DNA from: Roseovarius sp. W115
GTDB taxonomy: Bacteria > Pseudomonadota > Alphaproteobacteria > Rhodobacterales > Rhodobacteraceae
Direction of reading: 5' to 3'
Assembly (NCBI RefSeq): GCF_032842945.2
Contig: NZ_CP146606.1
Coordinates: 2,422,501-2,486,500 of the forward strand
Length of the DNA stretch: 64,000 nt
Part shown: in pieces, positions 1 to 64,000 of the stretch
Numbering within the stretch: the stretch's first letter is position 1
Layout: the number at the start of each line of letters is the position of its first letter
Notes under the pieces: model-generated
Told to the model about the DNA's origin: nothing
What the model saw: only the letters and a program-made list of their open reading frames with translations
The model's database searches: none
Translations under genes and position numbers: made by a program

Positions 1-634
1 GACCGGGATCTGCCAGGAGAATTTCGCACGGGTCAGGATGGCGTGCCAAAAGGTGAGCGATGGCTTTGGGGTCTTCCACCGTCGCTGAAAGGCCCACGCG
101 CTTGAGGTCAGGGCAAAGGGCCTGCACCCGGCTCAGCGCCAGCATCAGCTGATCGCCGCGCTTGGACTCTGCAAGGGCATGTATTTCGTCCACAACCACA
201 CGTTTCAATCCTGCAAAGATGCGTGGTGCATCCTCATAAGATGTGAGTAATGCAAGGCTTTCTGGCGTTGTCAGAAGGATATGAGGCGGATCGGCCCGTT
301 GTCGTTTCTTACGCGCAGACGAGGTGTCACCCGTGCGGTCCTCAATCCGAATGGGCAGGCCCATCTCTTCGACCGGTGTGGTGAGGTTGCGCCGGATATC
401 GGCGGCCAGGGCTTTCAACGGTGAAATGTAAAGCGTGTGCAGCCCCTCGTGCGGGTTTGAAGCCAGGTCGACCAAGGTCGGCAGAAACCCCGCCAGAGTT
501 TTACCACCTCCCGTGGGCGCAATGAGCAAGAGCGCGGCATCATCGGCGCGGTTCAGCATGTCCTGCTGATGCGGATGGATGTTCCAGCCACGTTTGGCAA
601 ACCAAGTCTCAAAGGCAGGGGGCAGGGCGGTCAT
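1..634 (-). CDS. Lhr-like DEXH-box helicase, N-terminal part (runs off the left edge)
   Basis: The leftward frame opens at ATG 634 and is still open at base 1, giving 211 residues of a superfamily 2 helicase. Motif I reads APTGGGKT at about residues 39-46, motif Ia contains ISPLKALA, motif II is VDEIHAL and motif III is GLSATV. This order and spacing fit the Lhr-type helicases called ligase-associated DNA damage response DEXH-box helicase, which unwind nucleic acid with ATP and in many alphaproteobacteria are encoded near an ATP-dependent DNA ligase and an exonuclease. Those partners, if present, lie outside the window. The RecA2 and WH/Lhr core domains are not visible because of truncation. 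Assignment to SF2 is firm; the ligase-associated subfamily is inferred from N-terminal similarity. Confidence 0.85.
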   Translation of the reverse strand, partial: MTALPPAFETWFAKRGWNIHPHQQDMLNRADDAALLLIAPTGGGKTLAGFLPTLVDLASNPHEGLHTLYISPLKALAADIRRNLTTPVEEMGLPIRIEDRTGDTSSARKKRQRADPPHILLTTPESLALLTSYEDAPRIFAGLKRVVVDEIHALAESKRGDQLMLALSRVQALCPDLKRVGLSATVEDPKAIAHLLARHPDPCEILLADPG

Positions 635-684
635 GTCCCAGAGTTAGGTCAAACCGCCGAACGGGACCACCCCGACCTGATATG

Positions 685-713
685 AAAAAGCCCCGGAAAA
701 ATCCGGAGCTTTT
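685..713 (-). terminator. Intrinsic terminator downstream of the AAA ATPase gene
   Basis: An inverted repeat (arms GCCCCGG and CCGGAGC around an AAAAAT loop) is flanked by A and T runs. Read on the minus strand it gives a GC-rich hairpin followed by a T-rich tail. It lies about 40 bases beyond the stop of the leftward ATPase gene and probably ends the tad transcript; the A/T symmetry could let it act in both directions. Confidence 0.75.
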
Positions 714-751
714 GACATTCGCTACCCCAGGGCAGGCCAGGGTGCGATGGA

Positions 752-2062
752 TTACTTAACGATCTTTTCTTCTTTCACGAACATGTTGGCCCAGGCGCGG
801 TCCACCAGTTCGGGGGTCATCTGGTACTCCAGACCTTCGAATTCGCAGATCGAAATCATCTGGTCGATCAGGAAGATCGGCTGATAGTTCGAATAAATGT
901 TGTTGATGGTCGGGTATTTCACCTTGAGCAGATGCAACAACGCCTCTTCGTCCAGCGGCATTTTGCGCTTCTTGGCGACCATGGCAAAGATTTTCAGGAA
1001 ATCCTGCTGGCTCGGCCCGTCAATCTTGATCTTAAAGAAGATCCGGCGCAGGGCCGCTTGGTCAAAGATCTCATTTGGGTGGAAGTTGGTAGAGAAAATC
1101 ACCAGCGTGTCGAATGGCACTTCGAATTTCTCACCCGATTGCAGGGCGAGGATGTCTTTGGATTCCTCCAATGGAACAATCCAGCGGTTCACCAGTGCCT
1201 GAGGCGGTTCTTGCTGACGACCAAGGTCGTCCACGATGAAGATGCCGCCGCTCGACTTGAGCTGCAAAGGCGCCTGATAGGTTCGCGCGGTTGGATTGTA
1301 GACAAGGTCAAGCATGCTGAGTGAGAGCTCACCACCGGTGATCACTGTGGGTCGTTCGCAGCGTACGTAACGTGTGTCGAAAGAACGCGACCGGCGCAAT
1401 GAGTTAGGATCGTCAACTTCGACCTCTGCCGAAGAGTGAACAATCGGGTCATAAACCGTGATCACCTGACCGGAATACTCGATGGCGCGGGGAATGTAGA
1501 TCTTGTCGCCCATCGCATCGCGAATACCGTTTGAAATCGAAGATTTACCGTTGCCCGGAGGGCCGTACATCAGAACCGAGCGACCGGCCGATACCGCGGG
1601 CCCAAGCTGATCCAGCAGGTCATTGGGAAGCACGAGATGCCCCATAGCACCGGTCAACTCGTCGCGTGAAATCTGAATGTCGCGGATTGACTGGCGTTTC
1701 ACCTGTTCGCGGTAAACCGAAAGTGGTACGGGCATCGCGCCGAAGTACTCTGACTGCGCGAGTGCGTCCAGCGCGCGGGCCTTGCCGGCATCGGTCAACT
1801 GGTATCCCATTTCGTTGCCAGAGTTGGCATTGAGCGTACCGGTTGCCTCCAGCAGACGTTGCTCGCGGGCCATGTCGATCAATTCTTGTGTGACGGCGCG
1901 GGGCAAACAGATATTTTCTGCCACGTCTGTGGCGGTGTCCACGTTCTTGCGGAACATCGTTTTGATCAGAATATCCCGCATCATCACGATCGGAAGCTGC
2001 ATGTCCTTCAGTCCAACCGGAGGGGGAGGAGGCTGAACGCCAGTTGTTGTTTGCATATTCAT
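752..2062 (-). CDS. AAA family ATPase at the end of the tad locus
   Basis: A 436-residue soluble ATPase. I take ATG 2062 (MNMQTTTG, followed by a proline run) instead of the longer frame from 2119, whose extra residues look non-native; ATG 2056 is also possible. An N-terminal helical region of about 110 residues precedes the AAA core, with Walker A GPPGNGKS at about 167-174 and Walker B IFIVDD at about 274-279. It resembles the uncharacterised ATP-binding protein that follows cpaA in many roseobacter tad loci. Position as last gene of the leftward pilus block suggests a role in pilus assembly or its control, but no function is shown. It is not TadA/CpaF, which is encoded at 6198-7648. Confidence 0.8.
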   Translation of the reverse strand: MNMQTTTGVQPPPPPVGLKDMQLPIVMMRDILIKTMFRKNVDTATDVAENICLPRAVTQELIDMAREQRLLEATGTLNANSGNEMGYQLTDAGKARALDALAQSEYFGAMPVPLSVYREQVKRQSIRDIQISRDELTGAMGHLVLPNDLLDQLGPAVSAGRSVLMYGPPGNGKSSISNGIRDAMGDKIYIPRAIEYSGQVITVYDPIVHSSAEVEVDDPNSLRRSRSFDTRYVRCERPTVITGGELSLSMLDLVYNPTARTYQAPLQLKSSGGIFIVDDLGRQQEPPQALVNRWIVPLEESKDILALQSGEKFEVPFDTLVIFSTNFHPNEIFDQAALRRIFFKIKIDGPSQQDFLKIFAMVAKKRKMPLDEEALLHLLKVKYPTINNIYSNYQPIFLIDQMISICEFEGLEYQMTPELVDRAWANMFVKEEKIVK

Positions 2063-2194
2063 CGGTTTGGCCTGTCTCTTACCTGCACCACAAAAACGCC
2101 CACAAAAGGGGCGAAACATTTACAGACTGTGCCATCCAAACTTGCTGAAATTATGGTGATGCCCGGGCAGGGCTGGGGCAAACGCCTAGAGGAT

Positions 2195-2728
2195 CTACTG
2201 ACCCCAGATGGCCCCCATGACCAGGTAACAGGCCAAGGTCAAACCAAGTGCCGTTCCGAAGGGTATCGTGAATTTTTGCCCCTTGCCGACGGAGTCTGTG
2301 TTCTTGGGGTTTTTCGCAGCCCAGCTGGCCCAGTCGGGCGCAAGCTTGGTCAGAGGAGATTTGTAAACCCCGAGAACCGCCAAGGCAGAGCCGAAACATG
2401 CGGCTGCGAGGATGAACAGCACAGTCACGATATCACCGGGGTGCACATAGGGTGCGGCAGCGGCCATAAACTTTACATCGCCAGCCCCCATCTGCCGCGC
2501 CATCCAGAGCACGAAGCCATAAGCAAAGGCGGCGCCATAATGCGCAAAACGCCAAAGAAAATCGGTGAAGGGAAGCGTGAAAAATCCAATGATAACAAAG
2601 ACAAGAAATACGGCCCACACGGTCAAGTTGGTGATCCGCTTGTATTTCATGTCGACGTAGAACGTCAGGATGCAGAGCGGCACGGCAAAGAGCGCGAAAA
2701 GAGTGGCCTGAACCGCGTCGATCTGCAT
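2195..2728 (-). CDS. cpaA: Prepilin peptidase CpaA/TadV (peptidase family A24)
   Basis: A 177-residue integral membrane protein with several hydrophobic segments. Family A24 peptidases are membrane aspartyl proteases that cut the leader of prepilins; the two catalytic aspartates are visible as Asp26 in YVDMKYKRI and Asp84 in the GAGD motif. The short form without the N-terminal methyltransferase domain is typical of Tad/Flp systems. Its substrates here should be the two Flp pilins at 12.5-13.1 kb, processed after the glycine of their KEDEGA or KRDEGA sequences. It lies 24 bases downstream of the TPR lipoprotein gene, in the same leftward transcript. Confidence 0.93.
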   Translation of the reverse strand: MQIDAVQATLFALFAVPLCILTFYVDMKYKRITNLTVWAVFLVFVIIGFFTLPFTDFLWRFAHYGAAFAYGFVLWMARQMGAGDVKFMAAAAPYVHPGDIVTVLFILAAACFGSALAVLGVYKSPLTKLAPDWASWAAKNPKNTDSVGKGQKFTIPFGTALGLTLACYLVMGAIWGQ

Positions 2729-2752
2729 CTGAAAGGTCTCGCTTACTTTGCG

Positions 2753-3607
2753 TTAGCTGGCATCTTCTTCCAGCGCACGCAAGCTGCGAACAGCCGCCTC
2801 GAAATGCTGTGGATGGGTGTCAATCGCATCACGCATCAAGCCACGACCAATATTGGTATCGCCTTGTTTGATGGCCGAAAGCCCTAGCGTATACAGCAGC
2901 TGCGCGCGTTCAATTTGCGAGGTTTGCAGCACTGGCAATGAATATTTCTTTTGAGCGCCACGGGCCAGGATCAAGTTATTCTTGGCGGTGAAGATCGAGT
3001 TGTCTTGCTTGATGGCGTCGGCAAAGAGCCGTTCTGCGCCCTCGTAATCGCCGCGTGTCAGTTTGGAGTAACCCCAGTTGTTCATAACACTGGCTGGTTT
3101 CGTTGTCAGGCCCACCGCTGTTTCGTAAAAGCTGTCGGCCTTTTTCCAATCCTGATTGCTGTCTGCGACCATCGCCTCAAGCCGGTAGCGTTTGAAAGTC
3201 TCAAATGTCGGTGGAACTGCGTCCAGCACCTGGTCAGCGCGTTCCCAATCATTGTTGCGGATAAGAGCATCTGCAAAATCCACCCGATCATCATTGGTGG
3301 CATCCTTGTGCTCGCTCACACGCTTCCAAGCAGCAACAGCTTCTGTGTTGCGCTTTGCGCGTACCAGTGATTTTGCCAGGCCGCGTTGAATGTCGACCCT
3401 GTCAGGATTGCTCGCAAGCGTGCGTTGGAAATACTCAACCCCTTCGTTGGGGTCAGCCACGTTCAGCATCACCTCATTGAGATTGGTTTCATCCACAACA
3501 TTGATGTCAGAAAGCGCGCGTTCGACATCAGAAGTAGACTGTTGATCGCATGCGGAGAGTACAAAAGCACCTGCAACACAGATGCCTACAAAGATGGGAT
3601 GGCGCAT
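2753..3607 (-). CDS. TPR lipoprotein of the tad locus
   Basis: A 284-residue protein with a lipoprotein signal peptide (LSAC, lipid-bearing Cys20) and tetratricopeptide-like helical repeats over most of its length, such as the segment around GRGLMRDAIDTHPQHFEAA near the C-terminus. It lies 27 bases downstream of tadD and is probably a second TadD-like pilotin or scaffold for outer-membrane assembly of the secretin. TPR proteins at this spot are common in rhodobacterial tad loci. I cannot say which partner it binds. Confidence 0.8.
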   Translation of the reverse strand: MRHPIFVGICVAGAFVLSACDQQSTSDVERALSDINVVDETNLNEVMLNVADPNEGVEYFQRTLASNPDRVDIQRGLAKSLVRAKRNTEAVAAWKRVSEHKDATNDDRVDFADALIRNNDWERADQVLDAVPPTFETFKRYRLEAMVADSNQDWKKADSFYETAVGLTTKPASVMNNWGYSKLTRGDYEGAERLFADAIKQDNSIFTAKNNLILARGAQKKYSLPVLQTSQIERAQLLYTLGLSAIKQGDTNIGRGLMRDAIDTHPQHFEAAVRSLRALEEDAS

Positions 3608-3634
3608 TTTTTGCGTCCTTTTACTGCCTTCGCC

Positions 3635-4204
3635 TCATTCCGGTGTTTTGCGGATCAAATAGTCGCTGCCTCCGCGCCGCACCAGTTTATAGTCTTGTTT
3701 TTGTTGTTCTTCGTCCGCACTATAAGTCGGGTTTTCGGTTTTTGCGAGAACTAACCGCAAATTGTCGCGAATTGCGTCACTTTCGCCATTATCGAGGGCA
3801 AAAGCACGCTTAAAGTGCTGTACTGCTTCGGCATTTTCACCTTTTTCAAGGAGCAAAACGCCCAAATTGTTCCAGATTTCAGGACTTCTTTCGTCTTTTT
3901 CCAGGGCTTCGCGCAAAATCTTTTCGGCCGTTCCAAGCCGTCCCAGTCCGAGGTTGGCTGCCCCTAAACCGGCCAGAACGTCGGCGCTCAACCCCTCATC
4001 CACGGCGGCGCGGTTGAAGGCATCAATGGCGAGCTCATATTGACCTGCGTCCAAAAGACGATTGCCTACGACAATTCCGTCTACCGCTGCCTCGTTACGT
4101 GCCACGCCTGGCGCAAAAGGGTTGTCATCTTCACGCGAAACGCTCTGGCTGCACCCAGCAGCCAGAGCGAGAGATATTAAAAGCCAAGCACCTGCCCGTG
4201 CCAT
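3635..4204 (-). CDS. tadD: TadD-type TPR lipoprotein
   Basis: A 189-residue protein with a lipoprotein signal (LAAGC, Cys18) followed by three or so TPR motifs between about residues 40 and 150, for example LAGLGAANLGLGRLGTAEKI. TadD proteins are periplasm-facing lipoproteins needed for Flp pilus assembly, probably as pilotins for the secretin. The gene directly follows tadC (19 bases apart) and precedes another TPR lipoprotein. Domain content and position agree with TadD; which of the two TPR proteins is the strict orthologue is inferred from position. Confidence 0.82.
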   Translation of the reverse strand: MARAGAWLLISLALAAGCSQSVSREDDNPFAPGVARNEAAVDGIVVGNRLLDAGQYELAIDAFNRAAVDEGLSADVLAGLGAANLGLGRLGTAEKILREALEKDERSPEIWNNLGVLLLEKGENAEAVQHFKRAFALDNGESDAIRDNLRLVLAKTENPTYSADEEQQKQDYKLVRRGGSDYLIRKTPE

Positions 4205-4223
4205 GTAGCCTCACTTGTTTTTG

Positions 4224-5210
4224 TCAATTGACCCCTGTGCCCATTGCGAACAGTTCCATGATACCGAGTACCGAGGGGCCAACCAGAATGATTAGCAATG
4301 GGGGAACCGTAAGCATCATTGTGGCCAATGTCATCTTTGTTGGCAGCTGGTTGGCTTTTTCTTCCGCGCGCATGACCCGTTTGTCACGCATCTCCGCGGC
4401 ATAGACCCGAAGTGCGTCAGCCACAGACGTACCAAAGCTTTGAGATTGCACAAGAACTGTCACAAAGCTTGAGATGTCCATCACGCCACAGCGCTCGGCC
4501 ATTTCGTTGAGCACCGAGGGTTTATCCCGACCGGCTTTGATCTGATGTGCAACGATTTCGTACTCATCAGCCAGCGCGGGGTAGGACACCCTGATTTCGT
4601 TGGCAACGCGAATGATCGACTGGTCCAAGGACTGACCGGCTTCGACACATGTCAGCATCATATCAAGGCTGTCCGGAAATCCGTCGGTGATTTCCTCTTG
4701 CCGCTGTTGCAGACGTTTGGTGACCCAATACTTGGGGAAAAGATACCCTGCGCCACCCGGACCAAGGATATAGAGAATGGTCTGTTGCGTTGTTGTGTCG
4801 TCGTTTCCGGCGACAAATAGCACAAAGTAGAGAACGCCAAGGATCAGGAAACCGATACCAAAGGCAAATTGTGCGAAATGGTAATACCGGATTGCATCAC
4901 GATCGCGGTAGCCCGCCTGCATTAGCGTCAGGCGAATTTGGCTCAGTGACTTTTCATCCTTCGGTTCAAGGAAGTTGGCGTATTTGTCCAGCTTCTCATT
5001 GCGGCGTCCTGTCCGCAGACGTTTTTTCTCAGCCTCGGGTTCAACACCTGAACGCGATGCTTTTTTGATTTTATCAAGCGGGTCTTTGGATTCCCGAATA
5101 AGAATTGGGATGGTGAGCAGCACCAGAATAAGACCCAGAGTGCCAACCGCGATGAGCGGGCCGAACGGACCAAGCGCGTCGGTCGCTGTTTGCATCAAGC
5201 TGTCAATCAT
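4224..5210 (-). CDS. tadC: TadC, type II secretion system F-family inner-membrane protein
   Basis: A 328-residue membrane protein with a hydrophobic segment near residues 16-36, a paired hydrophobic region near 105-150, a cytoplasmic T2SSF domain (conserved CVEAGQSLDQSI and EMRDKRVMRAEEKANQLP) and C-terminal hydrophobic segments near 280-305. With TadB it forms the inner-membrane platform on which TadA works to assemble Flp pilins. It starts 12 bases after the tadB stop. The MRAEEKANQLPTKM motif before the last membrane segment is characteristic of TadC. Confidence 0.93.
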   Translation of the reverse strand: MIDSLMQTATDALGPFGPLIAVGTLGLILVLLTIPILIRESKDPLDKIKKASRSGVEPEAEKKRLRTGRRNEKLDKYANFLEPKDEKSLSQIRLTLMQAGYRDRDAIRYYHFAQFAFGIGFLILGVLYFVLFVAGNDDTTTQQTILYILGPGGAGYLFPKYWVTKRLQQRQEEITDGFPDSLDMMLTCVEAGQSLDQSIIRVANEIRVSYPALADEYEIVAHQIKAGRDKPSVLNEMAERCGVMDISSFVTVLVQSQSFGTSVADALRVYAAEMRDKRVMRAEEKANQLPTKMTLATMMLTVPPLLIILVGPSVLGIMELFAMGTGVN

Positions 5211-5222
5211 TTCCCTGCTCCC

Positions 5223-6192
5223 TCACACTTTGATGTTCACAAGTGCGCGCATCACGATCAGGTTCGTGATCAAGAATGCGCCCACAATTAAACATGCCGG
5301 GATAAAGTAAGGGTGCTCCATCGCCTCATCATAGTAGTCCGGCTTGATAAGCTGGATCCCGATGAGGGCCAGAATGGGGAAACCCGAGAGGAACTTACCA
5401 GACCATTTCGCCTCAGCCGTAATGGCTTTTACCCGGCGAAACAGACGGAAGCGCGCTCGGATCACCTTGGCCAGACCATCCAGGATTTCAGCGAGGTTAC
5501 CACCTGATTGCTGTTGGATGGTCACGGCCACGGCAAGAAAGCGCAAATCCTGCATATCGATGCGCTCTGCCATATCCTTAAGGGCTTCACCCATGTCGCG
5601 ACCATAAGCAGCCTCGTCCGCGATCACGCCGAATTCGGTCGCCAATGGGTCTGCAACCTCGTCTGAGACAATTGCAATTGCCGACGAAAACGGATGGCCC
5701 ACACGCAAGCTTCTGTACCATCAATTCGATGGCATCAGGCAGCTGCTCTTCCAGCAAAGCCATGCGTTTGTTGGCTTTCATGTTGATCCAGGTAAAGACG
5801 CCTCCGACGCCCATCGCGGCTGAGACGACGACGCGCACTGCAAACGGTGTTGCGGTACCGACGGAAAGCCCGACAAACGCCAAAAAGCTCAGGCCAATCA
5901 TCAGAAAGACCAGTTGTTTTGGTGTAAAGGCAATTGCCGCTTTCTGCGCCTTGTTCGACAGGATCGAATAAAGCGGGATTTTCCGCGCTTTGAGATGTTG
6001 TTCCATCTCCTTGCGCAGCTTTTCCATAACCTCTTCGCGATTGCCGCTCTTGTCGAGCATCTCCAGTCGCCGGTTGACCCGGTTGTTGAGGCTGATCGAT
6101 CGGCCAAAAACGGTCAGGTAAAGGCCCTCGACAAGAACCAGAACACCGATAAAGATCAGACCATAAATAATTGGTTCTGCACTGATAGACAT
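5223..6192 (-). CDS. tadB: TadB inner-membrane platform protein, frameshifted as sequenced
   Basis: Starting at ATG 6192 (MSISAEPII) the frame encodes a TadB N-terminus with two hydrophobic segments up to LPDAIELMV, then loses homology. The rest (LRVGHPFSSAIAIVSDEV onward to 5223) continues in another frame. Dropping one base at about 5714 turns GTACAGAAGC into GTACGAAGC and restores ELMVRSLRVGHPF, which I recognise as the usual TadB sequence there; the interval of 970 bases then becomes 323 codons including stop, a normal length. The single extra base either inactivates the gene or is a sequencing error. Neighbours tadA and topA carry similar single-base faults. Confidence 0.88.
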
Positions 6193-6197
6193 GCCCG

Positions 6198-7648
6198 TTA
6201 CTCCGCGGCGATGGGTTCGTAGATGCTTGGCGGGAGGTCGTACCCCCACAAGCGGAACCGTTCGGAAAAGTTGGACCGCACACCGGTGCCGGTGAAATGG
6301 CCCATGATTTTGTTGTCAGCAGTCAAGCCAACGCGTTGAAAGCGAAAGATTTCCTGCATGGAAATCACGTCACCTTCCATACCGGTGATCTCGGTGATCG
6401 ATGTCATCCGACGCGAGCCATCCTGAAGACGGCTGGCTTGCACAAGAAGGTTCACAGCCGAGGCGATCTGAGAGCGGACCGCTTTCAGCGGCATTTCGAT
6501 CCCGGCCATGGCGACCATGTTTTCCAGACGGCTGATGCCATCACGCGGGTTGTTGGCGTGGATCGTGGTCATCGAACCGTCGTGGCCGGTGTTCATGGCC
6601 TGCAACATGTCGATGACTTCCTCGCCCCGCGTCTCCCCCACGATGATCCGGTCAGGACGCATCCGAAGCGCGTTTTTCAGGCAATCGCGCGGGCTAACCT
6701 CGCCTTTGCCTTCCACGTTGGGGGGCGGCTTTCCATCCGGCCCACATGGGTCTGTTGCAGCTGAAGTTCCGCCGTATCCTCGATGGTCAGGATGCGTTCG
6801 GCATTGTCAATGAACGAGCTCAGAGCGTTGAGTGTGGTTGTTTTACCCGAACCCGTACCGCCCGAGACGATCACATTGAGGCGGGTTGCCACAGCGGCCT
6901 GGAGATAGGCGGCCATCTCTTCGGAGAAGGCGCCGAAATTCACCAGGTCATCGATGCCCAGCTTGTCCTTTTTGAATTTCCGAATCGAGACGAGCGAGCC
7001 ATCCACCGCGATGGGCGGCACCATGGCGTTGAAACGCGAGCCATCCTGCAAACGGGCGTCCACATATGGGTTGGATTCATCGACACGCCGACCCACGGCC
7101 GAAACAATTTTGTCGATGATGCGCAGTAGGTGCTTTTCATCTTTAAACGTCGTGTCGGTCAGCTCCAGTTTACCAGCGCGTTCCACAAACACCTGTTGGG
7201 GGCCGTTGACCAGAATATCGTTGACTGTTTCGTCCTTGAGCAAAGGCTCAAGCGGTCCAAGACCACGGACCTCGTCATAAAGTTCCTGCGTCAGGGTGGT
7301 GCGATCTTCGCGATTGAGAACGATATTGCGTTCTTCCAGAGCTTCACCGGCAATCGAGCTGATCTCCGAGCGCAGGTCTGCTTCGCTGGCCCCTTCGAGC
7401 GCGCCGAGGTTGAGGTTATCCAAAAGTGAGCGATGCAGCTCAATCTTGATCTCGCCAAGGCGCTCTTTGCGCTTGCGTTCCTTGTCCTGCGGCGCGTCTG
7501 GCACCTGAGCTGCCGGTAAAGGTTTGCGAAGCGACGAGGATTTCGGCGCTTCGTTGACTGGTACGGTTTTTGGGGCATCTGCGGGTGTGGCTTTGTTGGC
7601 CTTGGCCGCATTGGCCGGATCATCTGGTTTCTTGTAACGCGAAAACAT
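6198..7648 (-). CDS. tadA: TadA/CpaF secretion ATPase, frameshifted as sequenced
   Basis: From ATG 7648 the frame encodes a GspE-type hexameric ATPase with Walker A GGTGSGKT and the signature [19 protein letters not shown]. After ESRPP it breaks, and [20 protein letters not shown], with Walker B region [11 protein letters not shown], follows in another frame to 6198. The break is a run of six G on the + strand (6720-6725); a seventh would read [13 protein letters not shown], the CpaF consensus, and make the 1451-base interval 484 codons. This ATPase powers Flp pilus assembly. As read it is split; I infer a sequencing error or recent mutation. Its stop is 5 bases before the tadB start. Confidence 0.9.
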
Positions 7649-7662
7649 TTAAGTTGGTCCTT

Positions 7663-8901
7663 TTACGCGGCTTCCTCGGCATCGGTCTTGCCGATCTCAT
7701 GCAATGAGTGTGCGAGTTTTGCGATTTCCTTGCGCAGCGGGTTTTTGGCTGCAGCTATGGCAAGTGGCTGACCGTGGTCTCCAGCCTGCATAACTTGTTT
7801 GCCACCGTCAGGCAGATGCACTTCGATGCTGATTTCCAGCCCCTCGGCCATCCGTTTGATGCGGCTTTTACCGCTGAGGTCAGTGAACTTGGGAGCACGG
7901 TTTAAGCAAAACCGCAGTTTTTCAATTGGCAGTTCTTCGGATTTTAACGCGCGCTTGAGGCGCAGCGCATTCTGCGCAGACCGCATATCCAGTTCGAGCG
8001 TCGTGAAGTAAATCTGGGCGGCGTTGAGAACAGTCTCGGTCCACTGCACCAACGTGTTAGGCATATCAATGATAACGTAGTCAAATTTCGCTCGCGCGAA
8101 ATCGACAACCTTTTGCACGTCCTCCGGTGTGATCATATCAAGTGGAAGAATGTCGGCAGGGGCGGTTAGAACCCAAAGTTTTTCCTCAAACGAGACAAGC
8201 GCCTGTTTGAACATGTCTTCATCCATAGACTCGGTGTCTGTCCACATTTCGTAGACGACGTCACGCCGGGGCAGATCGAGATAGGTCGCGGCAGAGCCGG
8301 TCTGTAAACCGAGATCGATCAGGCAGACGCGTGGCCCGTTTTCCTTTTCGACAGTGGCCAACTCCCAGGCGAGATTTACGGCAAGTGTTGTCCCACCGGC
8401 GCCGCCAGCCAAAGCTTGCGTGGCAAGCACAACACCATCTGCCGGCGCATTGTCACCGGCAAAGACAGCGTTCGCCATATTTGCGGCAGCTTGTTTGCGT
8501 TGGCGCAAACGTTCAATGGCTGCTTCCAATTCGTTTTCAGGCAAAGGGTAGGGGACGAATTCATCGGCCCCCTGGCGCAACAGATGATGCAGTGACGCCG
8601 GACTGACGTCTTCGGCGATAAGAATGACTTTGATACTGCGCGCGCTGGCCAGCGAGATGATTTCGCTGAGAACGCTCAGATCATCTTCGTCGCTTTCGTC
8701 GATGGCCAGTGCGACGAATTCAAGCGCCTCGGCATCTGGCTGATTGAAAAAGGCAAGTGCCTCGGAAAACCCCAGATCCCCCCAGCTTTCACCCAAAATC
8801 GCTTCCATGTCTTCAATAAGAAGATCGAATTCCTGCACGTCACGGCTAATGGTACACGCCGTGATCGGGCTGGATTCGGTTTTTGACTGCGCACTACTCA
8901 T
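7663..8901 (-). CDS. cpaE: CpaE/TadZ pilus localisation ATPase
   Basis: I place the start at ATG 8901 (MSSAQSKT), since the upstream extension to 9033 has no recognisable sequence. The 412-residue product has an N-terminal receiver-like domain (about residues 20-145) and a ParA/MinD-type ATPase domain. The nucleotide loop reads LAGGAGGTTLA, a deviant Walker A without the usual signature lysine, as known for TadZ. Further on come VCLIDLGLQTGSAA and FDYVIIDMPN. TadZ/CpaE proteins mark the pole where Tad pili are built. The gene is 14 bases upstream of tadA in the leftward pilus operon. Confidence 0.88.
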   Translation of the reverse strand: MSSAQSKTESSPITACTISRDVQEFDLLIEDMEAILGESWGDLGFSEALAFFNQPDAEALEFVALAIDESDEDDLSVLSEIISLASARSIKVILIAEDVSPASLHHLLRQGADEFVPYPLPENELEAAIERLRQRKQAAANMANAVFAGDNAPADGVVLATQALAGGAGGTTLAVNLAWELATVEKENGPRVCLIDLGLQTGSAATYLDLPRRDVVYEMWTDTESMDEDMFKQALVSFEEKLWVLTAPADILPLDMITPEDVQKVVDFARAKFDYVIIDMPNTLVQWTETVLNAAQIYFTTLELDMRSAQNALRLKRALKSEELPIEKLRFCLNRAPKFTDLSGKSRIKRMAEGLEISIEVHLPDGGKQVMQAGDHGQPLAIAAAKNPLRKEIAKLAHSLHEIGKTDAEEAA

Positions 8902-9074
8902 CTCAGTTCGGTCCCGTAGCTTTGCCGCGGCGTATAATCCGCCGAAACCATTGTTATTTGCTCCAAAGCATGGACTTGTAGAGAAACCCCACACTCCGGA
9001 CAGCATGAAACTGTCAAATAATCTGGGCGACATTTAGGCCAAAAAACCGTAATTGTGCGGTATAAAGCGACAAA

Positions 9075-9099
9075 AAAACCCGCCGAAGTGGCGGGTTTT
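9075..9099 (-). terminator. Intrinsic terminator after the OmpA-like gene
   Basis: The perfect hairpin AAAACCCGCC, loop, GGCGGGTTTT at 9075-9099 is followed on the minus strand by more T residues. It lies about 40 bases beyond the stop of the OmpA-like gene and separates the pilin/secretin genes from cpaE-tadA-tadB, so the tad block may consist of at least two transcripts. Confidence 0.85.
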
Positions 9100-9137
9100 A
9101 GGTGGCCCGGCTTGCGCCGGACAGGGAGAATTAGCTT

Positions 9138-9800
9138 TTATTGAGCATCGCCTGTCAGGGATGCGCCTTCTGTGACGATGATAATATTTGACGCAGGCTC
9201 GCCACTCAAAATGTACTCGCGTTGAATGACCGCAGCGTATTTGCCATCGATGGTGGCGGGATTCGACTCTACAAAACCTGACACTTCAGTCACTGTGCGG
9301 CGGTTCTTGCGCTCACGCCCTTGCGTGACAACCAGGGGCTGGGTTTCCCCAAATGACGCAACAGCTTCCAACCTGCTGCGGCTGATGCCCTGTGACACAA
9401 GGAAATTTACCACCGCATTGGCGCGGCGTTGGCCAAGGCTTTTGTTGTACCCAGGTGAGCCAACGAGGTCAGTATGCCCATAAACGCGGAAGCGCACCTC
9501 TGGGAATTGCCGGATCCAGTTGGCCTGTTTGCGCAGGGCTTGTTGTGCGTTGGCGTCTAGCGTCGTTGAGTCGAAGCCGAAGGTCACTGTGCTTGGCACG
9601 TCGCTGGCAAACTTATTTGTCAGGTCGATGACAAAGTTACGATTGCCTCCGTTAACCGCCGCATTGTGCGCAGTTGGGTTGCCAAAGTTACCACCGTCAA
9701 TCAGATTGCCGGCTTCTCCAAAATAGGACCGATACACCTGGCCTTGTTTGGAACATGCCGTCAGAGCCAGTACCGATGCAGCGAGAAGAAGATATTTCAT
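9138..9800 (-). CDS. OmpA-family lipoprotein of the tad locus
   Basis: A 220-residue lipoprotein (LTACSKQ, Cys16) with an OmpA-like peptidoglycan-binding domain at about residues 65-175, including RFRVYGHTDLVGSPGYN and LGQRRANAVVNFLVSQGI. It occupies the place where other alphaproteobacteria have cpaD, between cpaC and cpaE. The OmpA domain suggests it anchors the outer-membrane secretin to peptidoglycan; this is inferred from domain and location. It starts 13 bases after the cpaC stop and is followed by a strong terminator. Confidence 0.87.
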   Translation of the reverse strand: MKYLLLAASVLALTACSKQGQVYRSYFGEAGNLIDGGNFGNPTAHNAAVNGGNRNFVIDLTNKFASDVPSTVTFGFDSTTLDANAQQALRKQANWIRQFPEVRFRVYGHTDLVGSPGYNKSLGQRRANAVVNFLVSQGISRSRLEAVASFGETQPLVVTQGRERKNRRTVTEVSGFVESNPATIDGKYAAVIQREYILSGEPASNIIIVTEGASLTGDAQ

Positions 9801-9813
9801 TGTGCTGCCCTCC

Positions 9814-11220
9814 TTAATCCATCACGTAGCCGTAGGACCCGTTAAAGTCCTGTTGAGCGACTTCGCCCGCGCCACTATTATCTTCGCCGGGGTTGATTGC
9901 GACACGACCGTTCAGGAAGAGATCCTTTTCGGTTGGAAGTTTGACCCGATCTGTCGGCAAGATGAACGCGTCTCCTTTCGTGGGGGAGACAAGATGCGCA
10001 GAGACAATGATCACCAGTTCAGATTGAGACCGCTGAAAGCTTGTGCTGCGAAAAAGAGTGCCCAAAATCGGGATGTCGCCCAACCACGGAATTTGCGCGT
10101 TCGTGTCGCTGAAGTCGTCTTGCAAAAGACCCGCGATTGCAAAGCTTTCACCATCGCGCATGACGACAGTTGTGCTTGCTTCGCGACGGCTGAACGCATC
10201 AATATCAAACCCAGCGGCCTGAATGCCGTTTGCAGGATCGAGAGATGACACCGCAGTTCCCAGTTCAAGATTGATTATGCCGTCGCCCACAACGCGCGGC
10301 GTGAAGTTCAACTCGACGCCGAAGGGGCGAAACTCGATACCAATTCCGTCGTCGTCTTGAATTGGGATTGGTACTTCACCGCCCGCAAGGAAATAGGCTT
10401 CTTGCCCTGACAAGGTCGTCAGGTTGGGTTCGGCAAGTGTGCGCACGAGGCCTTTGTTTTCAAGTGCTTCGAGTACCACATCAAATGCAACGGATCCGAG
10501 GTCAAAGCCAAAGTCGAGAACTCCCAACGAGCCAGTTGCGACTTCGAAGGCGTTGCCGTTTGATGTGGTCGATGTCGCTCCAGGCGCCAAAAATGACCCA
10601 GTCTCTCCACCAGTTTCATTACCCTGGAAGAGGAACGATCCGTTCAAACCTTTGGAAATTGAGCGCTGCATTTCTGCGAAGCGGACCTTCAGCATAACTT
10701 GCTGGGATCCCGCGACGTTCATCAGGTTGGATACGCGGTCTGGTGCATAGCGTTGTGCGAGTGCAAGCGCGCGATCCATGCGCGTCGTGCTCGACACAAT
10801 CCCTGAAAGCACGATGCCATCATTCGCAGTGCGTACTTCAATGCGCTCACCTGGCAGGATTTGTTGCAGCCGTTCTTTGAACTCCGCAACGTCTGGGCTC
10901 ACATGAACCTCGACATTGGTGATCAAACGACCGGTTGCATCCAACAGTGTGAGTGTTGTCCGGCCAGGTGTCTTACCCAAAAGATAGACAGTTCTGTCAG
11001 ACAACGTTGAAAAGTCAGCAATGGCCGGGTTGGCGATGCTCAATTCCGCAAAGGGAACTTCACTTTCAACAACCACAGCGCGGTTCATGTCGACTTTGAG
11101 ATTTTGGTTGGTGCCTTTACGCACAACCGTAACTGTTTCGGAAACGGCAACCCCTGGAACCATGGCAAACGCCACAGCACAGCCCAAGAGGGCCGCTTTC
11201 AACAAGCGTAAATATTTCAT
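9814..11220 (-). CDS. cpaC: CpaC/RcpA outer-membrane secretin of the Flp pilus
   Basis: The start is ATG 11220, preceded by an AGGGCAGG ribosome site; the frame is open further upstream but a signal peptide begins here (MKYLRLLKAALLGCAVAFA). The 468-residue product has an N-terminal pilus-secretin domain (about 25-100), a BON-like domain (about 105-170) and a C-terminal type II/III secretin domain (about 220-410) with GSVAFDVVLEALENKGLVR and VPIPIQDDDGIGIEFRPFG. Secretins form the ring through which pili cross the outer membrane. It follows cpaB across a 230-base gap that contains a hairpin terminator. Confidence 0.93.
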   Translation of the reverse strand: MKYLRLLKAALLGCAVAFAMVPGVAVSETVTVVRKGTNQNLKVDMNRAVVVESEVPFAELSIANPAIADFSTLSDRTVYLLGKTPGRTTLTLLDATGRLITNVEVHVSPDVAEFKERLQQILPGERIEVRTANDGIVLSGIVSSTTRMDRALALAQRYAPDRVSNLMNVAGSQQVMLKVRFAEMQRSISKGLNGSFLFQGNETGGETGSFLAPGATSTTSNGNAFEVATGSLGVLDFGFDLGSVAFDVVLEALENKGLVRTLAEPNLTTLSGQEAYFLAGGEVPIPIQDDDGIGIEFRPFGVELNFTPRVVGDGIINLELGTAVSSLDPANGIQAAGFDIDAFSRREASTTVVMRDGESFAIAGLLQDDFSDTNAQIPWLGDIPILGTLFRSTSFQRSQSELVIIVSAHLVSPTKGDAFILPTDRVKLPTEKDLFLNGRVAINPGEDNSGAGEVAQQDFNGSYGYVMD

Positions 11221-11367
11221 GTGACCTGCCCTTTCGATCACGCCTCTGGAAACGGGTCTTGTTGCCCGCGTATGAGCAGGACACTGGGGCAATTCGGATT
11301 TTATTGCAAGAATCAAAGGTTTTTATTTCGCAGCTACCGTGGTTTTCGGGGGACAGTTGCCGCACAG

Positions 11368-11400
11368 AAAAGAGGCGCCCAGTGGTTTGAGCGCCTCTTT
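11368..11400 (-). terminator. Hairpin terminator between cpaB and cpaC
   Basis: The arms AAAGAGGCGC and GCGCCTCTTT form a perfect 10-bp stem around a 12-nt loop, with T residues following on the minus strand. It lies about 50 bases beyond the cpaB stop and about 150 before the cpaC start. It could end or attenuate the pilin-cpaB transcript and so set a high pilin to secretin ratio. Confidence 0.75.
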
Positions 11401-11450
11401 AACACAAGATGTTGTGTTCGTGATTTGAGATTTAACTCAAAGTGAACCGG

Positions 11451-12299
11451 TCAGTTTGTCGCGCACGGGATCGGCGTTGTGATGACTTCACCACCGCGAC
11501 GAGTTTTAATCGTGCAGATCTTTTCAGCTGGGGCTTCGACACGCGGCGCTGCTTCTACGATGCCCAAAAGGCTTCGCTGGTCAACCTGGATCGCGTCAGC
11601 TGTTGAATCGTCTTCAGCTCCGACAAGCGAAAGAGACAGGCGACCTGATGATTGCGCTTGGGCCAGGGCCGCCACCTGCTGTGGTTTGATAGATACAGTG
11701 ATGGTCCGGGCGATGAGGGTCTCGGTCCGGTCAACATTTGCAACCTGGTCGACAGCCACGATGCGCACACCGGTTTCGATCAGCTGCGTAAAGCTCTGCC
11801 TGGAGCCAGGAGCGCGGCCTGTCCAGTAGACATCAACCCGGTCACCAGGACGCAGGAAACCGGATACACCGCTTGTTACGTCGACTTTAATAGCAAACGC
11901 ACGCATGCCACGCTCAAGTTGCGATGTGATGCCCGCATCTTCGCCAGGTCCGGTAACTTTCGTTTTCAGGATAGCTTCACTGGGCTCCATTGTGCGCAGA
12001 ACGGTCCGCGGTTCGTCTTCGCCCTCAGGAAACAGAGCTTCGATCGTTGCGAATGTACCGTCTGGAAGTGATCCAGCGGGATACGTAACTTGTTTTACGT
12101 GCTTTTTGAGCAGGCGTTGACCGTATTCTAGCTTTTGATTTGCGACGTAAACCTCGACGGTTTCGATCACAGGAGCGTTGTTAGCACGCTCAAGCTCAAG
12201 TTGAGCTTGATAACTTTGGATATAGTTCTTTGCCATGTAGACCGCAAAACCGGCAAGGCCCAGTCCGAGAATAAGTACAAGTCCGAAAACCACTCGCAT
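11451..12299 (-). CDS. cpaB: CpaB/RcpC pilus assembly protein with SAF domain
   Basis: A 282-residue protein with one N-terminal membrane anchor (residues 4-24), an SAF domain at about 45-115 (VEVYVANQKLEYGQRL) and the RcpC/CpaB core (RAFAIKVDVTSGVSGFLRPG, DRVDVYWTG). CpaB is a periplasmic Tad component thought to gate or stabilise the secretin, possibly through carbohydrate-binding SAF/AFP folds. Four cysteines near the C-terminus, including CTIKTRRGG and PIPCATN, may form disulphides. It is encoded after the pilins and ahead of cpaC. Confidence 0.92.
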   Translation of the reverse strand: MRVVFGLVLILGLGLAGFAVYMAKNYIQSYQAQLELERANNAPVIETVEVYVANQKLEYGQRLLKKHVKQVTYPAGSLPDGTFATIEALFPEGEDEPRTVLRTMEPSEAILKTKVTGPGEDAGITSQLERGMRAFAIKVDVTSGVSGFLRPGDRVDVYWTGRAPGSRQSFTQLIETGVRIVAVDQVANVDRTETLIARTITVSIKPQQVAALAQAQSSGRLSLSLVGAEDDSTADAIQVDQRSLLGIVEAAPRVEAPAEKICTIKTRRGGEVITTPIPCATN

Positions 12300-12447
12300 G
12301 GCTTTTCCTTTCGATCACTGCTCGTTCGTCAAAAGCGAACGTATTTATTGTCAGCCTTTGGATGCCCATACATTGTGGTGGAAAAATGTTGGGGCAAAGG
12401 CGCTTTCAAGAAAAATCGTAGGGTGCTCGAGTAGACAAACGCGAAAG

Positions 12448-12465
12448 GCCCAGGTGAACCTGAGC
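12448..12465 (-). terminator. Possible weak terminator after the second flp gene
   Basis: A 7-bp stem (GCTCAGG with CCTGGGC on the minus strand, four-base loop) lies about 45 bases past the stop of the second pilin gene. Only a short CTTT follows, so termination would be weak and may allow read-through into cpaB. Confidence 0.35.
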
Positions 12466-12508
12466 TTCGACGCAACCAAAGCAACTGTCGCCAGCTTCTG
12501 TATTCGCT

Positions 12509-12712
12509 TTAACCGCCAGAGCCGCTGTTGTTCGTGCCAACGTCGATATCTTCCAAGCCATCGGCAATGCTATCTGCGACGGCATCTGTTGCCGATCCAA
12601 CTTGGTCAATCGCACCGACCGCCAAGCCAATTATGGCAGCTGTTAAGACGACCCAGTCAACCGTCACCGCGCCCTCGTCGCGCTTCAAGAATGACTTAAT
12701 CAGGTTTTTCAT
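12509..12712 (-). CDS. Flp-family type IVb pilin (second copy)
   Basis: ATG 12712 gives a 67-residue pilin; an in-frame GTG four codons upstream is an alternative. A basic leader (MKNLIKSFLKRDEG) ends at the prepilin cleavage glycine, followed by AVTVDWVVLTAAIIGLAVG, the hydrophobic assembly helix. The C-terminus is acidic and ends NNSGSGG. It is a paralogue of the pilin at 12883-13086 with the same leader type but a diverged, more acidic C-terminal half. It has only a weak Shine-Dalgarno sequence and sits behind the terminator of the first pilin, so it is probably expressed less. Confidence 0.88.
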   Translation of the reverse strand: MKNLIKSFLKRDEGAVTVDWVVLTAAIIGLAVGAIDQVGSATDAVADSIADGLEDIDVGTNNSGSGG

Positions 12713-12828
12713 CTTTTCACTCACACACTAATGATTTGACACCACCGTGCCGGTGGAATGTGTTCCAAATGCGGCGTTTGAAGTAAGATTTTATGAGCAC
12801 ATGGAATTAAATTGTTGACTAAAAAGAA

Positions 12829-12863
12829 AAAATGGCCGCGGATCGAATGTCCACGGCCATTTT
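12829..12863 (-). terminator. Terminator after the first flp gene
   Basis: Arms AAAATGGCCG and CGGCCATTTT, extended inward by GGA/TCC past a mismatch, form a hairpin 20 bases after the pilin stop. On the minus strand it is followed by a long T-rich stretch. It probably makes the major pilin message short and abundant. Confidence 0.85.
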
Positions 12864-12882
12864 GTAAGGTTTAGAGAGAGGC

Positions 12883-13086
12883 TTAGCCGCCCGAACCTTG
12901 AGCTGCGTTGCCCACATCCTGTGCTTCAACACCGCTTTGGATGTTGCTTGCCAGAGTGTTAACACCACCTTGAACGGCGGTAACGCCTGCAACGCCAAGG
13001 CCAACAACGGCTGCGGTCAGAACGACCCAGTCAACTGTTACGGCGCCTTCGTCTTCCTTGCGGAATTTTTTGATGAACTTGATCAT
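12883..13086 (-). CDS. flp: Flp-family type IVb pilin (probable major subunit)
   Basis: ATG 13086 has a strong GGAGG site seven bases upstream. The 67-residue prepilin has the leader MIKFIKKFRKEDEG, cut by CpaA after glycine, then the hydrophobic helix AVTVDWVVLTAAVVGLGVAG and a short tail ending in QGSGG. Flp pilins polymerise into thin adhesive pili. It is the first gene of the leftward tad block, with its own terminator, which suggests it is the most highly made subunit. A 358-base A/T-rich gap upstream must carry the promoter. Confidence 0.92.
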   Translation of the reverse strand: MIKFIKKFRKEDEGAVTVDWVVLTAAVVGLGVAGVTAVQGGVNTLASNIQSGVEAQDVGNAAQGSGG

Positions 13087-13444
13087 GGTTGGTCCCTCCA
13101 AAGGATCAGATTTACTCAGATTACAACCGCTCTTAGTCAGCGTGCTCGTTTTTCTTGAGCGCTCTACCGTTGCGGCATGGGATGGTTATACCTCTCCAAT
13201 TCCGGCAAGATTTGGGCGGCATTAAAGCCATTTTTGCATTCGTAAACTTTTTTCGTATTGGTTCATTTAAGCAATTGAAAGCAAACAATAAAAAAATACA
13301 TACTCTTGAATATTTTTTTGGTGCAGGGGGATTTGAGCGGATTTCAGCCACTTCGGTTGTTGCCGGATTTTGTACAATGCTGGTGCTGACCCTCGATTAG
13401 TGCCATACTGTCCAAAAACACAACGAGGCAGAGCAGGACTTATT
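13087..13444. other. Divergent intergenic region between flp and the lytic transglycosylase gene
   Basis: This 358-base gap holds no convincing gene. Its middle (about 13236-13320) is far richer in A and T than its surroundings. It should contain the leftward pilin promoter and the rightward promoter of the transglycosylase gene. I could not pick clear -35/-10 pairs or a full CtrA site. Confidence 0.6.
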
Positions 13445-14290
13445 ATGCGATTCATCGCCATTTCGACGCTTTGCGCATCCTTGATGTGCGCAACCCCCGG
13501 ATTTGCGGCTGATCCAGAGCCCTATCCCACATTTACATTTAAAAGAGAGAAAGCGCCTGCGCCTGGACAAACTCGGAAAATCACCGTGCAAGTCGATCCT
13601 GATGCTTATTTCGCGTATCTAAATCCCGAGCCCAAGCCTGAGACGTCAAAGAGGGAAGGTGAGAAAGCCGCTTTGCCATCGGTGCCTGTAACCAAGGCTG
13701 CTTATGACTGGTTCTGGACAAAGGTGCCCCCGGGTCAGGACGAAGAAGCCACAAAGCGCCTGCGCACGGCTTTGAACACCCTCGCAGATGGGCCGGATGG
13801 GCAGACCGTCAAAGGGCCAAGATTGCAGCACCTTCAAAAGATCGCTCAGGTTGAGGGCGCTAATATTCTGAAAGCTACGATTGGCACGGACGTTTCGCCT
13901 GCGCTCGTCTTGGCGGTGATCGCAGTGGAATCCGGTGGCAAGGTTCAGGCTGAAAGCCATGCGGGAGCGCAAGGCGTCATGCAACTCATGCCCGCAACCG
14001 CCGAACGCTTTGGCGTAGCCGACAGTTTTGTCAGTGCAGATAATATTAAAGGTGGTGTGGCCTACCTTGACTGGCTGCTCAAAGAGTTCGACGGCGATGC
14101 CGTTCTGGCCCTGGCTGGATATAATGCTGGAGAAAACGCCGTCAAAAAGCACGAGGGCGTGCCGCCCTTCGCGGAGACCCGTGACTATGTCCCCAAAGTG
14201 CTTGCGGCTTTTCAGGTGGCGCGGGGATTGTGTAAAACGCAGCCCGAGCTGGTGACAGACGCGTGTGCGCTGACGATCGCTTCAAACTAA
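13445..14290 (+). CDS. Periplasmic lytic transglycosylase (SLT domain)
   Basis: I start at ATG 13445, which opens a signal peptide (MRFIAISTLCASLMC...GFAA) and has an AGGA motif upstream; the longer frame from 13370 lacks this. The 281-residue product carries an SLT domain at about 140-265. The catalytic glutamate is Glu162 in AVIAVESGGK, with GAQGVMQLMPATA and ALAGYNAGENAV downstream. Such enzymes cut peptidoglycan to make 1,6-anhydro-muropeptides. Being divergent from the pilin genes, it might open the wall for pilus assembly, but it may also be a general housekeeping enzyme. Confidence 0.88.
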   Translation: MRFIAISTLCASLMCATPGFAADPEPYPTFTFKREKAPAPGQTRKITVQVDPDAYFAYLNPEPKPETSKREGEKAALPSVPVTKAAYDWFWTKVPPGQDEEATKRLRTALNTLADGPDGQTVKGPRLQHLQKIAQVEGANILKATIGTDVSPALVLAVIAVESGGKVQAESHAGAQGVMQLMPATAERFGVADSFVSADNIKGGVAYLDWLLKEFDGDAVLALAGYNAGENAVKKHEGVPPFAETRDYVPKVLAAFQVARGLCKTQPELVTDACALTIASN

Positions 14291-14334
14291 AGCGTGTCGC
14301 CACGAGCTTGGCCGCCCAGCTATAAAGAATGTAC

Positions 14335-16838
14335 TTAGCTCGCTTTCTTGCGCGCGCGGCCTTTGCCCTTCTTGGCGGCTTTTTCCGCAACGAGAGCCAC
14401 AGCCATCTCAAGCGTCACATCCCCAGGTTCTACATCCTTGGGCAATGTCGCGTTGATCTTGTTCCATTTAACGTATGGCCCATAACGGCCATCCATGACG
14501 TTTACTGGCCCCCCTTCATCAGGATGCTCGCCCAATTCTTTCAAAGGAGCGACAGCCGCCCCGCGGCCCTTGCCTCGGCTCGCGGCTTTCTTGGCCAGCT
14601 CCTCAACCGCACGGTTCATCCCAATCGTAAAGACCTCATCGGCCTCCTTGAGATTGGCGTACAATCGGCCATGTTTCACAAACGGTCCGTAGCGGCCAAT
14701 CCCCGCTTCGATCATCTCGCCATCCTCGGGGTGGGGCCCCACCTCGCGCGGCAGGCTCAAAAGCATCAATGCCTTTTCGAGATCCATATCATCCTGGCTC
14801 CACCCCTTAGGCAAGCTGGCGCGTGGCGGCTTCTTGTTCTCTTCGGTGGGCTCTCCGCGCTGGACATAGGGGCCAAACCGGCCAGAGCGCAGGCTGATCT
14901 CATCTCCGGCATCTTCACCAAGCACGCGGTCGCCGCCTTCGGCCCCTTCGCCGCCGATGGGACGGGTGAAGCGACACTCAGGGTACCGCGAGCATCCAAC
15001 AAACCCACCAGTGCGGGATGTCTTCAAATGCAGACTTCCCTCGCCACACAGCGGACATTCGCGCGGATCTTTGCCATCTTCGCGTGGCGGATAGAGTTGC
15101 GGAGCAAGAACTTCGTCCAGCTTGTCGAGCACCTCGGTGATGCGCAATTCAGAGGTTTCAGAAATGGCCGCCGAGAAATCACGCCAGAACGTGGCGAGCA
15201 CCTCTTTGTAGTCCGCATTCCCGGCGCTGATGACATCCAGTTCTTCTTCGAGGTTGGCGGTGAATTCATATCCCACGTATTTGCGGAAGAAGTTCAGCAG
15301 GAAGATCGTCACGATCCGTCCCTTGTCTTCTGGGATCAGCCGGTTCTTGTCCTTACGGACATATTCGCGGTCCTGAATCGTGGTGACAATGCTGGCATAG
15401 GTCGAGGGGCGTCCAATGCCGAGCTCTTCCATCCGCTTGACCAATGTGGCCTCGGTATAACGGGGGGAGGTTGCGTGAAATGCTGTTCCGGTGCGACGCT
15501 CTGCTTGGGTGTGGCATCGCCCTGGCTCATTTGCGGCAGACGCTTGTCATCCTCATCCACGACCTGATCATCGCGCCCTTCTTCATAGACACGCATGAAC
15601 CCGTCAAAGAGAACAACCTGACCCGTGGCGCGCAGGCCAACCTGGCCATCGTCGCTGCCAATCTCCACCGTTGTGCGTTCTAGACGCGCGCCAGCCATCT
15701 GACAGGCCAGCGTGCGTTTCCAGATCAGATCATAAAGCTTGCGCTGATCCGCATCGGCGAGTTTCAGGCTGGCCGCGTCCCGGGTCATATCCGTCGGGCG
15801 AATGCATTCATGCGCTTCTTGCGCATTCTTCGCCTTGTTTTTGTACATGCGCGGGCTGTCGGGCACATAGTCAGCGCCATAGCGATCCTTGATCGCATCG
15901 CGTGCGGCCATCACCGCCTCGGGCGCCATGTCGATGCCGTCGGTTCGCATATATGTAATGTGACCTGCCTCATAGAGACGCTGAGCGGCACTCATGGTCT
16001 GTCGTGCACCCATGCCGAATTTTCGGCTGGCCTCTTGTTGCAGGGTTGAGGTCATGAAGGGCGCGGATGGGTTGCGGTTGGCTGGCTTGGCCTCAACCGA
16101 CATGACTTTGAGATCACGGCTCTCAACGGCCTGCTGGGCCATTTCCGCCTGGGTCGCGTTCTCAAGGTCGTACTTGTCAAGCTTGTTGCCAGCAAGGCTG
16201 ACCAGACGTGCTTCGAATTCCTGACCGCGCGGGGTGTTCAGTATCGCCTTCACGCTCCAGTACTCGCGTGCCTTGAACGCTTCGATCTCCATCTCTCTTT
16301 CGACAATGATCCGCAGCGTGACTGACTGCACGCGACCGGCGCTACGGGCCCCTGGCAGTTTGCGCCAGAGTACGGGACTCAGGTTAAACCCAACCAAATA
16401 GTCCAGCGCGCGCCGGGCGAGATAGGCTTCAACGAGGGGCGCGTCCACCTCACGCGGGTTCTCCATCGCTTCGGTCACAGCCGACTTGGTGATGGCGTTG
16501 AAGACCACGCGGCTCACCGGCGTGTCTTTCTTAAGGACCTTGCGTTTGCGCAGTGCCTCTTCAAGATGCCAGCTGATGGCCTCGCCTTCGCGGTCGGGGT
16601 CCGTTGCCAGGATCAGTGCGTTGTCATCCTTCAACGCATCGGCGATCGCCTTGATATGTTTCTTGCTGTCAGTGCCCACTTCCCACGTCATGGCAAACCC
16701 GTCCTCAGTGTCGACAGAGCCATTCTTGGCAGGCAAGTCACGCACATGCCCATAGGACGCCAGCACTGTATAATCAGGGCCCAAGTACTTGTTGATCGTT
16801 TTGGCCTTGGCCGGGGATTCAACGACAACAACTGGCAT
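14335..16838 (-). CDS. topA: DNA topoisomerase I, frameshifted as sequenced
   Basis: ATG 16838 follows a good AAGGAG site. The first frame encodes the Toprim domain (VVVESPAKAKTINKYLG, then DPDREGEAISWHL) and the active-site region ITYMRTDGIDM, ending in homology at HFTQPPP. The rest (RYTEATLVKRMEELGIGRPS and the C-terminal topo/zinc segment ECPLCGEGSL...GCSRYPECRF) lies in another frame. The break is a run of six G on the + strand at 15462-15467; a seventh restores continuity and makes the 2504-base interval 835 codons. TopA relaxes negative supercoils and is normally essential, so a true null is unlikely. It converges with the transglycosylase gene. Confidence 0.93.
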
Positions 16839-17002
16839 GGAAACTCCTTATAAACAGACAAGCGAGTCGCAAGCGACCTTTGGCGGCGCAACATGTGGGG
16901 TGGCGAGACGGAATGTCAATGCGACCGTCGCGGAGAAACCGCCGGCCTGGTCCAGTGAGGCAAATTGAGGCGCATTTTAATCCAGATGCCACGCCATGGA
17001 GT

Positions 17003-18151
17003 CTAGTGCGCCAACGAGACCAGTCCGCCTGGGTGACGCGTGATGCGGCCGCTCATTTCCAGATCGGTCAGAGCAGGTGTCATTTGCGCAGCAGAACTTG
17101 CCAGGTCACGGATCAATTGATCTTCGGCCAATGGCGAAGGACTGAGGTGATCAAGGATCAGACGGCGCAAGGCATCGGGTTGTTGGCAGGTTTTTTTGGA
17201 GGAGTGCTGTTTGCTTTCTGGCTTGTCGGCTGTTTGCTTCTTCAGGGCCAGGTCCCGTTGTCCCTGAAGCGCCTCTGCGATATCCGCACCTGTGCGCACC
17301 AGTCTCGCGCCGTCGCGAATAAGCATGTTGCAGCCCGACGCGCGCGCATCAAACGGGTGTCCTGGGACGGCAAGCACCTCGCGTCCCTGATCAAGGGCGG
17401 TGCGCGCTGTAATAAGAGAGCCGGATTTTGCGGCTGCCTCAACCACGACCACTGCTTCGCTTATGCCGCTGATAATGCGATTGCGTGTGGGAAAATGTCG
17501 TGCTTGGGGTGTTTGACCTATCGGTTGCTCGGAGACGCATAACCCCCGCGCGGCGATGTCCTGACCTAGATGTGTGTTTTCTGCAGGGTAGATAACGTCA
17601 ATGCCACCTGCCATGACCGCGATGGTGCCCCCATCAAGCGCGGCCTTGTGGGCAGCGGTGTCAACGCCGCGGGCCAAACCCGAGACCACAACAAATCCGC
17701 CCTCAGTCAGTTCATGGGCCAAGGCGCGCGCCATGCGCAGACCCAGTGAAGACGCGTTTCTCGCGCCGACAATCGCCACCCGCCGCTTCTGCAGCAGGAC
17801 TGGCTCACCTATGGCCCAAAGGAGTGGTGGTGCATCCGTGAGCTGCGAGAGTGCGACTGGATAATCTGTCTCGCCCCAACAGATTAGCCTGGCTCCAGCG
17901 TGCATCCCGGCTGCATACTCCATTTCCGCGGCCTCCAAGGTGCAGGGAACATATGTGTTTACCCCTGCATTACGTGCCACTTCAGGCAGCGCCTCCAAGG
18001 CCACTTGGGCATTTCCATGCTCTTGCATTAATCGGTGGAAAGTGGAGGGACCAACTCTGCGAGAGCGCAACAGGCGAAGCCACGATATCCGATCATCTTC
18101 CGTGGTGGGTGGGAGTGGGGGGTGAGTGGAAGGATGTGTATCCTCGAACAT
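17003..18151 (-). CDS. dprA: DNA-processing protein DprA (Smf)
   Basis: GGAG lies five bases before ATG 18151; the adjacent ATG 18154 is an alternative, and the frame further upstream is probably untranslated. The 382-residue product has an N-terminal SAM-like region, the DprA Rossmann core (VAIVGARNASSLGLRMA, VVVSGLARGVDTAAH, AVMAGGIDVIYPAEN) and a C-terminal winged helix (about 320-380). DprA loads RecA on incoming single-stranded DNA during transformation. It lies upstream of topA in the same direction, an order common in alphaproteobacteria. Confidence 0.93.
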   Translation of the reverse strand: MFEDTHPSTHPPLPPTTEDDRISWLRLLRSRRVGPSTFHRLMQEHGNAQVALEALPEVARNAGVNTYVPCTLEAAEMEYAAGMHAGARLICWGETDYPVALSQLTDAPPLLWAIGEPVLLQKRRVAIVGARNASSLGLRMARALAHELTEGGFVVVSGLARGVDTAAHKAALDGGTIAVMAGGIDVIYPAENTHLGQDIAARGLCVSEQPIGQTPQARHFPTRNRIISGISEAVVVVEAAAKSGSLITARTALDQGREVLAVPGHPFDARASGCNMLIRDGARLVRTGADIAEALQGQRDLALKKQTADKPESKQHSSKKTCQQPDALRRLILDHLSPSPLAEDQLIRDLASSAAQMTPALTDLEMSGRITRHPGGLVSLAH

Positions 18152-18365
18152 CATGACTCCGCCTGCTTGCAGAACCATAGGTACGATTTGCGTGGTTAAT
18201 GAGGGGTAAACCAAACCCAAGATTGGCAGGCTTTGTTTGGGGTTTGTATTTTAAGTATTGAAATTAAAAGATATAATTCTGTGGCCCGACTGCTCTGACA
18301 ATGAGGGGCTGATAAAAACGATACCTGCGCAATTCGCCGTTTCGGGGGAGGTATGCAACGAGATC

Positions 18366-18399
18366 GTGCGCAAAGGAGGAAAGACAATCCTTTGCGCAC
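18366..18399 (-). terminator. Strong inverted repeat after the ester-cyclase gene
   Basis: A perfect 11-bp stem (GTGCGCAAAGG with CCTTTGCGCAC, 12-nt loop) starts 10 bases past the stop of the leftward ester-cyclase gene. No T-run follows, so it is either a factor-assisted terminator or an mRNA-stabilising hairpin. Confidence 0.55.
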
Positions 18400-18408
18400 A
18401 TAATGTAT

Positions 18409-18882
18409 TCAGTCGTCTGGCAGTAGCTGCTGCTGTGCACTCAGCCATTCTTCGACATGATAGGATTGTACAATTTTGCCATCCTCAATCGTGTGAATGT
18501 CGATGGACATGATTTCAAAACGCTTGCCAGTCGGTTCGACGCCCAAGAACGGGACTGCCGGAGTGCCCGTAGCTTTTCCGCGGACAATGTATCGGTTTCC
18601 GTCTTGCAGGATTTCTTGCGGTGCCCAAGCAAGGTCCGGGATAACCGCGCCAAACCCTTTCAGCGTTTTCAATAGCCCCTCTGCACCTGGTCCGCCGCGT
18701 GGTGTGGGAATAGATACCCAGTCTTCGGCGACAACAGATCTCACGGCATCGCTGGTCACATCCGCGGGTGTGGTCAGCAGGTCGGCATAAAAGCTCTTAA
18801 TAACGTCCAGATCGTCAGCTTGTACCATAACAGGCGCTGCTGCCTGTGTTCCTGCGAGAAAAAGTGAAGTTAGGCGTGTCAT
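18409..18882 (-). CDS. SnoaL-like ester cyclase / NTF2-fold protein, probably exported
   Basis: ATG 18882 has a good AAGGATCAAGG site. The 157-residue protein starts with a short hydrophobic leader (TSLFLAGTQAAAPVMVQA) that may be a signal peptide, then a SnoaL-like NTF2 fold: IKSFYADLL, DWVSIPTPRGGPGAEGLLKTLKGF and IDIHTIEDGKIVQSYHVEEW. Proteins of this kind include polyketide cyclases and many enzymes of unknown substrate. A LysR gene starts about 100 bases away in the opposite direction and is the likely regulator. Substrate unknown. Confidence 0.75.
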   Translation of the reverse strand: MTRLTSLFLAGTQAAAPVMVQADDLDVIKSFYADLLTTPADVTSDAVRSVVAEDWVSIPTPRGGPGAEGLLKTLKGFGAVIPDLAWAPQEILQDGNRYIVRGKATGTPAVPFLGVEPTGKRFEIMSIDIHTIEDGKIVQSYHVEEWLSAQQQLLPDD

Positions 18883-18984
18883 CCTTGATCCTTTTGATTT
18901 GATGGGTCTCACCAAACTTGACCGCCTTTGAATTTGTTAAGTAGATTAAAATTAAAAAAATGACTATTAGACAAAAGTTAATAA

Positions 18985-19881
18985 ATGAGCACGAAACCTT
19001 CGCACCAGACTGTCCGCCGTTTGACTTATTTTGCTGCGATAGCACAGGCGGGGTCGATCCGTGGCGCGGCATCTTCGCTTGGTCTATCAGTGCCTGTCGT
19101 CTCGGCAGCCTTGTCTGAGTTAGAAGAAGAGCTGAACGTGACGTTGGCGGTGCGCACAACGCGAAGTTTTGCGCTGACAAAAACCGGAGAGCAGGTGTCT
19201 GCGGCCGCCCGCAAACTTTTGGCTGCTGCGGGGGCTGCAATGGACGCAGCAGGAGGACGGGCAGACGCGGATTTATCAGGATCTTTGTCCCTTAGCCTGA
19301 CAACAGAGATGGCAGCGCATTGGCTGCCTCCGCATTTGGCCCGCTTTCGAAAGCATTTCCCAAATGTCACTCTGCATGTTGATGCGCGGGATGATGTCGT
19401 TACGCTAAAATCCAGTATCTTCGATCTGGCAATTCGTGCATATGGTCCCAGCCATCCGGGTCTTGACACCGGGCTGGGGCAAATTCCTCTCCAGTGCGTG
19501 TCCAAATCCATACCTGAGCTGCGCTACGCGCAAGGCGGCTGGACGGTGGATGCACCTCTTTTGACCGCGTCCGGCACCGATCCAGTCCTACAGGCCTGGG
19601 AGCCCACAAACCGGATCGAGCTGCCGATAACGTTTGCCGAGACTATTGTCGTGACCAATCGGGATGCTGCACGCAAGATGGCTCTCTCGGGTCTCGGCGT
19701 TGCGCTGCTTCTTGGCATTGCAGTGGAGGAAGACATAGCGCAAACACGGCTTCTGCCGCTGTTGCCGGAGTTGTCGTTTGGTGTTGTGTCCTACGATGTT
19801 GTCATGCGTGACACACTGCCGTCGCGCGAGGCGCGGGCCTTTGCCGACCTGCTTCGGCAAACCGTTTCAGACCGGCCGTAA
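18985..19881 (+). CDS. LysR-family transcriptional regulator
   Basis: A 298-residue LysR protein with an N-terminal winged helix-turn-helix (about residues 8-66: TYFAAIAQAGSIRGAASSLG, then VSAALSELEEELNVTL) and a C-terminal substrate-binding domain (about 92-290). It is divergent from the ester-cyclase gene across a 100-base A/T-rich gap, the usual LysR arrangement for activating a neighbour. Effector unknown. Its stop is one base from the stop of the convergent tldD gene. Confidence 0.88.
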   Translation: MSTKPSHQTVRRLTYFAAIAQAGSIRGAASSLGLSVPVVSAALSELEEELNVTLAVRTTRSFALTKTGEQVSAAARKLLAAAGAAMDAAGGRADADLSGSLSLSLTTEMAAHWLPPHLARFRKHFPNVTLHVDARDDVVTLKSSIFDLAIRAYGPSHPGLDTGLGQIPLQCVSKSIPELRYAQGGWTVDAPLLTASGTDPVLQAWEPTNRIELPITFAETIVVTNRDAARKMALSGLGVALLLGIAVEEDIAQTRLLPLLPELSFGVVSYDVVMRDTLPSREARAFADLLRQTVSDRP

Positions 19882-19882
19882 C

Positions 19883-21304
19883 TTACGTCGCAGAACCGCC
19901 CACGGTCAGCCCGCCTATCATAACTGTCGGTTGCCCCACACCCACGGGCACCCATTGCCCGGCCTTGCCGCAATTTCCCATGCCGGGATCCAGAGCCATA
20001 TCATTGCCAAGCGCGCGGATCTGTTTGAGCGCCGTTGCTCCATCACCGATCAGTGTTGCGCCCTTAACCGGAGCGCCCACCTTGCCGTTTTTCACGCGGT
20101 AGGCTTCGGTGCAGCTAAAAACAAATTTGCCGTTGGTTATGTCCACCTGTCCACCGCCAAAGCCCACGGCGTAAATGCCGTCCTTAAGGTCGGCCACTAT
20201 GTCTTCGGGTGCGGAATTGCCGCCCAGCATATAGGTATTGGTCATGCGGGGCATCGGAATATGCGCATAGCTTTCGCGCCGTCCGTTGCCTGTGGGTGCG
20301 ACGCCCATAAGCCGCGCGTTCTGACGATCTTGCATAAATCCGACCAGAATGCCGTCCTCAATAAGAACGTTCTTGCCTGATGGCGTGCCTTCGTCGTCCA
20401 CGGTGATCGATCCTCGTCGGTCCGGGATCGTGCCGTCGTCCAGAACTGTGATACCCGGAGCGGCAATACGTTCCCCCATCAGCCCAGCAAAGGCTGAAGT
20501 TCCCTTGCGGTTGAAGTCGCCTTCCAACCCGTGGCCGATAGCTTCATGCAGCAAGATGCCGGGCCAGCCGGGGCCAAGAACTACGTCCATTACACCTGCT
20601 GGGGCGGCTTCGGCTTTGAGATTTACCGTCGCAACCCTGAGCGCCTCGTCGGCTTTGGCCTTCCAGTCCTCTGCGTCAAGCAGCCCATCAAGCATCACCC
20701 GTCCGCCACCACCTGCACTGCCGGATTCGCGCCGACCGTTCTCTTCCAGAATGACGCTCACATTTAAACGCGTCATCGGGCGTGTGTCCCGAAGCTCTTT
20801 GCCGTCTTCCCGTAGAATGACCACTTCTTGCAAGGAGGCTGACATTGACGCTGTTACCTGAACCACCCGCGGATCACGTGATCTGGTATAGGCATCAATC
20901 TCCCGCAGCACCTCAAGCTTGACTGGGAAACTCTGCCCCGAGAGCGGGTCGTCATCGCTGTAGAGGCGCGTGTTTGTCGGGGCAGGGGCGTCCGACATTG
21001 CGCCACCGCCATCACCTACTGCGAGGCGCGCCGTTTCCACCGCGCGCGCCAGAGCTGGTTCGGAGATGTCTGAGCTATGCGCGTACCCCGCCACTTCGCC
21101 TTGAACTGCGCGTAACCCAAATCCTTCCGACGCATCGTAAGAGGCCGTTTTCACCCGACCATCATCGAACACCAGTGCCTCCGAACGACGCCGTTCAAAG
21201 AAAAGCTCGCCATCTTCGGCTCCCTCAAGGGCAGTGCGAAGATGCCGGGTCGCATCGTCACGCGAGAGCTTTGTTTCAAACGGATCAAAGCGTTTGTCAG
21301 TCAT
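19883..21304 (-). CDS. tldD: TldD family metalloprotease
   Basis: A 473-residue soluble protein of the TldD/PmbA family. The zinc motif HEAIGHGLEGD (HExxxH) is present in the centre, with conserved GRRESYAHIPMPRMTNTYML and the C-terminal GNCGKAGQWVPVGVGQPT. TldD pairs with TldE/PmbA, which lacks the zinc motif, to degrade unfolded peptides and to mature modified peptides. No tldE is in the window. The gene is divergent from coxB; the 192-base gap between them contains an FNR-like box. Confidence 0.95.
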   Translation of the reverse strand: MTDKRFDPFETKLSRDDATRHLRTALEGAEDGELFFERRRSEALVFDDGRVKTASYDASEGFGLRAVQGEVAGYAHSSDISEPALARAVETARLAVGDGGGAMSDAPAPTNTRLYSDDDPLSGQSFPVKLEVLREIDAYTRSRDPRVVQVTASMSASLQEVVILREDGKELRDTRPMTRLNVSVILEENGRRESGSAGGGGRVMLDGLLDAEDWKAKADEALRVATVNLKAEAAPAGVMDVVLGPGWPGILLHEAIGHGLEGDFNRKGTSAFAGLMGERIAAPGITVLDDGTIPDRRGSITVDDEGTPSGKNVLIEDGILVGFMQDRQNARLMGVAPTGNGRRESYAHIPMPRMTNTYMLGGNSAPEDIVADLKDGIYAVGFGGGQVDITNGKFVFSCTEAYRVKNGKVGAPVKGATLIGDGATALKQIRALGNDMALDPGMGNCGKAGQWVPVGVGQPTVMIGGLTVGGSAT

Positions 21305-21339
21305 CTTTTTTCCTCTCCGGGCATCTTCTTTGAAAAAAA

Positions 21340-21353
21340 TTGATCCAAATCAA
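21340..21353. promoter_or_regulatory. Perfect FNR/FnrL-type binding site upstream of coxB
   Basis: TTGATCCAAATCAA matches the FNR consensus TTGAT-N4-ATCAA at all ten fixed positions. It lies 144 bases before the coxB start and 36 before tldD. FnrL is the oxygen-sensing iron-sulphur regulator of Rhodobacterales, so oxygen-dependent control of the aa3-type oxidase genes, and possibly tldD, is likely. Confidence 0.8.
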
Positions 21354-21496
21354 GGAAAGTGCCGATTTGCCGCAACGGGGTCGCTTGTGTGCCTTGTCAG
21401 AATATGGTTTTTACTCGGCCCGAGACAACGGGATTCCTTTGCAGGCGCAAAGGATGAATCAAAAGTAAAAAAAGTTACAACGGATCAGGGTGCAAC

Positions 21497-22381
21497 ATGC
21501 GCAAATTGACCAGCTTTCTGGCCGCCGCAATGGCAGCGGTCGTCACGCTTCCTGCCAGGGCACAGGACAACCTTGAAATTATCGGTCGTCCAGAGGACGG
21601 TGGGTTGAATTTCCAGCCAGCGGCGACCGAACTCGCCCGTGATATTCAGTGGTTGGACAACCTGCTGCTGATCATCATCACAGCGATTTCGCTCTTTGTT
21701 GTATTGCTCTTGGCAATTTGCATCTTGCGCTACAACCGCAAAGCAAACCCAGAGCCTGCGAGTTTTACGCACAATTCTCCGATCGAAGTGGCGTGGACGG
21801 TGGTTCCGATCGTCATTCTGGTCTTTATCGCGGCATTCTCGCTGCCGGTGCTGTTCAAGCAGCAGGAAATTCCCGAAGGTGACATCAATATCAAAGTCAC
21901 CGGCTACCAGTGGTATTGGGGCTATGAGTATGTCGACCATGAGTTTGCATTTGACAGCTTTATGATTGGTGAAGACAAGGTCCTGAACGACGACGTCGTG
22001 GCCGAACTGGAAGCCGCTGGGTACACGCGTGACGAATTCCTGCTGGCGACCGATACCGCCGTTGTGGTGCCCGTTGGCAAAACTGTTGTGATGCAAGTGA
22101 CAGGCGCGGATGTGATCCACAGTTGGACCATACCGGCTTTTGGTGTGAAGCAGGACGCCGTTCCAGGACGGATCGCCCAGCTTTGGTTTGCAGCAGAGAA
22201 AGAAGGCGTTTACTTTGGCCAGTGCTCTGAGCTTTGCGGTAAGGATCACGCCTACATGCCGATCACTGTGAAAGTTGTGAGCCAGGAAGCTTATGACGCG
22301 TGGCTTAAGGGTGCGGTGGAAGAATACGCAGGCGATCCAGCCACTCTGCCCAAGCATCTTCAAGTGGCTTCAGCCGACTAA
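21497..22381 (+). CDS. coxB: Cytochrome c oxidase subunit II
   Basis: A 294-residue protein with a signal peptide (residues 1-22), two membrane helices (about 47-72 and 88-110) and a periplasmic cupredoxin domain. The CuA ligands are visible: the histidine in DVIHSWTIP and the cluster [16 protein letters not shown] with two cysteines, histidine and methionine. It accepts electrons from cytochrome c and passes them to subunit I (coxA), which is not in the window. It heads the coxB-ctaB-ctaG-coxC group and probably answers to the FNR-type box upstream. Confidence 0.97.
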
Positions 22382-22390
22382 AGCTATGGT

Positions 22391-22417
22391 GAAGGATGTG
22401 TAGCTGCACACATCTTC
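22391..22417 (+). other. Hairpin between coxB and ctaB
   Basis: GAAGGATGTGT and ACACATCTTC pair over ten bases with one bulged G and a six-base loop, in the 49-base gap after coxB. No T-run follows. It may protect the coxB message or lower transcription of the assembly genes relative to the subunit gene. Confidence 0.5.
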
Positions 22418-22430
22418 TGCGGGGACCAAA

Positions 22431-23372
22431 ATGAGCGACGCGAGCCTCAATAGTACAGAAACCCAAGCCTATGATGCGGGCTTTGGCGATTATTTTGCGT
22501 TGCTTAAGCCGCGTGTGATGACGCTTGTGGTCTTTACTGCCTTGGTGGGGTTGATTGCGGCACCCGTGGCGGTGCACCCCATCGTTGGCATTGCAGCGAT
22601 CCTGTTCATCGCTGTGGGTGGCGGCGCATCAGGCGCACTTAACATGTGGTGGGACGCGGATATTGACGCAGTGATGAAACGCACCGCCAAACGCCCCATC
22701 CCATCAGGTCGTATCACCGGCGATGAGGCCTTTGCCTTTGGCATGGCGCTGGCGGGTATTTCGGTGGTCATGCTGGCCCTGGCGACGAATTTCCTGGCCG
22801 CCGCGCTTCTGGCCTTCACCATCTTCTTTTACGTGGTGATCTACACCATGTGGCTCAAACGCTGGACGCCGCAGAACATCGTCATTGGCGGCGCAGCGGG
22901 AGCCTTCCCTCCAATGATTGGCTGGGCGGCAGCAACGGGCTCCATATCTGTTGAGTCGATTTTGATGTTTGCGCTGATCTTTATGTGGACTCCGCCGCAT
23001 TTCTGGGCTTTGGCGCTGTTCACCAAGATGGATTACGACAACGCCGAAGTGCCGATGCTCACCGTGACCCATGGCCGCCGGTCCACCCGTGTTCACATCC
23101 TGGTCTACACTGTGTTGCTAGCGATTTTGGCCGTTGGACTTGGTTTCACCTCTATTGGTGGGCCACTGTACCTGACGGTGGCGATTTTCCTGAATGCGCG
23201 GTTCCTCAAGGGGGCGGTTGATATCTGGCGGCGCGATGAGGACATGGCTGAGGCAGATCGTTTCCTGACAGAACGCAAATTCTTCAAAGCCTCGCTCATT
23301 TATCTCTTTGCGCATTTCGGTGCGATTGCCGTTGAAGCGATGCTGATGCCCTACGGCTGGGGAGGCTGGTAA
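22431..23372 (+). CDS. ctaB: Protoheme IX farnesyltransferase (heme O synthase)
   Basis: A 313-residue UbiA-family prenyltransferase with about eight or nine membrane helices. The substrate-binding motif is NMWWDADIDAVMKRTAKRP at about residues 72-90, and a second conserved loop lies near MDYDNAEVPML. It adds a farnesyl group to heme b to make heme O for the oxidase. A GGGGAC site precedes the start, and the gene sits between coxB and the small ORF before ctaG as in Paracoccus and Rhodobacter. Confidence 0.96.
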   Translation: MSDASLNSTETQAYDAGFGDYFALLKPRVMTLVVFTALVGLIAAPVAVHPIVGIAAILFIAVGGGASGALNMWWDADIDAVMKRTAKRPIPSGRITGDEAFAFGMALAGISVVMLALATNFLAAALLAFTIFFYVVIYTMWLKRWTPQNIVIGGAAGAFPPMIGWAAATGSISVESILMFALIFMWTPPHFWALALFTKMDYDNAEVPMLTVTHGRRSTRVHILVYTVLLAILAVGLGFTSIGGPLYLTVAIFLNARFLKGAVDIWRRDEDMAEADRFLTERKFFKASLIYLFAHFGAIAVEAMLMPYGWGGW

Positions 23373-23375
23373 CCC

Positions 23376-23537
23376 ATGTCTCTTTCGCGCCAACACGAAA
23401 TGCACAAACGCCGGTTCAGCCGCAATCTGGGACTGGGCTTAGTACTGGCCGCTTTTGTGGCGTTGGTGTTTGGTTTGACGGTGGCGAAAGTCTCAAACGA
23501 GGATTTTGCTCTGCCCACAGGTGAGGAGGCGAGTTGA
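23376..23537 (+). CDS. Small single-pass membrane protein of the cox operon
   Basis: A 53-codon frame begins three bases after the ctaB stop and ends in TGATG, overlapping the ctaG start by one base. It has a basic N-terminus ([19 protein letters not shown]), one hydrophobic helix (about residues 20-40) and a short acidic tail. A small ORF at this place is conserved in alphaproteobacterial cox operons. The tight coupling suggests a part in oxidase assembly, but its function is unknown to me. Confidence 0.8.
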
Positions 23538-24124
23538 TGGCGATGGACCCAAAAGTCAAAACCGTTACCCGCCTTGTTAGCGTCGCTGTTTTCATGGGCG
23601 CTTTGGCCTGGGCCTCTGTGCCACTCTACGACTGGTTCTGTCGTGTGACAGGCTATGGCGGTGCGACGGATGTGGCCGAGACCGGGTCGGACGAGATTCT
23701 GGATCAGACCATCACCATCCGCTTTGACGCCAGCCAGGAACGCGACTTTCCTTGGGAATTCAAGCCTATGCAGCGCGAAATGGAAGTGCGCATCGGGGAA
23801 ACCGGTTTGGCCTTCTACGAGGCGTATAACCCAACGGATAAGCCTATTGCAGGGTCTTCAAGCTACAACGTGACGCCTTTCGAGGCTGGGGGGTTCTTTA
23901 CCAAGATCGACTGCTTCTGCTTTGAAGAACAGGTTCTGCAACCCGGTGAGCGGGTGCAAATGCCGGTGACGTTCTTTGTGGAACCTGAGATCGTGGATGA
24001 CCGGGACGCAAAGCACACCCACACGATCACACTTGGATACACATTCTACCAAATCGACCTGCCGGAAGAAGATGCGCAAGCCGCACTTGAATCGGCGGAA
24101 GACACAGATAATAACGTGAACTAA
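23537..24124 (+). CDS. ctaG: Cytochrome c oxidase assembly protein CtaG (Cox11)
   Basis: A 195-residue protein with one N-terminal membrane helix (about residues 10-30) and a periplasmic immunoglobulin-like domain. The copper-binding motif [12 protein letters not shown] carries the paired cysteines (CxC) that hand copper to the CuB site of subunit I, and [14 protein letters not shown] follows. I use ATG 23537, which overlaps the stop of the small upstream ORF, instead of the TTG just before it. It lies directly before coxC. Confidence 0.96.
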
Positions 24125-24150
24125 CAGCCTTCGACGAGGGACCTTTAAAG

Positions 24151-24951
24151 ATGGCACATGAAAAAAATCACGACTACCACATCCTGAACCCCTCAGTCTG
24201 GCCATTGCTGGGCGCGCTGGCCGGGTTCATCATGCTTTTCGGGGCGGTGATGTTCTTCCACGACAACGGGCCGTGGATGATGCTCATCGGTCTGGCGGGT
24301 GTGCTTTACGTCATGTTTGGCTGGTGGACCGATGTGGTCAGCGAAAGCCATGCAGGTGATCACACCCCGGTGGTGCGGATCGGCCTGCGCTATGGCTTCA
24401 TCATGTTCATCATGTCCGAAGTAATGTTCTTTGCCGCCTGGTTCTGGAGCTTCTTCAAGCACGCCATGTATCCGATGGGAGAGATGTCTCCTATTCAGGA
24501 TGGCGTCTGGCCGCCTGCAGGCATTGAGACGTTTGACCCGTGGCACCTGCCGCTCATTAACACGCTGATCCTTTTGTGTTCGGGCGCTGCGGCCACATGG
24601 GCGCACCACGCTCTTGTCCATGAAAACAATCGCAATGACATGAAATGGGGTCTGATCATCGCCATCGCTCTGGGCGCGATTTTCACCGTGTTCCAGGCCT
24701 ACGAATACGGCCACGCGGGCTTTGGATTCTCCGGTAACATCTACGGTGCCAACTTCTTCATGGCGACAGGCTTTCACGGTGCACATGTCATTATCGGCAC
24801 AATCTTTCTGTTTGTCTGCCTCATGCGGGTACTCAAGGGACACTTCACGCCTGAAAAGCATGTCGGCTTTGAAGCTGCGGCCTGGTACTGGCATTTCGTG
24901 GACGTGGTCTGGCTGTTTCTTTTCGCCGCGGTTTACATTTGGGGCGCGTGA
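24151..24951 (+). CDS. coxC: Cytochrome c oxidase subunit III
   Basis: A 266-residue membrane protein with seven hydrophobic helices. Family marks are [16 protein letters not shown], the conserved [22 protein letters not shown] stretch near residue 205, and the C-terminal [14 protein letters not shown]. Subunit III stabilises the catalytic core of the aa3-type oxidase. It is the last gene of the cox group, followed by two hairpins and a terminator. Confidence 0.97.
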
Positions 24952-25034
24952 CAATTTTTCGCGGGAAAAATTGCGCCTTCGGCGAGAGTATTTTGAGAAC
25001 GATGAAATGCGGGGGGGCGACCTCCGCATTTTTT
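24952..25034 (+). terminator. Hairpin series and intrinsic terminator after coxC
   Basis: Three stems follow the stop: CAATTTTTC/GAAAAATTG, CGCC/GGCG with a TTC loop, and AAATGCGG/CCGCATTT. The last, at 25005-25034, is followed by six T and is a normal terminator. The middle stem belongs to a repeat (GGCGAGAGTATTTTGAGAAC) that recurs at 59582-59613. Confidence 0.8.
24973..25007 (+). repeat. Intergenic repeat, copy 1 (GGCG-RGAGTATTTT motif)
   Basis: A small hairpin (CGCC-TTC-GGCG) is followed by AGAGTATTTTGAGAAC and GATGAAA. The same arrangement occurs on the minus strand at 59582-59613. Both copies lie just behind a coding region. From memory, similar hairpin-GAGTATTT elements are frequent behind genes in roseobacter genomes. 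Confidence 0.6.
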
Positions 25035-25049
25035 ACGTGAGGTGAGGAC

Positions 25050-25826
25050 ATGCGATTTCTGGTTTCCATTTTAGCGGCCCTTGGTTTGACATCACCGCCT
25101 GTGGCGGCAGACACGTCGACGAAGGAGCCGTCTGAGGCCGAGCTGGCGCGTAAATCCTATATCGAGAGTGTCTCTGCTGACCCCACCGAAGCGCAACTGA
25201 CGCGCAAGGCACGTTCCATTGCAGAGATTGCAAGGCTGGGTCTTCCATACTCGGAAAACCTGCCTGTTATTGAGGATGAAGCAGGGGCGCTGCGCCGGTC
25301 GGATGAAGAGGTCGCGGCCCGCGCTCTGGCAGTGATGATCACCGCCGTAAAAGGTGAGACGCGCGATCAGGCGCTTGTTGAGTCCGTGATTGAGCAATAC
25401 GGCGCCTGGGAGTTTTTCTCACCCGAAGAACGGGATTTCGTTGAGACTGCGGAGCTTCCGGATGAGGCCTATGTGCAGATGTCCTGGCGCTACGAATCCG
25501 TGGCTGTCCTGTTGTGGGCGATCGGTTTAATTGACGAGCTGCCTGCTCCGGATCAGATCATTGATGCGGCGATGCTTGGGTCCGTGTTTCGCGAGCTGGG
25601 CGCGGAGGGGCTTATTCAAAAGGCAAAGCTGCGGCCGCAATCGGAGATCCTTGATGCGGCTGATCTGGCCTATCGCCTGCATTGGGCCGCGGTGGAAGCC
25701 CGCGTGAAGGGCGCGCCGCCGCCCGACGGTTTGCATCCCGGCATTGCTTATGAGCGTCATTACGCCCTCAACTGGCTGATCGGCTATGCCGGTCTGGATT
25801 GGGACAACATGGCCACCGACACCTGA
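25050..25826 (+). CDS. DUF4272 domain protein with a possible signal peptide
   Basis: A 258-residue protein with an N-terminal hydrophobic leader (MRFLVSILAALGLTSPPVAA) and a helical domain that I match to DUF4272: EVAARALAVMITAVKGE, then SWRYESVAVLLWAIGLIDELPAPD and GIAYERHYALNWLIGYAGLDWD. The function of the domain is unknown. It lies between coxC and SURF1 in the same direction but behind the cox terminator, so it may have its own promoter. Confidence 0.7.
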   Translation: MRFLVSILAALGLTSPPVAADTSTKEPSEAELARKSYIESVSADPTEAQLTRKARSIAEIARLGLPYSENLPVIEDEAGALRRSDEEVAARALAVMITAVKGETRDQALVESVIEQYGAWEFFSPEERDFVETAELPDEAYVQMSWRYESVAVLLWAIGLIDELPAPDQIIDAAMLGSVFRELGAEGLIQKAKLRPQSEILDAADLAYRLHWAAVEARVKGAPPPDGLHPGIAYERHYALNWLIGYAGLDWDNMATDT

Positions 25827-25889
25827 CGTCTTTGGCTTGCTCCCAGGTCTCAGCTTGGTAGAAGGGCGCGATTTCTGGGAAAACTGGTG

Positions 25890-26576
25890 ATGATGCGTCT
25901 GCTTGTTCCCTTGCTTTTTGGTCTCGTCGGGGCTGGCATCCTGATCTCTCTGGGGGTCTGGCAAGTGCAGCGATTGGCCTGGAAAGAGGGCGTGCTGGAG
26001 GAGATTGCGACAAAGATCGCGGCGGCCCCCGCGCCTTTGCCCGAAAGCCCAGACGCCTCGGTGCATAAATACTTGCCGGTAGAAGTCACTGGCACGTTCG
26101 GTGGCGGGGCCTTGCGCGTTTTGGTCAGCCGGAAGAAGATCGGGGCAGGGCATTTGATTGTCACACCCTTTGAAACGGAGACAGGGCGTCTGATCTTGGT
26201 GGATCGGGGGTTCCTCAAGCTGGACAAAGAGTTGCAGCCGCCACCCCCGGGGCAAGTGACGGTCACTGGCAATCTGCACTGGCCGGATGACCGCAACAGT
26301 TCCACGCCGGAAAACGATCTTGAGGGCAACATCTGGTTTGCGCGCGACATCGCGCAGATGGCTGACGTGTTTGGGACCGAGCCGGTTTTGCTTGTGGCAC
26401 GAGAAATGTCGCAACCAGACAGCGCCATGACGCCGCTGCCCGTCGACACGAACGGCATTCCCAACGATCACTTGCAATACGCCATCACCTGGTTTTCGCT
26501 GGCCGCAATCTGGCTGGGGATGACCGGCTATCTCATCTTTCGCAGCCGCAAACCGGCGCAGGGGACAGACCCATGA
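25890..26576 (+). CDS. SURF1-family oxidase assembly protein
   Basis: A 228-residue protein with a membrane helix at each end (about 4-24 and 200-218) and a periplasmic domain between, the SURF1 layout. Family marks are LGVWQVQRLAWKE near the N-terminus, the LIVTPFET and LVDRGFLK region, and HLQYAITWFSLAA before the last helix. SURF1 helps insert heme a into subunit I of cytochrome c oxidase. Its stop overlaps the thrC start as ATGA. ATG 25893 is a possible alternative start. Confidence 0.93.
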   Translation: MMRLLVPLLFGLVGAGILISLGVWQVQRLAWKEGVLEEIATKIAAAPAPLPESPDASVHKYLPVEVTGTFGGGALRVLVSRKKIGAGHLIVTPFETETGRLILVDRGFLKLDKELQPPPPGQVTVTGNLHWPDDRNSSTPENDLEGNIWFARDIAQMADVFGTEPVLLVAREMSQPDSAMTPLPVDTNGIPNDHLQYAITWFSLAAIWLGMTGYLIFRSRKPAQGTDP

Positions 26577-27961
26577 AGTATATTTCAACCCGTGGCCAAG
26601 CGCCGGTTCTGAGCTTTGAAGACGCCATGCTTTCGGGGCTTGCCCGCGATGGTGGGCTGTATTTGCCCGAGACGATACCGACGCTGAGCCATGATGAGAT
26701 CGCAGCGCTCCATGGTGTGTCCTACGAAGAGGCGGCGTTTCGCATCATGCGGTCCTTTCTGGGGGATGCCTTCACCGATGACGAATTCCACGAGATCATC
26801 GCGCGGGCCTATGACGGTTTTGGCCATGATGCGCGTGCGCCTTTGAAGCAGCTCGACAGCGGACACTTCCTTCTGGAACTCTTCCACGGTCCGACGCTCG
26901 CGTTCAAAGACTTCGCGATGCAACTCATCGGGCAGCTTTTCGAGGCCTCGCTCAAGCGCTCTGGCAAACGCGTGTGCATTGTGGGGGCGACCTCAGGTGA
27001 TACTGGTTCGGCCGCTATTGAGGCGTTCCGGGGTCTGGAGGCGGTGGATGTCTTTATCCTTTACCCTCATGGCCGTGTCTCTGAGGTGCAGCGGCGTCAG
27101 ATGACGACACCCTCGGATTGCAATGTGCATGCGCTGGCCATTGATGGGCATTTCGATGACGCGCAGGCGCGTGTGAAGGATATGTTCAACGATTTCGCGT
27201 TCCGCGATGGGGTCGGGCTGGCTGGGGTCAACTCGATCAACTGGGCGCGGGTGCTGGCGCAAGTGGTGTATTACTTTACCTCCGCCGTGAGCCTCGGTGC
27301 ACCGCATCGCAAGGTGAGTTTCACCGTGCCCACGGGAAATTTTGGAGACATTTTTGCCGGCTACATCGCCAAGCGAATGGGCCTGCCGATTGATCAGCTT
27401 GTGGTGGCTACGAACCAGAACGACATCCTGCACCGGTGCCTGACGACCTCTGAGTACAAACCCGACGGTGTCGTTCCCTCAATCAGCCCATCAATGGATA
27501 TTCAGGTCAGCTCCAACTTTGAGCGCGCTTTGTATTATGCTTATGGAGAGGATGGTGCCGCCGTTGCGCAGTTGATGGATGAACTGAAAGCAGGTGGGTT
27601 TTCGGTCAGCCAAGGCGCCTTGCAGGCTTTGCAGGAAAGCTTTGCTTCGGGGCGTTGCAGCGAGGAAGATACCTCCGCCACCATCGCAGCCACAGTTGCG
27701 CAGAGTGCCGAGCTGCTTTGCCCCCATTCTGCGGTTGGCGTGAAGGTTGCCAATGACCTGCGTGATCCGGCCACGCCCATGATCACACTCGCGACGGCGC
27801 ATCCTGCCAAGTTCCCTGCAGCGGTCGAAAAAGCCGCAGGGGTGCATCCGCCCTTGCCTCGCGCCATGTCGGACCTGTATGAGCGGTCAGAACGCGTCAC
27901 ACGGGTTGCCAATGACCTTGACGCCATTGAGTCGTTGATCAAAGAGCGCCTGCCGCATTGA
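26573..27961 (+). CDS. thrC: Threonine synthase
   Basis: A 462-residue PLP enzyme that converts O-phospho-homoserine to threonine. The PLP lysine lies in GPTLAFKDFAMQ, the substrate motif ATSGDTGSAAIEA follows, and VPTGNFGDIFAGYIA is the phosphate-binding loop. The N-terminus (KYISTRGQAPVLSFEDAMLS) is typical of the long bacterial and fungal form. The start overlaps the SURF1 stop by four bases and the stop overlaps the next gene, so the three are likely co-translated. Confidence 0.97.
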   Translation: MKYISTRGQAPVLSFEDAMLSGLARDGGLYLPETIPTLSHDEIAALHGVSYEEAAFRIMRSFLGDAFTDDEFHEIIARAYDGFGHDARAPLKQLDSGHFLLELFHGPTLAFKDFAMQLIGQLFEASLKRSGKRVCIVGATSGDTGSAAIEAFRGLEAVDVFILYPHGRVSEVQRRQMTTPSDCNVHALAIDGHFDDAQARVKDMFNDFAFRDGVGLAGVNSINWARVLAQVVYYFTSAVSLGAPHRKVSFTVPTGNFGDIFAGYIAKRMGLPIDQLVVATNQNDILHRCLTTSEYKPDGVVPSISPSMDIQVSSNFERALYYAYGEDGAAVAQLMDELKAGGFSVSQGALQALQESFASGRCSEEDTSATIAATVAQSAELLCPHSAVGVKVANDLRDPATPMITLATAHPAKFPAAVEKAAGVHPPLPRAMSDLYERSERVTRVANDLDAIESLIKERLPH

Positions 27962-29220
27962 GTGTTAACCTGACCACATTGCCCAACGGGTTCCGCGTTG
28001 TGACGGAACACATGCCCGGCCTGCAATCGGCGGCCATTGGTGTGTGGGTTCTGGCCGGGGCACGCCATGAGGCGCCTGCGCAAAACGGTATCGCGCATTT
28101 TCTAGAGCATATGGCCTTCAAGGGCACGACGACACGCAGCGCGTTGCAGATTGCCGAAGCGATTGAGGATGTGGGCGGGTATATCAATGCCTATACCAGC
28201 CGAGAGGTCACAGCGTTTTACGCCCGTGTTCTGGCCGAGGATGTTCCACTGGCGGTGGATGTGGTGGCCGATATCCTGCGCAATCCGGTGTTTGACCCGC
28301 GTGAGATCGAGATTGAGCGCGGCGTGATCCTTCAGGAAATCGGGCAGGCGCTTGATACACCCGATGACATCATTTTCGACTGGTTGCAGGAAGAGGCCTA
28401 TCCCGATCACCCACTGGGCCGCACGATCCTTGGCGCAGAAGAGCGCGTGCGTGCCTTTTCGCGTGAGGATCTCAAGCGGTTTGTCGATGAAAGATATCTG
28501 CCCGGTCAAATGATCCTGTCCGCCGCAGGGGCGGTAGATCACGACGCATTGGTGCGCCTGGCAGAGACACTTTTTGGCGACATGCCTGCGTCTGACCGGG
28601 TGGAAGCCACTGCTGCGCAATTCGCAGGCGGAGAGCGGCGCACTGTGAAGTCACTGGAGCAAGCGCATTTTGCCTTGGCATTTGAAAGCCCGGACTATCT
28701 TGATCCCGCCATTCACACAGCACAGATCTACGCCTCAGCGCTGGGCGGCTCGATGTCGTCGCGGCTTTTTCAGGAAATCCGCGAAAAACGCGGGCTGTGC
28801 TATACGATCTATGCTCAGGCAGGGGCCTATAGCGACACGGGCATGATGACGATCTACGCCGGCACATCCGCCGAGGAAATGGCTGGCTTGGCGCAAATCA
28901 CAGTCGATGAAATGAAGCGCGCCGCAGAAGATTTTGGTCAGGCCGAACTGGATCGCGCCCGCGCGCAGATGAAGGCGGGGCTTTTGATGGGGCTGGAAAG
29001 CTCATCGAACCGGGCCGAGCGGCTGGCGCGCATGCTGCAGATCTGGGGCCGTGTGCCGCGTCTTGAAGAGGTGGTGGACAAGATCGACGCTGTTAGCCTC
29101 GGCGATTTACGCGCCCTGGCCGAACAAATCGCGACCAAAGCCCCGGCTGCTTTGGCGCTCTATGGTCCGGTCGAAAACGCCCCGAGCCTTCAGGATTTGC
29201 AGGACAGGCGCGCCGCGTGA
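27958..29220 (+). CDS. M16-family zinc peptidase (processing-peptidase-like)
   Basis: A 420-residue peptidase similar to the beta subunit of mitochondrial processing peptidase. The inverted zinc motif HFLEHMAFKGT (HxxEH) is near residue 45, with the distal zinc glutamate expected in EIEIERGVILQEI. The C-terminal half contains SSRLFQEIREKRGLCYTIYA. The start appears to be TTG 27958, overlapping the thrC stop as TTGA; there is no nearby in-frame ATG that keeps the conserved LPNGFRVVTEHM region. An acetyltransferase gene follows with a one-base overlap. Confidence 0.93.
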   Translation: MSVNLTTLPNGFRVVTEHMPGLQSAAIGVWVLAGARHEAPAQNGIAHFLEHMAFKGTTTRSALQIAEAIEDVGGYINAYTSREVTAFYARVLAEDVPLAVDVVADILRNPVFDPREIEIERGVILQEIGQALDTPDDIIFDWLQEEAYPDHPLGRTILGAEERVRAFSREDLKRFVDERYLPGQMILSAAGAVDHDALVRLAETLFGDMPASDRVEATAAQFAGGERRTVKSLEQAHFALAFESPDYLDPAIHTAQIYASALGGSMSSRLFQEIREKRGLCYTIYAQAGAYSDTGMMTIYAGTSAEEMAGLAQITVDEMKRAAEDFGQAELDRARAQMKAGLLMGLESSSNRAERLARMLQIWGRVPRLEEVVDKIDAVSLGDLRALAEQIATKAPAALALYGPVENAPSLQDLQDRRAA

Positions 29221-29804
29221 TGTTCATGCCGCGTCGTAAAATCCGGATTGAGACAGAGCGCCTGACGTTGCGCCCTCCGGTTTTGACGGATTTTCGCGAA
29301 TGGTCGTCCTTGCGCGAACGCAGCGCCGAGTTTTTGGTGCCGTGGGAGCCACAATGGGCCTCTGACCATCTCTCGCGCAAAGGGTTTGCCAACCGTGTGC
29401 ACTGGTCGCAGCGCTCAATCTCGCAAGGGTCTGCCGTGCCGCTTTTCCTCATTCGGCGTGAAGATAGCGTGCTTTTGGGCGCGATCACGCTCGACAATAT
29501 CCGCCGTGGCCCGGCCCAGGCAGGCACGCTTGGCTACTGGACGGGCGAACCCTATGCACGACAGGGCTTCATGCGGGAGGCGCTTCTGGCGATGGTGCAT
29601 CATGCGTTTGAGCGGTTGAACCTGTCGCGGCTAGAGGCGGCGTGCCTGCCCGAAAACCAACCGTCCAGACGTCTTCTGGAAAAATGCGGATTCAAATATG
29701 AGGGGGTGGCGCAAAGCTACCTTCAAATCGACGGGCGCTGGCGCACACATGTGCTTTATGCCGCCTTGCGGTCTGACCGCCGTGGCCGGACGGATGCTGG
29801 GTAA
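29220..29804 (+). CDS. GNAT-family N-acetyltransferase (RimJ/RimL type)
   Basis: A 194-residue acetyltransferase. It has the RimJ-like opening IETERLTLRPPVLTDFREW, the acetyl-CoA region LGYWTGEPYARQGFMREALL and the C-terminal LPENQPSRRLLEKCGFKYEG. Members acetylate N-termini of ribosomal proteins or small amines. The target is not predictable here. It overlaps the M16 peptidase stop as TGATG and probably ends the thrC transcript. Confidence 0.9.
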   Translation: MFMPRRKIRIETERLTLRPPVLTDFREWSSLRERSAEFLVPWEPQWASDHLSRKGFANRVHWSQRSISQGSAVPLFLIRREDSVLLGAITLDNIRRGPAQAGTLGYWTGEPYARQGFMREALLAMVHHAFERLNLSRLEAACLPENQPSRRLLEKCGFKYEGVAQSYLQIDGRWRTHVLYAALRSDRRGRTDAG

Positions 29805-29881
29805 CGCGCAACTGCTCAACCTTTTTCCGTGTGGCAAAGCGGGCGTATCAGCACCAGTATGTGACGCGGAGTTTTGATCGT

Positions 29882-30790
29882 ATGAAAACCAAAGCGATAT
29901 TGAAGACCTGCACCGTTTGGTTCTGCGTCGCTTTGATTGGTGTTGTGGTACTTTCCTTTACTGGACAGTTTTTTGCCCCGGGTAACTCTGCTGCCGTGAT
30001 CCGCTTCCCAGTCGGAATCTTGTTGGTGTTGCTGGTGCCATTTCTTTTCTGGGGCAGGGCAAAGCTTTTGGCCATCGTTGCGTGCGGTGCCGCGTTGGTG
30101 GCACTTGTCCCTTTGGGGATGGGGTACTTTCAATCTAATCTGCCATGCGAAGGGCCCTGCCTGACACTGTATCAGAAGAACCTGATGAGCAAATCCTGGC
30201 CGCGCACGCCCTTGGCCGAGGAAATCATCGCGTCTCAAGCCGACGTGATCACTTTGCAAGAGGTGTCAGACCACAACCGAAAATTCATGGCGCCGTTGTT
30301 TGAGGCCTACCCGTTTTCTGTCATTTGCCCCTTTCGACCGCATCAAGAAGTTGGGGTCCTGACGTCATTGCCCGTTGTCGACAACACAAACTTTTGTCTC
30401 GACGGGGCAGGTATGGCTGGGGTTCAGGTGCGTATCCCTGAGGGACAGGTTGTGTGGGTTGTTTCAATCCATCTTGAGTGGCCCTTTCCCTTTGGTCAAT
30501 TTGCACAGGCCAGCCTGATAGAAGACAAATTGCAGTCTATGGAGGGACCGATCTTGATCGGAGGGGATTTCAATATGGTCACCTGGGGCGGCAGTGTTGT
30601 GCGTTTGGCCAAGGCTGCGGGCAATGAGCCTCTGGGGCCGTATCGCAATACATATCTTTCTGGTCGACCATATTTACCGCTTGCCATCGACAACGTGCTT
30701 GTCCCCAAAGGCGTTACAGGCCATGTCGAAAGACGACCTCGCCTCGCGTCCGATCATATGGGTTTGCTGGCGCGGATTAAGCTGCCTTAA
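29882..30790 (+). CDS. Endonuclease/exonuclease/phosphatase family protein with membrane anchor
   Basis: A 302-residue protein from ATG 29882, with a GGAG site upstream. The first 95 residues hold about three hydrophobic helices, then an EEP domain: DVITLQEVSDHN (metal-binding glutamate), SIHLEWPFPFG, ILIGGDFNM and a terminal RLASDHMGLL with the catalytic Asp-His pair. The EEP fold hydrolyses phosphodiesters in nucleic acids, lipids or nucleotides; the location suggests action on the periplasmic side. Substrate unknown. Confidence 0.85.
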   Translation: MKTKAILKTCTVWFCVALIGVVVLSFTGQFFAPGNSAAVIRFPVGILLVLLVPFLFWGRAKLLAIVACGAALVALVPLGMGYFQSNLPCEGPCLTLYQKNLMSKSWPRTPLAEEIIASQADVITLQEVSDHNRKFMAPLFEAYPFSVICPFRPHQEVGVLTSLPVVDNTNFCLDGAGMAGVQVRIPEGQVVWVVSIHLEWPFPFGQFAQASLIEDKLQSMEGPILIGGDFNMVTWGGSVVRLAKAAGNEPLGPYRNTYLSGRPYLPLAIDNVLVPKGVTGHVERRPRLASDHMGLLARIKLP

Positions 30791-30844
30791 AAATCTCTGA
30801 CTTTCTCTCAGGGCGCGCTACCATCGATAGATCGGAGGTTTGCC

Positions 30845-31687
30845 ATGATCCGCTTATTCGCGTGTCTCATCTGTCTTACATTTTCGACCACACCCCTTTT
30901 CGCTCAGGAACCTATCGAGCGCACGCCCAGCCATTGCCGGGCCGTCGCTGAGGCCGCACCAGGCCTTACATACCTGCATCAAGCTTCGTTCAAGGACGCC
31001 GTGCCGACCAACCGCGTGCGCATCCATTACATCGCCCATGCCTCCTTCCTTATTCAGTCCCACGGCGGCACTGACGCGGTCACAGACTTCACCGGGTTTG
31101 TTGGCAATGTGGATTTCATCCCTGACGTGGTCACCATGAACCACGCCCATTCCACCCATTGGACCGCCTTTCCTGACCCCGCCATCCCGCATGTGCTGCG
31201 TGGTTGGGGCGAGGAGTTTGGGCAAGGGATCGAACACCACCTCGACCTGGGGGATATGGTGATACGCAATGTCTCGACCGATATTCGTGCGGCGTTTGGG
31301 ACCGTCTCGGAACCCAAGGGCAATTCCATTTTCGTTTTTGAAGCGGCGGGGCTGTGCATTGGGCATCTGGGGCATCTGCATCATCAGCCGACGGATGAGC
31401 AATATGCGGCGCTGGGACGGGTCGATGTGCTTCTGGCCCCGGTGGACGGCGGATACACATTGCGGATTGACGAGATGATCAAGGTAATCCAGCGCTTGCG
31501 CTCTTCCATCGTGATCCCAATGCACTGGTTTGGCGATGCAACTTTGGCGCGGTTTCTGAATGGGATGGAAGATAGCTTTGCCGTTGTCGAAACAGGAGAA
31601 AATGCTTTGACGGTATCGCTTGATACACTTCCATCGCAGCCGACAATCATGCTGCTCAGACCGGCCTATTTGATTGAAAATGAATGA
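30845..31687 (+). CDS. Secreted metallo-beta-lactamase-fold hydrolase (UlaG-like)
   Basis: ATG 30845 follows a GGAGG site and opens a signal peptide (MIRLFACLICLTFSTTPLFA). The 280-residue protein has the fold's metal-binding stretch as TMNHAHSTHW, then GHLGHLHHQPTDEQ and a late HWFGDATLARF. The motif resembles UlaG-like hydrolases more than lactamases. The last 22 bases overlap the convergent EamA transporter gene. Substrate unknown. Confidence 0.8.
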   Translation: MIRLFACLICLTFSTTPLFAQEPIERTPSHCRAVAEAAPGLTYLHQASFKDAVPTNRVRIHYIAHASFLIQSHGGTDAVTDFTGFVGNVDFIPDVVTMNHAHSTHWTAFPDPAIPHVLRGWGEEFGQGIEHHLDLGDMVIRNVSTDIRAAFGTVSEPKGNSIFVFEAAGLCIGHLGHLHHQPTDEQYAALGRVDVLLAPVDGGYTLRIDEMIKVIQRLRSSIVIPMHWFGDATLARFLNGMEDSFAVVETGENALTVSLDTLPSQPTIMLLRPAYLIENE

Positions 31688-32553
31688 GGCTCTCCGCCTT
31701 GTTTTGAAAGGGACACCAAAAGCCCACTAGCGACAATGATCCCAAGGCCCAAGACCGTGACGGCATCCGGAATATTCTGAAACATCAGCGCCCCTAGAGC
31801 GGTGGCTCCAAGAATTTGCACATAACTGAACGGGGCCACGATGCTGGCCGCTGCGCGCGCATAGGCGAGGATGATCAGGAAATGGGTCAGGGCAGCCAAT
31901 CCGCCGACTGATGCCATCAAAAAAAGCTCCCACAGGGTTGGCTGAACCCATCGTACCAGCATCACCGGGGCCAGGATCAATGATCCGATAGCAGCAGGTC
32001 CAACCAATAGCAGTAGAGATGAAGATCCGTGGGACATCTTTCGTGTCAGCACCACATAGATCGCAGTGCAAAATGCCGCGAACAGGGCAAAGAGCCAACC
32101 AATATTGGGTGTCCCAATTCCAGGCTGAATGACAAGTAACGCTCCGCCGAACCCGAGCACCACTGCGCCCCAGTGCAAAGAACGAACGTGTTCTCCCAAA
32201 GCCAGCCAAGACAGACCTGTCACGATCAAGGGAAACAGAAAGACAATCGCCAAGGCGTCTGTTAGCGGCATCCAGATCAGCGCCGCAACGTAAGACACCG
32301 TCATGGCCACAAAGCAAAGGCCGCGTGTTACCTGAAAAGGTTGCAATAATTCCTTGAAATCAAAACTTTTTCGCTGCGCTCCAATCACGGGGAGCAGAAG
32401 CCCGAAGTGAAAAAGGTTGCGCATCCATGTGATCTGCTCTGGTGGGAACTTTTGCACCAGAAGTTTGGACAGGGCATCCCCAAAAGGCAGCACGATCATG
32501 GCCGCGACCATAAACGCTATGCCCCAGTTTGAGGTGTCAGCAGGGCGTGTCAC
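31666..32553 (-). CDS. EamA/DMT-superfamily permease
   Basis: A 295-residue membrane protein with ten predicted hydrophobic helices and two EamA repeats, each about 140 residues. The N-terminal half contains FGDALSKLLVQKFPPEQITWMRN (residues about 24-46) and the second repeat ends with ALMFQNIPDAVTVLGLGII. DMT permeases export metabolites such as amino acids or purines; the substrate cannot be told. It converges with the metallo-hydrolase gene, with tail overlap, and lies 17 bases downstream of gcrA. Confidence 0.87.
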   Translation of the reverse strand: MTRPADTSNWGIAFMVAAMIVLPFGDALSKLLVQKFPPEQITWMRNLFHFGLLLPVIGAQRKSFDFKELLQPFQVTRGLCFVAMTVSYVAALIWMPLTDALAIVFLFPLIVTGLSWLALGEHVRSLHWGAVVLGFGGALLVIQPGIGTPNIGWLFALFAAFCTAIYVVLTRKMSHGSSSLLLLVGPAAIGSLILAPVMLVRWVQPTLWELFLMASVGGLAALTHFLIILAYARAAASIVAPFSYVQILGATALGALMFQNIPDAVTVLGLGIIVASGLLVSLSKQGGEPHSFSIK

Positions 32554-32570
32554 ATCGGATCAGACGGGCG

Positions 32571-33134
32571 CTAGCGACGGCGGTCGCGACGCGCACTCAT
32601 TGGCTGGAACGCTACACCGACATGTGCCTCGCAATAGGGTTTACCCGATTGCACCGGCAGGCCGCAGAACCAGAAATCATCGGTGGCCGGATCGCCCACG
32701 GGCCATTTGCAGGTCCGTTCGGTCAGTTCCATAAGCGAGAGTTTCTTGGCCTTCTTCTCAATCTCATTGACCTTGGCCAAAGCCGCCGGGTCAATCTCAT
32801 TGGCTGAGGGTTGCGGTGGCAAAGGCTGTCCTGCGGGTATGATCGCCTTAACACGGCTGACAGGAGTTGCTGTAGCGGTTTCCTTTGGAGCCTCGGTTTT
32901 GGGTTCCGCCTTGGCCGCTTTTGCACGTGCGGCCGGTTTGGCCTTGGCTGCGGTTTTGCTCTTGGCGGATTCTGATCCGCCCGAGCCACTGCGATTGGAC
33001 AGGCCCAGACGATGCACCTTGCCGATCACAGCATTCCGGGTCACACCGCCAAGCTCTTTGGCGATCTGGCTGGCCGACTGACCTTCGCCCCACATTTTCT
33101 TCAAAAGCTCAACGCGCTCGTCGTTCCACGACAT
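32571..33134 (-). CDS. gcrA: GcrA cell-cycle regulator
   Basis: A 187-residue protein with the diagnostic N-terminal DNA-binding domain MSWNDERVELLKKMW, then GQSASQIAKELGGVTRNAVI (about residues 18-37). A long Ala/Lys/Pro-rich linker (about 50-125) leads to the C-terminal sigma70-binding domain, with LMELTERTCKWPVGDPATDD and CGLPVQSGKPYCEAHVGVAF. GcrA activates sigma70 promoters near GANTC sites methylated by CcrM and is nearly confined to alphaproteobacteria. Confidence 0.96.
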   Translation of the reverse strand: MSWNDERVELLKKMWGEGQSASQIAKELGGVTRNAVIGKVHRLGLSNRSGSGGSESAKSKTAAKAKPAARAKAAKAEPKTEAPKETATATPVSRVKAIIPAGQPLPPQPSANEIDPAALAKVNEIEKKAKKLSLMELTERTCKWPVGDPATDDFWFCGLPVQSGKPYCEAHVGVAFQPMSARRDRRR

Positions 33135-33272
33135 GGGGCACCTATCCTCTGACGTTTGGGTGTCTTTTTGTTGACAGCCCGGTTTTCATCCCGAAGGCCT
33201 TATTCTAAACACTGCATCACGAGTTACAAGCCGTACTCGTCCAAGAAACCCACCGCTGATGCAGGAAATCTG

Positions 33273-34076
33273 ATGCAAGATCGCTCTGATATGGGACTGC
33301 GCCGCTTTGGGCGCGTGAACTGGCTTGGGCTTTACACGCTGGCGGCGCGGGAAATCCTGCGTTTTTTGTCTGTTTGGACCCAAACGCTTATGGCGCCTCT
33401 CGTCACGGCGGGTCTGTTTATGGTGATCTTCACAATTGCAATTGGGGCGCGCCGGGGCGACGTGATGGGCGTGGATTTCGCGCTTTTCATAGCCCCTGGC
33501 ATCCTGATGATGACGGTCATACAGAACGCGTTTGCCAATACCTCATCGTCGGTGGTGATCTCCAAGGTGCAGGGCAACATCGTCGACACACTAATGCCGC
33601 CGCTTTCGGGGCTGGAAATGGTCCTAGGGTACCTTGCCGGATCATTGGCGCGCGGGGTGTTGGTCGCACTGGCCATTGCGCTGGGTTTGGCCGTGTTTGT
33701 TGGGCTTGTGCCGCAACACCCCTTGATCTGGTTGGGATTTGTCGCCCTGGGCGCGGTGTTTCTCGGCGCGCTGGGGCTGGTGGCGGGTATATTCGCCAAC
33801 AAGTTCGACCAGATGGCCGCGATTACCAACTTTGTTGTGACCCCTTTGGCCTTTTTGTCAGGTACGTTTTACTCGGTGCAGGATTTGCCACCGATGCTCT
33901 CGGTGATCACGCATGTGAATCCGGTTTTCTACCTGATCGACGGGGGCCGGTACGGAATGATTGGTGTGTCGGATTCCAGCCCGGAACTGGGTTTTGCGGT
34001 TGTCGGACTGTCAACGATGGCGGTTGCCGCGCTGGCCTGGTGGATGTTCGAGAAAGGCTACCGGCTCAAGCCGTAG
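33273..34076 (+). CDS. ABC-2 type transporter permease
   Basis: ATG 33273 has an AGGA site seven bases upstream; the longer frame runs through the gcrA promoter and is unlikely. The 267-residue protein has six hydrophobic helices and the ABC-2 signature near KVQGNIVDTLMPPLSGLEMV and VTPLAFLSGTFYSVQDLPP. It resembles YadH/NodJ-type permeases, which move lipids, polysaccharides or drugs. No ATPase gene is next to it, so the partner must be encoded elsewhere. It is divergent from gcrA. Confidence 0.88.
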   Translation: MQDRSDMGLRRFGRVNWLGLYTLAAREILRFLSVWTQTLMAPLVTAGLFMVIFTIAIGARRGDVMGVDFALFIAPGILMMTVIQNAFANTSSSVVISKVQGNIVDTLMPPLSGLEMVLGYLAGSLARGVLVALAIALGLAVFVGLVPQHPLIWLGFVALGAVFLGALGLVAGIFANKFDQMAAITNFVVTPLAFLSGTFYSVQDLPPMLSVITHVNPVFYLIDGGRYGMIGVSDSSPELGFAVVGLSTMAVAALAWWMFEKGYRLKP

Positions 34077-34083
34077 CGTGATT

Positions 34084-34464
34084 TCAGCGACAAATCGCCT
34101 CCGCCCGCTCCTCGTAGGCGCGATAGGCGTCCCAGAACCGTTCGTCACTGGCACGGTCAGACTGGCGAATGGACTGTGCTGCTGCGGGGTCAGAATAGAA
34201 GGTCACCGCACGATTTTGCTGCGATGCAGTCAGGGTTTCATTCGCCGCATACTGAATGCAGCCACACAGCGCACGTGAACGGGCCTCGCGGCTCGACGAC
34301 AAACAGGCCTGGCTAATTGGGCCAGATGCGACCGGCGCGACACGCGCCACCGTGGCTGGTGCTGTGGCCGAGGCCGGCGTCACGCGAGACGTGTTCTCAA
34401 ACCGTTCTGGGCTGCTGCAGGCCGCGAGGCTCAGCATCGTCGCGACGAATAACGCGTGTTTCAT
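34084..34464 (-). CDS. Small lipoprotein of unknown function
   Basis: From ATG 34464 a 126-residue protein begins with a lipoprotein signal (MKHALFVATMLSLAACSS, Cys16). After an Ala/Thr/Pro-rich linker comes a domain with paired cysteines (SQACLSSSREARSRALCGC) and the closing RFWDAYRAYEERAEAICR. I recognise it only as a type seen in Rhodobacterales. It converges with the ABC-2 permease, with 7 bases between stops. Function unknown. Confidence 0.72.
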   Translation of the reverse strand: MKHALFVATMLSLAACSSPERFENTSRVTPASATAPATVARVAPVASGPISQACLSSSREARSRALCGCIQYAANETLTASQQNRAVTFYSDPAAAQSIRQSDRASDERFWDAYRAYEERAEAICR

Positions 34465-34622
34465 AATTAGACTGTACCCTGCTCGAATACTGACACTTGC
34501 TGTTTTCACACCAAAACAATTGGCGTTTTTTAGTTGCGCCCCTTTTGCCCGATTGGCCGGGGTTTTTCAATTCTCAAGATATTGTACCCGGTTCAAGCCT
34601 GCTGGCTCCGGCGCGTCGCGGT

Positions 34623-35177
34623 TCAGTTGCCACGAAACGTGCCTTTCCAGGAGGTGAAGCGCGATGGGAGCACTGAACCAGACAGCAACGCCGGGTTCGC
34701 GGCCTCGCTCGGGCCAAAGCGGATTTCGATGCCGTCACGTGATCCGTCGCGATCCTGCACCACGACATGCCGTGGAATCCGTATTTCGACGCTTGCATTG
34801 CCTTGCCATGGCAGAGATGTGCCAACGCAAGTGGCTTCGGATTTGGCATAGCTTTTGCTTGGGGCGACCTGGTTGAGGAAACTGAGGTCCCGATATACGA
34901 CACGCCCATTCACCGCCAGACTGCCGCGGTCCAGAACAGAAGGGCCTGATCTGCGAACATAAGCGATGAGCCGATCACTCTGCGCCCAGACCCCACAAAG
35001 CGCCAGTTGATCATCAACGGTGCGCCGCGGTTCAACTGCAATTGTAATGCCGCCGCCTGTGGAATATTCACCGCCACCTAATGTAGGGGCACCGCCAAGT
35101 GAAACAGTAGAAGGCGCGGCCAGCGCGATCTGGCAAAACATCAGACCTAAGGTCACTGCACAAAGTTGGAGTTTCAT
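34623..35177 (-). CDS. Secreted protein of unknown function
   Basis: A 184-residue protein with a signal peptide (MKLQLCAVTLGLMFCQIALA) and an AGGAG ribosome site. The mature part has a Gly-rich start (LGGAPTLGGGEYSTGGG) and two cysteines (ALCGVWAQ and EATCVGTSLPW) that may pair. It ends SRFTSWKGTFRGN. I do not recognise the family. It is flanked by 158 bases after its stop, down to the lipoprotein gene, and is divergent from the DoxX-like gene. Confidence 0.65.
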   Translation of the reverse strand: MKLQLCAVTLGLMFCQIALAAPSTVSLGGAPTLGGGEYSTGGGITIAVEPRRTVDDQLALCGVWAQSDRLIAYVRRSGPSVLDRGSLAVNGRVVYRDLSFLNQVAPSKSYAKSEATCVGTSLPWQGNASVEIRIPRHVVVQDRDGSRDGIEIRFGPSEAANPALLSGSVLPSRFTSWKGTFRGN

Positions 35178-35391
35178 AAACCTGCTCCTTTTGGCCTAAC
35201 TCTACGACCCGGCGCGGTGCGCATCAACTTTGGTGAGATCACGTTTTCCTGTGCACGATCCTCAAGCATGCCGCATACCGCGCCTGCTCGGGCTTGTGGT
35301 CCCGTAAAACTGACATATTTCACTGTTCTTGGGCCATTTCATCATTTGGCTGTCACGATCCTTTGGCGACATAAAAAAGAGGCATCATCCC

Positions 35392-35829
35392 ATGTCATCT
35401 CCGACTTCAACAGCATATGCCCTCTTTGCCCTTCGCATGTCTTTGCTGATCTTTATGCTGATGTGGGCGGTGTTCAAAATCATGACCCCGGCGTCCTACG
35501 GCGTCACCGAGGGAGGGTCCGGAATTTTCGGCAAGTTTTATGGCATCGAGCTTGGTGAAGGGCTCGTTTACATCATTGGCGTCGCGCAAATTCTATTTCT
35601 GCTGGCGTTTGGCGCAGGTGTTCTGAAACTCTTCACCACGGGTGGTGTGTTTTTGATGAACCTTGCAACATTGGTCGTCTCGTTGCCCAGTATCCTGACC
35701 TCTCTGGGCGGAGAGGGAAATTTGCTCTTTGCTGCATCTTTTCCGGTTTTGGGAGCATCGCTTGCGCTCTTTCTGATGCGCGATCAGGACACGTTTTTGT
35801 CGTTTGGCGCCAGCAAGCCCGGCACGTGA
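35392..35829 (+). CDS. DoxX-like small membrane protein
   Basis: ATG 35392 has GAGG ten bases upstream. The 145-residue product has four hydrophobic helices (about residues 10-28, 52-75, 80-98 and 107-125), the DoxX-like layout, with a YGVTEGGSGIFGKFYGIELG loop between the first two. DoxX-type proteins are often linked to redox or thiosulphate metabolism, but the name covers many unknowns. Confidence 0.65.
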   Translation: MSSPTSTAYALFALRMSLLIFMLMWAVFKIMTPASYGVTEGGSGIFGKFYGIELGEGLVYIIGVAQILFLLAFGAGVLKLFTTGGVFLMNLATLVVSLPSILTSLGGEGNLLFAASFPVLGASLALFLMRDQDTFLSFGASKPGT

Positions 35830-35943
35830 TGCACAAGGCGCGGCAGATGCGCATGCTTTGAAGCATGAGTGCGCGTCACGCGCACGCGCTACTGCGTGTC
35901 ATACCCCATTGACGGCTCACCCTTTCCACCGCATATCCCAAGC

Positions 35944-37743
35944 ATGACACCGCTTTCGCATATCCGCAATTTCTCCATCGTGGCGCATATTGACCACGGG
36001 AAATCCACGCTGGCTGACCGCCTGATCCAATCCACCAACACGGTGGCGGAACGGGACATGAAAGAGCAGCTTCTGGACAGCATGGATATCGAGCGAGAGC
36101 GCGGCATCACGATCAAAGCCAACACAGTGCGCATCGACTACACTGCCAAGAATGGCGAGGCCTATGTGCTCAACCTGATCGACACGCCCGGTCACGTGGA
36201 TTTCGCTTATGAAGTCAGCCGGTCGATGCGCGCGGTTGAAGGCTCCCTTCTGGTGGTGGACAGCACCCAAGGGGTTGAGGCGCAGACGCTGGCCAATGTC
36301 TACCAGGCCATTGACGCAGATCATGAGATCGTGCCGGTGTTCAACAAAATCGACCTGCCCGCCAGCGACATCGACCGCGTCGCCGAACAGGTGGAGGACG
36401 TTATCGGCATCGACGCGTCAGGGGCTATCGCTGTCTCGGCCAAGACCGGCGAAGGCATCGTGGAAACGCTGGAAGCCATCGTGACAGAACTGCCCGCCCC
36501 AACCGGCGACTCCGATGCCCCCCTCAAAGCCATGCTGGTCGACAGCTGCTATGATCCCTACCTTGGCGTCGTCGTGCTGGTGCGGATCATGGACGGGATG
36601 CTCAAGAAGGGCGACCAGATCAAAATGATGCAAACCGGGGCCAAATACGGCGTCGACCGCATCGGCGTCTTCCGCCCTGAAATGCAGAATATCGACGCGC
36701 TCGGCCCGGGTGAGATCGGCTTCATCACAGCCTCCATCAAACAGGTGCGTGACACCCGCGTGGGCGACACAATCACCCATGAGAAAAAGGGCACCGACAC
36801 GCCCTTGCCAGGCTTTAAACCCGCACAACCGGTGGTCTTCTGTGGTCTCTTCCCGGTGGACAGCGCGCAATTCGAAGACCTGCGCGACGCCATCGACAAA
36901 CTGGCCCTCAACGACGCCAGCTTCAGTTTCGAGATGGAGACCTCCGCCGCCCTCGGCTTTGGCTTCCGCTGCGGCTTTCTCGGCCTGCTGCACCTTGAGG
37001 TGATCCGCGACCGGATAGAGCGGGAATATGACATTGAACTGATCACCACAGCGCCCAGCGTGATCTACCACGTCTATATGAAAGACGGCACGCAGATCGA
37101 TCTGCACAACCCCGCCGACATGCCGGATCCGTCGACCGTCGATCACATCGAGGAGCCGCGCATCAAGGCCACGATCCTCGTGCCGGATGACTACCTCGGA
37201 GATGTGCTGAAACTCTGCCAGGACCGCCGCGGCATTCAGCTTGACCTGACCTACGCGGGCAGCCGCGCGATGGTGGTCTATGACCTGCCGCTCAATGAGG
37301 TGGTCTTCGACTTCTACGACCGGCTGAAATCTGTCACCAAGGGCTATGCGAGCTTTGACTACCAGATGGAGGGCTACCGCGAGGACAACCTTGTGAAGAT
37401 GTCCGTGCTGGTGAACGAAGAACCGGTCGATGCGCTCTCCATGATGGTGCACCGCGACCGGGCCGAAATGCGCGGTCGGGCCATGTGCGAGAAGCTCAAA
37501 GACCTGATCCCGCGCCACATGTTCAAAATTCCGATCCAGGCGGCCATCGGCGGCAAAGTCATCGCCCGAGAGACGCTCTCCGCCTTGCGCAAAGACGTGA
37601 CGGCCAAATGCTATGGCGGAGATGCCACGCGGAAGAAAAAGCTTCTGGAAAAGCAGAAGGCGGGCAAGAAAAAGATGCGCCAGTTCGGGAAGGTGGATAT
37701 TCCGCAGGAGGCGTTTATTTCGGCGCTGAAGATGGATGGGTAA
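35944..37743 (+). CDS. lepA: Elongation factor 4 (LepA)
   Basis: ATG 35944 gives 599 residues, the usual LepA length; the longer frame upstream adds 25 unrelated residues. The G domain starts at once with [18 protein letters not shown] (P-loop), followed by DTPGHVDF (G3) and NKIDLP (G4). The LepA-specific C-terminal domain ends [17 protein letters not shown]. LepA is a translational GTPase that acts on stalled or initiating ribosomes. The upstream leader has two hairpins at 35850-35885. Confidence 0.98.
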
Positions 37744-37791
37744 ACTACTTGCTAAATCTGGTGCAACGCGGAAAAGCCTGACAAATAGTCG

Positions 37792-38381
37792 TTAATTCTT
37801 TATAGTGCGAAGTGCCAGCGTCTCGGCTTTCCCCAAGTCAGTCACAGTCCAAAAGTTAGCCATCGATCCACCCATGGTTTTGAAGTACTCGACCTTTATT
37901 AAACCTGCTGCTTCAAGTTGTAATCGAACCGTATTCAGCGACTCGCGCTCAAGTTCAAATTTGTACGCGACAGGGTTTCTCAGCTGTATTCCCCGAGTTG
38001 CGCTGACTGCCAAGATATTGGATACTTTATCTTGATTGCATGGTTCGAAAATGTTCGGTCCTAAAACGGAGAACAGTTCTTGCAGATTGCATGTGACTTG
38101 GACATCGGCGCCTTTTACGACTGAGCTATTGTAATCTCGTTCATACGTTTTGATCGTCAAATCAACATTTACTTTTAGTTCTGCAGAACTTGCGGCAGTG
38201 GTTCTATGAATTTCAAATTCCCTCAATTTCTCACGCGCAATCGAAAGCTCAGTCTGTGTTTCAACCAATTTTCTCAATAGCTCTTCGCCATCGCTTCCAT
38301 CGCTTCTCACCCAGCCGTTTCTAGGAAAATCATTCATTGCTCTATTCAAAGCAAGGACGACAGATGCTGCAAGTCCAGAAC
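37792..38381 (-). pseudogene. C-terminal part of a DUF4062 protein cut off by an IS element
   Basis: Reading leftward from the IS edge at 38381, the frame is open as SGLAASVVLALNRAMNDFPR and continues NGWVRSDGSDGEELLRKLVE to the stop at 37792. The stretch around GWVRSDG with the following coiled coil is what normally follows the DUF4062 domain, whose N-terminal part lies beyond the IS at 39700-40121. The last 100 residues (LKVNVDLTIKTYERDY, then KFELERESLNTVRLQLEAAG) look like a winged-helix region. A shorter start inside (MNRAMNDF or MNDFPRNG) might still be translated. Confidence 0.75.
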
Positions 38382-38429
38382 TGAACCGCCCCTTGTTTGC
38401 CGGAGACCCAGAAGTAAGGATACTGGGTT

Positions 38430-38762
38430 ATGGGAAAGACGAAGAACGGAACACGTTATCCAGAGGAACTGCGCGCCCGAGCGGTGCGGATGGTTTTGGA
38501 TCACGAGGCAGAATATGCGAGCAGATCGGCAGCAATCTTGTCGATTTCTCAGAAGGTTGGATGCAGCAGGGACAGCCTGCGCATCTGGGTCAAACAACAT
38601 GAGACAGACACGGGTAAGCGTGATGGTCTGACGACGGTTGAGAGGGAACGCATCAAGGAACTTGAACGCGAGAACCGGCAACTGCGTCAGGCCAATGAGA
38701 TCCTCAAAAAGGCATCTGCTTATTTTGCACAGGCGGAGCTCGACCGCCCATTCCGCAAATGA
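38430..38762 (+). CDS. IS3-family transposase OrfA
   Basis: A 110-residue protein with a helix-turn-helix (YPEELRARAVRMVLDH, then CSRDSLRIWVKQHE) and a C-terminal leucine-zipper-like coiled coil (ERIKELERENRQLRQANEIL). It binds the IS ends. Its stop overlaps the orfB start as ATGA, so OrfB may be made by translational coupling. A slippery C AAA AAG sequence in the ILKKAS region could also give a -1 fusion. Confidence 0.93.
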   Translation: MGKTKNGTRYPEELRARAVRMVLDHEAEYASRSAAILSISQKVGCSRDSLRIWVKQHETDTGKRDGLTTVERERIKELERENRQLRQANEILKKASAYFAQAELDRPFRK

Positions 38763-39658
38763 TTGCCTTCATCAAGGAGCACCGAAGCGTGCATGGGGTC
38801 GAGCCGATGTGCCGTGTTCTGCAGATTGCCCCGTCGACTTTCTACGAGCATCTGGCCGTTGAACGCGAACCTGACCGTGCATCGGATCGCGCCAAGCGGG
38901 ATGCGTATCTGCGCAAAGAGATGAAAGACGTTTGGGAGAAGAACAGATCAGTCTACGGCGCACGTAAACTGTGGCATGCAATGAAGCGCGAGAGGATCGA
39001 TATCGCCCGCTGCACGGTTGAACGCTTGATGCGCCAGCTTGGTATTCAAGGCGTTCGGCGGGGCAAGAAGGTCAAAACCACCTATGGTCAGCCTGCCGAT
39101 CAATGCCCACTGGACAAGGTTAATCGCCAGTTCCGGGCTGCGATGCCAAACGAGCTTTGGGTGTCCGACTTCACGTTTGTGTCCACCTGGCGGGGCTTCG
39201 TCTACGTGGGCTTTGTCATTGATACCTTCGCCAACCGGATCGTCGGCTGGAAAGCATCGACAACACAGGACACGCAGTTTGTCTTGGATGCGCTCGAACA
39301 GGCGATCCATGCGCGCAGACCTGCTGAGAAACTGATCCATCATTCAGATCGCGGATCGCAATATGTATCGATCAAGTACACAGAGCGTTTGGTCGATGCA
39401 GGATTGGAACCATCCGTCGGCAGCGTCGGCGACAGCTATGACAATGCACTGGCTGAGACAATCATCGGCCTGTTCAAAACGGAAGTCATCAACAGGCTGG
39501 GGCCATGGAAGTCCAAAGATCAGGTCGAATGGGAAACCCTGCAATGGGTCGATTGGTTCAATAGGGAACGCTTGCTCGAACCTCTCGGCTACATCACACC
39601 AATCGAAGCGGAGGAGAAATACGAACAAGCCTTGAAATCAAACAAAATCGCAGCTTGA
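38759..39658 (+). CDS. IS3-family transposase OrfB (DDE integrase)
   Basis: A 299-residue catalytic subunit with an N-terminal HTH_21 region (RSVYGARKLWHAMKRERIDI) and an rve integrase core. The catalytic triad is visible: Asp in NELWVSDFTFV, Asp in IHHSDRGSQYVS and Glu in YDNALAETIIGLFKTEV. The frame is complete, ending TPIEAEEKYEQAL before the right inverted repeat. Confidence 0.95.
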   Translation: MIAFIKEHRSVHGVEPMCRVLQIAPSTFYEHLAVEREPDRASDRAKRDAYLRKEMKDVWEKNRSVYGARKLWHAMKRERIDIARCTVERLMRQLGIQGVRRGKKVKTTYGQPADQCPLDKVNRQFRAAMPNELWVSDFTFVSTWRGFVYVGFVIDTFANRIVGWKASTTQDTQFVLDALEQAIHARRPAEKLIHHSDRGSQYVSIKYTERLVDAGLEPSVGSVGDSYDNALAETIIGLFKTEVINRLGPWKSKDQVEWETLQWVDWFNRERLLEPLGYITPIEAEEKYEQALKSNKIAA

Positions 39659-39699
39659 AATACGAACTCAACAGTCTCCGGCAAAACCGGGGCGGTTCA

Positions 39700-40121
39700 C
39701 CTTCATTCCACATTTTGACCATTCGTGATTCCATTACTTCGTTTCGAAAACGGTAGAACTGCTCAGCTTTTTTTGCGTCACTAAGGTCAGATTTTTTCTC
39801 GTCTAAGCCTCCGGGGTCGTCATGAATGAACGCTAGGATTGGAATTCCAATACTCTTTGCAAACTGATATTCCCTCTCGGTAAAGCTAACACCTTCTCTG
39901 TCAAGGCTCCCATATCTGGCTCCAACAATTAAAATATAATAATCAGTGTCTTGGATGATCCTCTTGATGAAAGATAGTTGCTCCTCATCGGCTGCTGGGA
40001 AGGCCTCCATGCCAACAGGTATGCAATCCATCTCATATAGCGCTTTAGTTATTGAATCTCTCTCGGATCGCAGGTCTGAGTAAGTCGAAGAAAGAAAAAC
40101 TTGGTACTTTTTGCGTGACAT
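39700..40121 (-). pseudogene. N-terminal part of a DUF4062 protein cut off by an IS element
   Basis: From ATG 40121 (MSRKKYQVFLSSTYSDLRSE) the frame encodes a DUF4062 domain: RIIQDTDYYILIVGARYGSL, SFTEREYQFAKSIGIPILAF and EQFYRFRNEVMESRMVKMW, until the IS at 39700. Joined to the part at 37792-38381 it reads KMWNEG-SGLAASVV in frame. DUF4062 has a TIR- or deoxyribosyltransferase-like fold and is found in proteins of unknown role, some next to NTPase domains. The frame is open upstream through a Ser-rich stretch and REP sequence, so the true start could be earlier. Confidence 0.78.
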
Positions 40122-40191
40122 TGATGATGACCGAGATTTTGATGAGCTAATGCTAATATGCTGCTTAGTGGGTTTCGGAGTAGAAGCAAGT

Positions 40192-40250
40192 GTAGCGCGG
40201 GGTTTCACACCACTATGCATCCAAATTAACGGGCCGAAATCCCGCCCTAC
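40192..40250. repeat. Degenerate REP doublet
   Basis: GTAGCGCGGGGTTTCA at 40192 and, inverted, CCCGCCCTAC ending at 40250 resemble the two arms of the REP pairs further right, with several mismatches. It lies upstream of the DUF4062 start and looks like an old copy of the same doublet. Confidence 0.55.
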
Positions 40251-40264
40251 AACTTCACCCAACC

Positions 40265-40337
40265 GTAGGCCGGGGTTCACCCCGGCCCCTCCACGATAAC
40301 ACATGGCAAGCCTTTGCCGGGGTAAACCCCGGCCTAC
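40265..40337. repeat. REP doublet (REPIN) downstream of the RAYT gene
   Basis: Two inverted 22-bp REP units (40265-40286 and 40316-40337), each starting GTAGGCCGGGG and able to fold on itself, enclose 29 bases. The layout is that of a REPIN. It begins 5 bases from the stop of the RAYT gene at 40342, whose product is the likely mobiliser. Confidence 0.85.
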
Positions 40338-40341
40338 CGCC

Positions 40342-40887
40342 CTACAACATCAAATCCATGTCCTTCTGAAACCGTCTATCCCGATGCACGCTGGAATAGG
40401 GCCAATCCTCGGGCCGCTTGACCAATCCGTGCTTGACCGGGTTCAACCAACAATATCGGACATGCGCACGGTAATCAGCCTCATCGCGGATGTGGTGCTC
40501 CCAAAAGCGGCGTTGCCAGATGCCAACCTCGCCTTTGTCATGCCGTAGGCCGGGGTTCACCCCGGCATATCGTCCCGAAGTGACCATGGGCAAACGGGAT
40601 GGCGGGGTGAACCCCGCCCTACGAACCGACATCGTAAACCGCGCCTTGATCGCACCCCATCGCGTCGAAAAATCCGCATCTCCGGCGGGCAATGTCCAAA
40701 GCGCGTGCAGGTGATCGGGCAAGACCACCCAGGCATCAATGTGAAACGGACGCTCGGTTTTGGTTTGCCGGACAGCGGCGCGCAGCCGCGTCACCTCATC
40801 CACCAGAAGCGATCCACCACGCTGTGCCAGGGCAACGGTGAAGAACACGGTTGCCCCGGATACCCTTGGGCGGCGATAGAAGGACAT
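40342..40887 (-). CDS. REP-associated tyrosine transposase (RAYT) with an internal REP doublet
   Basis: A 181-residue Y1_Tnp-type protein. The HUH motif is HLH in WVVLPDHLHALWTLP, and the likely catalytic tyrosine is in HVRYCWLNPVKHGLV. The family stretch GEVGIWQRRFWEHHIRDEAD is intact. Between TMSVR and HDKGEVG lie about 26 residues encoded by a complete REP doublet (40545-40622) read in frame, including RAGFTPP and AGVNPGLR. RAYTs cut and mobilise REP sequences. Outside the insert the protein looks whole; whether it still works is unknown. Confidence 0.88.
   Translation of the reverse strand: MSFYRRPRVSGATVFFTVALAQRGGSLLVDEVTRLRAAVRQTKTERPFHIDAWVVLPDHLHALWTLPAGDADFSTRWGAIKARFTMSVRRAGFTPPSRLPMVTSGRYAGVNPGLRHDKGEVGIWQRRFWEHHIRDEADYRAHVRYCWLNPVKHGLVKRPEDWPYSSVHRDRRFQKDMDLML
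40545..40622. repeat. REP doublet inside the RAYT coding region
   Basis: Inverted REP units at 40545-40566 (arm GTAGGCCGGGG) and 40601-40622 (GGCGGGG and CCCCGCCCTAC arms) enclose 34 bases. Total length is 78 bp, exactly 26 codons, so the RAYT frame stays open across it. Confidence 0.88.
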
Positions 40888-40955
40888 GCGCCTTTATCGC
40901 CGAGTTCAGGCTAATGGACTGTGAACGGCGCATTCAGTCGATGCGCCGGGGCGTC

Positions 40956-41279
40956 TTAACCCCGTCGCACTTCCCTCACCAGCTTTTGCACCTGTTTGAC
41001 CATCGCATCCCGGTCGCCCACCAGCCGTGGATCACGGCACACGGCCTCGGCAATGCGAATTGCATCCTGAGTGCTGAGCCCATTGGCCTCCAGTGTTTCG
41101 ATGAAGATGTCGTTGGGCCGGTCCCAGATCACGGCCTCCCACGGACCGCGGTAGCAGCTCACCAGGACCACATTGTCCTCGTGTGCACCATGGCTATTTC
41201 GTGTGACGTCATGCGCCTGCGCTCCGCTGCCCAGAACCAGAAGCGCCGCGCTTACGGCGAGAATGCGTGTCGTGCTCAT
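40956..41279 (-). CDS. Small secreted protein of unknown function
   Basis: A 107-residue protein with a signal peptide (MSTTRILAVSAALLVLGSGAQA) and a mature part containing VVLVSCYRGPWEAVIWDRPN and TQDAIRIAEAVCRDPRLVGD, each with one cysteine that could pair. I recognise the style from Rhodobacterales but know no function. It lies between the RAYT gene and a long gene-poor stretch. Confidence 0.68.
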   Translation of the reverse strand: MSTTRILAVSAALLVLGSGAQAHDVTRNSHGAHEDNVVLVSCYRGPWEAVIWDRPNDIFIETLEANGLSTQDAIRIAEAVCRDPRLVGDRDAMVKQVQKLVREVRRG

Positions 41280-41609
41280 GGTTTCACCCCCAGGTGTGTT
41301 GTGAGCTTTAAATATCTTGACGCACTATGCGATTGGTCCGAACCAAAATCAAACAATATGCGCCTCATTCTTGCCGTATTTTCAGCAAGGGGCGCCTTAA
41401 TCAAGGCAAAGGCCGAGTAAAATGAGCAAGGTCTGCCATCGCTGGATAGTAACTTAAAATACTGAAAATAAGTAATTTTCATCTGGCATGATGTTCAATG
41501 AATTCGTCATAGGAAACAGTTAGTTTCACAGAATTTTGTTCAATTTGCCCCAATTTCGCCGCAATGTGGCACCGGTAAGAGTAACGTCTTGTTGTGGGGA
41601 ACAAGCTTT
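41280..41609. other. Gene-poor stretch, A/T-rich
   Basis: This 330-base interval holds the upstream region of the leftward secreted-protein gene. I see no ORF with a credible start, no strong hairpin and no RNA gene. It is more A/T-rich than the flanking genes, in keeping with an accessory region. Confidence 0.55.
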
Positions 41610-41786
41610 ATGCAAGTGGACTATTTTACGATTGCCCGTCGAGGGCGTCTCAATGCGCTGAAGGCGCTTGATCGACGGCAACTTGAGTTGCCTGGTATGT
41701 CTGAGCCAACACTGTGGAAAGATGTCACGTATGAGGCATCGGAGCCTGAGTTTGATCTCGGCACTGCGCGGGCTCAAGCGGTCTGA
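41610..41786 (+). CDS. Possible small ORF followed by a terminator
   Basis: A 58-codon frame from ATG 41610 has a GGGGAA motif about eight bases upstream and encodes MQVDYFTIARRGRLNALKAL, then an acidic tail ending GTARAQAV. An intrinsic terminator lies 65 bases past its stop, which supports transcription on this strand, but the transcript could equally be a small RNA. No family recognised. Confidence 0.4.
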   Translation: MQVDYFTIARRGRLNALKALDRRQLELPGMSEPTLWKDVTYEASEPEFDLGTARAQAV

Positions 41787-41850
41787 GTATGACTATCTGA
41801 TTTCTGCCACGGCCTAATGGCCATTAACCTCCAAAGGGGCAGACCTCGTA

Positions 41851-41886
41851 GACCCGGTTCCTGCAAGGGAGCCGGGTCGCTTTTTC
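41851..41886 (+). terminator. Intrinsic terminator
   Basis: GACCCGG and CCGGGTC form a strong stem, extended by TTCC/GGGA pairing, followed by GCTTTTTC. A short GGCC-TAAT-GGCC hairpin lies just before it at 41811-41822. It marks the end of a rightward transcript starting before 41850. Confidence 0.85.
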
Positions 41887-42013
41887 ATGCTGATTCTACT
41901 TTCATCCGCGTTTTATGGCGTTTGCAGGTGCAGAAATCAGTGAGTGCACCCGGTTTTCCCGGATATTCTTCCAAAGCTCTTGCAACTGTGCCGAAACACG
42001 TCCAAATATTGAC

Positions 42014-42057
42014 TTATCCACAGAGAATTCCCACTGAATATCAACAAGTTATCCCCA
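42014..42057. other. Two DnaA-box-like motifs
   Basis: TTATCCACA (42014-42022) is a perfect DnaA box, and TTATCCCCA (42049-42057) is a one-mismatch box in the same orientation. They lie upstream of the structured-RNA region. No A/T-rich unwinding element or replication gene is near, so this is not presented as an origin. Confidence 0.45.
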
Positions 42058-42126
42058 AGAAATTTTCATGCTGCAGTGCTTTTTTCTTGCGTGAGGGCAT
42101 GGGTGTCGGTCACCTTTGAAGTGTTA

Positions 42127-42700
42127 CAGCGGTTCTTTTGAACCAATGTGACGCCGCAAAGGCCCCTCGGGACCCGCGCGGATGGAACCGGGGGTCTTCG
42201 GATTTACCGACCATCAGCACAGGTTCAGGAACGGTTCGCCGCTTCCCTCTCACCTTCGGGTGCGTTGGACATGCAGCGTTCCAATCCGGGTCGATGCAGA
42301 CGGATAGGGGCCTTGGCCTCTTTTCGTCGCCAATACTTCTTCGGAAGTTGCGGCAGCCGTATCTCGCGAGAGGTGCGGAACATCTTGGGGGTCGCAAGAT
42401 GCCTGAGGTTCCTCTGGAGCAATCCAGGGGAGGCGGAAGGCCTTTCGAGGTTGGATGCAGCTGGGTCGGAGGCCCCCTAGGGGCGGAACATCCGGTTTAA
42501 GGCGTCAGGGTGTGGCGCGGGTCGCAAGACCCAAGTCACGATGCAAGGACCGCGTCTGAGCACCTGGCGCCTTTTCTAATTCCTGAACTCTTCCGAGGTA
42601 TGGAATGCGAACGGGGTCCGTGGCTTTTGCCTTCGGACCCCGCTGTCAGTTGATGCTACCGCGTCTAACACCTGTGCGCTTTCGGTACACGGGGCAGGAG
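42127..42700 (+). ncRNA. Candidate large structured RNA, family not recognised
   Basis: About 575 nt with no credible protein gene but dense short hairpins. Examples are GGTTC-TTTT-GAACC (42131), CACC-TTCG-GGTG, ACTTC-TTCG-GAAGT, CATCTTG/CAAGATG (42381), CCTCTGGA-GCAA-TCCAGGGG, GCCCC-TA-GGGGC, GGGTC-GCAA-GACCC and CGGGGTCCG/CGGACCCCG. The loops are C(UUCG)G and GCAA only when read on the + strand, which sets the orientation. The hallmarks I know for RNase P RNA, tmRNA, SRP RNA and 6S RNA are absent. A weak promoter (TTGCGT at 42087, 17-base spacer, TCACCT at 42110) could start it. Confidence 0.5.
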
Positions 42701-42873
42701 TCGTGGTCAACCATATCTTGTGTCATTTAACGTTTTTGCCGCTGATTGTGGGTTTCAGCGCAAGTTTTTCTGTCTGCCAACGGCCAAAGCATGCGTTTCT
42801 GCGCTGGATCAAAGCCCTCTGGAGAGCCCCGTGATATTCTGCTGGCATGATGCCATCAAACTCGGAGGATATC

Positions 42874-43062
42874 ATGGGTTGGCTTGTGGTCGTGTTACAT
42901 GTCTTCATCGGATCTACAGTTGCAGGGTCGTTGGTGGTGGCCGCGCTTGTCATGGGCTATGACACCTGGGTGCAGATTTTGACGGCCGTGTTGGTCGGCT
43001 ATCTCATGGCGGCACCGGTGTCTTGGGTCATTGCAAAAAGGCTGGTTGCGCAGGACAAATAA
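42874..43062 (+). CDS. Small two-helix membrane protein
   Basis: ATG 42874 follows TCGGAGGATATC, a strong ribosome site. The 62-residue protein has two hydrophobic helices (MGWLVVVLHVFIGSTVAGSL, about 1-28, and LTAVLVGYLMAAPVSWVI, about 38-56) and a basic tail. Similar short proteins occur across Rhodobacterales, sometimes mislabelled as CTP synthetase. Function unknown. It converges with the esterase gene. Confidence 0.72.
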   Translation: MGWLVVVLHVFIGSTVAGSLVVAALVMGYDTWVQILTAVLVGYLMAAPVSWVIAKRLVAQDK

Positions 43063-43071
43063 CCGCGCGTT

Positions 43072-43839
43072 TCAACCCTTGTTGTCGAGCCACGTCCTGA
43101 CCACGGCCTCAAACTCACGTGGCTTTTCCGCGTGCAGCCAGTGCCCGGCGCCCTTGATCTTGGCGAAACTTGCGTTTGGAAACAGCGCTTTGATCTTTTC
43201 CCGATGCTCCGCCAAAACGTAGTCCGAGTCTGCACCCGAGACGAACAAGGTTGGTTTGTCAAATTGCCCCGTGACCTCTGGAAACCCTATAATCTGATCC
43301 ATGTCGCGCGCTAAAACGTCCAGGTTGAGCCACCATTTTTTCCCTTTGACATCAAGGGACTGGGTGAAAAACGATTGCAGTGTCCTGTCATCGACCAGAG
43401 CCGCGAGCTGCGCCTCTGCATCCGAACGTTTCTCTACCCGCGAGAGGTCCACCTGGCGCATGGCCTCGATATACTGAATCTGGCTATGCCCGTATCCAAC
43501 CGGTGCGATATCCGCCACAACAAGACGTTGCACCAGATCAGGGCGGCAGAGTCCCAAAACCATGGAGGCCTTACCCCCCATGGAATGCCCCAAAAGGTCG
43601 ACGGGGCCAATGCCCTCAGCCTCAATGACCTGCGCGAGATCATCTGCCATATCCTGATAGGTTTGCGTGTCATACCAGGGGCTTAATCCATGATTGCGCT
43701 GATCTACCGCCAAGACAGGTCCGCGATCAGAGAGCCGTTTGGCAATCATGCCCCAGTTGCGCGCCGAGCCATAAAGCCCGTGCACGATCAAGAGTGGCGA
43801 TGCCTGTTCTTCTGAACCATGGTGCACAATGTTCAACAT
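43072..43839 (-). CDS. Alpha/beta hydrolase (YbfF-like esterase)
   Basis: From ATG 43839 a 255-residue alpha/beta hydrolase. The oxyanion region is LLIVHGLYGSARNWG, the nucleophile serine is in DLLGHSMGGKASM, the acid lies in LFVSGADSDYV and the histidine in IKGAGHWLHAEKP. It resembles esterases of the YbfF group; the natural substrate is unknown. The longer frame to 43881 overlaps the divergent gene and lacks support. Confidence 0.9.
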   Translation of the reverse strand: MLNIVHHGSEEQASPLLIVHGLYGSARNWGMIAKRLSDRGPVLAVDQRNHGLSPWYDTQTYQDMADDLAQVIEAEGIGPVDLLGHSMGGKASMVLGLCRPDLVQRLVVADIAPVGYGHSQIQYIEAMRQVDLSRVEKRSDAEAQLAALVDDRTLQSFFTQSLDVKGKKWWLNLDVLARDMDQIIGFPEVTGQFDKPTLFVSGADSDYVLAEHREKIKALFPNASFAKIKGAGHWLHAEKPREFEAVVRTWLDNKG

Positions 43840-43922
43840 GGCTTTCGTGATACAGTTTGACCCGTTTGCGTGCCAGCCCATTGTTTGGTCACGCGCCAGC
43901 GGATAGAGTGCCGGGCCGGGGG

Positions 43923-44306
43923 ATGACGAATGTGATTGACCAAGAGCAATTTCACAAGCGCGCCGCGCATCTTGAGGAGATGTTGCACGCCAAGCTGGGC
44001 GTGCGGGGCAAGACGCTTGAGCGCAAGTTCAAGCGCGCTGGACGGCTGTTGCCGCGGCGCATGCGTGCCGCTGGGCGCATTTTGACAGAAACGCAAGGCA
44101 AAATGGCGCACCCCATCGTTATGCGACAGGTGGATCCCAATCAGGTTTCATCGGCCTTTGCCGAGCTGGAGACGCACCTCAAATCGATTGATCCGGTGGA
44201 TCGCCGCAGAGGCAAGATGCTCAATTGGGCGGGTGGAACAGTGATGAACCTGTTGATCATCTGCGCCTTGGCAGCTGCAATTATCCATTGGAAAGGCTTG
44301 ATCTAA
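43923..44306 (+). CDS. Membrane-anchored protein of unknown function
   Basis: A 127-residue protein from ATG 43923 with a long basic helical region (EMLHAKLGVRGKTLERKFKR, then RLLPRRMRAAGRIL) and one C-terminal membrane helix (about residues 104-123). The organisation suggests a cytoplasmic domain tethered to the inner membrane. I do not recognise the family. It converges with glyA, whose terminator begins right behind its stop. Confidence 0.7.
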   Translation: MTNVIDQEQFHKRAAHLEEMLHAKLGVRGKTLERKFKRAGRLLPRRMRAAGRILTETQGKMAHPIVMRQVDPNQVSSAFAELETHLKSIDPVDRRRGKMLNWAGGTVMNLLIICALAAAIIHWKGLI

Positions 44307-44345
44307 AAATAAAAAAAACCCCGCCCAGCATAAGCTGCGCGAGGC
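44305..44345 (-). terminator. Intrinsic terminator of glyA
   Basis: An imperfect stem with inner arms CAGC/GCTG and outer GCCTCGC/GCGGGG lies at 44319-44345. On the minus strand it is followed by a long T tract (44305-44318). It begins about 20 bases after the glyA stop. Confidence 0.8.
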
Positions 44346-44366
44346 TGTTTTGATTTCAAGATTGGC

Positions 44367-45674
44367 TTACAGGTTCGGATAAAGCGGGAAGCGTGCGCAC
44401 ATCTCGGCCACTTCGGCTTTGACCTTGGCCTCAACCGCGCTGTTGCCGTCTTCGCCATTAGCCGCAAGACCATCGACCACTTCGACAATCCAGTCCGCGA
44501 TTTGACGGAACTCTGCTTCGCCAAAGCCCCGCGTTGTGCCCGCAGGTGAGCCAAGTCGGATCCCGCTGGTGACCATCGGCTTTTCAGGATCAAACGGCAC
44601 GCCGTTCTTGTTGCAGGTGATATGGGCACGGCCAAGCGCCTTTTCGGTGGCATTGCCCTTCACACCCTTGGGACGCAGGTCCACCAGCAGGACATGGGTG
44701 TCTGTGCCATGGGTCACAGTATCCAACCCGCCCTTGATCAGCTGGTCGCTCATCGCTTGGGCGTTGATGATCACTTGCTGAATGTAGGATTTGAATTCGG
44801 GGCGTAGCGCCTCGCCGAATGCCACAGCCTTCGCCGCGATGACATGCATAAGGGGGCCACCCTGAATGCCGGGGAAAATGGCGGAATTGAACTTCTTGGC
44901 CAGTGCCTCGTCATTGGTCAGGATCATGCCGCCACGCGGTCCGCGCAGGGTTTTGTGCGTGGTTGTGGTTGCCACATGTGCATGCGGGAAAGGCGAGGGA
45001 TGCTCGCCCGCCGCGACCAGACCAGCAAAGTGCGCCATGTCCACATGCAGATAGGCACCGACGATATCGGCGATCTCGCGCATCCGGGCGAAGTCAATCT
45101 GACGTGGTACGGCGGAGCCACCCGCGATGATCAATTGCGGTTTGTGCTCTTTGGCCAGCGCCTCGACCTGATCATAGTCAATCAGGTTGTCCTCTTTGCG
45201 CACGCCATACTGCACCGCTTTGAACCACTTACCAGACTGGTTGGGGGCAGCACCATGGGTCAGGTGCCCACCGGCATCAAGGCTCATGCCCAAAATGGTG
45301 TCGCCGGGCTTTAGAAGGGCGGTAAAGACGCCTTGGTTCGCCTGGCTCCCCGAGTTTGGCTGCACATTTGCAAAGCCACAATCAAAGAGCTTGCAGGCGC
45401 GTTCAATCGCAAGATCCTCGGCAATATCGACAAACTGGCATCCGCCGTAATACCGGCGGCTTGGATAGCCTTCGGCGTATTTATTGGTCATCACGCTGCC
45501 TTGCGCTTCCATCACGGCGCTTGAGACGATGTTTTCCGAGGCGATCAGTTCGATCTCATCGCGCTGACGACCCAGTTCAAGGCCGATGGCCTTCGCGATC
45601 TCAGGGTCGCGCGAGGTCAGCGATTCGGTGAAAAAACCTTCTGAAACAAATGATTGATGTCCGTCATGAGCCAT
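44367..45674 (-). CDS. glyA: Serine hydroxymethyltransferase
   Basis: ATG 45674 follows GGAG at a suitable distance and gives 435 residues, the family's usual size; the open frame continues far upstream but there it is antisense to nadK. The PLP lysine is in [14 protein letters not shown], with [19 protein letters not shown] near the start and [19 protein letters not shown]. The enzyme interconverts serine and glycine and charges tetrahydrofolate with one-carbon units. A perfect palindrome (45705-45718) lies 31 bases upstream. Confidence 0.97.
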
Positions 45675-45704
45675 AATGTCTACTCCGCAAGAGGTCAGGC
45701 GAGT

Positions 45705-45718
45705 TTTCCTATAGGAAA
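45705..45718. promoter_or_regulatory. Palindromic operator candidate upstream of glyA
   Basis: TTTCCTATAGGAAA is a perfect 14-bp palindrome, extended by flanking AG/CT. It lies in the 162-base gap between glyA and nadK, 31 bases before the glyA start, where a repressor could block the promoter. The regulator is not identified. Confidence 0.55.
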
Positions 45719-45836
45719 CTATGTGTCCTTGAAAGACCGGAAAGCGACAATTTTCTTTCGCAGTCCGGCATCGCTGGCACTGGTTGCAATTTTGTGGTTC
45801 GATCGAGGTCCAGTTAGTTCTCGGGAAGCACCTGTC

Positions 45837-46604
45837 ATGCCCAAATACGAAAAAATCGCATTCGTGGCCAGTGATGTGCCACTGGCCCAGACCGCGCGCG
45901 CTGCGCTGGCGGCGCGATTTGGACATGTGGATGAGGAAAAGGCCGAGGTGGTCGTGGCGCTGGGTGGCGATGGGTTCATGCTGGAGACACTGAACAAAGT
46001 GCGAGATCACGGCGTGCCGGTCTATGGGATGAATCGGGGCACGGTCGGCTTTCTGATGAACGAATATAGCGAAACTGACCTGATGGAGCGTCTCTCGGAA
46101 GCCGAAGAAGAAGTCATCAACCCGCTTTTGATGAAGGCGCAGTGTGTCAATGGCGAGACGCAAGAGGCGCTTGCGATCAATGAGGTGTCCTTGCTGCGAA
46201 GCGGACCGCAGGCCGCTAAACTGCGGATTTCCATTGATGGGCGATTGCGCCTTGAAGAACTGGTATGCGATGGCGCGATGGTGGCGACACCTGCCGGATC
46301 TACGGCTTACAACTACAGCGCACACGGTCCTATCCTGCCCATCGGGTCGGATGTGCTTGCTTTGACAGCCGTGGCCGCGTTCCGGCCGCGTCGCTGGCGA
46401 GGGGCTTTATTGAACAAAAACGCCGCTGTGCGCTTTGACGTGATCGATCCCGAGAAACGTCCGGTCATGGCCGACGCCAATAGCAACTGGCTTCCCAATG
46501 TGCTCTGGGTCGAAGTGAAATCCGAGCCCAGTGTCAGCCACCGTATCCTCTTTGATCCTGGTCACGGGCTGGAAGAACGGCTTGTGCGTGAGCAGTTTTC
46601 CTGA
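45837..46604 (+). CDS. nadK: NAD kinase
   Basis: ATG 45837 gives 255 residues, the size usual in this group. Family motifs are present: [15 protein letters not shown] (GGDG), [14 protein letters not shown] and [19 protein letters not shown]. The enzyme phosphorylates NAD to NADP with ATP or polyphosphate. It is divergent from glyA and its stop lies four bases from that of the convergent maeB gene, whose product uses NADP. Confidence 0.95.
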
Positions 46605-46607
46605 ATT

Positions 46608-48887
<2,280 letters not shown>

Positions 48888-48904
48888 GTCTCGCTCCTCC
48901 AAAT

Positions 48905-48922
48905 TAGTTTAGCCCTAAACTA
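48905..48922. promoter_or_regulatory. Palindromic operator candidate upstream of maeB
   Basis: TAGTTTAGCCCTAAACTA is a perfect 8+8 bp inverted repeat with a two-base centre, just before the maeB ribosome site. It could be a repressor site overlapping the transcription start. The two-base centre is too short for a stable RNA loop. Confidence 0.55.
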
Positions 48923-49149
48923 TCTTTCATTGCGGCCCACAAGAACGGAGATGCGGACTGCGACAAGATAGCGTGCTTCCCTTGCTTATCACAGCCAAAT
49001 CGCGCCGTCTTGGCAATGCTCTAAGTTGTGAATTCCTGTTAGAGATCATCATGCTGGACGAAACGGCTTCGCAAAGCGTTGCACTGGGACCTTTATTTTG
49101 AAAAACTCCGCTCGAGCCATCTGGCGCAAACCGCAATTCAGGAGCCCCC

Positions 49150-49782
49150 ATGCAGGACCATCTGACCGTCGTTGATCATCCTTTGGTTCAGCACAAGCTG
49201 ACCTTGATGCGGGACAAATCCACGCCTACGGCTGTGTTTCGCCAACTTCTTCGCGAGATCAGCCAGCTTCTGGCCTATGAGGTCACGCGCGAGCTGGAAA
49301 TGAGCGTGCGCACCATTGAAACCCCTTTGCAGGAAATGGAGGCTCCGGTTCTGGCGGGGCGCAAGCTGGCGCTGATTTCGATCTTGCGTGCTGGTAACGG
49401 TCTTCTTGATGGAATGCTCGAACTCATTCCGTCAGCGCGGGTTGGGTTTGTCGGGCTCTACCGCGATGAGAAAACGCTCAAGCCGGTGCAGTATTACTTC
49501 AAAGTCCCTGATCAATTGGAAAGACGCCTTTCCATTGTGGTGGACCCAATGCTGGCCACCGGCAATTCCTCTGCCGCGGCCGTGGACCTGGTGAAGCAAG
49601 CTGGAGCCAAGGACATTCGTTTCCTGTGCCTTTTGGCCGCCCCCGAAGGTGTCGCGCGGATGAAAGAGGCGCATCCCGATGTGCCGATTGTGACGGCGTC
49701 GCTGGATGATCGGCTCAATGACATTGGCTACATTCTTCCCGGCCTTGGCGATGCTGGCGACCGGATGTTCGGCACCAAATAG
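49150..49782 (+). CDS. upp: Uracil phosphoribosyltransferase
   Basis: A 210-residue PRTase with an AGGAG site before ATG 49150. The PRPP-binding loop is [20 protein letters not shown], and the uracil-binding C-terminus is [18 protein letters not shown]-terminal [20 protein letters not shown] is typical of bacterial Upp. It salvages uracil to UMP. A secreted-protein gene follows in the same direction. Confidence 0.97.
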
Positions 49783-49845
49783 TCCAACCAGGTTTACTCA
49801 CAGGGGTGAATCAGGCACTCTCACGACATTCTGCGTGGGGGCGAG

Positions 49846-50508
49846 ATGAAACTGTTTGTTGGAATGTTGGTCGTGGCGGCGACCGTGGTTGGGTTCGGAA
49901 CGCAAAGCGTTGCGCAAAGCGGAAGCAGTTTTGATTTGCCTGCCGAGTTTCCACCGACCTCTTACACTGGGCGCCAATATATTGACAGCCGTGGGTGCGC
50001 CTATGTGCGTGCTGGTATTGACGGACAGGTCACATGGATCCCGCGCGTTACACGTGATCGCAAGGTGATCTGTGGGCAAACGCCGACCTTGGCGGGCGCG
50101 GTGAAACCTGCTGCAGCGACCCCCGCCAAAGCGCCTGAACCGGTTCAGATCACCGTTCCAGCCTCCAAGCCTGTGGTCGCAGCAAAGCCGAAGCCTACAA
50201 AACATGTCGCGCGGCAGGTGCGTCCGGTCAAAGCGTCAACCGGGCCAACGCCTCATGTGAATTTGCGCCCGGGGAAACCCGTGACACCACAGACCAGCCC
50301 AACCACAATCGTGGCGCCGCGCCATGTCTATGAAAACCAAAGGCAAACCAACGGTCTTTACGTGCCCAAGGGCTATGAACCTATCTGGACCGATGACCGT
50401 CTGAACCCGCGTCGCCAACACCAGACACTCGCGGGCAAGGCACAAACAGATGCGCTCTGGAGCAAAACCGTGCCGCGGCGTTTGCAAAAGGACGAAACGA
50501 GCCGCTGA
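49846..50508 (+). CDS. Secreted Pro/Lys-rich protein of unknown function
   Basis: A 220-residue protein with a signal peptide (MKLFVGMLVVAATVVGFGTQSVA). A short conserved segment follows (EFPPTSYTGRQYIDSRGCAY, then VTWIPRVTRDRKVICG) with two cysteines, then an Ala/Pro/Lys-rich linker (about 90-165) and a basic C-terminal tail. I remember the cysteine-bearing segment from rhodobacterial proteins encoded after upp; some are called SPOR-like. No function known. Confidence 0.7.
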   Translation: MKLFVGMLVVAATVVGFGTQSVAQSGSSFDLPAEFPPTSYTGRQYIDSRGCAYVRAGIDGQVTWIPRVTRDRKVICGQTPTLAGAVKPAAATPAKAPEPVQITVPASKPVVAAKPKPTKHVARQVRPVKASTGPTPHVNLRPGKPVTPQTSPTTIVAPRHVYENQRQTNGLYVPKGYEPIWTDDRLNPRRQHQTLAGKAQTDALWSKTVPRRLQKDETSR

Positions 50509-50513
50509 GTGGG

Positions 50514-51539
50514 TCAGCCACCGCAGATGCCCTGCAGTCGCAGCCAGTCCGCATCGCTCAACAACGGTGGAGGCGGCGTGGTGACAAAGGGATCGGCCTC
50601 AATAAGGCCCAGAGTTTTTTCCCCAGTCAGATCAATTGCATAGGCATAAGGTCTTGCGCGCACCGACCAGCTTTTGAACCCGTTCAACAGAGCCTCATCG
50701 GTGAGGGTTGGACGTGGAGATGTCAAAAGGTGTTCCGCATATCGCGACACTGCGTTGTCTGGCAAGTCCCCGGTGGTCAAGAGTCGGATGGCGTCGATCG
50801 TTGAACCATGATCCAGAAGTTGCGCCAGCGGGTCGTCTAGACCAGCGCGAAGATGTTCGGCGACAATGTATCCGGCCAACACATCGGGTTCCTCGTGATC
50901 CTCCACCAACGCCCGCCCGATCAGGATCGTGCCCCCCGGCAAAGAGATCGCCCCATCCACGCCATTGCGCATGACGTCAAAACGTCCCGATCCCTGGGGT
51001 GTGGGGAGCCGATGCGCCAATCGTTCCAGCGCGCCGGTGCCCTCTGGAGTGGCACAGGCGGCTCCCGTCACGCGCTCCATTTTTGTGCGCAGGGCTTCAC
51101 CGATCTGAGCGCGCTTCACCTCTGGCACAACCGAGACCGCATGATGGCGCAACGCGCCGGGCAACCAGAAGACCACCAGGGCGATGACGGCCGCGATTGA
51201 CATCAGGAACGTCACGAGCCGTAGGCGTCCCGGATGCGGACGTCCCCGTCCCACAGCGCGGCGCAGCTTTTCGATGGCGTCGATCATGGCCACTTCATCG
51301 ACGCCAAGCTCCAAAGTCTCGCCAGGATCGCCATTGGGAAAATAGATTGCTGGTCGTTGTCCGGGATTTGCCCGTTCCAGAGCCGCCAATGACCAATGTG
51401 TCAGAGGCTGATCCCGGGCATCAGAGATCGTCAGTGTGGCATCGCCAACTGAAACCACCACATCCAACCGCTGCGCATCGGGGGCAGCACGCCAAAGACC
51501 TGCTGCCTCAAGCCGTTGGTATTCGTGAAGTGCGGTCAT
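50514..51539 (-). CDS. Membrane protein with a degenerate peptidase-like domain (tentative)
   Basis: A 341-residue protein from ATG 51539. An N-terminal cytoplasmic region (1-105) is followed by one membrane helix (about 108-130) and an extracytoplasmic part. The stretch LVEDHEEPDVLAGYIVAEHL resembles an M48 peptidase region, but the HExxH zinc motif is missing. It ends with two cysteines separated from the core (one in the terminal GICGG). It converges with the preceding gene, stops 5 bases apart. Family uncertain. Confidence 0.6.
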   Translation of the reverse strand: MTALHEYQRLEAAGLWRAAPDAQRLDVVVSVGDATLTISDARDQPLTHWSLAALERANPGQRPAIYFPNGDPGETLELGVDEVAMIDAIEKLRRAVGRGRPHPGRLRLVTFLMSIAAVIALVVFWLPGALRHHAVSVVPEVKRAQIGEALRTKMERVTGAACATPEGTGALERLAHRLPTPQGSGRFDVMRNGVDGAISLPGGTILIGRALVEDHEEPDVLAGYIVAEHLRAGLDDPLAQLLDHGSTIDAIRLLTTGDLPDNAVSRYAEHLLTSPRPTLTDEALLNGFKSWSVRARPYAYAIDLTGEKTLGLIEADPFVTTPPPPLLSDADWLRLQGICGG

Positions 51540-51622
51540 AGTCGTGCGGGCCTGCTCTGCCTCGTTGGGCAAACAGTAGCACGCCCATTCCAAGTCGGGC
51601 AATCATTCCTGTGCGAAACGGC

Positions 51623-53245
51623 TTACTTAAACGCTTTGCGCAGTTCGAACTTCTGGATTTTGCCTGTCGAGGTTTTTGGCAGTTCCTGAAACACCACTTT
51701 CTTTGGGCTTTTGAAGCCTGCCAGCTTCTCGCGCACAAAGCCGATCAACTCTTCCTCTGTGGCCTCAACTCCGTCTTTCAGCTCAACAAAGGCGCAGGGC
51801 ACTTCGCCCCATTTCTCATCCGGCATGGCCACCACCGCACAAAGAAGCACAGCAGGGTGTTTCATCAACGCGCCTTCGACTTCGATGGAGCTGATATTTT
51901 CACCACCCGAGATAATGATGTCTTTCGCGCGGTCCGCAATCTTCAGATAGCCATCCTCGTGCTGATAGGCCAAATCGCCCGAGTGAAAATACCCACCTTC
52001 AAAGGCCTCGGCGGTGGCTTCGGGGTTTTTGAGGTACCCTTTCATCACCGAGTTGCCCCGGATCATAACTTCTCCTTGGGTTTCGCCGTCCATCGGCACT
52101 TGTGTCATGGTCTCTGCATCCATGGCGGTGATGTCTTCCATGAAGGGCATCAGAATCCCGGTCCGCGCCTTGATGGCATAACGCTCTTCCTCGGGTTGGT
52201 CGTTCCACTTGTCATGCCACATGCATTCCGTGACATGGCCGTAAGTCTCGGTCAGCCCGTAGACCTGCGTGACGTCAAAGCCCAAAGGTTCAATCGCGCG
52301 CAGCGTGGCAGCCGGGGGCGGGGCTCCGGCGGTAAACACGCTGACCGTGTGGTCAAAGTCGCGGCGCTCTTCATCCTTGGCGTTCACGATCATGCTCAGA
52401 ACAATCGGGGCAGCCCCGAAATGGGTCACACCTTCATCCGCGATCGCATCGTAGATGGCTGTTGCCGTAATATCGCGACAACACACCAGCGTGCCGCCCA
52501 CCATGGGCAACGCCCAAGTGTGGTTCCAGTTGTTGCAATGAAACAGCGGCACAATGGTCAGGTAACGGGTGTGCCGGGGAAGGGGCCACGTGATCGCCGT
52601 ACCCAAAGTCAGTAGATATGCACCACGGTGATGATAGACGACCCCCTTGGGTCGCCCGGTCGTGCCGGAGGTATAATTGAGCGCAAGGCTCTCCCATTCG
52701 TCCTCGGGCATCATCCATTTGAAATCTGGGTCGCCCCCTGCGATGAAATCCTCGTATTCGGTATAGTCTCCGATGGAATGCACGCCAGCCTGATCATCGG
52801 CCACTTCGATGATCGTAGGCGCGGGCCCCTCCATCATTTCAATCGCCTGCGCCGTGACCGGGATGAACTGCGGGTCCACAAGAACCACCTTCGCCTCACC
52901 ATGGTCAAAGATGTAGGCGATCGTTTCGGCCTCAAGCCGGGTGTTGATCGTATTGAGAACCGCGCCGCAGGCGGGCACACCAAAATGCGCCTCGGCATGG
53001 GCCGGAATATTGGGCAAGAGCGTGGCCACCACGTCGCCGGGTTCAACGCCCATTTTGGTCAGAGCAGAGGCCAGTCGCGTGGCGCGCTCATAGTATTCAG
53101 CATAGGTTTTGCGGAAATTGCCATAGACCACAGCGTCAGTATCGGAAAAGACGTGAGCGGCGCGTCTCAGATGTGACAGCGGCGTCATGGGTACGAAATT
53201 GGCGGCGGTTTTGCCCAGCCCTGTTTCGTCCTTCATCCAACCCAT
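51623..53245 (-). CDS. AMP-dependent acyl-CoA synthetase
   Basis: A 540-residue ANL-superfamily ligase. The phosphate loop is LNYTSGTTGRPKGVVYHH, motif A5 is VYGLTETYGH, and the C-terminal domain has YFHSGDLAYQHEDGYLKIAD, GGENISSIEVEG and the catalytic lysine in LPKTSTGKIQKFEL. It activates a carboxylic acid to its CoA thioester; medium-chain fatty acids or 3-methylmercaptopropionate (DmdB-like) are both possible. It is encoded near the beta-oxidation operon in the same direction. A palindromic site lies about 110 bases upstream. Confidence 0.92.
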   Translation of the reverse strand: MGWMKDETGLGKTAANFVPMTPLSHLRRAAHVFSDTDAVVYGNFRKTYAEYYERATRLASALTKMGVEPGDVVATLLPNIPAHAEAHFGVPACGAVLNTINTRLEAETIAYIFDHGEAKVVLVDPQFIPVTAQAIEMMEGPAPTIIEVADDQAGVHSIGDYTEYEDFIAGGDPDFKWMMPEDEWESLALNYTSGTTGRPKGVVYHHRGAYLLTLGTAITWPLPRHTRYLTIVPLFHCNNWNHTWALPMVGGTLVCCRDITATAIYDAIADEGVTHFGAAPIVLSMIVNAKDEERRDFDHTVSVFTAGAPPPAATLRAIEPLGFDVTQVYGLTETYGHVTECMWHDKWNDQPEEERYAIKARTGILMPFMEDITAMDAETMTQVPMDGETQGEVMIRGNSVMKGYLKNPEATAEAFEGGYFHSGDLAYQHEDGYLKIADRAKDIIISGGENISSIEVEGALMKHPAVLLCAVVAMPDEKWGEVPCAFVELKDGVEATEEELIGFVREKLAGFKSPKKVVFQELPKTSTGKIQKFELRKAFK

Positions 53246-53353
53246 GGCATGTCTCCTTTGTCGAGCGGTAAGTGGCCTTCAAACGCGGGGGATATTGCGC
53301 AATTCATGCCCGAAAGCAAAGCGGTTTTCTGGGCTGGCGTGACTTTTCAAAAA

Positions 53354-53374
53354 CAACGTCCTTGCGTAACGTTG
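53354..53374. promoter_or_regulatory. Inverted repeat between the acyl-CoA synthetase and sulfotransferase genes
   Basis: CAACGT and ACGTTG form a perfect six-base inverted repeat around nine bases. The right part, GCGTAACGTTG, resembles the ACGTAACGTCA half of the operator candidate before the MerR gene at 63368-63391. It may link the acyl-CoA synthetase to the same regulator. Confidence 0.4.
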
Positions 53375-53378
53375 AGAA

Positions 53379-54023
53379 ATGATAATTTCGCCCGGTCGCC
53401 GCTACATCTTTGTGCATATTCCCAAGACGGGCGGCACGTCTCTTGCGCATGCGCTGGAGGCGCGCGCCAAAAAGGACGATATCCTTATCGGAGACACGGA
53501 AAAGGCGCGGCGCAGACGCGGCAGAGTTCAGGGTTTGCAAGCGGCGGGTCGGCTTTGGAAGCATTCAACCTTAGCGGATATCGACGGTGTGGTGCCGGAT
53601 GAAGATATCGCCGAGTGGTTCTGTTTCACTCTGGTGCGCAACCCCTGGGACCGGATGGTCAGCTACTACCATTGGCTGCAGACCCAAAGCTTTGACCATC
53701 CCGCAGTGGGGCTGGCAAAGTCGGTGAGTTTTTCCGAGTTTCTGCACGCGCCGCATATCGAGGATGCCTTCGCGAGCAATCATGCAGCGACCTACATGAC
53801 CACATCCCGAGGTGAGGACTGCGCCGATCTTTACATTCGGTTGGAGCATTTTGAGCAAGATGTCGATCCACTTTGGTCGCATTTGGGGTTCCGTCTTGAG
53901 ATGCCCCATCTCAATCGGTCTGACCGTGAATCGGACTACCGCAGCCTTTATTCAGCGGCAGACGCAGAACAGCTCGCAGCCTTGTGTTCTAAGGACATAA
54001 CGCGGTTTGGCTATACGTTCTGA
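53379..54023 (+). CDS. Sulfotransferase family protein
   Basis: A 214-residue protein with PAPS-binding motifs of family 2 sulfotransferases: FVHIPKTGGTSLAHAL at about residues 11-26 (5'-phosphosulphate loop) and FCFTLVRNPWDRMVSYYHW near residue 90 (3'-phosphate site). Such enzymes transfer sulphate to polysaccharides or other acceptors. The acceptor is unknown. It is divergent from the acyl-CoA synthetase gene. Confidence 0.88.
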   Translation: MIISPGRRYIFVHIPKTGGTSLAHALEARAKKDDILIGDTEKARRRRGRVQGLQAAGRLWKHSTLADIDGVVPDEDIAEWFCFTLVRNPWDRMVSYYHWLQTQSFDHPAVGLAKSVSFSEFLHAPHIEDAFASNHAATYMTTSRGEDCADLYIRLEHFEQDVDPLWSHLGFRLEMPHLNRSDRESDYRSLYSAADAEQLAALCSKDITRFGYTF

Positions 54024-54192
54024 TCGTCTTTGTTTCTGAATTAAGCAGAATCCTATGCAAATGAACCAGACTGTTCACACGCCGAAACAATGCCACAATT
54101 CGAACACCTTTCGGGCAAATGCCTGACCTTCGAATCATGCCTTTTGATCACGTCTGTTTTGTCGGTTCACCGGTACTCATTGGGGAAACAGG

Positions 54193-54873
54193 ATGCTCAA
54201 TCAGAAGGTTGGCGAATTAAAAAAGAAGTCTGTGGTCGGATCAAATCTCCCTCAGCCTATCGAACATCAGGAGACTCAACTTGCGGGTCTCTTGTCGGGA
54301 ACACGTGTGGCCACACCCGTAGGTTGGAGCCCTGTGCAAACCATCGGTGTCGGTGATGAGGTCTTAACCTTTGATTGTGGCCTGCAAGAAGTGACCAAGG
54401 TGGATCTCATTCGCCTTTGGGATGGCAAGGGCACATGCCCGTCTCGCTTCTGGCCTCTGGAAATTCCGGCCAAAGCGCTTGGCAATCGCGCGACAACGCA
54501 TGTGCTGCCGGGCCAAAACCTGATGATCGAAAGCGATGCGGCCGAGGCACTTTTCGGTGACCCGTTCACACTCATTCCAGCAGGTGCGACTGAGGGTCTC
54601 CGGGGGGTCAAACGTACACCACCAGAACATGCCTATTTCGTCGTGCTTTTGCATTTCAGCCAAGAACAGGTGGTGTATTCGCAGAGCGGCGCGTTGCTGT
54701 TCTGTCCTGCATTTGACGACACGCCACCAGAACTGGTGACAACCCAAACCACATCCTATTCCGCTCTGCCCATGCACGAGGCGCGTTATCTCGCCGAGCA
54801 TCTGGGCGACCAAGACTCCGCAGCTTGCACGTACCACCCCCAGGGATTTGGGGCTGCGGCTGTTCCGGCCTAA
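54193..54873 (+). CDS. Hint-domain (hedgehog/intein-like) protein
   Basis: A 226-residue protein whose core is a Hint domain (about 33-175): LSGTRVATPVGWSPVQTIGV, GDEVLTFDCGLQEVTKVDLI, then HVLPGQNLMIES and PEHAYFVVLLHF. Unlike inteins it stands alone; the cysteine normally at the cleavage point is replaced here by threonine or serine (SGTRVATP). Stand-alone Hint proteins are common in Rhodobacterales, some fused to secreted repeats. Role unknown. A strong terminator follows. Confidence 0.85.
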   Translation: MLNQKVGELKKKSVVGSNLPQPIEHQETQLAGLLSGTRVATPVGWSPVQTIGVGDEVLTFDCGLQEVTKVDLIRLWDGKGTCPSRFWPLEIPAKALGNRATTHVLPGQNLMIESDAAEALFGDPFTLIPAGATEGLRGVKRTPPEHAYFVVLLHFSQEQVVYSQSGALLFCPAFDDTPPELVTTQTTSYSALPMHEARYLAEHLGDQDSAACTYHPQGFGAAAVPA

Positions 54874-54904
54874 CCGATCTTCCCCAGGATCGGCGGAACA
54901 TTTG

Positions 54905-54944
54905 ACCCGCGCGGTGAGTAGAGCACCGCGCGGGTTTTTATTTT
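54905..54944 (+). terminator. Intrinsic terminator after the Hint gene
   Basis: ACCCGCGCGGTG and CACCGCGCGGGT form a perfect 12-bp stem with a 7-base loop, followed by TTTTTATTTT. It ends the rightward Hint transcript and separates it from the convergent fadJ gene. A smaller hairpin (CCGATC/GATCGG) precedes it at 54876-54895. Confidence 0.92.
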
Positions 54945-54960
54945 ACCGACAAGGTCTCTT

Positions 54961-57159
54961 TTACGCCGCTTCTGCCTGTGTGCTGAACCGCTCGTAAAAG
55001 CCCTGGCCTTTGTCCGCCATCTCGCGCAAGAGCGCAGGCGTTTCAAACCGTGCGCCATACTCTTTGGTGAGCGCATCGCACCGTTCGGCGGCATATGGCG
55101 CGCCAATGATGTCGAGCCAGGCAAACGGGCCACCGGACCAAGGCGCAAAGCCCCAGGCCAGGATCGCGCCCACATCGCCCTCGCGGATGTCTTCCAGCAC
55201 GCCTTCTTCCAGTGCCCGCACCGCTTCGAGGACTTGGGCGAACATCAAACGATGCTGCACTTCCACAAGATCAGGCTGCTCATCAGCACGCGGATACTGC
55301 GCTTCAAGACCATCCCAATATCCCAAACGCTTGCCTTTCTCGTCATAGTCGAAGAACCCTGCGCTGGTCTTGCGGCCCAGACGGCCCTGTTCTTCCATCC
55401 AGAAGATCACGTCATCCACAGCACCATCAGGATACTCATCGCCCATCGCGGCCCTGGTCGCGCGGGCAATCTTTGCCCCCAGATCAATCGAGGTTTCATC
55501 GACCAGTTGCAGGGGTCCCACCGGGAAGCCCAGCTGACGCGCGGCATTGTCGATAAGGGCAGGGGCCACGCCCTCAGCCACCATGCGGATGCCTTCGTTG
55601 ATGTAGGGGATGATGCAGCGGTTGCAGTAGAAGAACCGCGCGTCATTCACGACAATCGGCGTCTTCTTAATCTGTCGCACATAGTCGAGCGCTTTGGCGA
55701 CAGCACGTTCGCCGGTTTTCTGACCCTTGATGATCTCGACCAGGAACATCTTTTCCACTGGCGAGAAGAAGTGAATGCCGATGAAGTTCTCTGGATTGCT
55801 TGAGGCCTTGGCCAGCTCGGTGATCGGCAGGGTCGAGGTGTTGGTGGCAAAGATCACGTCGTCGCCAACCGCTTCGAGCACATTCTTGGTCACTTCGGCT
55901 TTGACGCCGGGGTCCTCAAACACGGCCTCGATAATCAGGTCTGCACCTTTCAGGGCGCTGTAATCCGTCGTCGCTGTGATCCGGTCGAGCAGGGCGGCTT
56001 TCTTTTCTTCGGTTGCCTTGCCGCGCTTGATGCCCTTGTCCATATACGCCTCGGAATAGGCTTTGCCCTTGTCCGCGGCCTCTTGTTTCTGGTCGATCAG
56101 GACAACTTCCATCCCGGCCTGAGCCGAGACCAACGCGATACCAGCCCCCATCATGCCCGCGCCCATGACGCCGACTTTCTTAACAGTCTGGTCGGTCACG
56201 TCGGGGCGGTTGGCACCTTTCTCCAGCGCTTCCTTGTTGATGAAGAGGCTGCGGATCATGGCGCTTGAGGATGGGTTCATCAGCACATTGGTGAACCAGC
56301 GCGCTTCGATCTTGAGAGCCGTGTCAAACGGCACCAGCGCGCCTTCGTACACCGCGCTCAAAAGCGCCTTGGCCGCCGGGAACGCACCTTGGGTCTTGCC
56401 ATTGACCATGGCCGAAGCACCGACAAAGTTCATGAATCCCGCCGGATGATAGGGCGCGCCGCCCGGCATCTTGTAGCCTTTCTCGTCCCAAGGCTTGACG
56501 ATACTCGGCTCGCTCAGGACCCACTCGCGCGCCTTCTCAATGAGCTCATCTGCAGGCACAACCTCATCCACAACACCAGCGGATTTGGCTTTTTGCGGAT
56601 TGTTCACTTTGCCTTCCAGCAAGAGTGGTGCCGCCGCAATCGCACCCATCTTGCGCACCAGACGCGTGGTGCCACCCATGCCGGGGAAAATACCCACCAT
56701 GATCTCGGGCAGGCCGATTTTGGCCTTTGGGTTATCCGCGGCGAAAATCCGGTGACAGGCCAGCGGAATTTCCAGACCAATGCCAAGCGCCGTGCCGGGC
56801 AGACAGCAGGCAATCGGCTTGCCGCCCTTGTTGGTCTTGGGGTCCATGCCCGCGCGCTCCATCTTGCGCAGGAAGGTGTGGGTTTTCATCAAACCTTCAA
56901 AGAGACCCTTGGCCGGATTGTCGCCCGCCATCTCTTTCATCTTCGAAATGATGTTGAGGTCCATGCCCCCGGCAAAAGATCCTTCCTTGCCCGAGGTGAG
57001 GATCACACCCTTCACCGCATCATCGGCCAACGCGTCATCAATCAGTGCCTCAAGATCGTCAAACCCTTGCTGGTTCATCACGTTCATGGACTTGCCGACC
57101 GTGTCCCAGGTGATGATCGCGACGCCATCTGCGCCTTTTTCCATCGTAAAATCAGTCAT
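54961..57159 (-). CDS. fadJ: Bifunctional enoyl-CoA hydratase / 3-hydroxyacyl-CoA dehydrogenase
   Basis: A 732-residue FadJ/FadB-type protein. The N-terminal crotonase domain (1-190) has EGSFAGGMDLNII and LPEIMVGIFPGMGGTTRLVR; the NAD-binding domain starts at about 330 with VGVMGAGMMGAGIALVSAQA, and the C-terminal dehydrogenase domains contain HFFSPVEKMFLVEII and LGFPVGPLQLVDETSIDLG. It does the second and third steps of fatty-acid beta-oxidation. Its start overlaps the cupin stop as ATGA, in one operon with the thiolase and dehydrogenases. Confidence 0.95.
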   Translation of the reverse strand: MTDFTMEKGADGVAIITWDTVGKSMNVMNQQGFDDLEALIDDALADDAVKGVILTSGKEGSFAGGMDLNIISKMKEMAGDNPAKGLFEGLMKTHTFLRKMERAGMDPKTNKGGKPIACCLPGTALGIGLEIPLACHRIFAADNPKAKIGLPEIMVGIFPGMGGTTRLVRKMGAIAAAPLLLEGKVNNPQKAKSAGVVDEVVPADELIEKAREWVLSEPSIVKPWDEKGYKMPGGAPYHPAGFMNFVGASAMVNGKTQGAFPAAKALLSAVYEGALVPFDTALKIEARWFTNVLMNPSSSAMIRSLFINKEALEKGANRPDVTDQTVKKVGVMGAGMMGAGIALVSAQAGMEVVLIDQKQEAADKGKAYSEAYMDKGIKRGKATEEKKAALLDRITATTDYSALKGADLIIEAVFEDPGVKAEVTKNVLEAVGDDVIFATNTSTLPITELAKASSNPENFIGIHFFSPVEKMFLVEIIKGQKTGERAVAKALDYVRQIKKTPIVVNDARFFYCNRCIIPYINEGIRMVAEGVAPALIDNAARQLGFPVGPLQLVDETSIDLGAKIARATRAAMGDEYPDGAVDDVIFWMEEQGRLGRKTSAGFFDYDEKGKRLGYWDGLEAQYPRADEQPDLVEVQHRLMFAQVLEAVRALEEGVLEDIREGDVGAILAWGFAPWSGGPFAWLDIIGAPYAAERCDALTKEYGARFETPALLREMADKGQGFYERFSTQAEAA

Positions 57160-57641
57160 GTGTCTTCTCCGGTCTGGTCAGCCGTCAGGGGGCTGCCGTC
57201 TTTGCGGGTAAAGGAAAAACCGGCCTCATCGAACGTCACCATCATGTCGATGTCGCTATAGTACCCGGTTTCGGTTTTGGTCCGCGTGCCCACCACCAGA
57301 AAGGCGGCAGGCGCGTCGGTTTTGTTCACAAGATGATGGCCATTGGCCTCACCCGCCGGGAAAGTGGCGCAATCGCCAACCCCCATCTGGTGTGCGCCCT
57401 CATCATCAATCAGGGTGCAGACCCCTTTGGTCACCATCACAAACTCATCCTGCTGCATATGGTAATGCCGCAAGGACGAGGCCGCGCCGGGTGCGAGGCG
57501 CACAAGGTTCACGCCATATTGCGTGAGCCCGCGCGCATCCCCGAGCGCCTGAACAGAGCGGGCTTCAAACCCGTCCGCCAGTTTGCCTGGGTAGCCCGAC
57601 CCGGTTTTGGCCGGGATGGCTGAGAGATCAAGCTTCGGCAT
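57156..57641 (-). CDS. Cupin-domain protein
   Basis: A 161-residue single-domain cupin from ATG 57641. Motif 1 lies in SLRHYHMQQDEFVMVTKG (metal-binding His, His, Glu) and motif 2 in GDCATFPAGEANGHHLVN. It overlaps the thiolase stop by one base and the fadJ start by four, so it is co-translated with beta-oxidation genes. The substrate is unknown; small cupins include isomerases, dioxygenases and sugar-binding proteins. Confidence 0.85.
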   Translation of the reverse strand: MPKLDLSAIPAKTGSGYPGKLADGFEARSVQALGDARGLTQYGVNLVRLAPGAASSLRHYHMQQDEFVMVTKGVCTLIDDEGAHQMGVGDCATFPAGEANGHHLVNKTDAPAAFLVVGTRTKTETGYYSDIDMMVTFDEAGFSFTRKDGSPLTADQTGEDT

Positions 57642-58852
57642 CAGACCCGCTCGATGATCGTGGCAGCACCCATGCCGGATGCAATGCACAGCGTGGCAAG
57701 GCCGACTTCTTTGTCGGTGCGCTCCAGCTCATCCAGCAATGTGCCGATGATGATCGCACCGGTCGCACCCAGCGGGTGCCCCATGGCAATCGAGCCGCCA
57801 TTGACGTTCACAAGCTCTGGGTCGACGTCAAACGCCTGTTGGAAGCGCAGCACGACACTGGCGAAGGCCTCATTCACCTCAAAAAGATCAATGTCGGAAA
57901 TCTTCATACCGCTATCAGCCAGGATTTTCTCAGTCGCAGGTACAGGCCCGGTCAGCATGATCACAGGATCGGTCCCGATCTTGCAGGTCTGGCGAATGCG
58001 CGCACGCGGCTTCAGCCCATATTTCTTACCAAATTCCGCATTGCCAATGAGCACCCCGGCAGAGCCGTCCACGATGCCTGACGAATTGCCCGCATGGTGC
58101 ACATGGTTGATCTTTTCCAGATGCGGATACTTGAGCTTGGCCACGGCATCAAAGCCCGGCATCATCTCGCCCATCTGCTGAAACGCCGGGTTCAGGCCGC
58201 CCAATGATTGCATATCCGTGCCGGGGCGCATGTATTCATCGTGATCCAGAATGGTCAGCCCGTTCTGATCCTTCACCTCGATGATCGAGTTTTCAAAACG
58301 CTTGTCGTCCCAGGCGGCTTTCGCGCGCTGCTGACTGGCCATGGCAAGCTGATCGGTCTCATCGCGGGTAAACCCATATTCCGTCGCGATAATGTCGGCG
58401 CTGATACCTTGCGGGACGAAATAGGTCTCCATGGCAACGCTGGGGTCCACGGCAATCGCCGCGCCGTCGCTGCCCATGGCCACGCGGCCCATCATTTCCA
58501 CGCCACCGGCGATATAGGCCTCACCGGCCCCGCCTTTGACCTGATTGGCAGCAAGGTTCACCGCCTCCATGCCCGAGGCACAGAACCGGTTGATCGCAAG
58601 GCCAGGGATGGATTCGTCCAGATCAGAGGCGAGAACCGCCGTCCGTGCCAGACAGCCGCCTTGCTCCATCACCTGCGTGACATTGCCCCAGATTACGTCC
58701 TCCACCGCATGACCATCCAGACCATTGCGGTCCTTCAGCGCATTGAGCACCTGGGTGCTCAGCCGAACGGCTGTCACTTCGTGCAAAGCACCGTCTTTGC
58801 GGCCCTTGCCGCGCGGGGTGCGCACGGCGTCGTAGATAAAAGCGTCAGACAT
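57641..58852 (-). CDS. Acetyl-CoA acetyltransferase (thiolase, FadA type)
   Basis: A 403-residue thiolase with AAGGAG before its start. The nucleophilic cysteine is in INRFCASGMEAVN (about residue 90), the catalytic histidine in GGSIAMGHPLGATGA and the second cysteine in TLCIASGMGAATI. It cleaves 3-ketoacyl-CoA, the last step of beta-oxidation. Gene order (GST, thiolase, cupin, fadJ) places it with FadJ as a trifunctional pair. Confidence 0.94.
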   Translation of the reverse strand: MSDAFIYDAVRTPRGKGRKDGALHEVTAVRLSTQVLNALKDRNGLDGHAVEDVIWGNVTQVMEQGGCLARTAVLASDLDESIPGLAINRFCASGMEAVNLAANQVKGGAGEAYIAGGVEMMGRVAMGSDGAAIAVDPSVAMETYFVPQGISADIIATEYGFTRDETDQLAMASQQRAKAAWDDKRFENSIIEVKDQNGLTILDHDEYMRPGTDMQSLGGLNPAFQQMGEMMPGFDAVAKLKYPHLEKINHVHHAGNSSGIVDGSAGVLIGNAEFGKKYGLKPRARIRQTCKIGTDPVIMLTGPVPATEKILADSGMKISDIDLFEVNEAFASVVLRFQQAFDVDPELVNVNGGSIAMGHPLGATGAIIIGTLLDELERTDKEVGLATLCIASGMGAATIIERV

Positions 58853-58867
58853 AGAGGTCTCCTTGGT

Positions 58868-59506
58868 TCAGGCGCGGTCAGCCGGGCTGCCGGGCATCAG
58901 GTCATAGGGGTGTTTCCAGCCGGGTATGGCCTCGATATTGCCAAGCCAGCGGTCGATATTGGGCCAGTCGGCGCGATCAAAGCCGAAGGGTTCAGGGTAA
59001 AAGAGGTAACCGCAACAGGAAATGTCGGCATTGCTGATCTGATCACCGACGATCCAGTCGCGGCCCTCAAGCCGGGTGTTGAGCGTCTCAAAAGCCGCCT
59101 TAAGACGCCCTTGCATAAAACCGATCACTTCTGCAGGGCGTTTGTCCTCGGGCAAAAAGTTCATCAAAAACCGCGTCATGCCGGCCTGTGACGAAAGCTT
59201 GTGATTGTCCCACAAAACCCAGCGGAACATCTCGTAGTTCTCCGTATGGTCCTTGCCGCCAAACTTGCCGGATTTCTCGGTCACATAGGCCTGAATCGCG
59301 CCTGACTGGCTGGTCTTGAAATCGCCATCCACCAGCACCGGGGCCTCGCCCATCTCGTTGACGTCCTTGCGGTAGGCGTCGCTGCGCGTCTCACCGCCAA
59401 AGAAATCCACCTTCACGGGCTCCCAGTCGAGACCGGACAATTCCAGCGCCAGAGCCGCCTTATAGGCATTGCCGCTCTCGCCAAAGCAGTAAAGTTGGAT
59501 GGTCAT
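58868..59506 (-). CDS. Glutathione S-transferase family protein
   Basis: A 212-residue GST with an N-terminal thioredoxin-like domain (MTIQLYCFGESGNAYKAALA, then MGEAPVLVDGDFKTSQSGAI, the cis-proline and glutathione site) and an all-helical C-terminal domain with RDWIVGDQISNADISCCGYL. It is 15 bases upstream of the thiolase gene in the fatty-acid operon. It might detoxify electrophilic lipid products; the substrate is unknown. Confidence 0.9.
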   Translation of the reverse strand: MTIQLYCFGESGNAYKAALALELSGLDWEPVKVDFFGGETRSDAYRKDVNEMGEAPVLVDGDFKTSQSGAIQAYVTEKSGKFGGKDHTENYEMFRWVLWDNHKLSSQAGMTRFLMNFLPEDKRPAEVIGFMQGRLKAAFETLNTRLEGRDWIVGDQISNADISCCGYLFYPEPFGFDRADWPNIDRWLGNIEAIPGWKHPYDLMPGSPADRA

Positions 59507-59581
59507 TTCTGGCTCTTCCTTGCGCTTCGGGGTGGTGTTGGATTTGAGGATTTGAGGAACGATGAAAGTACAGTCCTGCTT

Positions 59582-59613
59582 TCACTGTTCGCAAAATACT
59601 CCCGCCAGAGGCG
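59582..59613 (-). repeat. Intergenic repeat, copy 2 (GGCG-GGAGTATTTT motif)
   Basis: On the minus strand CGCC-TCT-GGCG is followed by GGAGTATTTTGCGAAC and AGTGAAA, matching copy 1 at 24973-25007. It lies 36-67 bases past the stop of the acyl-CoA dehydrogenase gene, within the 142-base gap to the GST gene. Confidence 0.6.
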
Positions 59614-59648
59614 TCCGTCAGATGTGGTATATGCATGCGCATGTATCA

Positions 59649-60788
59649 TCATAGCGACCTCGAAATCAGTTCTTTCATGATCTCATTCGTGCCGCCATAG
59701 ATGCGCTGCACGCGGGCATCGGCCCACATTTCGGCAATGTCATATTCGGCCATATAGCCATAGCCGCCATGGAGCTGAACGCAGGTGTCGAGCACCTCAA
59801 ACTGCGTGTCGGTGAGCCAATATTTGGCCATCGCGGCTTTTTCCACGCTGAGCTTGCCTTGCAAATGCTCGGCGATGCATTCGTCCAGAAAGGCGCGCGC
59901 GACTTTTGTCTTGGTTAGGCATTCGGTCAGCGTGAAGCGGATCGTCTGGAATTTCTCAAAGATCGGCCCGCCAAAGGCTTCGCGCTCTTTGGTGTAGGCA
60001 ATCGTGCGCTCGACACCGCCTTCCAGAGCGCCTTGCGCGCCGCAAGCAATGATCAGGCGTTCCTGTGGCAGCTGCTCCATCATCTGGTAGAATCCGCGCC
60101 CTTCTTCACCACCCAGAATGTTTTCTGGCGGCACTTCCACATTGTCAAAGAAGAGCTCGGATGTATCGCCCGCCTTCAGCCCGTTCTTGTCGAGGTTACG
60201 GCCACGGGTGAACCCTGTCGCGCCATCGGTTTCCACCACCACCATGGAAATGCCCTTAGCCCCTTCCTTGGGGTCGGTCTTGGCGGCCACAATGATCAGA
60301 TTGGCGTGTTGGCCGTTGGTGATAAAGGTTTTCTGACCGTTCAGCCGGTAGGAGTTCCCATCGCGCAGCGCCTTGGATTTCATCGACTGAAGGTCCGAAC
60401 CAGCCCCCGGTTCTGTCATGGCCAATGCACCAACCAGCTCGCCAGAAACCATCTTGGGCAACCAGCGTTTCTTTTGATCTTCCGAGCCGTAGGCCAGAAT
60501 ATAATGCGCCACGATGCCCGAATGGATGGGATTGCCCCAGCTTGCCAGATTGGCGCGGCTTTGCTCCATACAGATCACCGCCTCATGGCCGAAATCACCG
60601 CCTGCGCCGCCGTATTCTTCGGGGATGGAGGGGCAAAGCAGGCCCAGCTCACCCGCCTGGCTCCAGGTTTCGCGATCCATGATCCCGTCCTTGCGCCAGC
60701 GCTCAAAATTCGGGCCCCATTCTTCAGAAATGAACTTATAGGTCATCTCCGCAAGCATCTGGTGCTCGTCTGTCATCCATGTCGACAT
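59649..60788 (-). CDS. Acyl-CoA dehydrogenase
   Basis: A 379-residue flavoenzyme of normal ACAD length. FAD- and substrate-binding marks are visible: [40 protein letters not shown] and the C-terminal [20 protein letters not shown], followed by [17 protein letters not shown]. The catalytic glutamate should be the one in YGGTNEIM or the alternative medium-chain position; I cannot settle which. It starts beta-oxidation by making the trans-2-enoyl-CoA. It is 12 bases downstream of a small gene in the operon. Confidence 0.94.
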
Positions 60789-60800
60789 CGCATCCCTCCC

Positions 60801-61013
60801 TTATTTCTTGCGCGCCTCAAGCTCTGAATTAAAGAGCCTGAGCCGGTGACCAAACGTGTCTTCGTTGATCACGCTGTCGAAGTTTTCAAAGAGAAAGGAC
60901 AGCGCCTCGCCTTCATCCAACCCTGCCTCCTGGGCAAAGCGGCGCAAGCGTCGATAGCCATCTTCGGTCATCGCGGCGTTAAACCGCCGGGTCAGGCGAA
61001 AGCGTTTGGGCAT
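60801..61013 (-). CDS. Small protein between two acyl-CoA dehydrogenase genes
   Basis: ATG 61013 has GGAGG seven bases upstream and gives 70 residues; the longer frame runs through a REP-like repeat. The protein is basic at its N-terminus (MPKRFRLTRRFNAAMTEDGY) with an amphipathic helical region rich in Arg and Glu, ending FNSELEARKK. No family is recognised. Its tight position (12 bases before the next gene) suggests a role tied to the dehydrogenases or their regulation. Confidence 0.65.
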   Translation of the reverse strand: MPKRFRLTRRFNAAMTEDGYRRLRRFAQEAGLDEGEALSFLFENFDSVINEDTFGHRLRLFNSELEARKK

Positions 61014-61038
61014 GATGTCCTCCCAGTCATCTTGCGGG

Positions 61039-61063
61039 GTAGGGTGGGTTTTCAACCCACCCC
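61039..61063. repeat. REP-like palindrome between beta-oxidation genes
   Basis: GTAGGGTGGGTTTTC and AACCCACCC form a long stem in the 58-base gap between the large acyl-CoA dehydrogenase gene and the small gene. It resembles the REP units near the RAYT gene at 40.3 kb (same GTAGG opening and palindromic G/C core) but is not identical. Confidence 0.65.
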
Positions 61064-61071
61064 GTCTGTCT

Positions 61072-62850
61072 TTAGAATGCCTCGGCTTCAAGCTCCATGA
61101 CCGTGTCCGCACCGCTTTCGATACGTGTCAGATGCATGGATGTCGCGGGCAGGCGGCGCTTCATGTAGTAGCGGCCCGTGGCGATCTTTGTCTTGTAGAA
61201 CGCAGTGTCGCCTTCGCCATTCTCAACCGCGTCCATCGCGGCCTTGCCCATCTGCGCCCACATCAGGCCCAGGCAAACATGCCCAAAGAGGTGCATGAAG
61301 TCATAGGATCCGGCCAGTGCCGCGTTTGGGTTTTTCATGCCATTCTGCATGAAATACATACCCGCCGCCTGCAGATGCTTGGACGCTTCTTTCAGTGGGT
61401 CGAGGAAATCAGCCTTCAGCGCCTCATTGCCTTCGTTCTCCTTGATGAAGGACTTCACCAGATCAAAGAACGCCATCACATGCTTGCCGCCATCCTGCGC
61501 CAGCTTGCGGCCCACAAGGTCCAGCGCCTGAACGCCGTTGGCCCCTTCATAGATCATGGCAATCCGGGCATCTCGGGTGAATTGCGACATGCCCCATTCC
61601 TCGATGTAGCCATGTCCGCCATAGACTTGCTGGGCCTGAACGGTCATGTCGTAGCCTTCGTCGGTCAAAAAGCCCTTGATGATCGGCGTGAGCAAGCTCA
61701 CCAGACCTTCAGCCGCCTCATCGCCACCGCGATGGGACTGATCGATCATTTGACTGCCCCAGAGCAGGAAGGCACGGCCGCCTTCAACAAAGCTCTTTTG
61801 GTCCAAGAGGTTGCGGCGAATGTCGGGATGCACGATCAGCGGGTCGGCCGGACCATCGGGGTTTTCGTCACCTGTCACGGCACGTCCTTGCAGGCGATCC
61901 TTGGCGTATTCCAGCGCGTTTTGATAGGCCACTTCGGCTTGTGCCAGCCCCTGCATGCCCACGCCGATGCGGGCCTCATTCATCATGGTGAACATCGCAC
62001 GCATGCCCTTGTGCTCTTCGCCCAAAAGGTAGCCGGTCGCTTCGTCATAGTTCATCACACAGGTCGAGTTGCCGTGGATGCCCATCTTCTCTTCAATCTT
62101 GCCGCAGGACGCCCCATTGCGCGCGCCTAGGCTGCCGTCTTCGTTGACCATGAACTTGGGCACGATGAACAGAGACACGCCTTTGATGCCCTCAGGCCCG
62201 CCGGGGATCTTGGCCAGTACCAAATGGATGATGTTGTCGGCCATGTCATGTTCGCCAGCCGAGATGAAAATCTTCTGACCGGAAATTTTGAAGCTGCCAT
62301 CATCCTGCGGTACCGCTTTGGTGCGCATCAGGCCCAGGTCCGTGCCGCAATGCGGTTCGGTGAGGTTCATCGTGCCGGTCCACTCGCACGAGGTCATCTT
62401 GGGCAGGTAGGTGGTCTTCTGCTCCTCGGACCCATGTGCAAGGATCGCTGATGCGGCACCATGGGTCAGACCTTGATACATCGTGAAGGCCTGGTTTGCG
62501 GCAGAAGACGTCTCGCCCACAGCCGTGTACATGATATAGGGCATGTTCTGCCCGCCATATTCTTCGGGCAGGTCAATGCCGGTCCAACCGCCCGCTTTCA
62601 CCTGCTCAAACGCATCCTTGAAGCCCGTGGGCGTGCGCACCACGCCGTTTTCCAGAACACAGCCTTCGGTGTCACCAACACTATTCAAGGGGGCCAGCAC
62701 CTCAGAGGCCAGCTTGCCGGCTTCTTCCAGGATGGCCGATGTGAAATCCCGGTCCAGGTCGGCATAGCCGGGGGTGTCTTGCTCGGACACTTTCAGCACA
62801 TTGTGCAGAATGAAATCCATGTCTTTGGTGGGGGCTGTGTAGCTGGGCAT
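61072..62850 (-). CDS. Acyl-CoA dehydrogenase with C-terminal extension (about 590 residues)
   Basis: A 592-residue dehydrogenase of the long FadE/DmdC-like class. ACAD marks include [40 protein letters not shown] and [20 protein letters not shown], followed by [20 protein letters not shown]. The extra C-terminal domain (from about 470) is typical of this class. Substrates can be long-chain acyl-CoA, or 3-methylmercaptopropionyl-CoA in DmdC; neighbours favour fatty acids. It lies 40 bases downstream of a MerR gene. Confidence 0.93.
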
Positions 62851-62890
62851 GTGGTGGTCTCCCTAAATCATCACAAGTTTGCGGCAGAAG

Positions 62891-63292
62891 TTACTCTGCC
62901 GCTTTCGGTGTTTGTCGGATCGAGGCGATCATTTTCTCGCCCCATTTCATTTGGTCTTTAAGATCATCAATAGCTGCGGTCAGTTCATCACGCTGGCGCT
63001 CAAGATCATTGAGCCGCGATTTGGCGACCTCATAGGTCTGTGTGAGCTGCGTCAGCTGTTGATCGCCCCGGTCATAGAGGTTCAGCAGTTGCCGAATTTC
63101 CTCAAGGCTAAACCCAAAGCGCTTGCCGCGCAGGATCAGCTTCAGTCGGGCCCTGTCGCGCTTGGTGAAAAGGCGCTTCTGGCCTTCGCGCTTGGGGAAC
63201 AGTAGCTCTTTGGACTCGTAAAACCGCAGCGTACGAGGCGTCACGTGGAACGCATCACACATCTGGCGGATTGTCATCATCTCGGTACTCAT
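62891..63292 (-). CDS. MerR-family transcriptional regulator (proximal)
   Basis: A 133-residue regulator with the MerR winged helix (MMTIRQMCDAFHVTPRTLRF, then YESKELLFPKREGQKRLF) and a long C-terminal coiled coil (about 75-125). There is no metal-binding cysteine set, as in the LiuR-type MerR proteins that control fatty-acid and branched-chain amino-acid degradation. It is the gene just upstream of the long dehydrogenase and probably controls the operon. An ACGTAA-repeat operator candidate lies 76-117 bases before its start. Confidence 0.9.
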   Translation of the reverse strand: MSTEMMTIRQMCDAFHVTPRTLRFYESKELLFPKREGQKRLFTKRDRARLKLILRGKRFGFSLEEIRQLLNLYDRGDQQLTQLTQTYEVAKSRLNDLERQRDELTAAIDDLKDQMKWGEKMIASIRQTPKAAE

Positions 63293-63367
63293 ATTACCAC
63301 CTGTTCATCTCGGTCTCGTGGCATTGACCTGGGGGCGCTTCATCTTCGATACAACAGGGAATAGAGT

Positions 63368-63408
63368 TGACGTAACTGGTACGTAACGTCACTTTTAGGT
63401 TTACGTAA
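63368..63408. promoter_or_regulatory. ACGTAA-repeat operator candidate upstream of the proximal MerR gene
   Basis: An imperfect 24-bp palindrome (63368-63391) has halves TGACGTAAC and GTAACGTCA. TTACGTAA follows at 63401-63408. The ACGTAA units are spaced 11 and 22 bases, whole helical turns. The place and symmetry fit a MerR-type operator that controls the regulator and the beta-oxidation genes behind it. Confidence 0.6.
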
Positions 63409-63494
63409 GATTAATCAAGGTAAACCGCCCAATTGCACAATTTTATGACGCGCTGGGCAACAGTTTGCCGGTCAAGGTTCAAAGCAAAAGCCGC

Positions 63495-63863
63495 TTACCC
63501 GAGCGATTTCGCGGTCGAATCGCGCATATCCTGAAGCTCTGAAATGCTCTCTTCAAGCTGCGCTTTCTGTTTGCCCAACTCGGCCAGCTTCTGATCGGCA
63601 AGATCAATCCAGGTCCGCAGTTGCGCGTTGGTGCCTTCCTCTTCATAGATCAAGAGCCACTGCCGGATTTCCTCCAGTGCAAAGCCCCAGCGCCGACCAC
63701 GCAAAATAAGCGTCATGCGGACGACTTCTTTATGCGAGTAAAACCGTGACCGGCCTTCGCGCTCTGGGCTGATCAACTCGATGTATTCGTAGTAGCGCAG
63801 CGTTCGCGGTGTCACGTCGAACTTGGCGCACATTTCTTTGAAAGACAGTCGTTTGTCCGACAT
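63495..63863 (-). CDS. MerR-family transcriptional regulator (distal)
   Basis: A 122-residue paralogue of the neighbouring MerR protein, with SFKEMCAKFDVTPRTLRYYE, the wing ELISPEREGRSRFYSHKEVV and a C-terminal coiled coil. It likewise has no metal-binding cysteines. It lies 202 bases upstream of the proximal MerR gene with a possible operator between them. The two may form heterodimers or bind the same sites. Confidence 0.9.
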   Translation of the reverse strand: MSDKRLSFKEMCAKFDVTPRTLRYYEYIELISPEREGRSRFYSHKEVVRMTLILRGRRWGFALEEIRQWLLIYEEEGTNAQLRTWIDLADQKLAELGKQKAQLEESISELQDMRDSTAKSLG

Positions 63864-63980
63864 GGCCTCTCCTCCTTATGTGCAATGTTAGAAAAGACCG
63901 GCGCGCAGGGCAACCGCTAGCCCTTGAAGCTGTGATCACTTCTGGATCATATAGCGTCAGCCAAGCCCGAAGGTGCGCCA

Positions 63981-64000
63981 ATGGACAAGACCAAGTTTGC
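63981..64000 (+). CDS. Possible start of a rightward gene at the window edge
   Basis: ATG 63981 has GAAGG six bases upstream and opens MDKTKF before the sequence ends. It would be divergent from the distal MerR gene. Too short to confirm. Confidence 0.25.

Follow-up and report, generated by a model that had tools for sequence, protein, structure and literature searches.

The question raised by this locus is which gene, or genes, a stretch of dense hairpins in the genome of Roseovarius sp. W115 holds. The window, i.e. the whole 64,000-nucleotide stretch of DNA analysed here, had been read from its letters alone as containing at 42127-42700 a candidate large structured RNA of the plus strand without a recognised family. 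The hairpin density described in this sequence-only reading is real on our reading of the sequence, and a plus-strand RNA of that kind is supported, with both of its ends backed by covariation; of the two outcomes named there as refuting it, neither an Rfam hit nor codon-like gaps were obtained. The proposed extent of about 575 nt holds up to about 42578; from there on it does not, as about 42606-42700 appears to be a convergent small RNA gene of the minus strand. The locus is predicted to consist of two convergent RNA genes (Table 1), RNA A on the plus strand, untranslated and with its own promoter and terminator, and RNA B on the minus strand. With a probability of about 0.62, the two represent a hairpin-array RNA and its kissing-loop antisense regulator.

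Table 1. Predicted features of the A/B locus; positions refer to the window
Feature	Position	Strand	Basis
Terminator-like hairpin of the upstream transcript	41851-41886	+	stem 41851-41878 plus T-run
DnaA-box-like site 1, TTATCCACA	42014-42022	+	sequence reading
DnaA-box-like site 2, TATCAACA	42039-42046	+	sequence reading
DnaA-box-like site 3, TTATCCCCA	42049-42057	+	sequence reading
Putative promoter of A: T-run, -35 TTGCGT (42087-42092), -10 about TCACCT (42110-42115)	42081-42116	+	homologue alignment
RNA A, about 453 nt (5' and 3' ends as estimated from the sequence)	42126-42578	+	tetraloops, fold z, homologues, models R1 and R3
5' domain of A, made up of two hairpins that have purine internal loops	42126-42186	+	alignment A3, model R3
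3' terminator domain of A	42499-42578	+	alignment A1, model R1, the window's own fold
Direct repeat copy 1 (GATGC..ACCGCGTCT..CACCTG), in A	42540-42566	+	sequence reading
RNA B, about 70 nt, in which a 5' hairpin (loop GACGCGG) precedes an intrinsic-terminator-like one	42606-42676	-	alignment A2, model R2
Direct repeat copy 2, 5' part of B	42652-42674	-	sequence reading
Putative promoter of B: -35 TTGACC (42710-42705), 17-nt spacer, -10 TACCGA (42687-42682)	42682-42710	-	aligned loci

RNA A as a predicted gene

The C(UUCG)G and GNRA loops, from which the orientation had been deduced, are indeed strand-specific: the window carries 3 and 3 of them on the plus strand and 0 and 0 on the minus strand. 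In 95 non-redundant homologous loci, CUUCGG occurs 212 times on the plus and 17 times on the minus strand, and GNRA loops closed by 3 bp occur 107 and 20 times, respectively. The plus strand of 42126-42590 folds at -214.2 kcal/mol (z = -4.1 against 200 dinucleotide shuffles), compared with z = -1.9 for the minus strand. The judgement that no open reading frame is convincing here agrees with the gaps in the body of A, which are not codon-like: in comparison with three distinct relatives (a fourth row, L122, has the same sequence as L003), 15-18 of 19-23 gaps are not multiples of three, and the body of A therefore does not evolve as a protein gene. The terminator proposed just upstream is present as well, as a stem followed by a T-run, in a simple scan that expects 2.4 chance terminator-like sites in the stretch and is blind to the long-loop terminator of A itself. 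As predicted from sequence, RNA A appears to be a genuine non-coding RNA, as yet unnamed, with a length of about 450 bases, and its promoter would lie upstream of the start originally given.

Several neighbours of the locus are worth recording. A 65-aa ORF (41589-41786, plus strand) without Pfam match lies before the upstream terminator and has relatives in L002 (88%) and L005 (49% over 43 aa). A 71-aa, apparently membrane, protein (42847-43062, plus strand), also without Pfam match, adjoins the RNA pair, is kept beside it in L002, L004, L005, L007 and L009, and is followed in the window by an alpha/beta hydrolase. Further upstream, the ORF pair of an insertion sequence (38430-39658, plus strand), presumably an IS3-type element, overlaps an ALIL pseudoknot (RF01497, 105 bits, 38717-38833), which is the only gathering-level Rfam match in the window. 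A 181-aa ORF without Pfam match (40342-40887, minus strand) contains a VVLPDHLHALWTLP stretch that, we assume, recalls REP-associated tyrosine transposases.

Structure and covariation

An alignment and covariation check had been proposed for the region; pair counts across relatives support both ends of A. The 3' domain possesses a main stem of 11 bp (42499-42509 / 42563-42573) that encloses a side hairpin (42511-42540) and a terminal hairpin (42542-42562) with the loop region CCGCGTC, with a T-run at 42572-42575, and the window's own fold gives the same shape. In alignment A1 (36 sequences), 64 cells are changed on both sides of a pair, compared with 30.2 +/- 4.7 after shuffling. The terminal hairpin, UGC-RA-RGAC-CGC-GUCY-GA-GCA, hardly varies in its own pairs, which are therefore without covariation support. 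The family consensus of the 5' domain comprises CCGCAACGG...CCGGAGCGG and ACGCAAAGGCC...GGCCGGAGCGG, from which the window copy departs. The search pattern for this domain matched 48 of 95 loci, and the 25 sequences chosen for a clear match (alignment A3) contain 25 both-side-changed cells versus 10.3 +/- 2.5 shuffled, mainly in hairpin 1; the outer helix of hairpin 2 shows no both-side change.

RNA B gives 59 both-side-changed cells versus 21.0 +/- 4.3 shuffled (alignment A2, 35 sequences). In all three comparisons the shuffle control ignores relatedness, and since the alignments tested had also served to draw the structures, the slid-column control leans in favour of the latter. The models built on these alignments, each of which includes the window itself, match at 42492-42580 (R1, E 2.2e-17), at 42121-42186 (R3, E 1.4e-5) and, on the minus strand, at 42590-42677 (R2, E 2.3e-20; next-best match in the genome 0.003). 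These data support the reading of both A and B as structured RNAs.

In the consensus, the 5' end of B can form UGCAUA-GACGCGG-UAUGCA, of which the UGC/GCA part pairs in 96% of the cells and the inner two pairs in 67%. The terminator-like hairpin of B, GC-rich, corresponds to 42612-42642 on the plus strand; its tail is GTTTTC-like in many homologues and a weak GTTCGCATT in the window. The putative promoter of B reads TTGAYC-17-TA across homologues, with T at -36 in 97% and T at -14 and A at -13 in 60% each of 91 loci aligned at CAGGTG, the register of the -10 varying by 1 nt between loci.

The upstream region of A

The T-rich tract and TTGC of the putative promoter of A are conserved in homologues, including L247, L249, L250 and L288 of other families, where a TTATCCAC box upstream of the T-run is present as well. 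A generic sigma-70 scan of 41500-43100 found nothing, and the -10 of A was therefore inferred from the alignment. The three boxes upstream (42014-42057) are putative DnaA sites, an assignment we assume from the consensus. Boxes one and three, if each may differ from TTATCCACA or TTATCCCCA by no more than 1 mismatch, lie 34 or 35 bp apart in 59 of the 87 loci with enough upstream sequence; with the stricter pattern TT[AG]TCC[CA]C[AC], the pair is found in 30 of 87. Between the boxes and the -35 of A, a CATGCTGCAGTGC at 42068-42080 is conserved in many, not all, loci; it resembles what we take to be PhaR operators and would tie A to storage-polymer control.

A replication origin, considered on account of the DnaA-like boxes, was rejected on GC skew and motif polarity. 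In twenty 20-kb samples, the skew changes sign at 1.3-1.5 Mb and at 3.05-3.23 Mb, the negative-to-positive change expected of an origin being the one at 1.3-1.5 Mb; the GGGNAGGG motif, which we assume to be KOPS-like, switches strand at about 1.3-1.85 Mb and again at 3.05-3.23 Mb. dnaA is located at 1.43 Mb and the locus at 2.46 Mb, which places A 1.03 Mb from dnaA. By its position, the locus is therefore neither oriC nor terminus.

Complementarity of A and B

The direct repeats are about 110 bp apart in the window, and in 92 of 95 non-redundant loci a pattern search locates copy 2 at 93-381 nt downstream of copy 1. Copy 1 hardly varies among the aligned loci, the majority of which had been identified through the copy 1 motif. 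As the two copies are transcribed in opposite directions, the RNA of copy 2 is complementary to that of copy 1, and the loops CCGCGUC of A and GACGCGG of B are perfect complements.

Among 118 loci, no A was recognised by pattern in L032, L098 (match at the locus edge) and L167 (an actinobacterium). From 115 loci, 95 are non-redundant, 92 of these have B by pattern and 91 are long enough to align; ten of the 91 were skipped where TGC was not found on one side, which leaves 81 for the co-variation count. The base before TGC is identical in A and B, and thus Watson-Crick paired, in 76 of the 81 (20000 shuffles: mean 60.2, maximum 68) and disagrees in five; the next base outward agrees in 43 (shuffles: mean 22.6, maximum 39). 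The variants TTGC and CTGC co-occur in A and B in five and three loci, respectively. For 19 chosen loci, the duplex energies of own A-B pairs sum to -796.7, against a mean of -681.8 and a best value of -761.0 in 20000 permutations; the own pair ranks first in four of the 19 rows of the energy matrix, and that of the window 10/19, with GAG in A opposite AA in B beside the 9-bp core. These permutation tests ignore relatedness, and groups of relatives make them generous.

Individual variants point the same way. GTCC occurs in A of L039, L058, L240, L241, L242 and L245 and in B of all six, CATCTG in A of L060, L234 and L239 and in B of all three, and the ACACCGCG form in both RNAs of L227; B may also carry GTCC opposite GTCT of A, which retains G-U pairing. 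Among the 23 stretches outside the co-variation count (L170-L192), 17 of the 19 with TGC on both sides match between A and B; in L174 and L188, the two of these 19 in which A departs from ATGC, B does not match. In other families the motif differs and yet matches within a genome, with GGCTCCGC in both RNAs of L259 and L261 and GTCCGCGTC in both RNAs of L250 and L255. Most Rhodobacteraceae loci were found through the exact motif of A, so that the A loop could not vary there, and gene conversion between the direct repeats could account for part of the likeness of A and B. Loop complementarity, as expected of an antisense pair, was found with the exceptions of family f67 (see below) and L174/L188. 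That it is under selection is well supported by these comparisons.

Loci with and without B

Eighteen divergent loci allow A to be compared with and without its partner. All 12 with B (by R2) keep CCGCGTC; in the six without B (L226, L228-L231 and L238) the terminator stem is kept and the loop sequence is lost in every case. Against shuffled sequence, the A loop pairs with the downstream minus strand at z -1.8 to -5.9 in the 12 loci with B and at background level (z -1.0 to +2.1) in the six B-less loci. As A persists without B, an effector role of A, with B regulating it, is more likely than the opposite arrangement.

The f67 loci L254, L256 and L257 keep the A loop, though no B was found nearby or by R2 in the three genomes (best E 0.001), and the prediction of a B elsewhere in these genomes was not borne out; their A loop reaches z -1.6 to +0.9 against the downstream minus strand. 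R2 matches in B-less genomes (G256 1.6e-7, G094 9.2e-7, G249 0.002) were left uncounted, since inspection by eye assigned them to coding or gene-terminator sequence. A second copy of A in G597 (L288) has a DnaA-box-like promoter of its own and keeps the loop without a neighbouring B, which would fit a B that acts in trans from the first locus; in G718 and G030, the second copy of the A terminator domain (L289, L290) has lost the loop.

Distribution

By blastn, homologues 68-69% identical over most of A occur in two related genomes, and one 97% identical in a third (G008:C1). Of 394 family genomes, 55 contain the region at E <= 0.001, with the upstream element and the 3' end as the blocks most often matched. 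Model R1 matches in 61 of 394 family genomes (61 of 393 genera), one each; L232 and L233 were read as false among 20 fetched loci, mainly the weaker ones, so that at most 59 of the 61 stand. The genome searches score part of the first-look candidates with strict filters, and absences are therefore soft. A genome-wide pattern scan yielded 103 stretches, of which 80 (L090-L169) enter the main counts and 23 (L170-L192) were read separately, with A by pattern in 22 of the 23 and B in 21 of those 22. The 80 are mostly Rhodobacterales, with Roseovarius, Ruegeria, Shimia, Marivita, Boseongicola and Defluviimonas among them; an uncultured Roseovarius (L145) is the window's closest relative among the stretches listed.

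In the class, R1 matches in 26 of 385 genomes, 23 of them outside the family of the window; 16 of these 23 loci were inspected, the weakest matches not among them. L247-L250 and L255 possess A plus a downstream B by R2, L252 does so weakly (E 0.017), and in L251 and L253 a downstream B was identified by reading. L259-L261 contain A plus a diverged B by reading, which R2 backs in L261 (2.3e-6) and not in L259, the R2 match in L260 overlapping A itself. The genes next to the pair vary: rpsB adjoins L255, a phosphomethylpyrimidine-kinase family gene adjoins L259-L261, and DUF1223 adjoins L247. The A/B pair is therefore not part of one conserved operon. Just beyond the pair in L250, of an f65 genome, lies the Rfam rpsB sRNA (RF01815, 939-1061, minus strand, 40.5 bits with a cut-off of 40).

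Alternative explanations

A reversed division of labour, in which B is a working regulator of trans-encoded mRNAs and A the sponge that traps it by its terminal loop, is possible, if rather doubtful. A near-invariant 5' part is typical of trans-acting sRNAs and is found in B, and the loop of the second A copy in G597, kept without an adjoining B, would suit a B that acts in trans. Against a sponge, 6 of 18 divergent loci retain A in the absence of B, with just the loop lost, and A has one B site besides many other hairpins. A search of the own genome with CCGCGTCTNNNCACCT at <=1 mismatch gave 8 sites (4+4), the one exact site being A, and the reversed control 4+4; the sites being no more numerous than in the control, no further strong target is visible. 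It is improbable that the repeats and boxes represent a DNA element (a DnaA titration or replication site, or protein operators) in which the hairpins are incidental: compensatory changes in RNA helices and strand-specific tetraloops speak against it, as does a position that is neither oriC nor terminus by skew and GGGNAGGG polarity, although the direct repeats and the DnaA-box-like pair at a constant 34-35 bp would fit such an element.

Still less credible is a type I toxin-antitoxin system, with a small toxic peptide encoded by A and B as the antitoxin RNA. Its geometry would be the same, i.e. convergent genes with direct repeats that confer trans-complementarity. A scan of the plus strand for mini-ORFs (15-70 aa, 14-residue window, first start codon of each open stretch only) detected a hydrophobic one in just 6 of 95 loci, of which only those of L156 and L162 resemble each other; A has gaps that are not codon-like and, in L248, 67-nt repeat units. 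A type I system and, more generally, a coding function were rejected on the mini-ORF scan and the gap pattern. The size and structure density of A might finally suggest a highly diverged known large RNA (RNase P, tmRNA, 6S) or a curated Rfam family, for which we see next to no room. The A/B region of the window and eight related loci (L002-L009) lack any gathering-score Rfam match, and a relaxed scan of 41800-42900 returned nothing better than E 5.6; Rfam 15 has no family for A or B in the window, in these eight loci or in 11 loci from other families. An identity of A with RNase P RNA, tmRNA or 6S RNA, already discounted in the sequence-only reading, is refuted: on contig C1, tmRNA maps to 3358624 and RNase P to 2781493, both above cut-off, and a 6S candidate (40.7 bits, below the 46.4-bit cut-off) was likewise found away from the locus, at 647719.

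The hairpin array and the proposed function

The body of A varies between lineages. In L252 it is a tandem array of a 33-nt hairpin, present in 10.5 copies and bearing GGAA on either side of an internal loop; in L248 it contains about 7.8 copies of a 67-nt unit, and in L247 and L288 the whole of A shrinks to about 150 nt. Hairpin modules with purine loops number 104 in the Rhodobacteraceae loci, compared with 19-29 in 8 shuffled sets and with 2 on the minus strand, and CGGAAC occurs there 62 times versus 13 +/- 3.4. In A of the window, the module finder marks only two purine-loop hairpins, one of which is the terminal hairpin. The variable array suggests a protein decoy, and A is perhaps a hairpin-array RNA that acts as decoy for an RNA-binding protein. 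CsrA (PF02599) was detected in 0 of 21 genomes, with E. coli, B. subtilis and T. maritima positive among 14 controls; a CsrA sponge was rejected on its absence from the 21 genomes searched.

Under the preferred reading of a hairpin-array RNA with a kissing-loop antisense regulator, the loops CCGCGUC (A) and GACGCGG (B) would kiss over 7 bp, and pairing would then extend to roughly 20-25 bp. The extended duplex would open the terminator stem of A, B being able to cover parts of both arms, and the opened A would be exposed to RNases, by which B would set the level of A. With lesser weight, A may bind an RNA-binding protein through hairpins with purine (GGAA-type) internal loops, and its promoter may be tied to DnaA. 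The complete scheme, i.e. a DnaA-responsive promoter of A, titration of an RNA-binding protein via the variable GGAA-loop hairpins and a reset by the kissing-loop antisense B, is speculative and, as a whole, rather unlikely.

Relation to known systems

RNAs of the CsrB/RsmZ type titrate proteins by repeated hairpins with a GGA motif in their apical loops. Like these, A has many hairpins with a repeated GGA-containing purine motif and a module number that varies by lineage; unlike them, it bears the motif in internal, not apical, loops and has a dedicated antisense partner, and CsrA was not found in the 21 genomes searched. The par system (RNA I / RNA II) of pAD1 is a convergent pair with oppositely transcribed direct repeats and an involved terminator region. 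A/B resembles it in its convergent genes, in direct repeats that make the RNAs trans-complementary and in the involvement of the terminator region, but no conserved peptide was seen in A, and A/B is chromosomal and present in several alphaproteobacterial families.

According to the accessible text of PMC5089854, PMC8307010 and PMC11354728, UpsM of Rhodobacter sphaeroides is a structured RNA with a terminator, a Rhodobacteraceae feature formed by the mraZ leader, and is targeted by StsR; as far as that text goes, A/B would be a similar combination of a structured, terminator-bearing RNA and a small RNA that targets it. An identity of A with UpsM was rejected, with no mraZ beside A, and one of B with StsR as well, B being without the complement of the probe GGACAGTGAAGGTAGAACGG given in the available part of PMC11354728 (compared by eye). 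CcnA of Caulobacter crescentus, in the accessible text of PMC8959179, is 182 nt long, lies at the replication origin and holds DnaA boxes in its gene. On that description it is, like A, an alphaproteobacterial non-coding RNA with DnaA boxes (DnaA-box-like ones for A) at the gene, whereas A is separated from dnaA by 1.03 Mb and lies a long way from the skew switch. In Ruegeria pomeroyi DSS-3, the available text of PMC4809877 lists trans-sRNAs of 311-488 nt (trans38, trans45, trans63, trans79 and trans98), among which the counterpart of A may be present as an anonymous transcript; pairing with a small convergent RNA is not described in that part of the study. No description of the A/B pair was found in searches of the open-access literature, supplements excepted, or in the accessible text of PMC8307010, PMC5089854, PMC4809877, PMC11354728, PMC8959179 and PMC5107571.

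Significance

RNA A would be a large RNA that is absent from the Rfam release used and present in several alphaproteobacterial families. The six divergent loci without B, all of them without the loop sequence, provide a natural experiment on the pair. The variable hairpin array may point to a novel RNA-binding protein in bacteria where CsrA was not found. If A is fired by DnaA and reset by B, the pair would link the state of replication to a post-transcriptional regulon.
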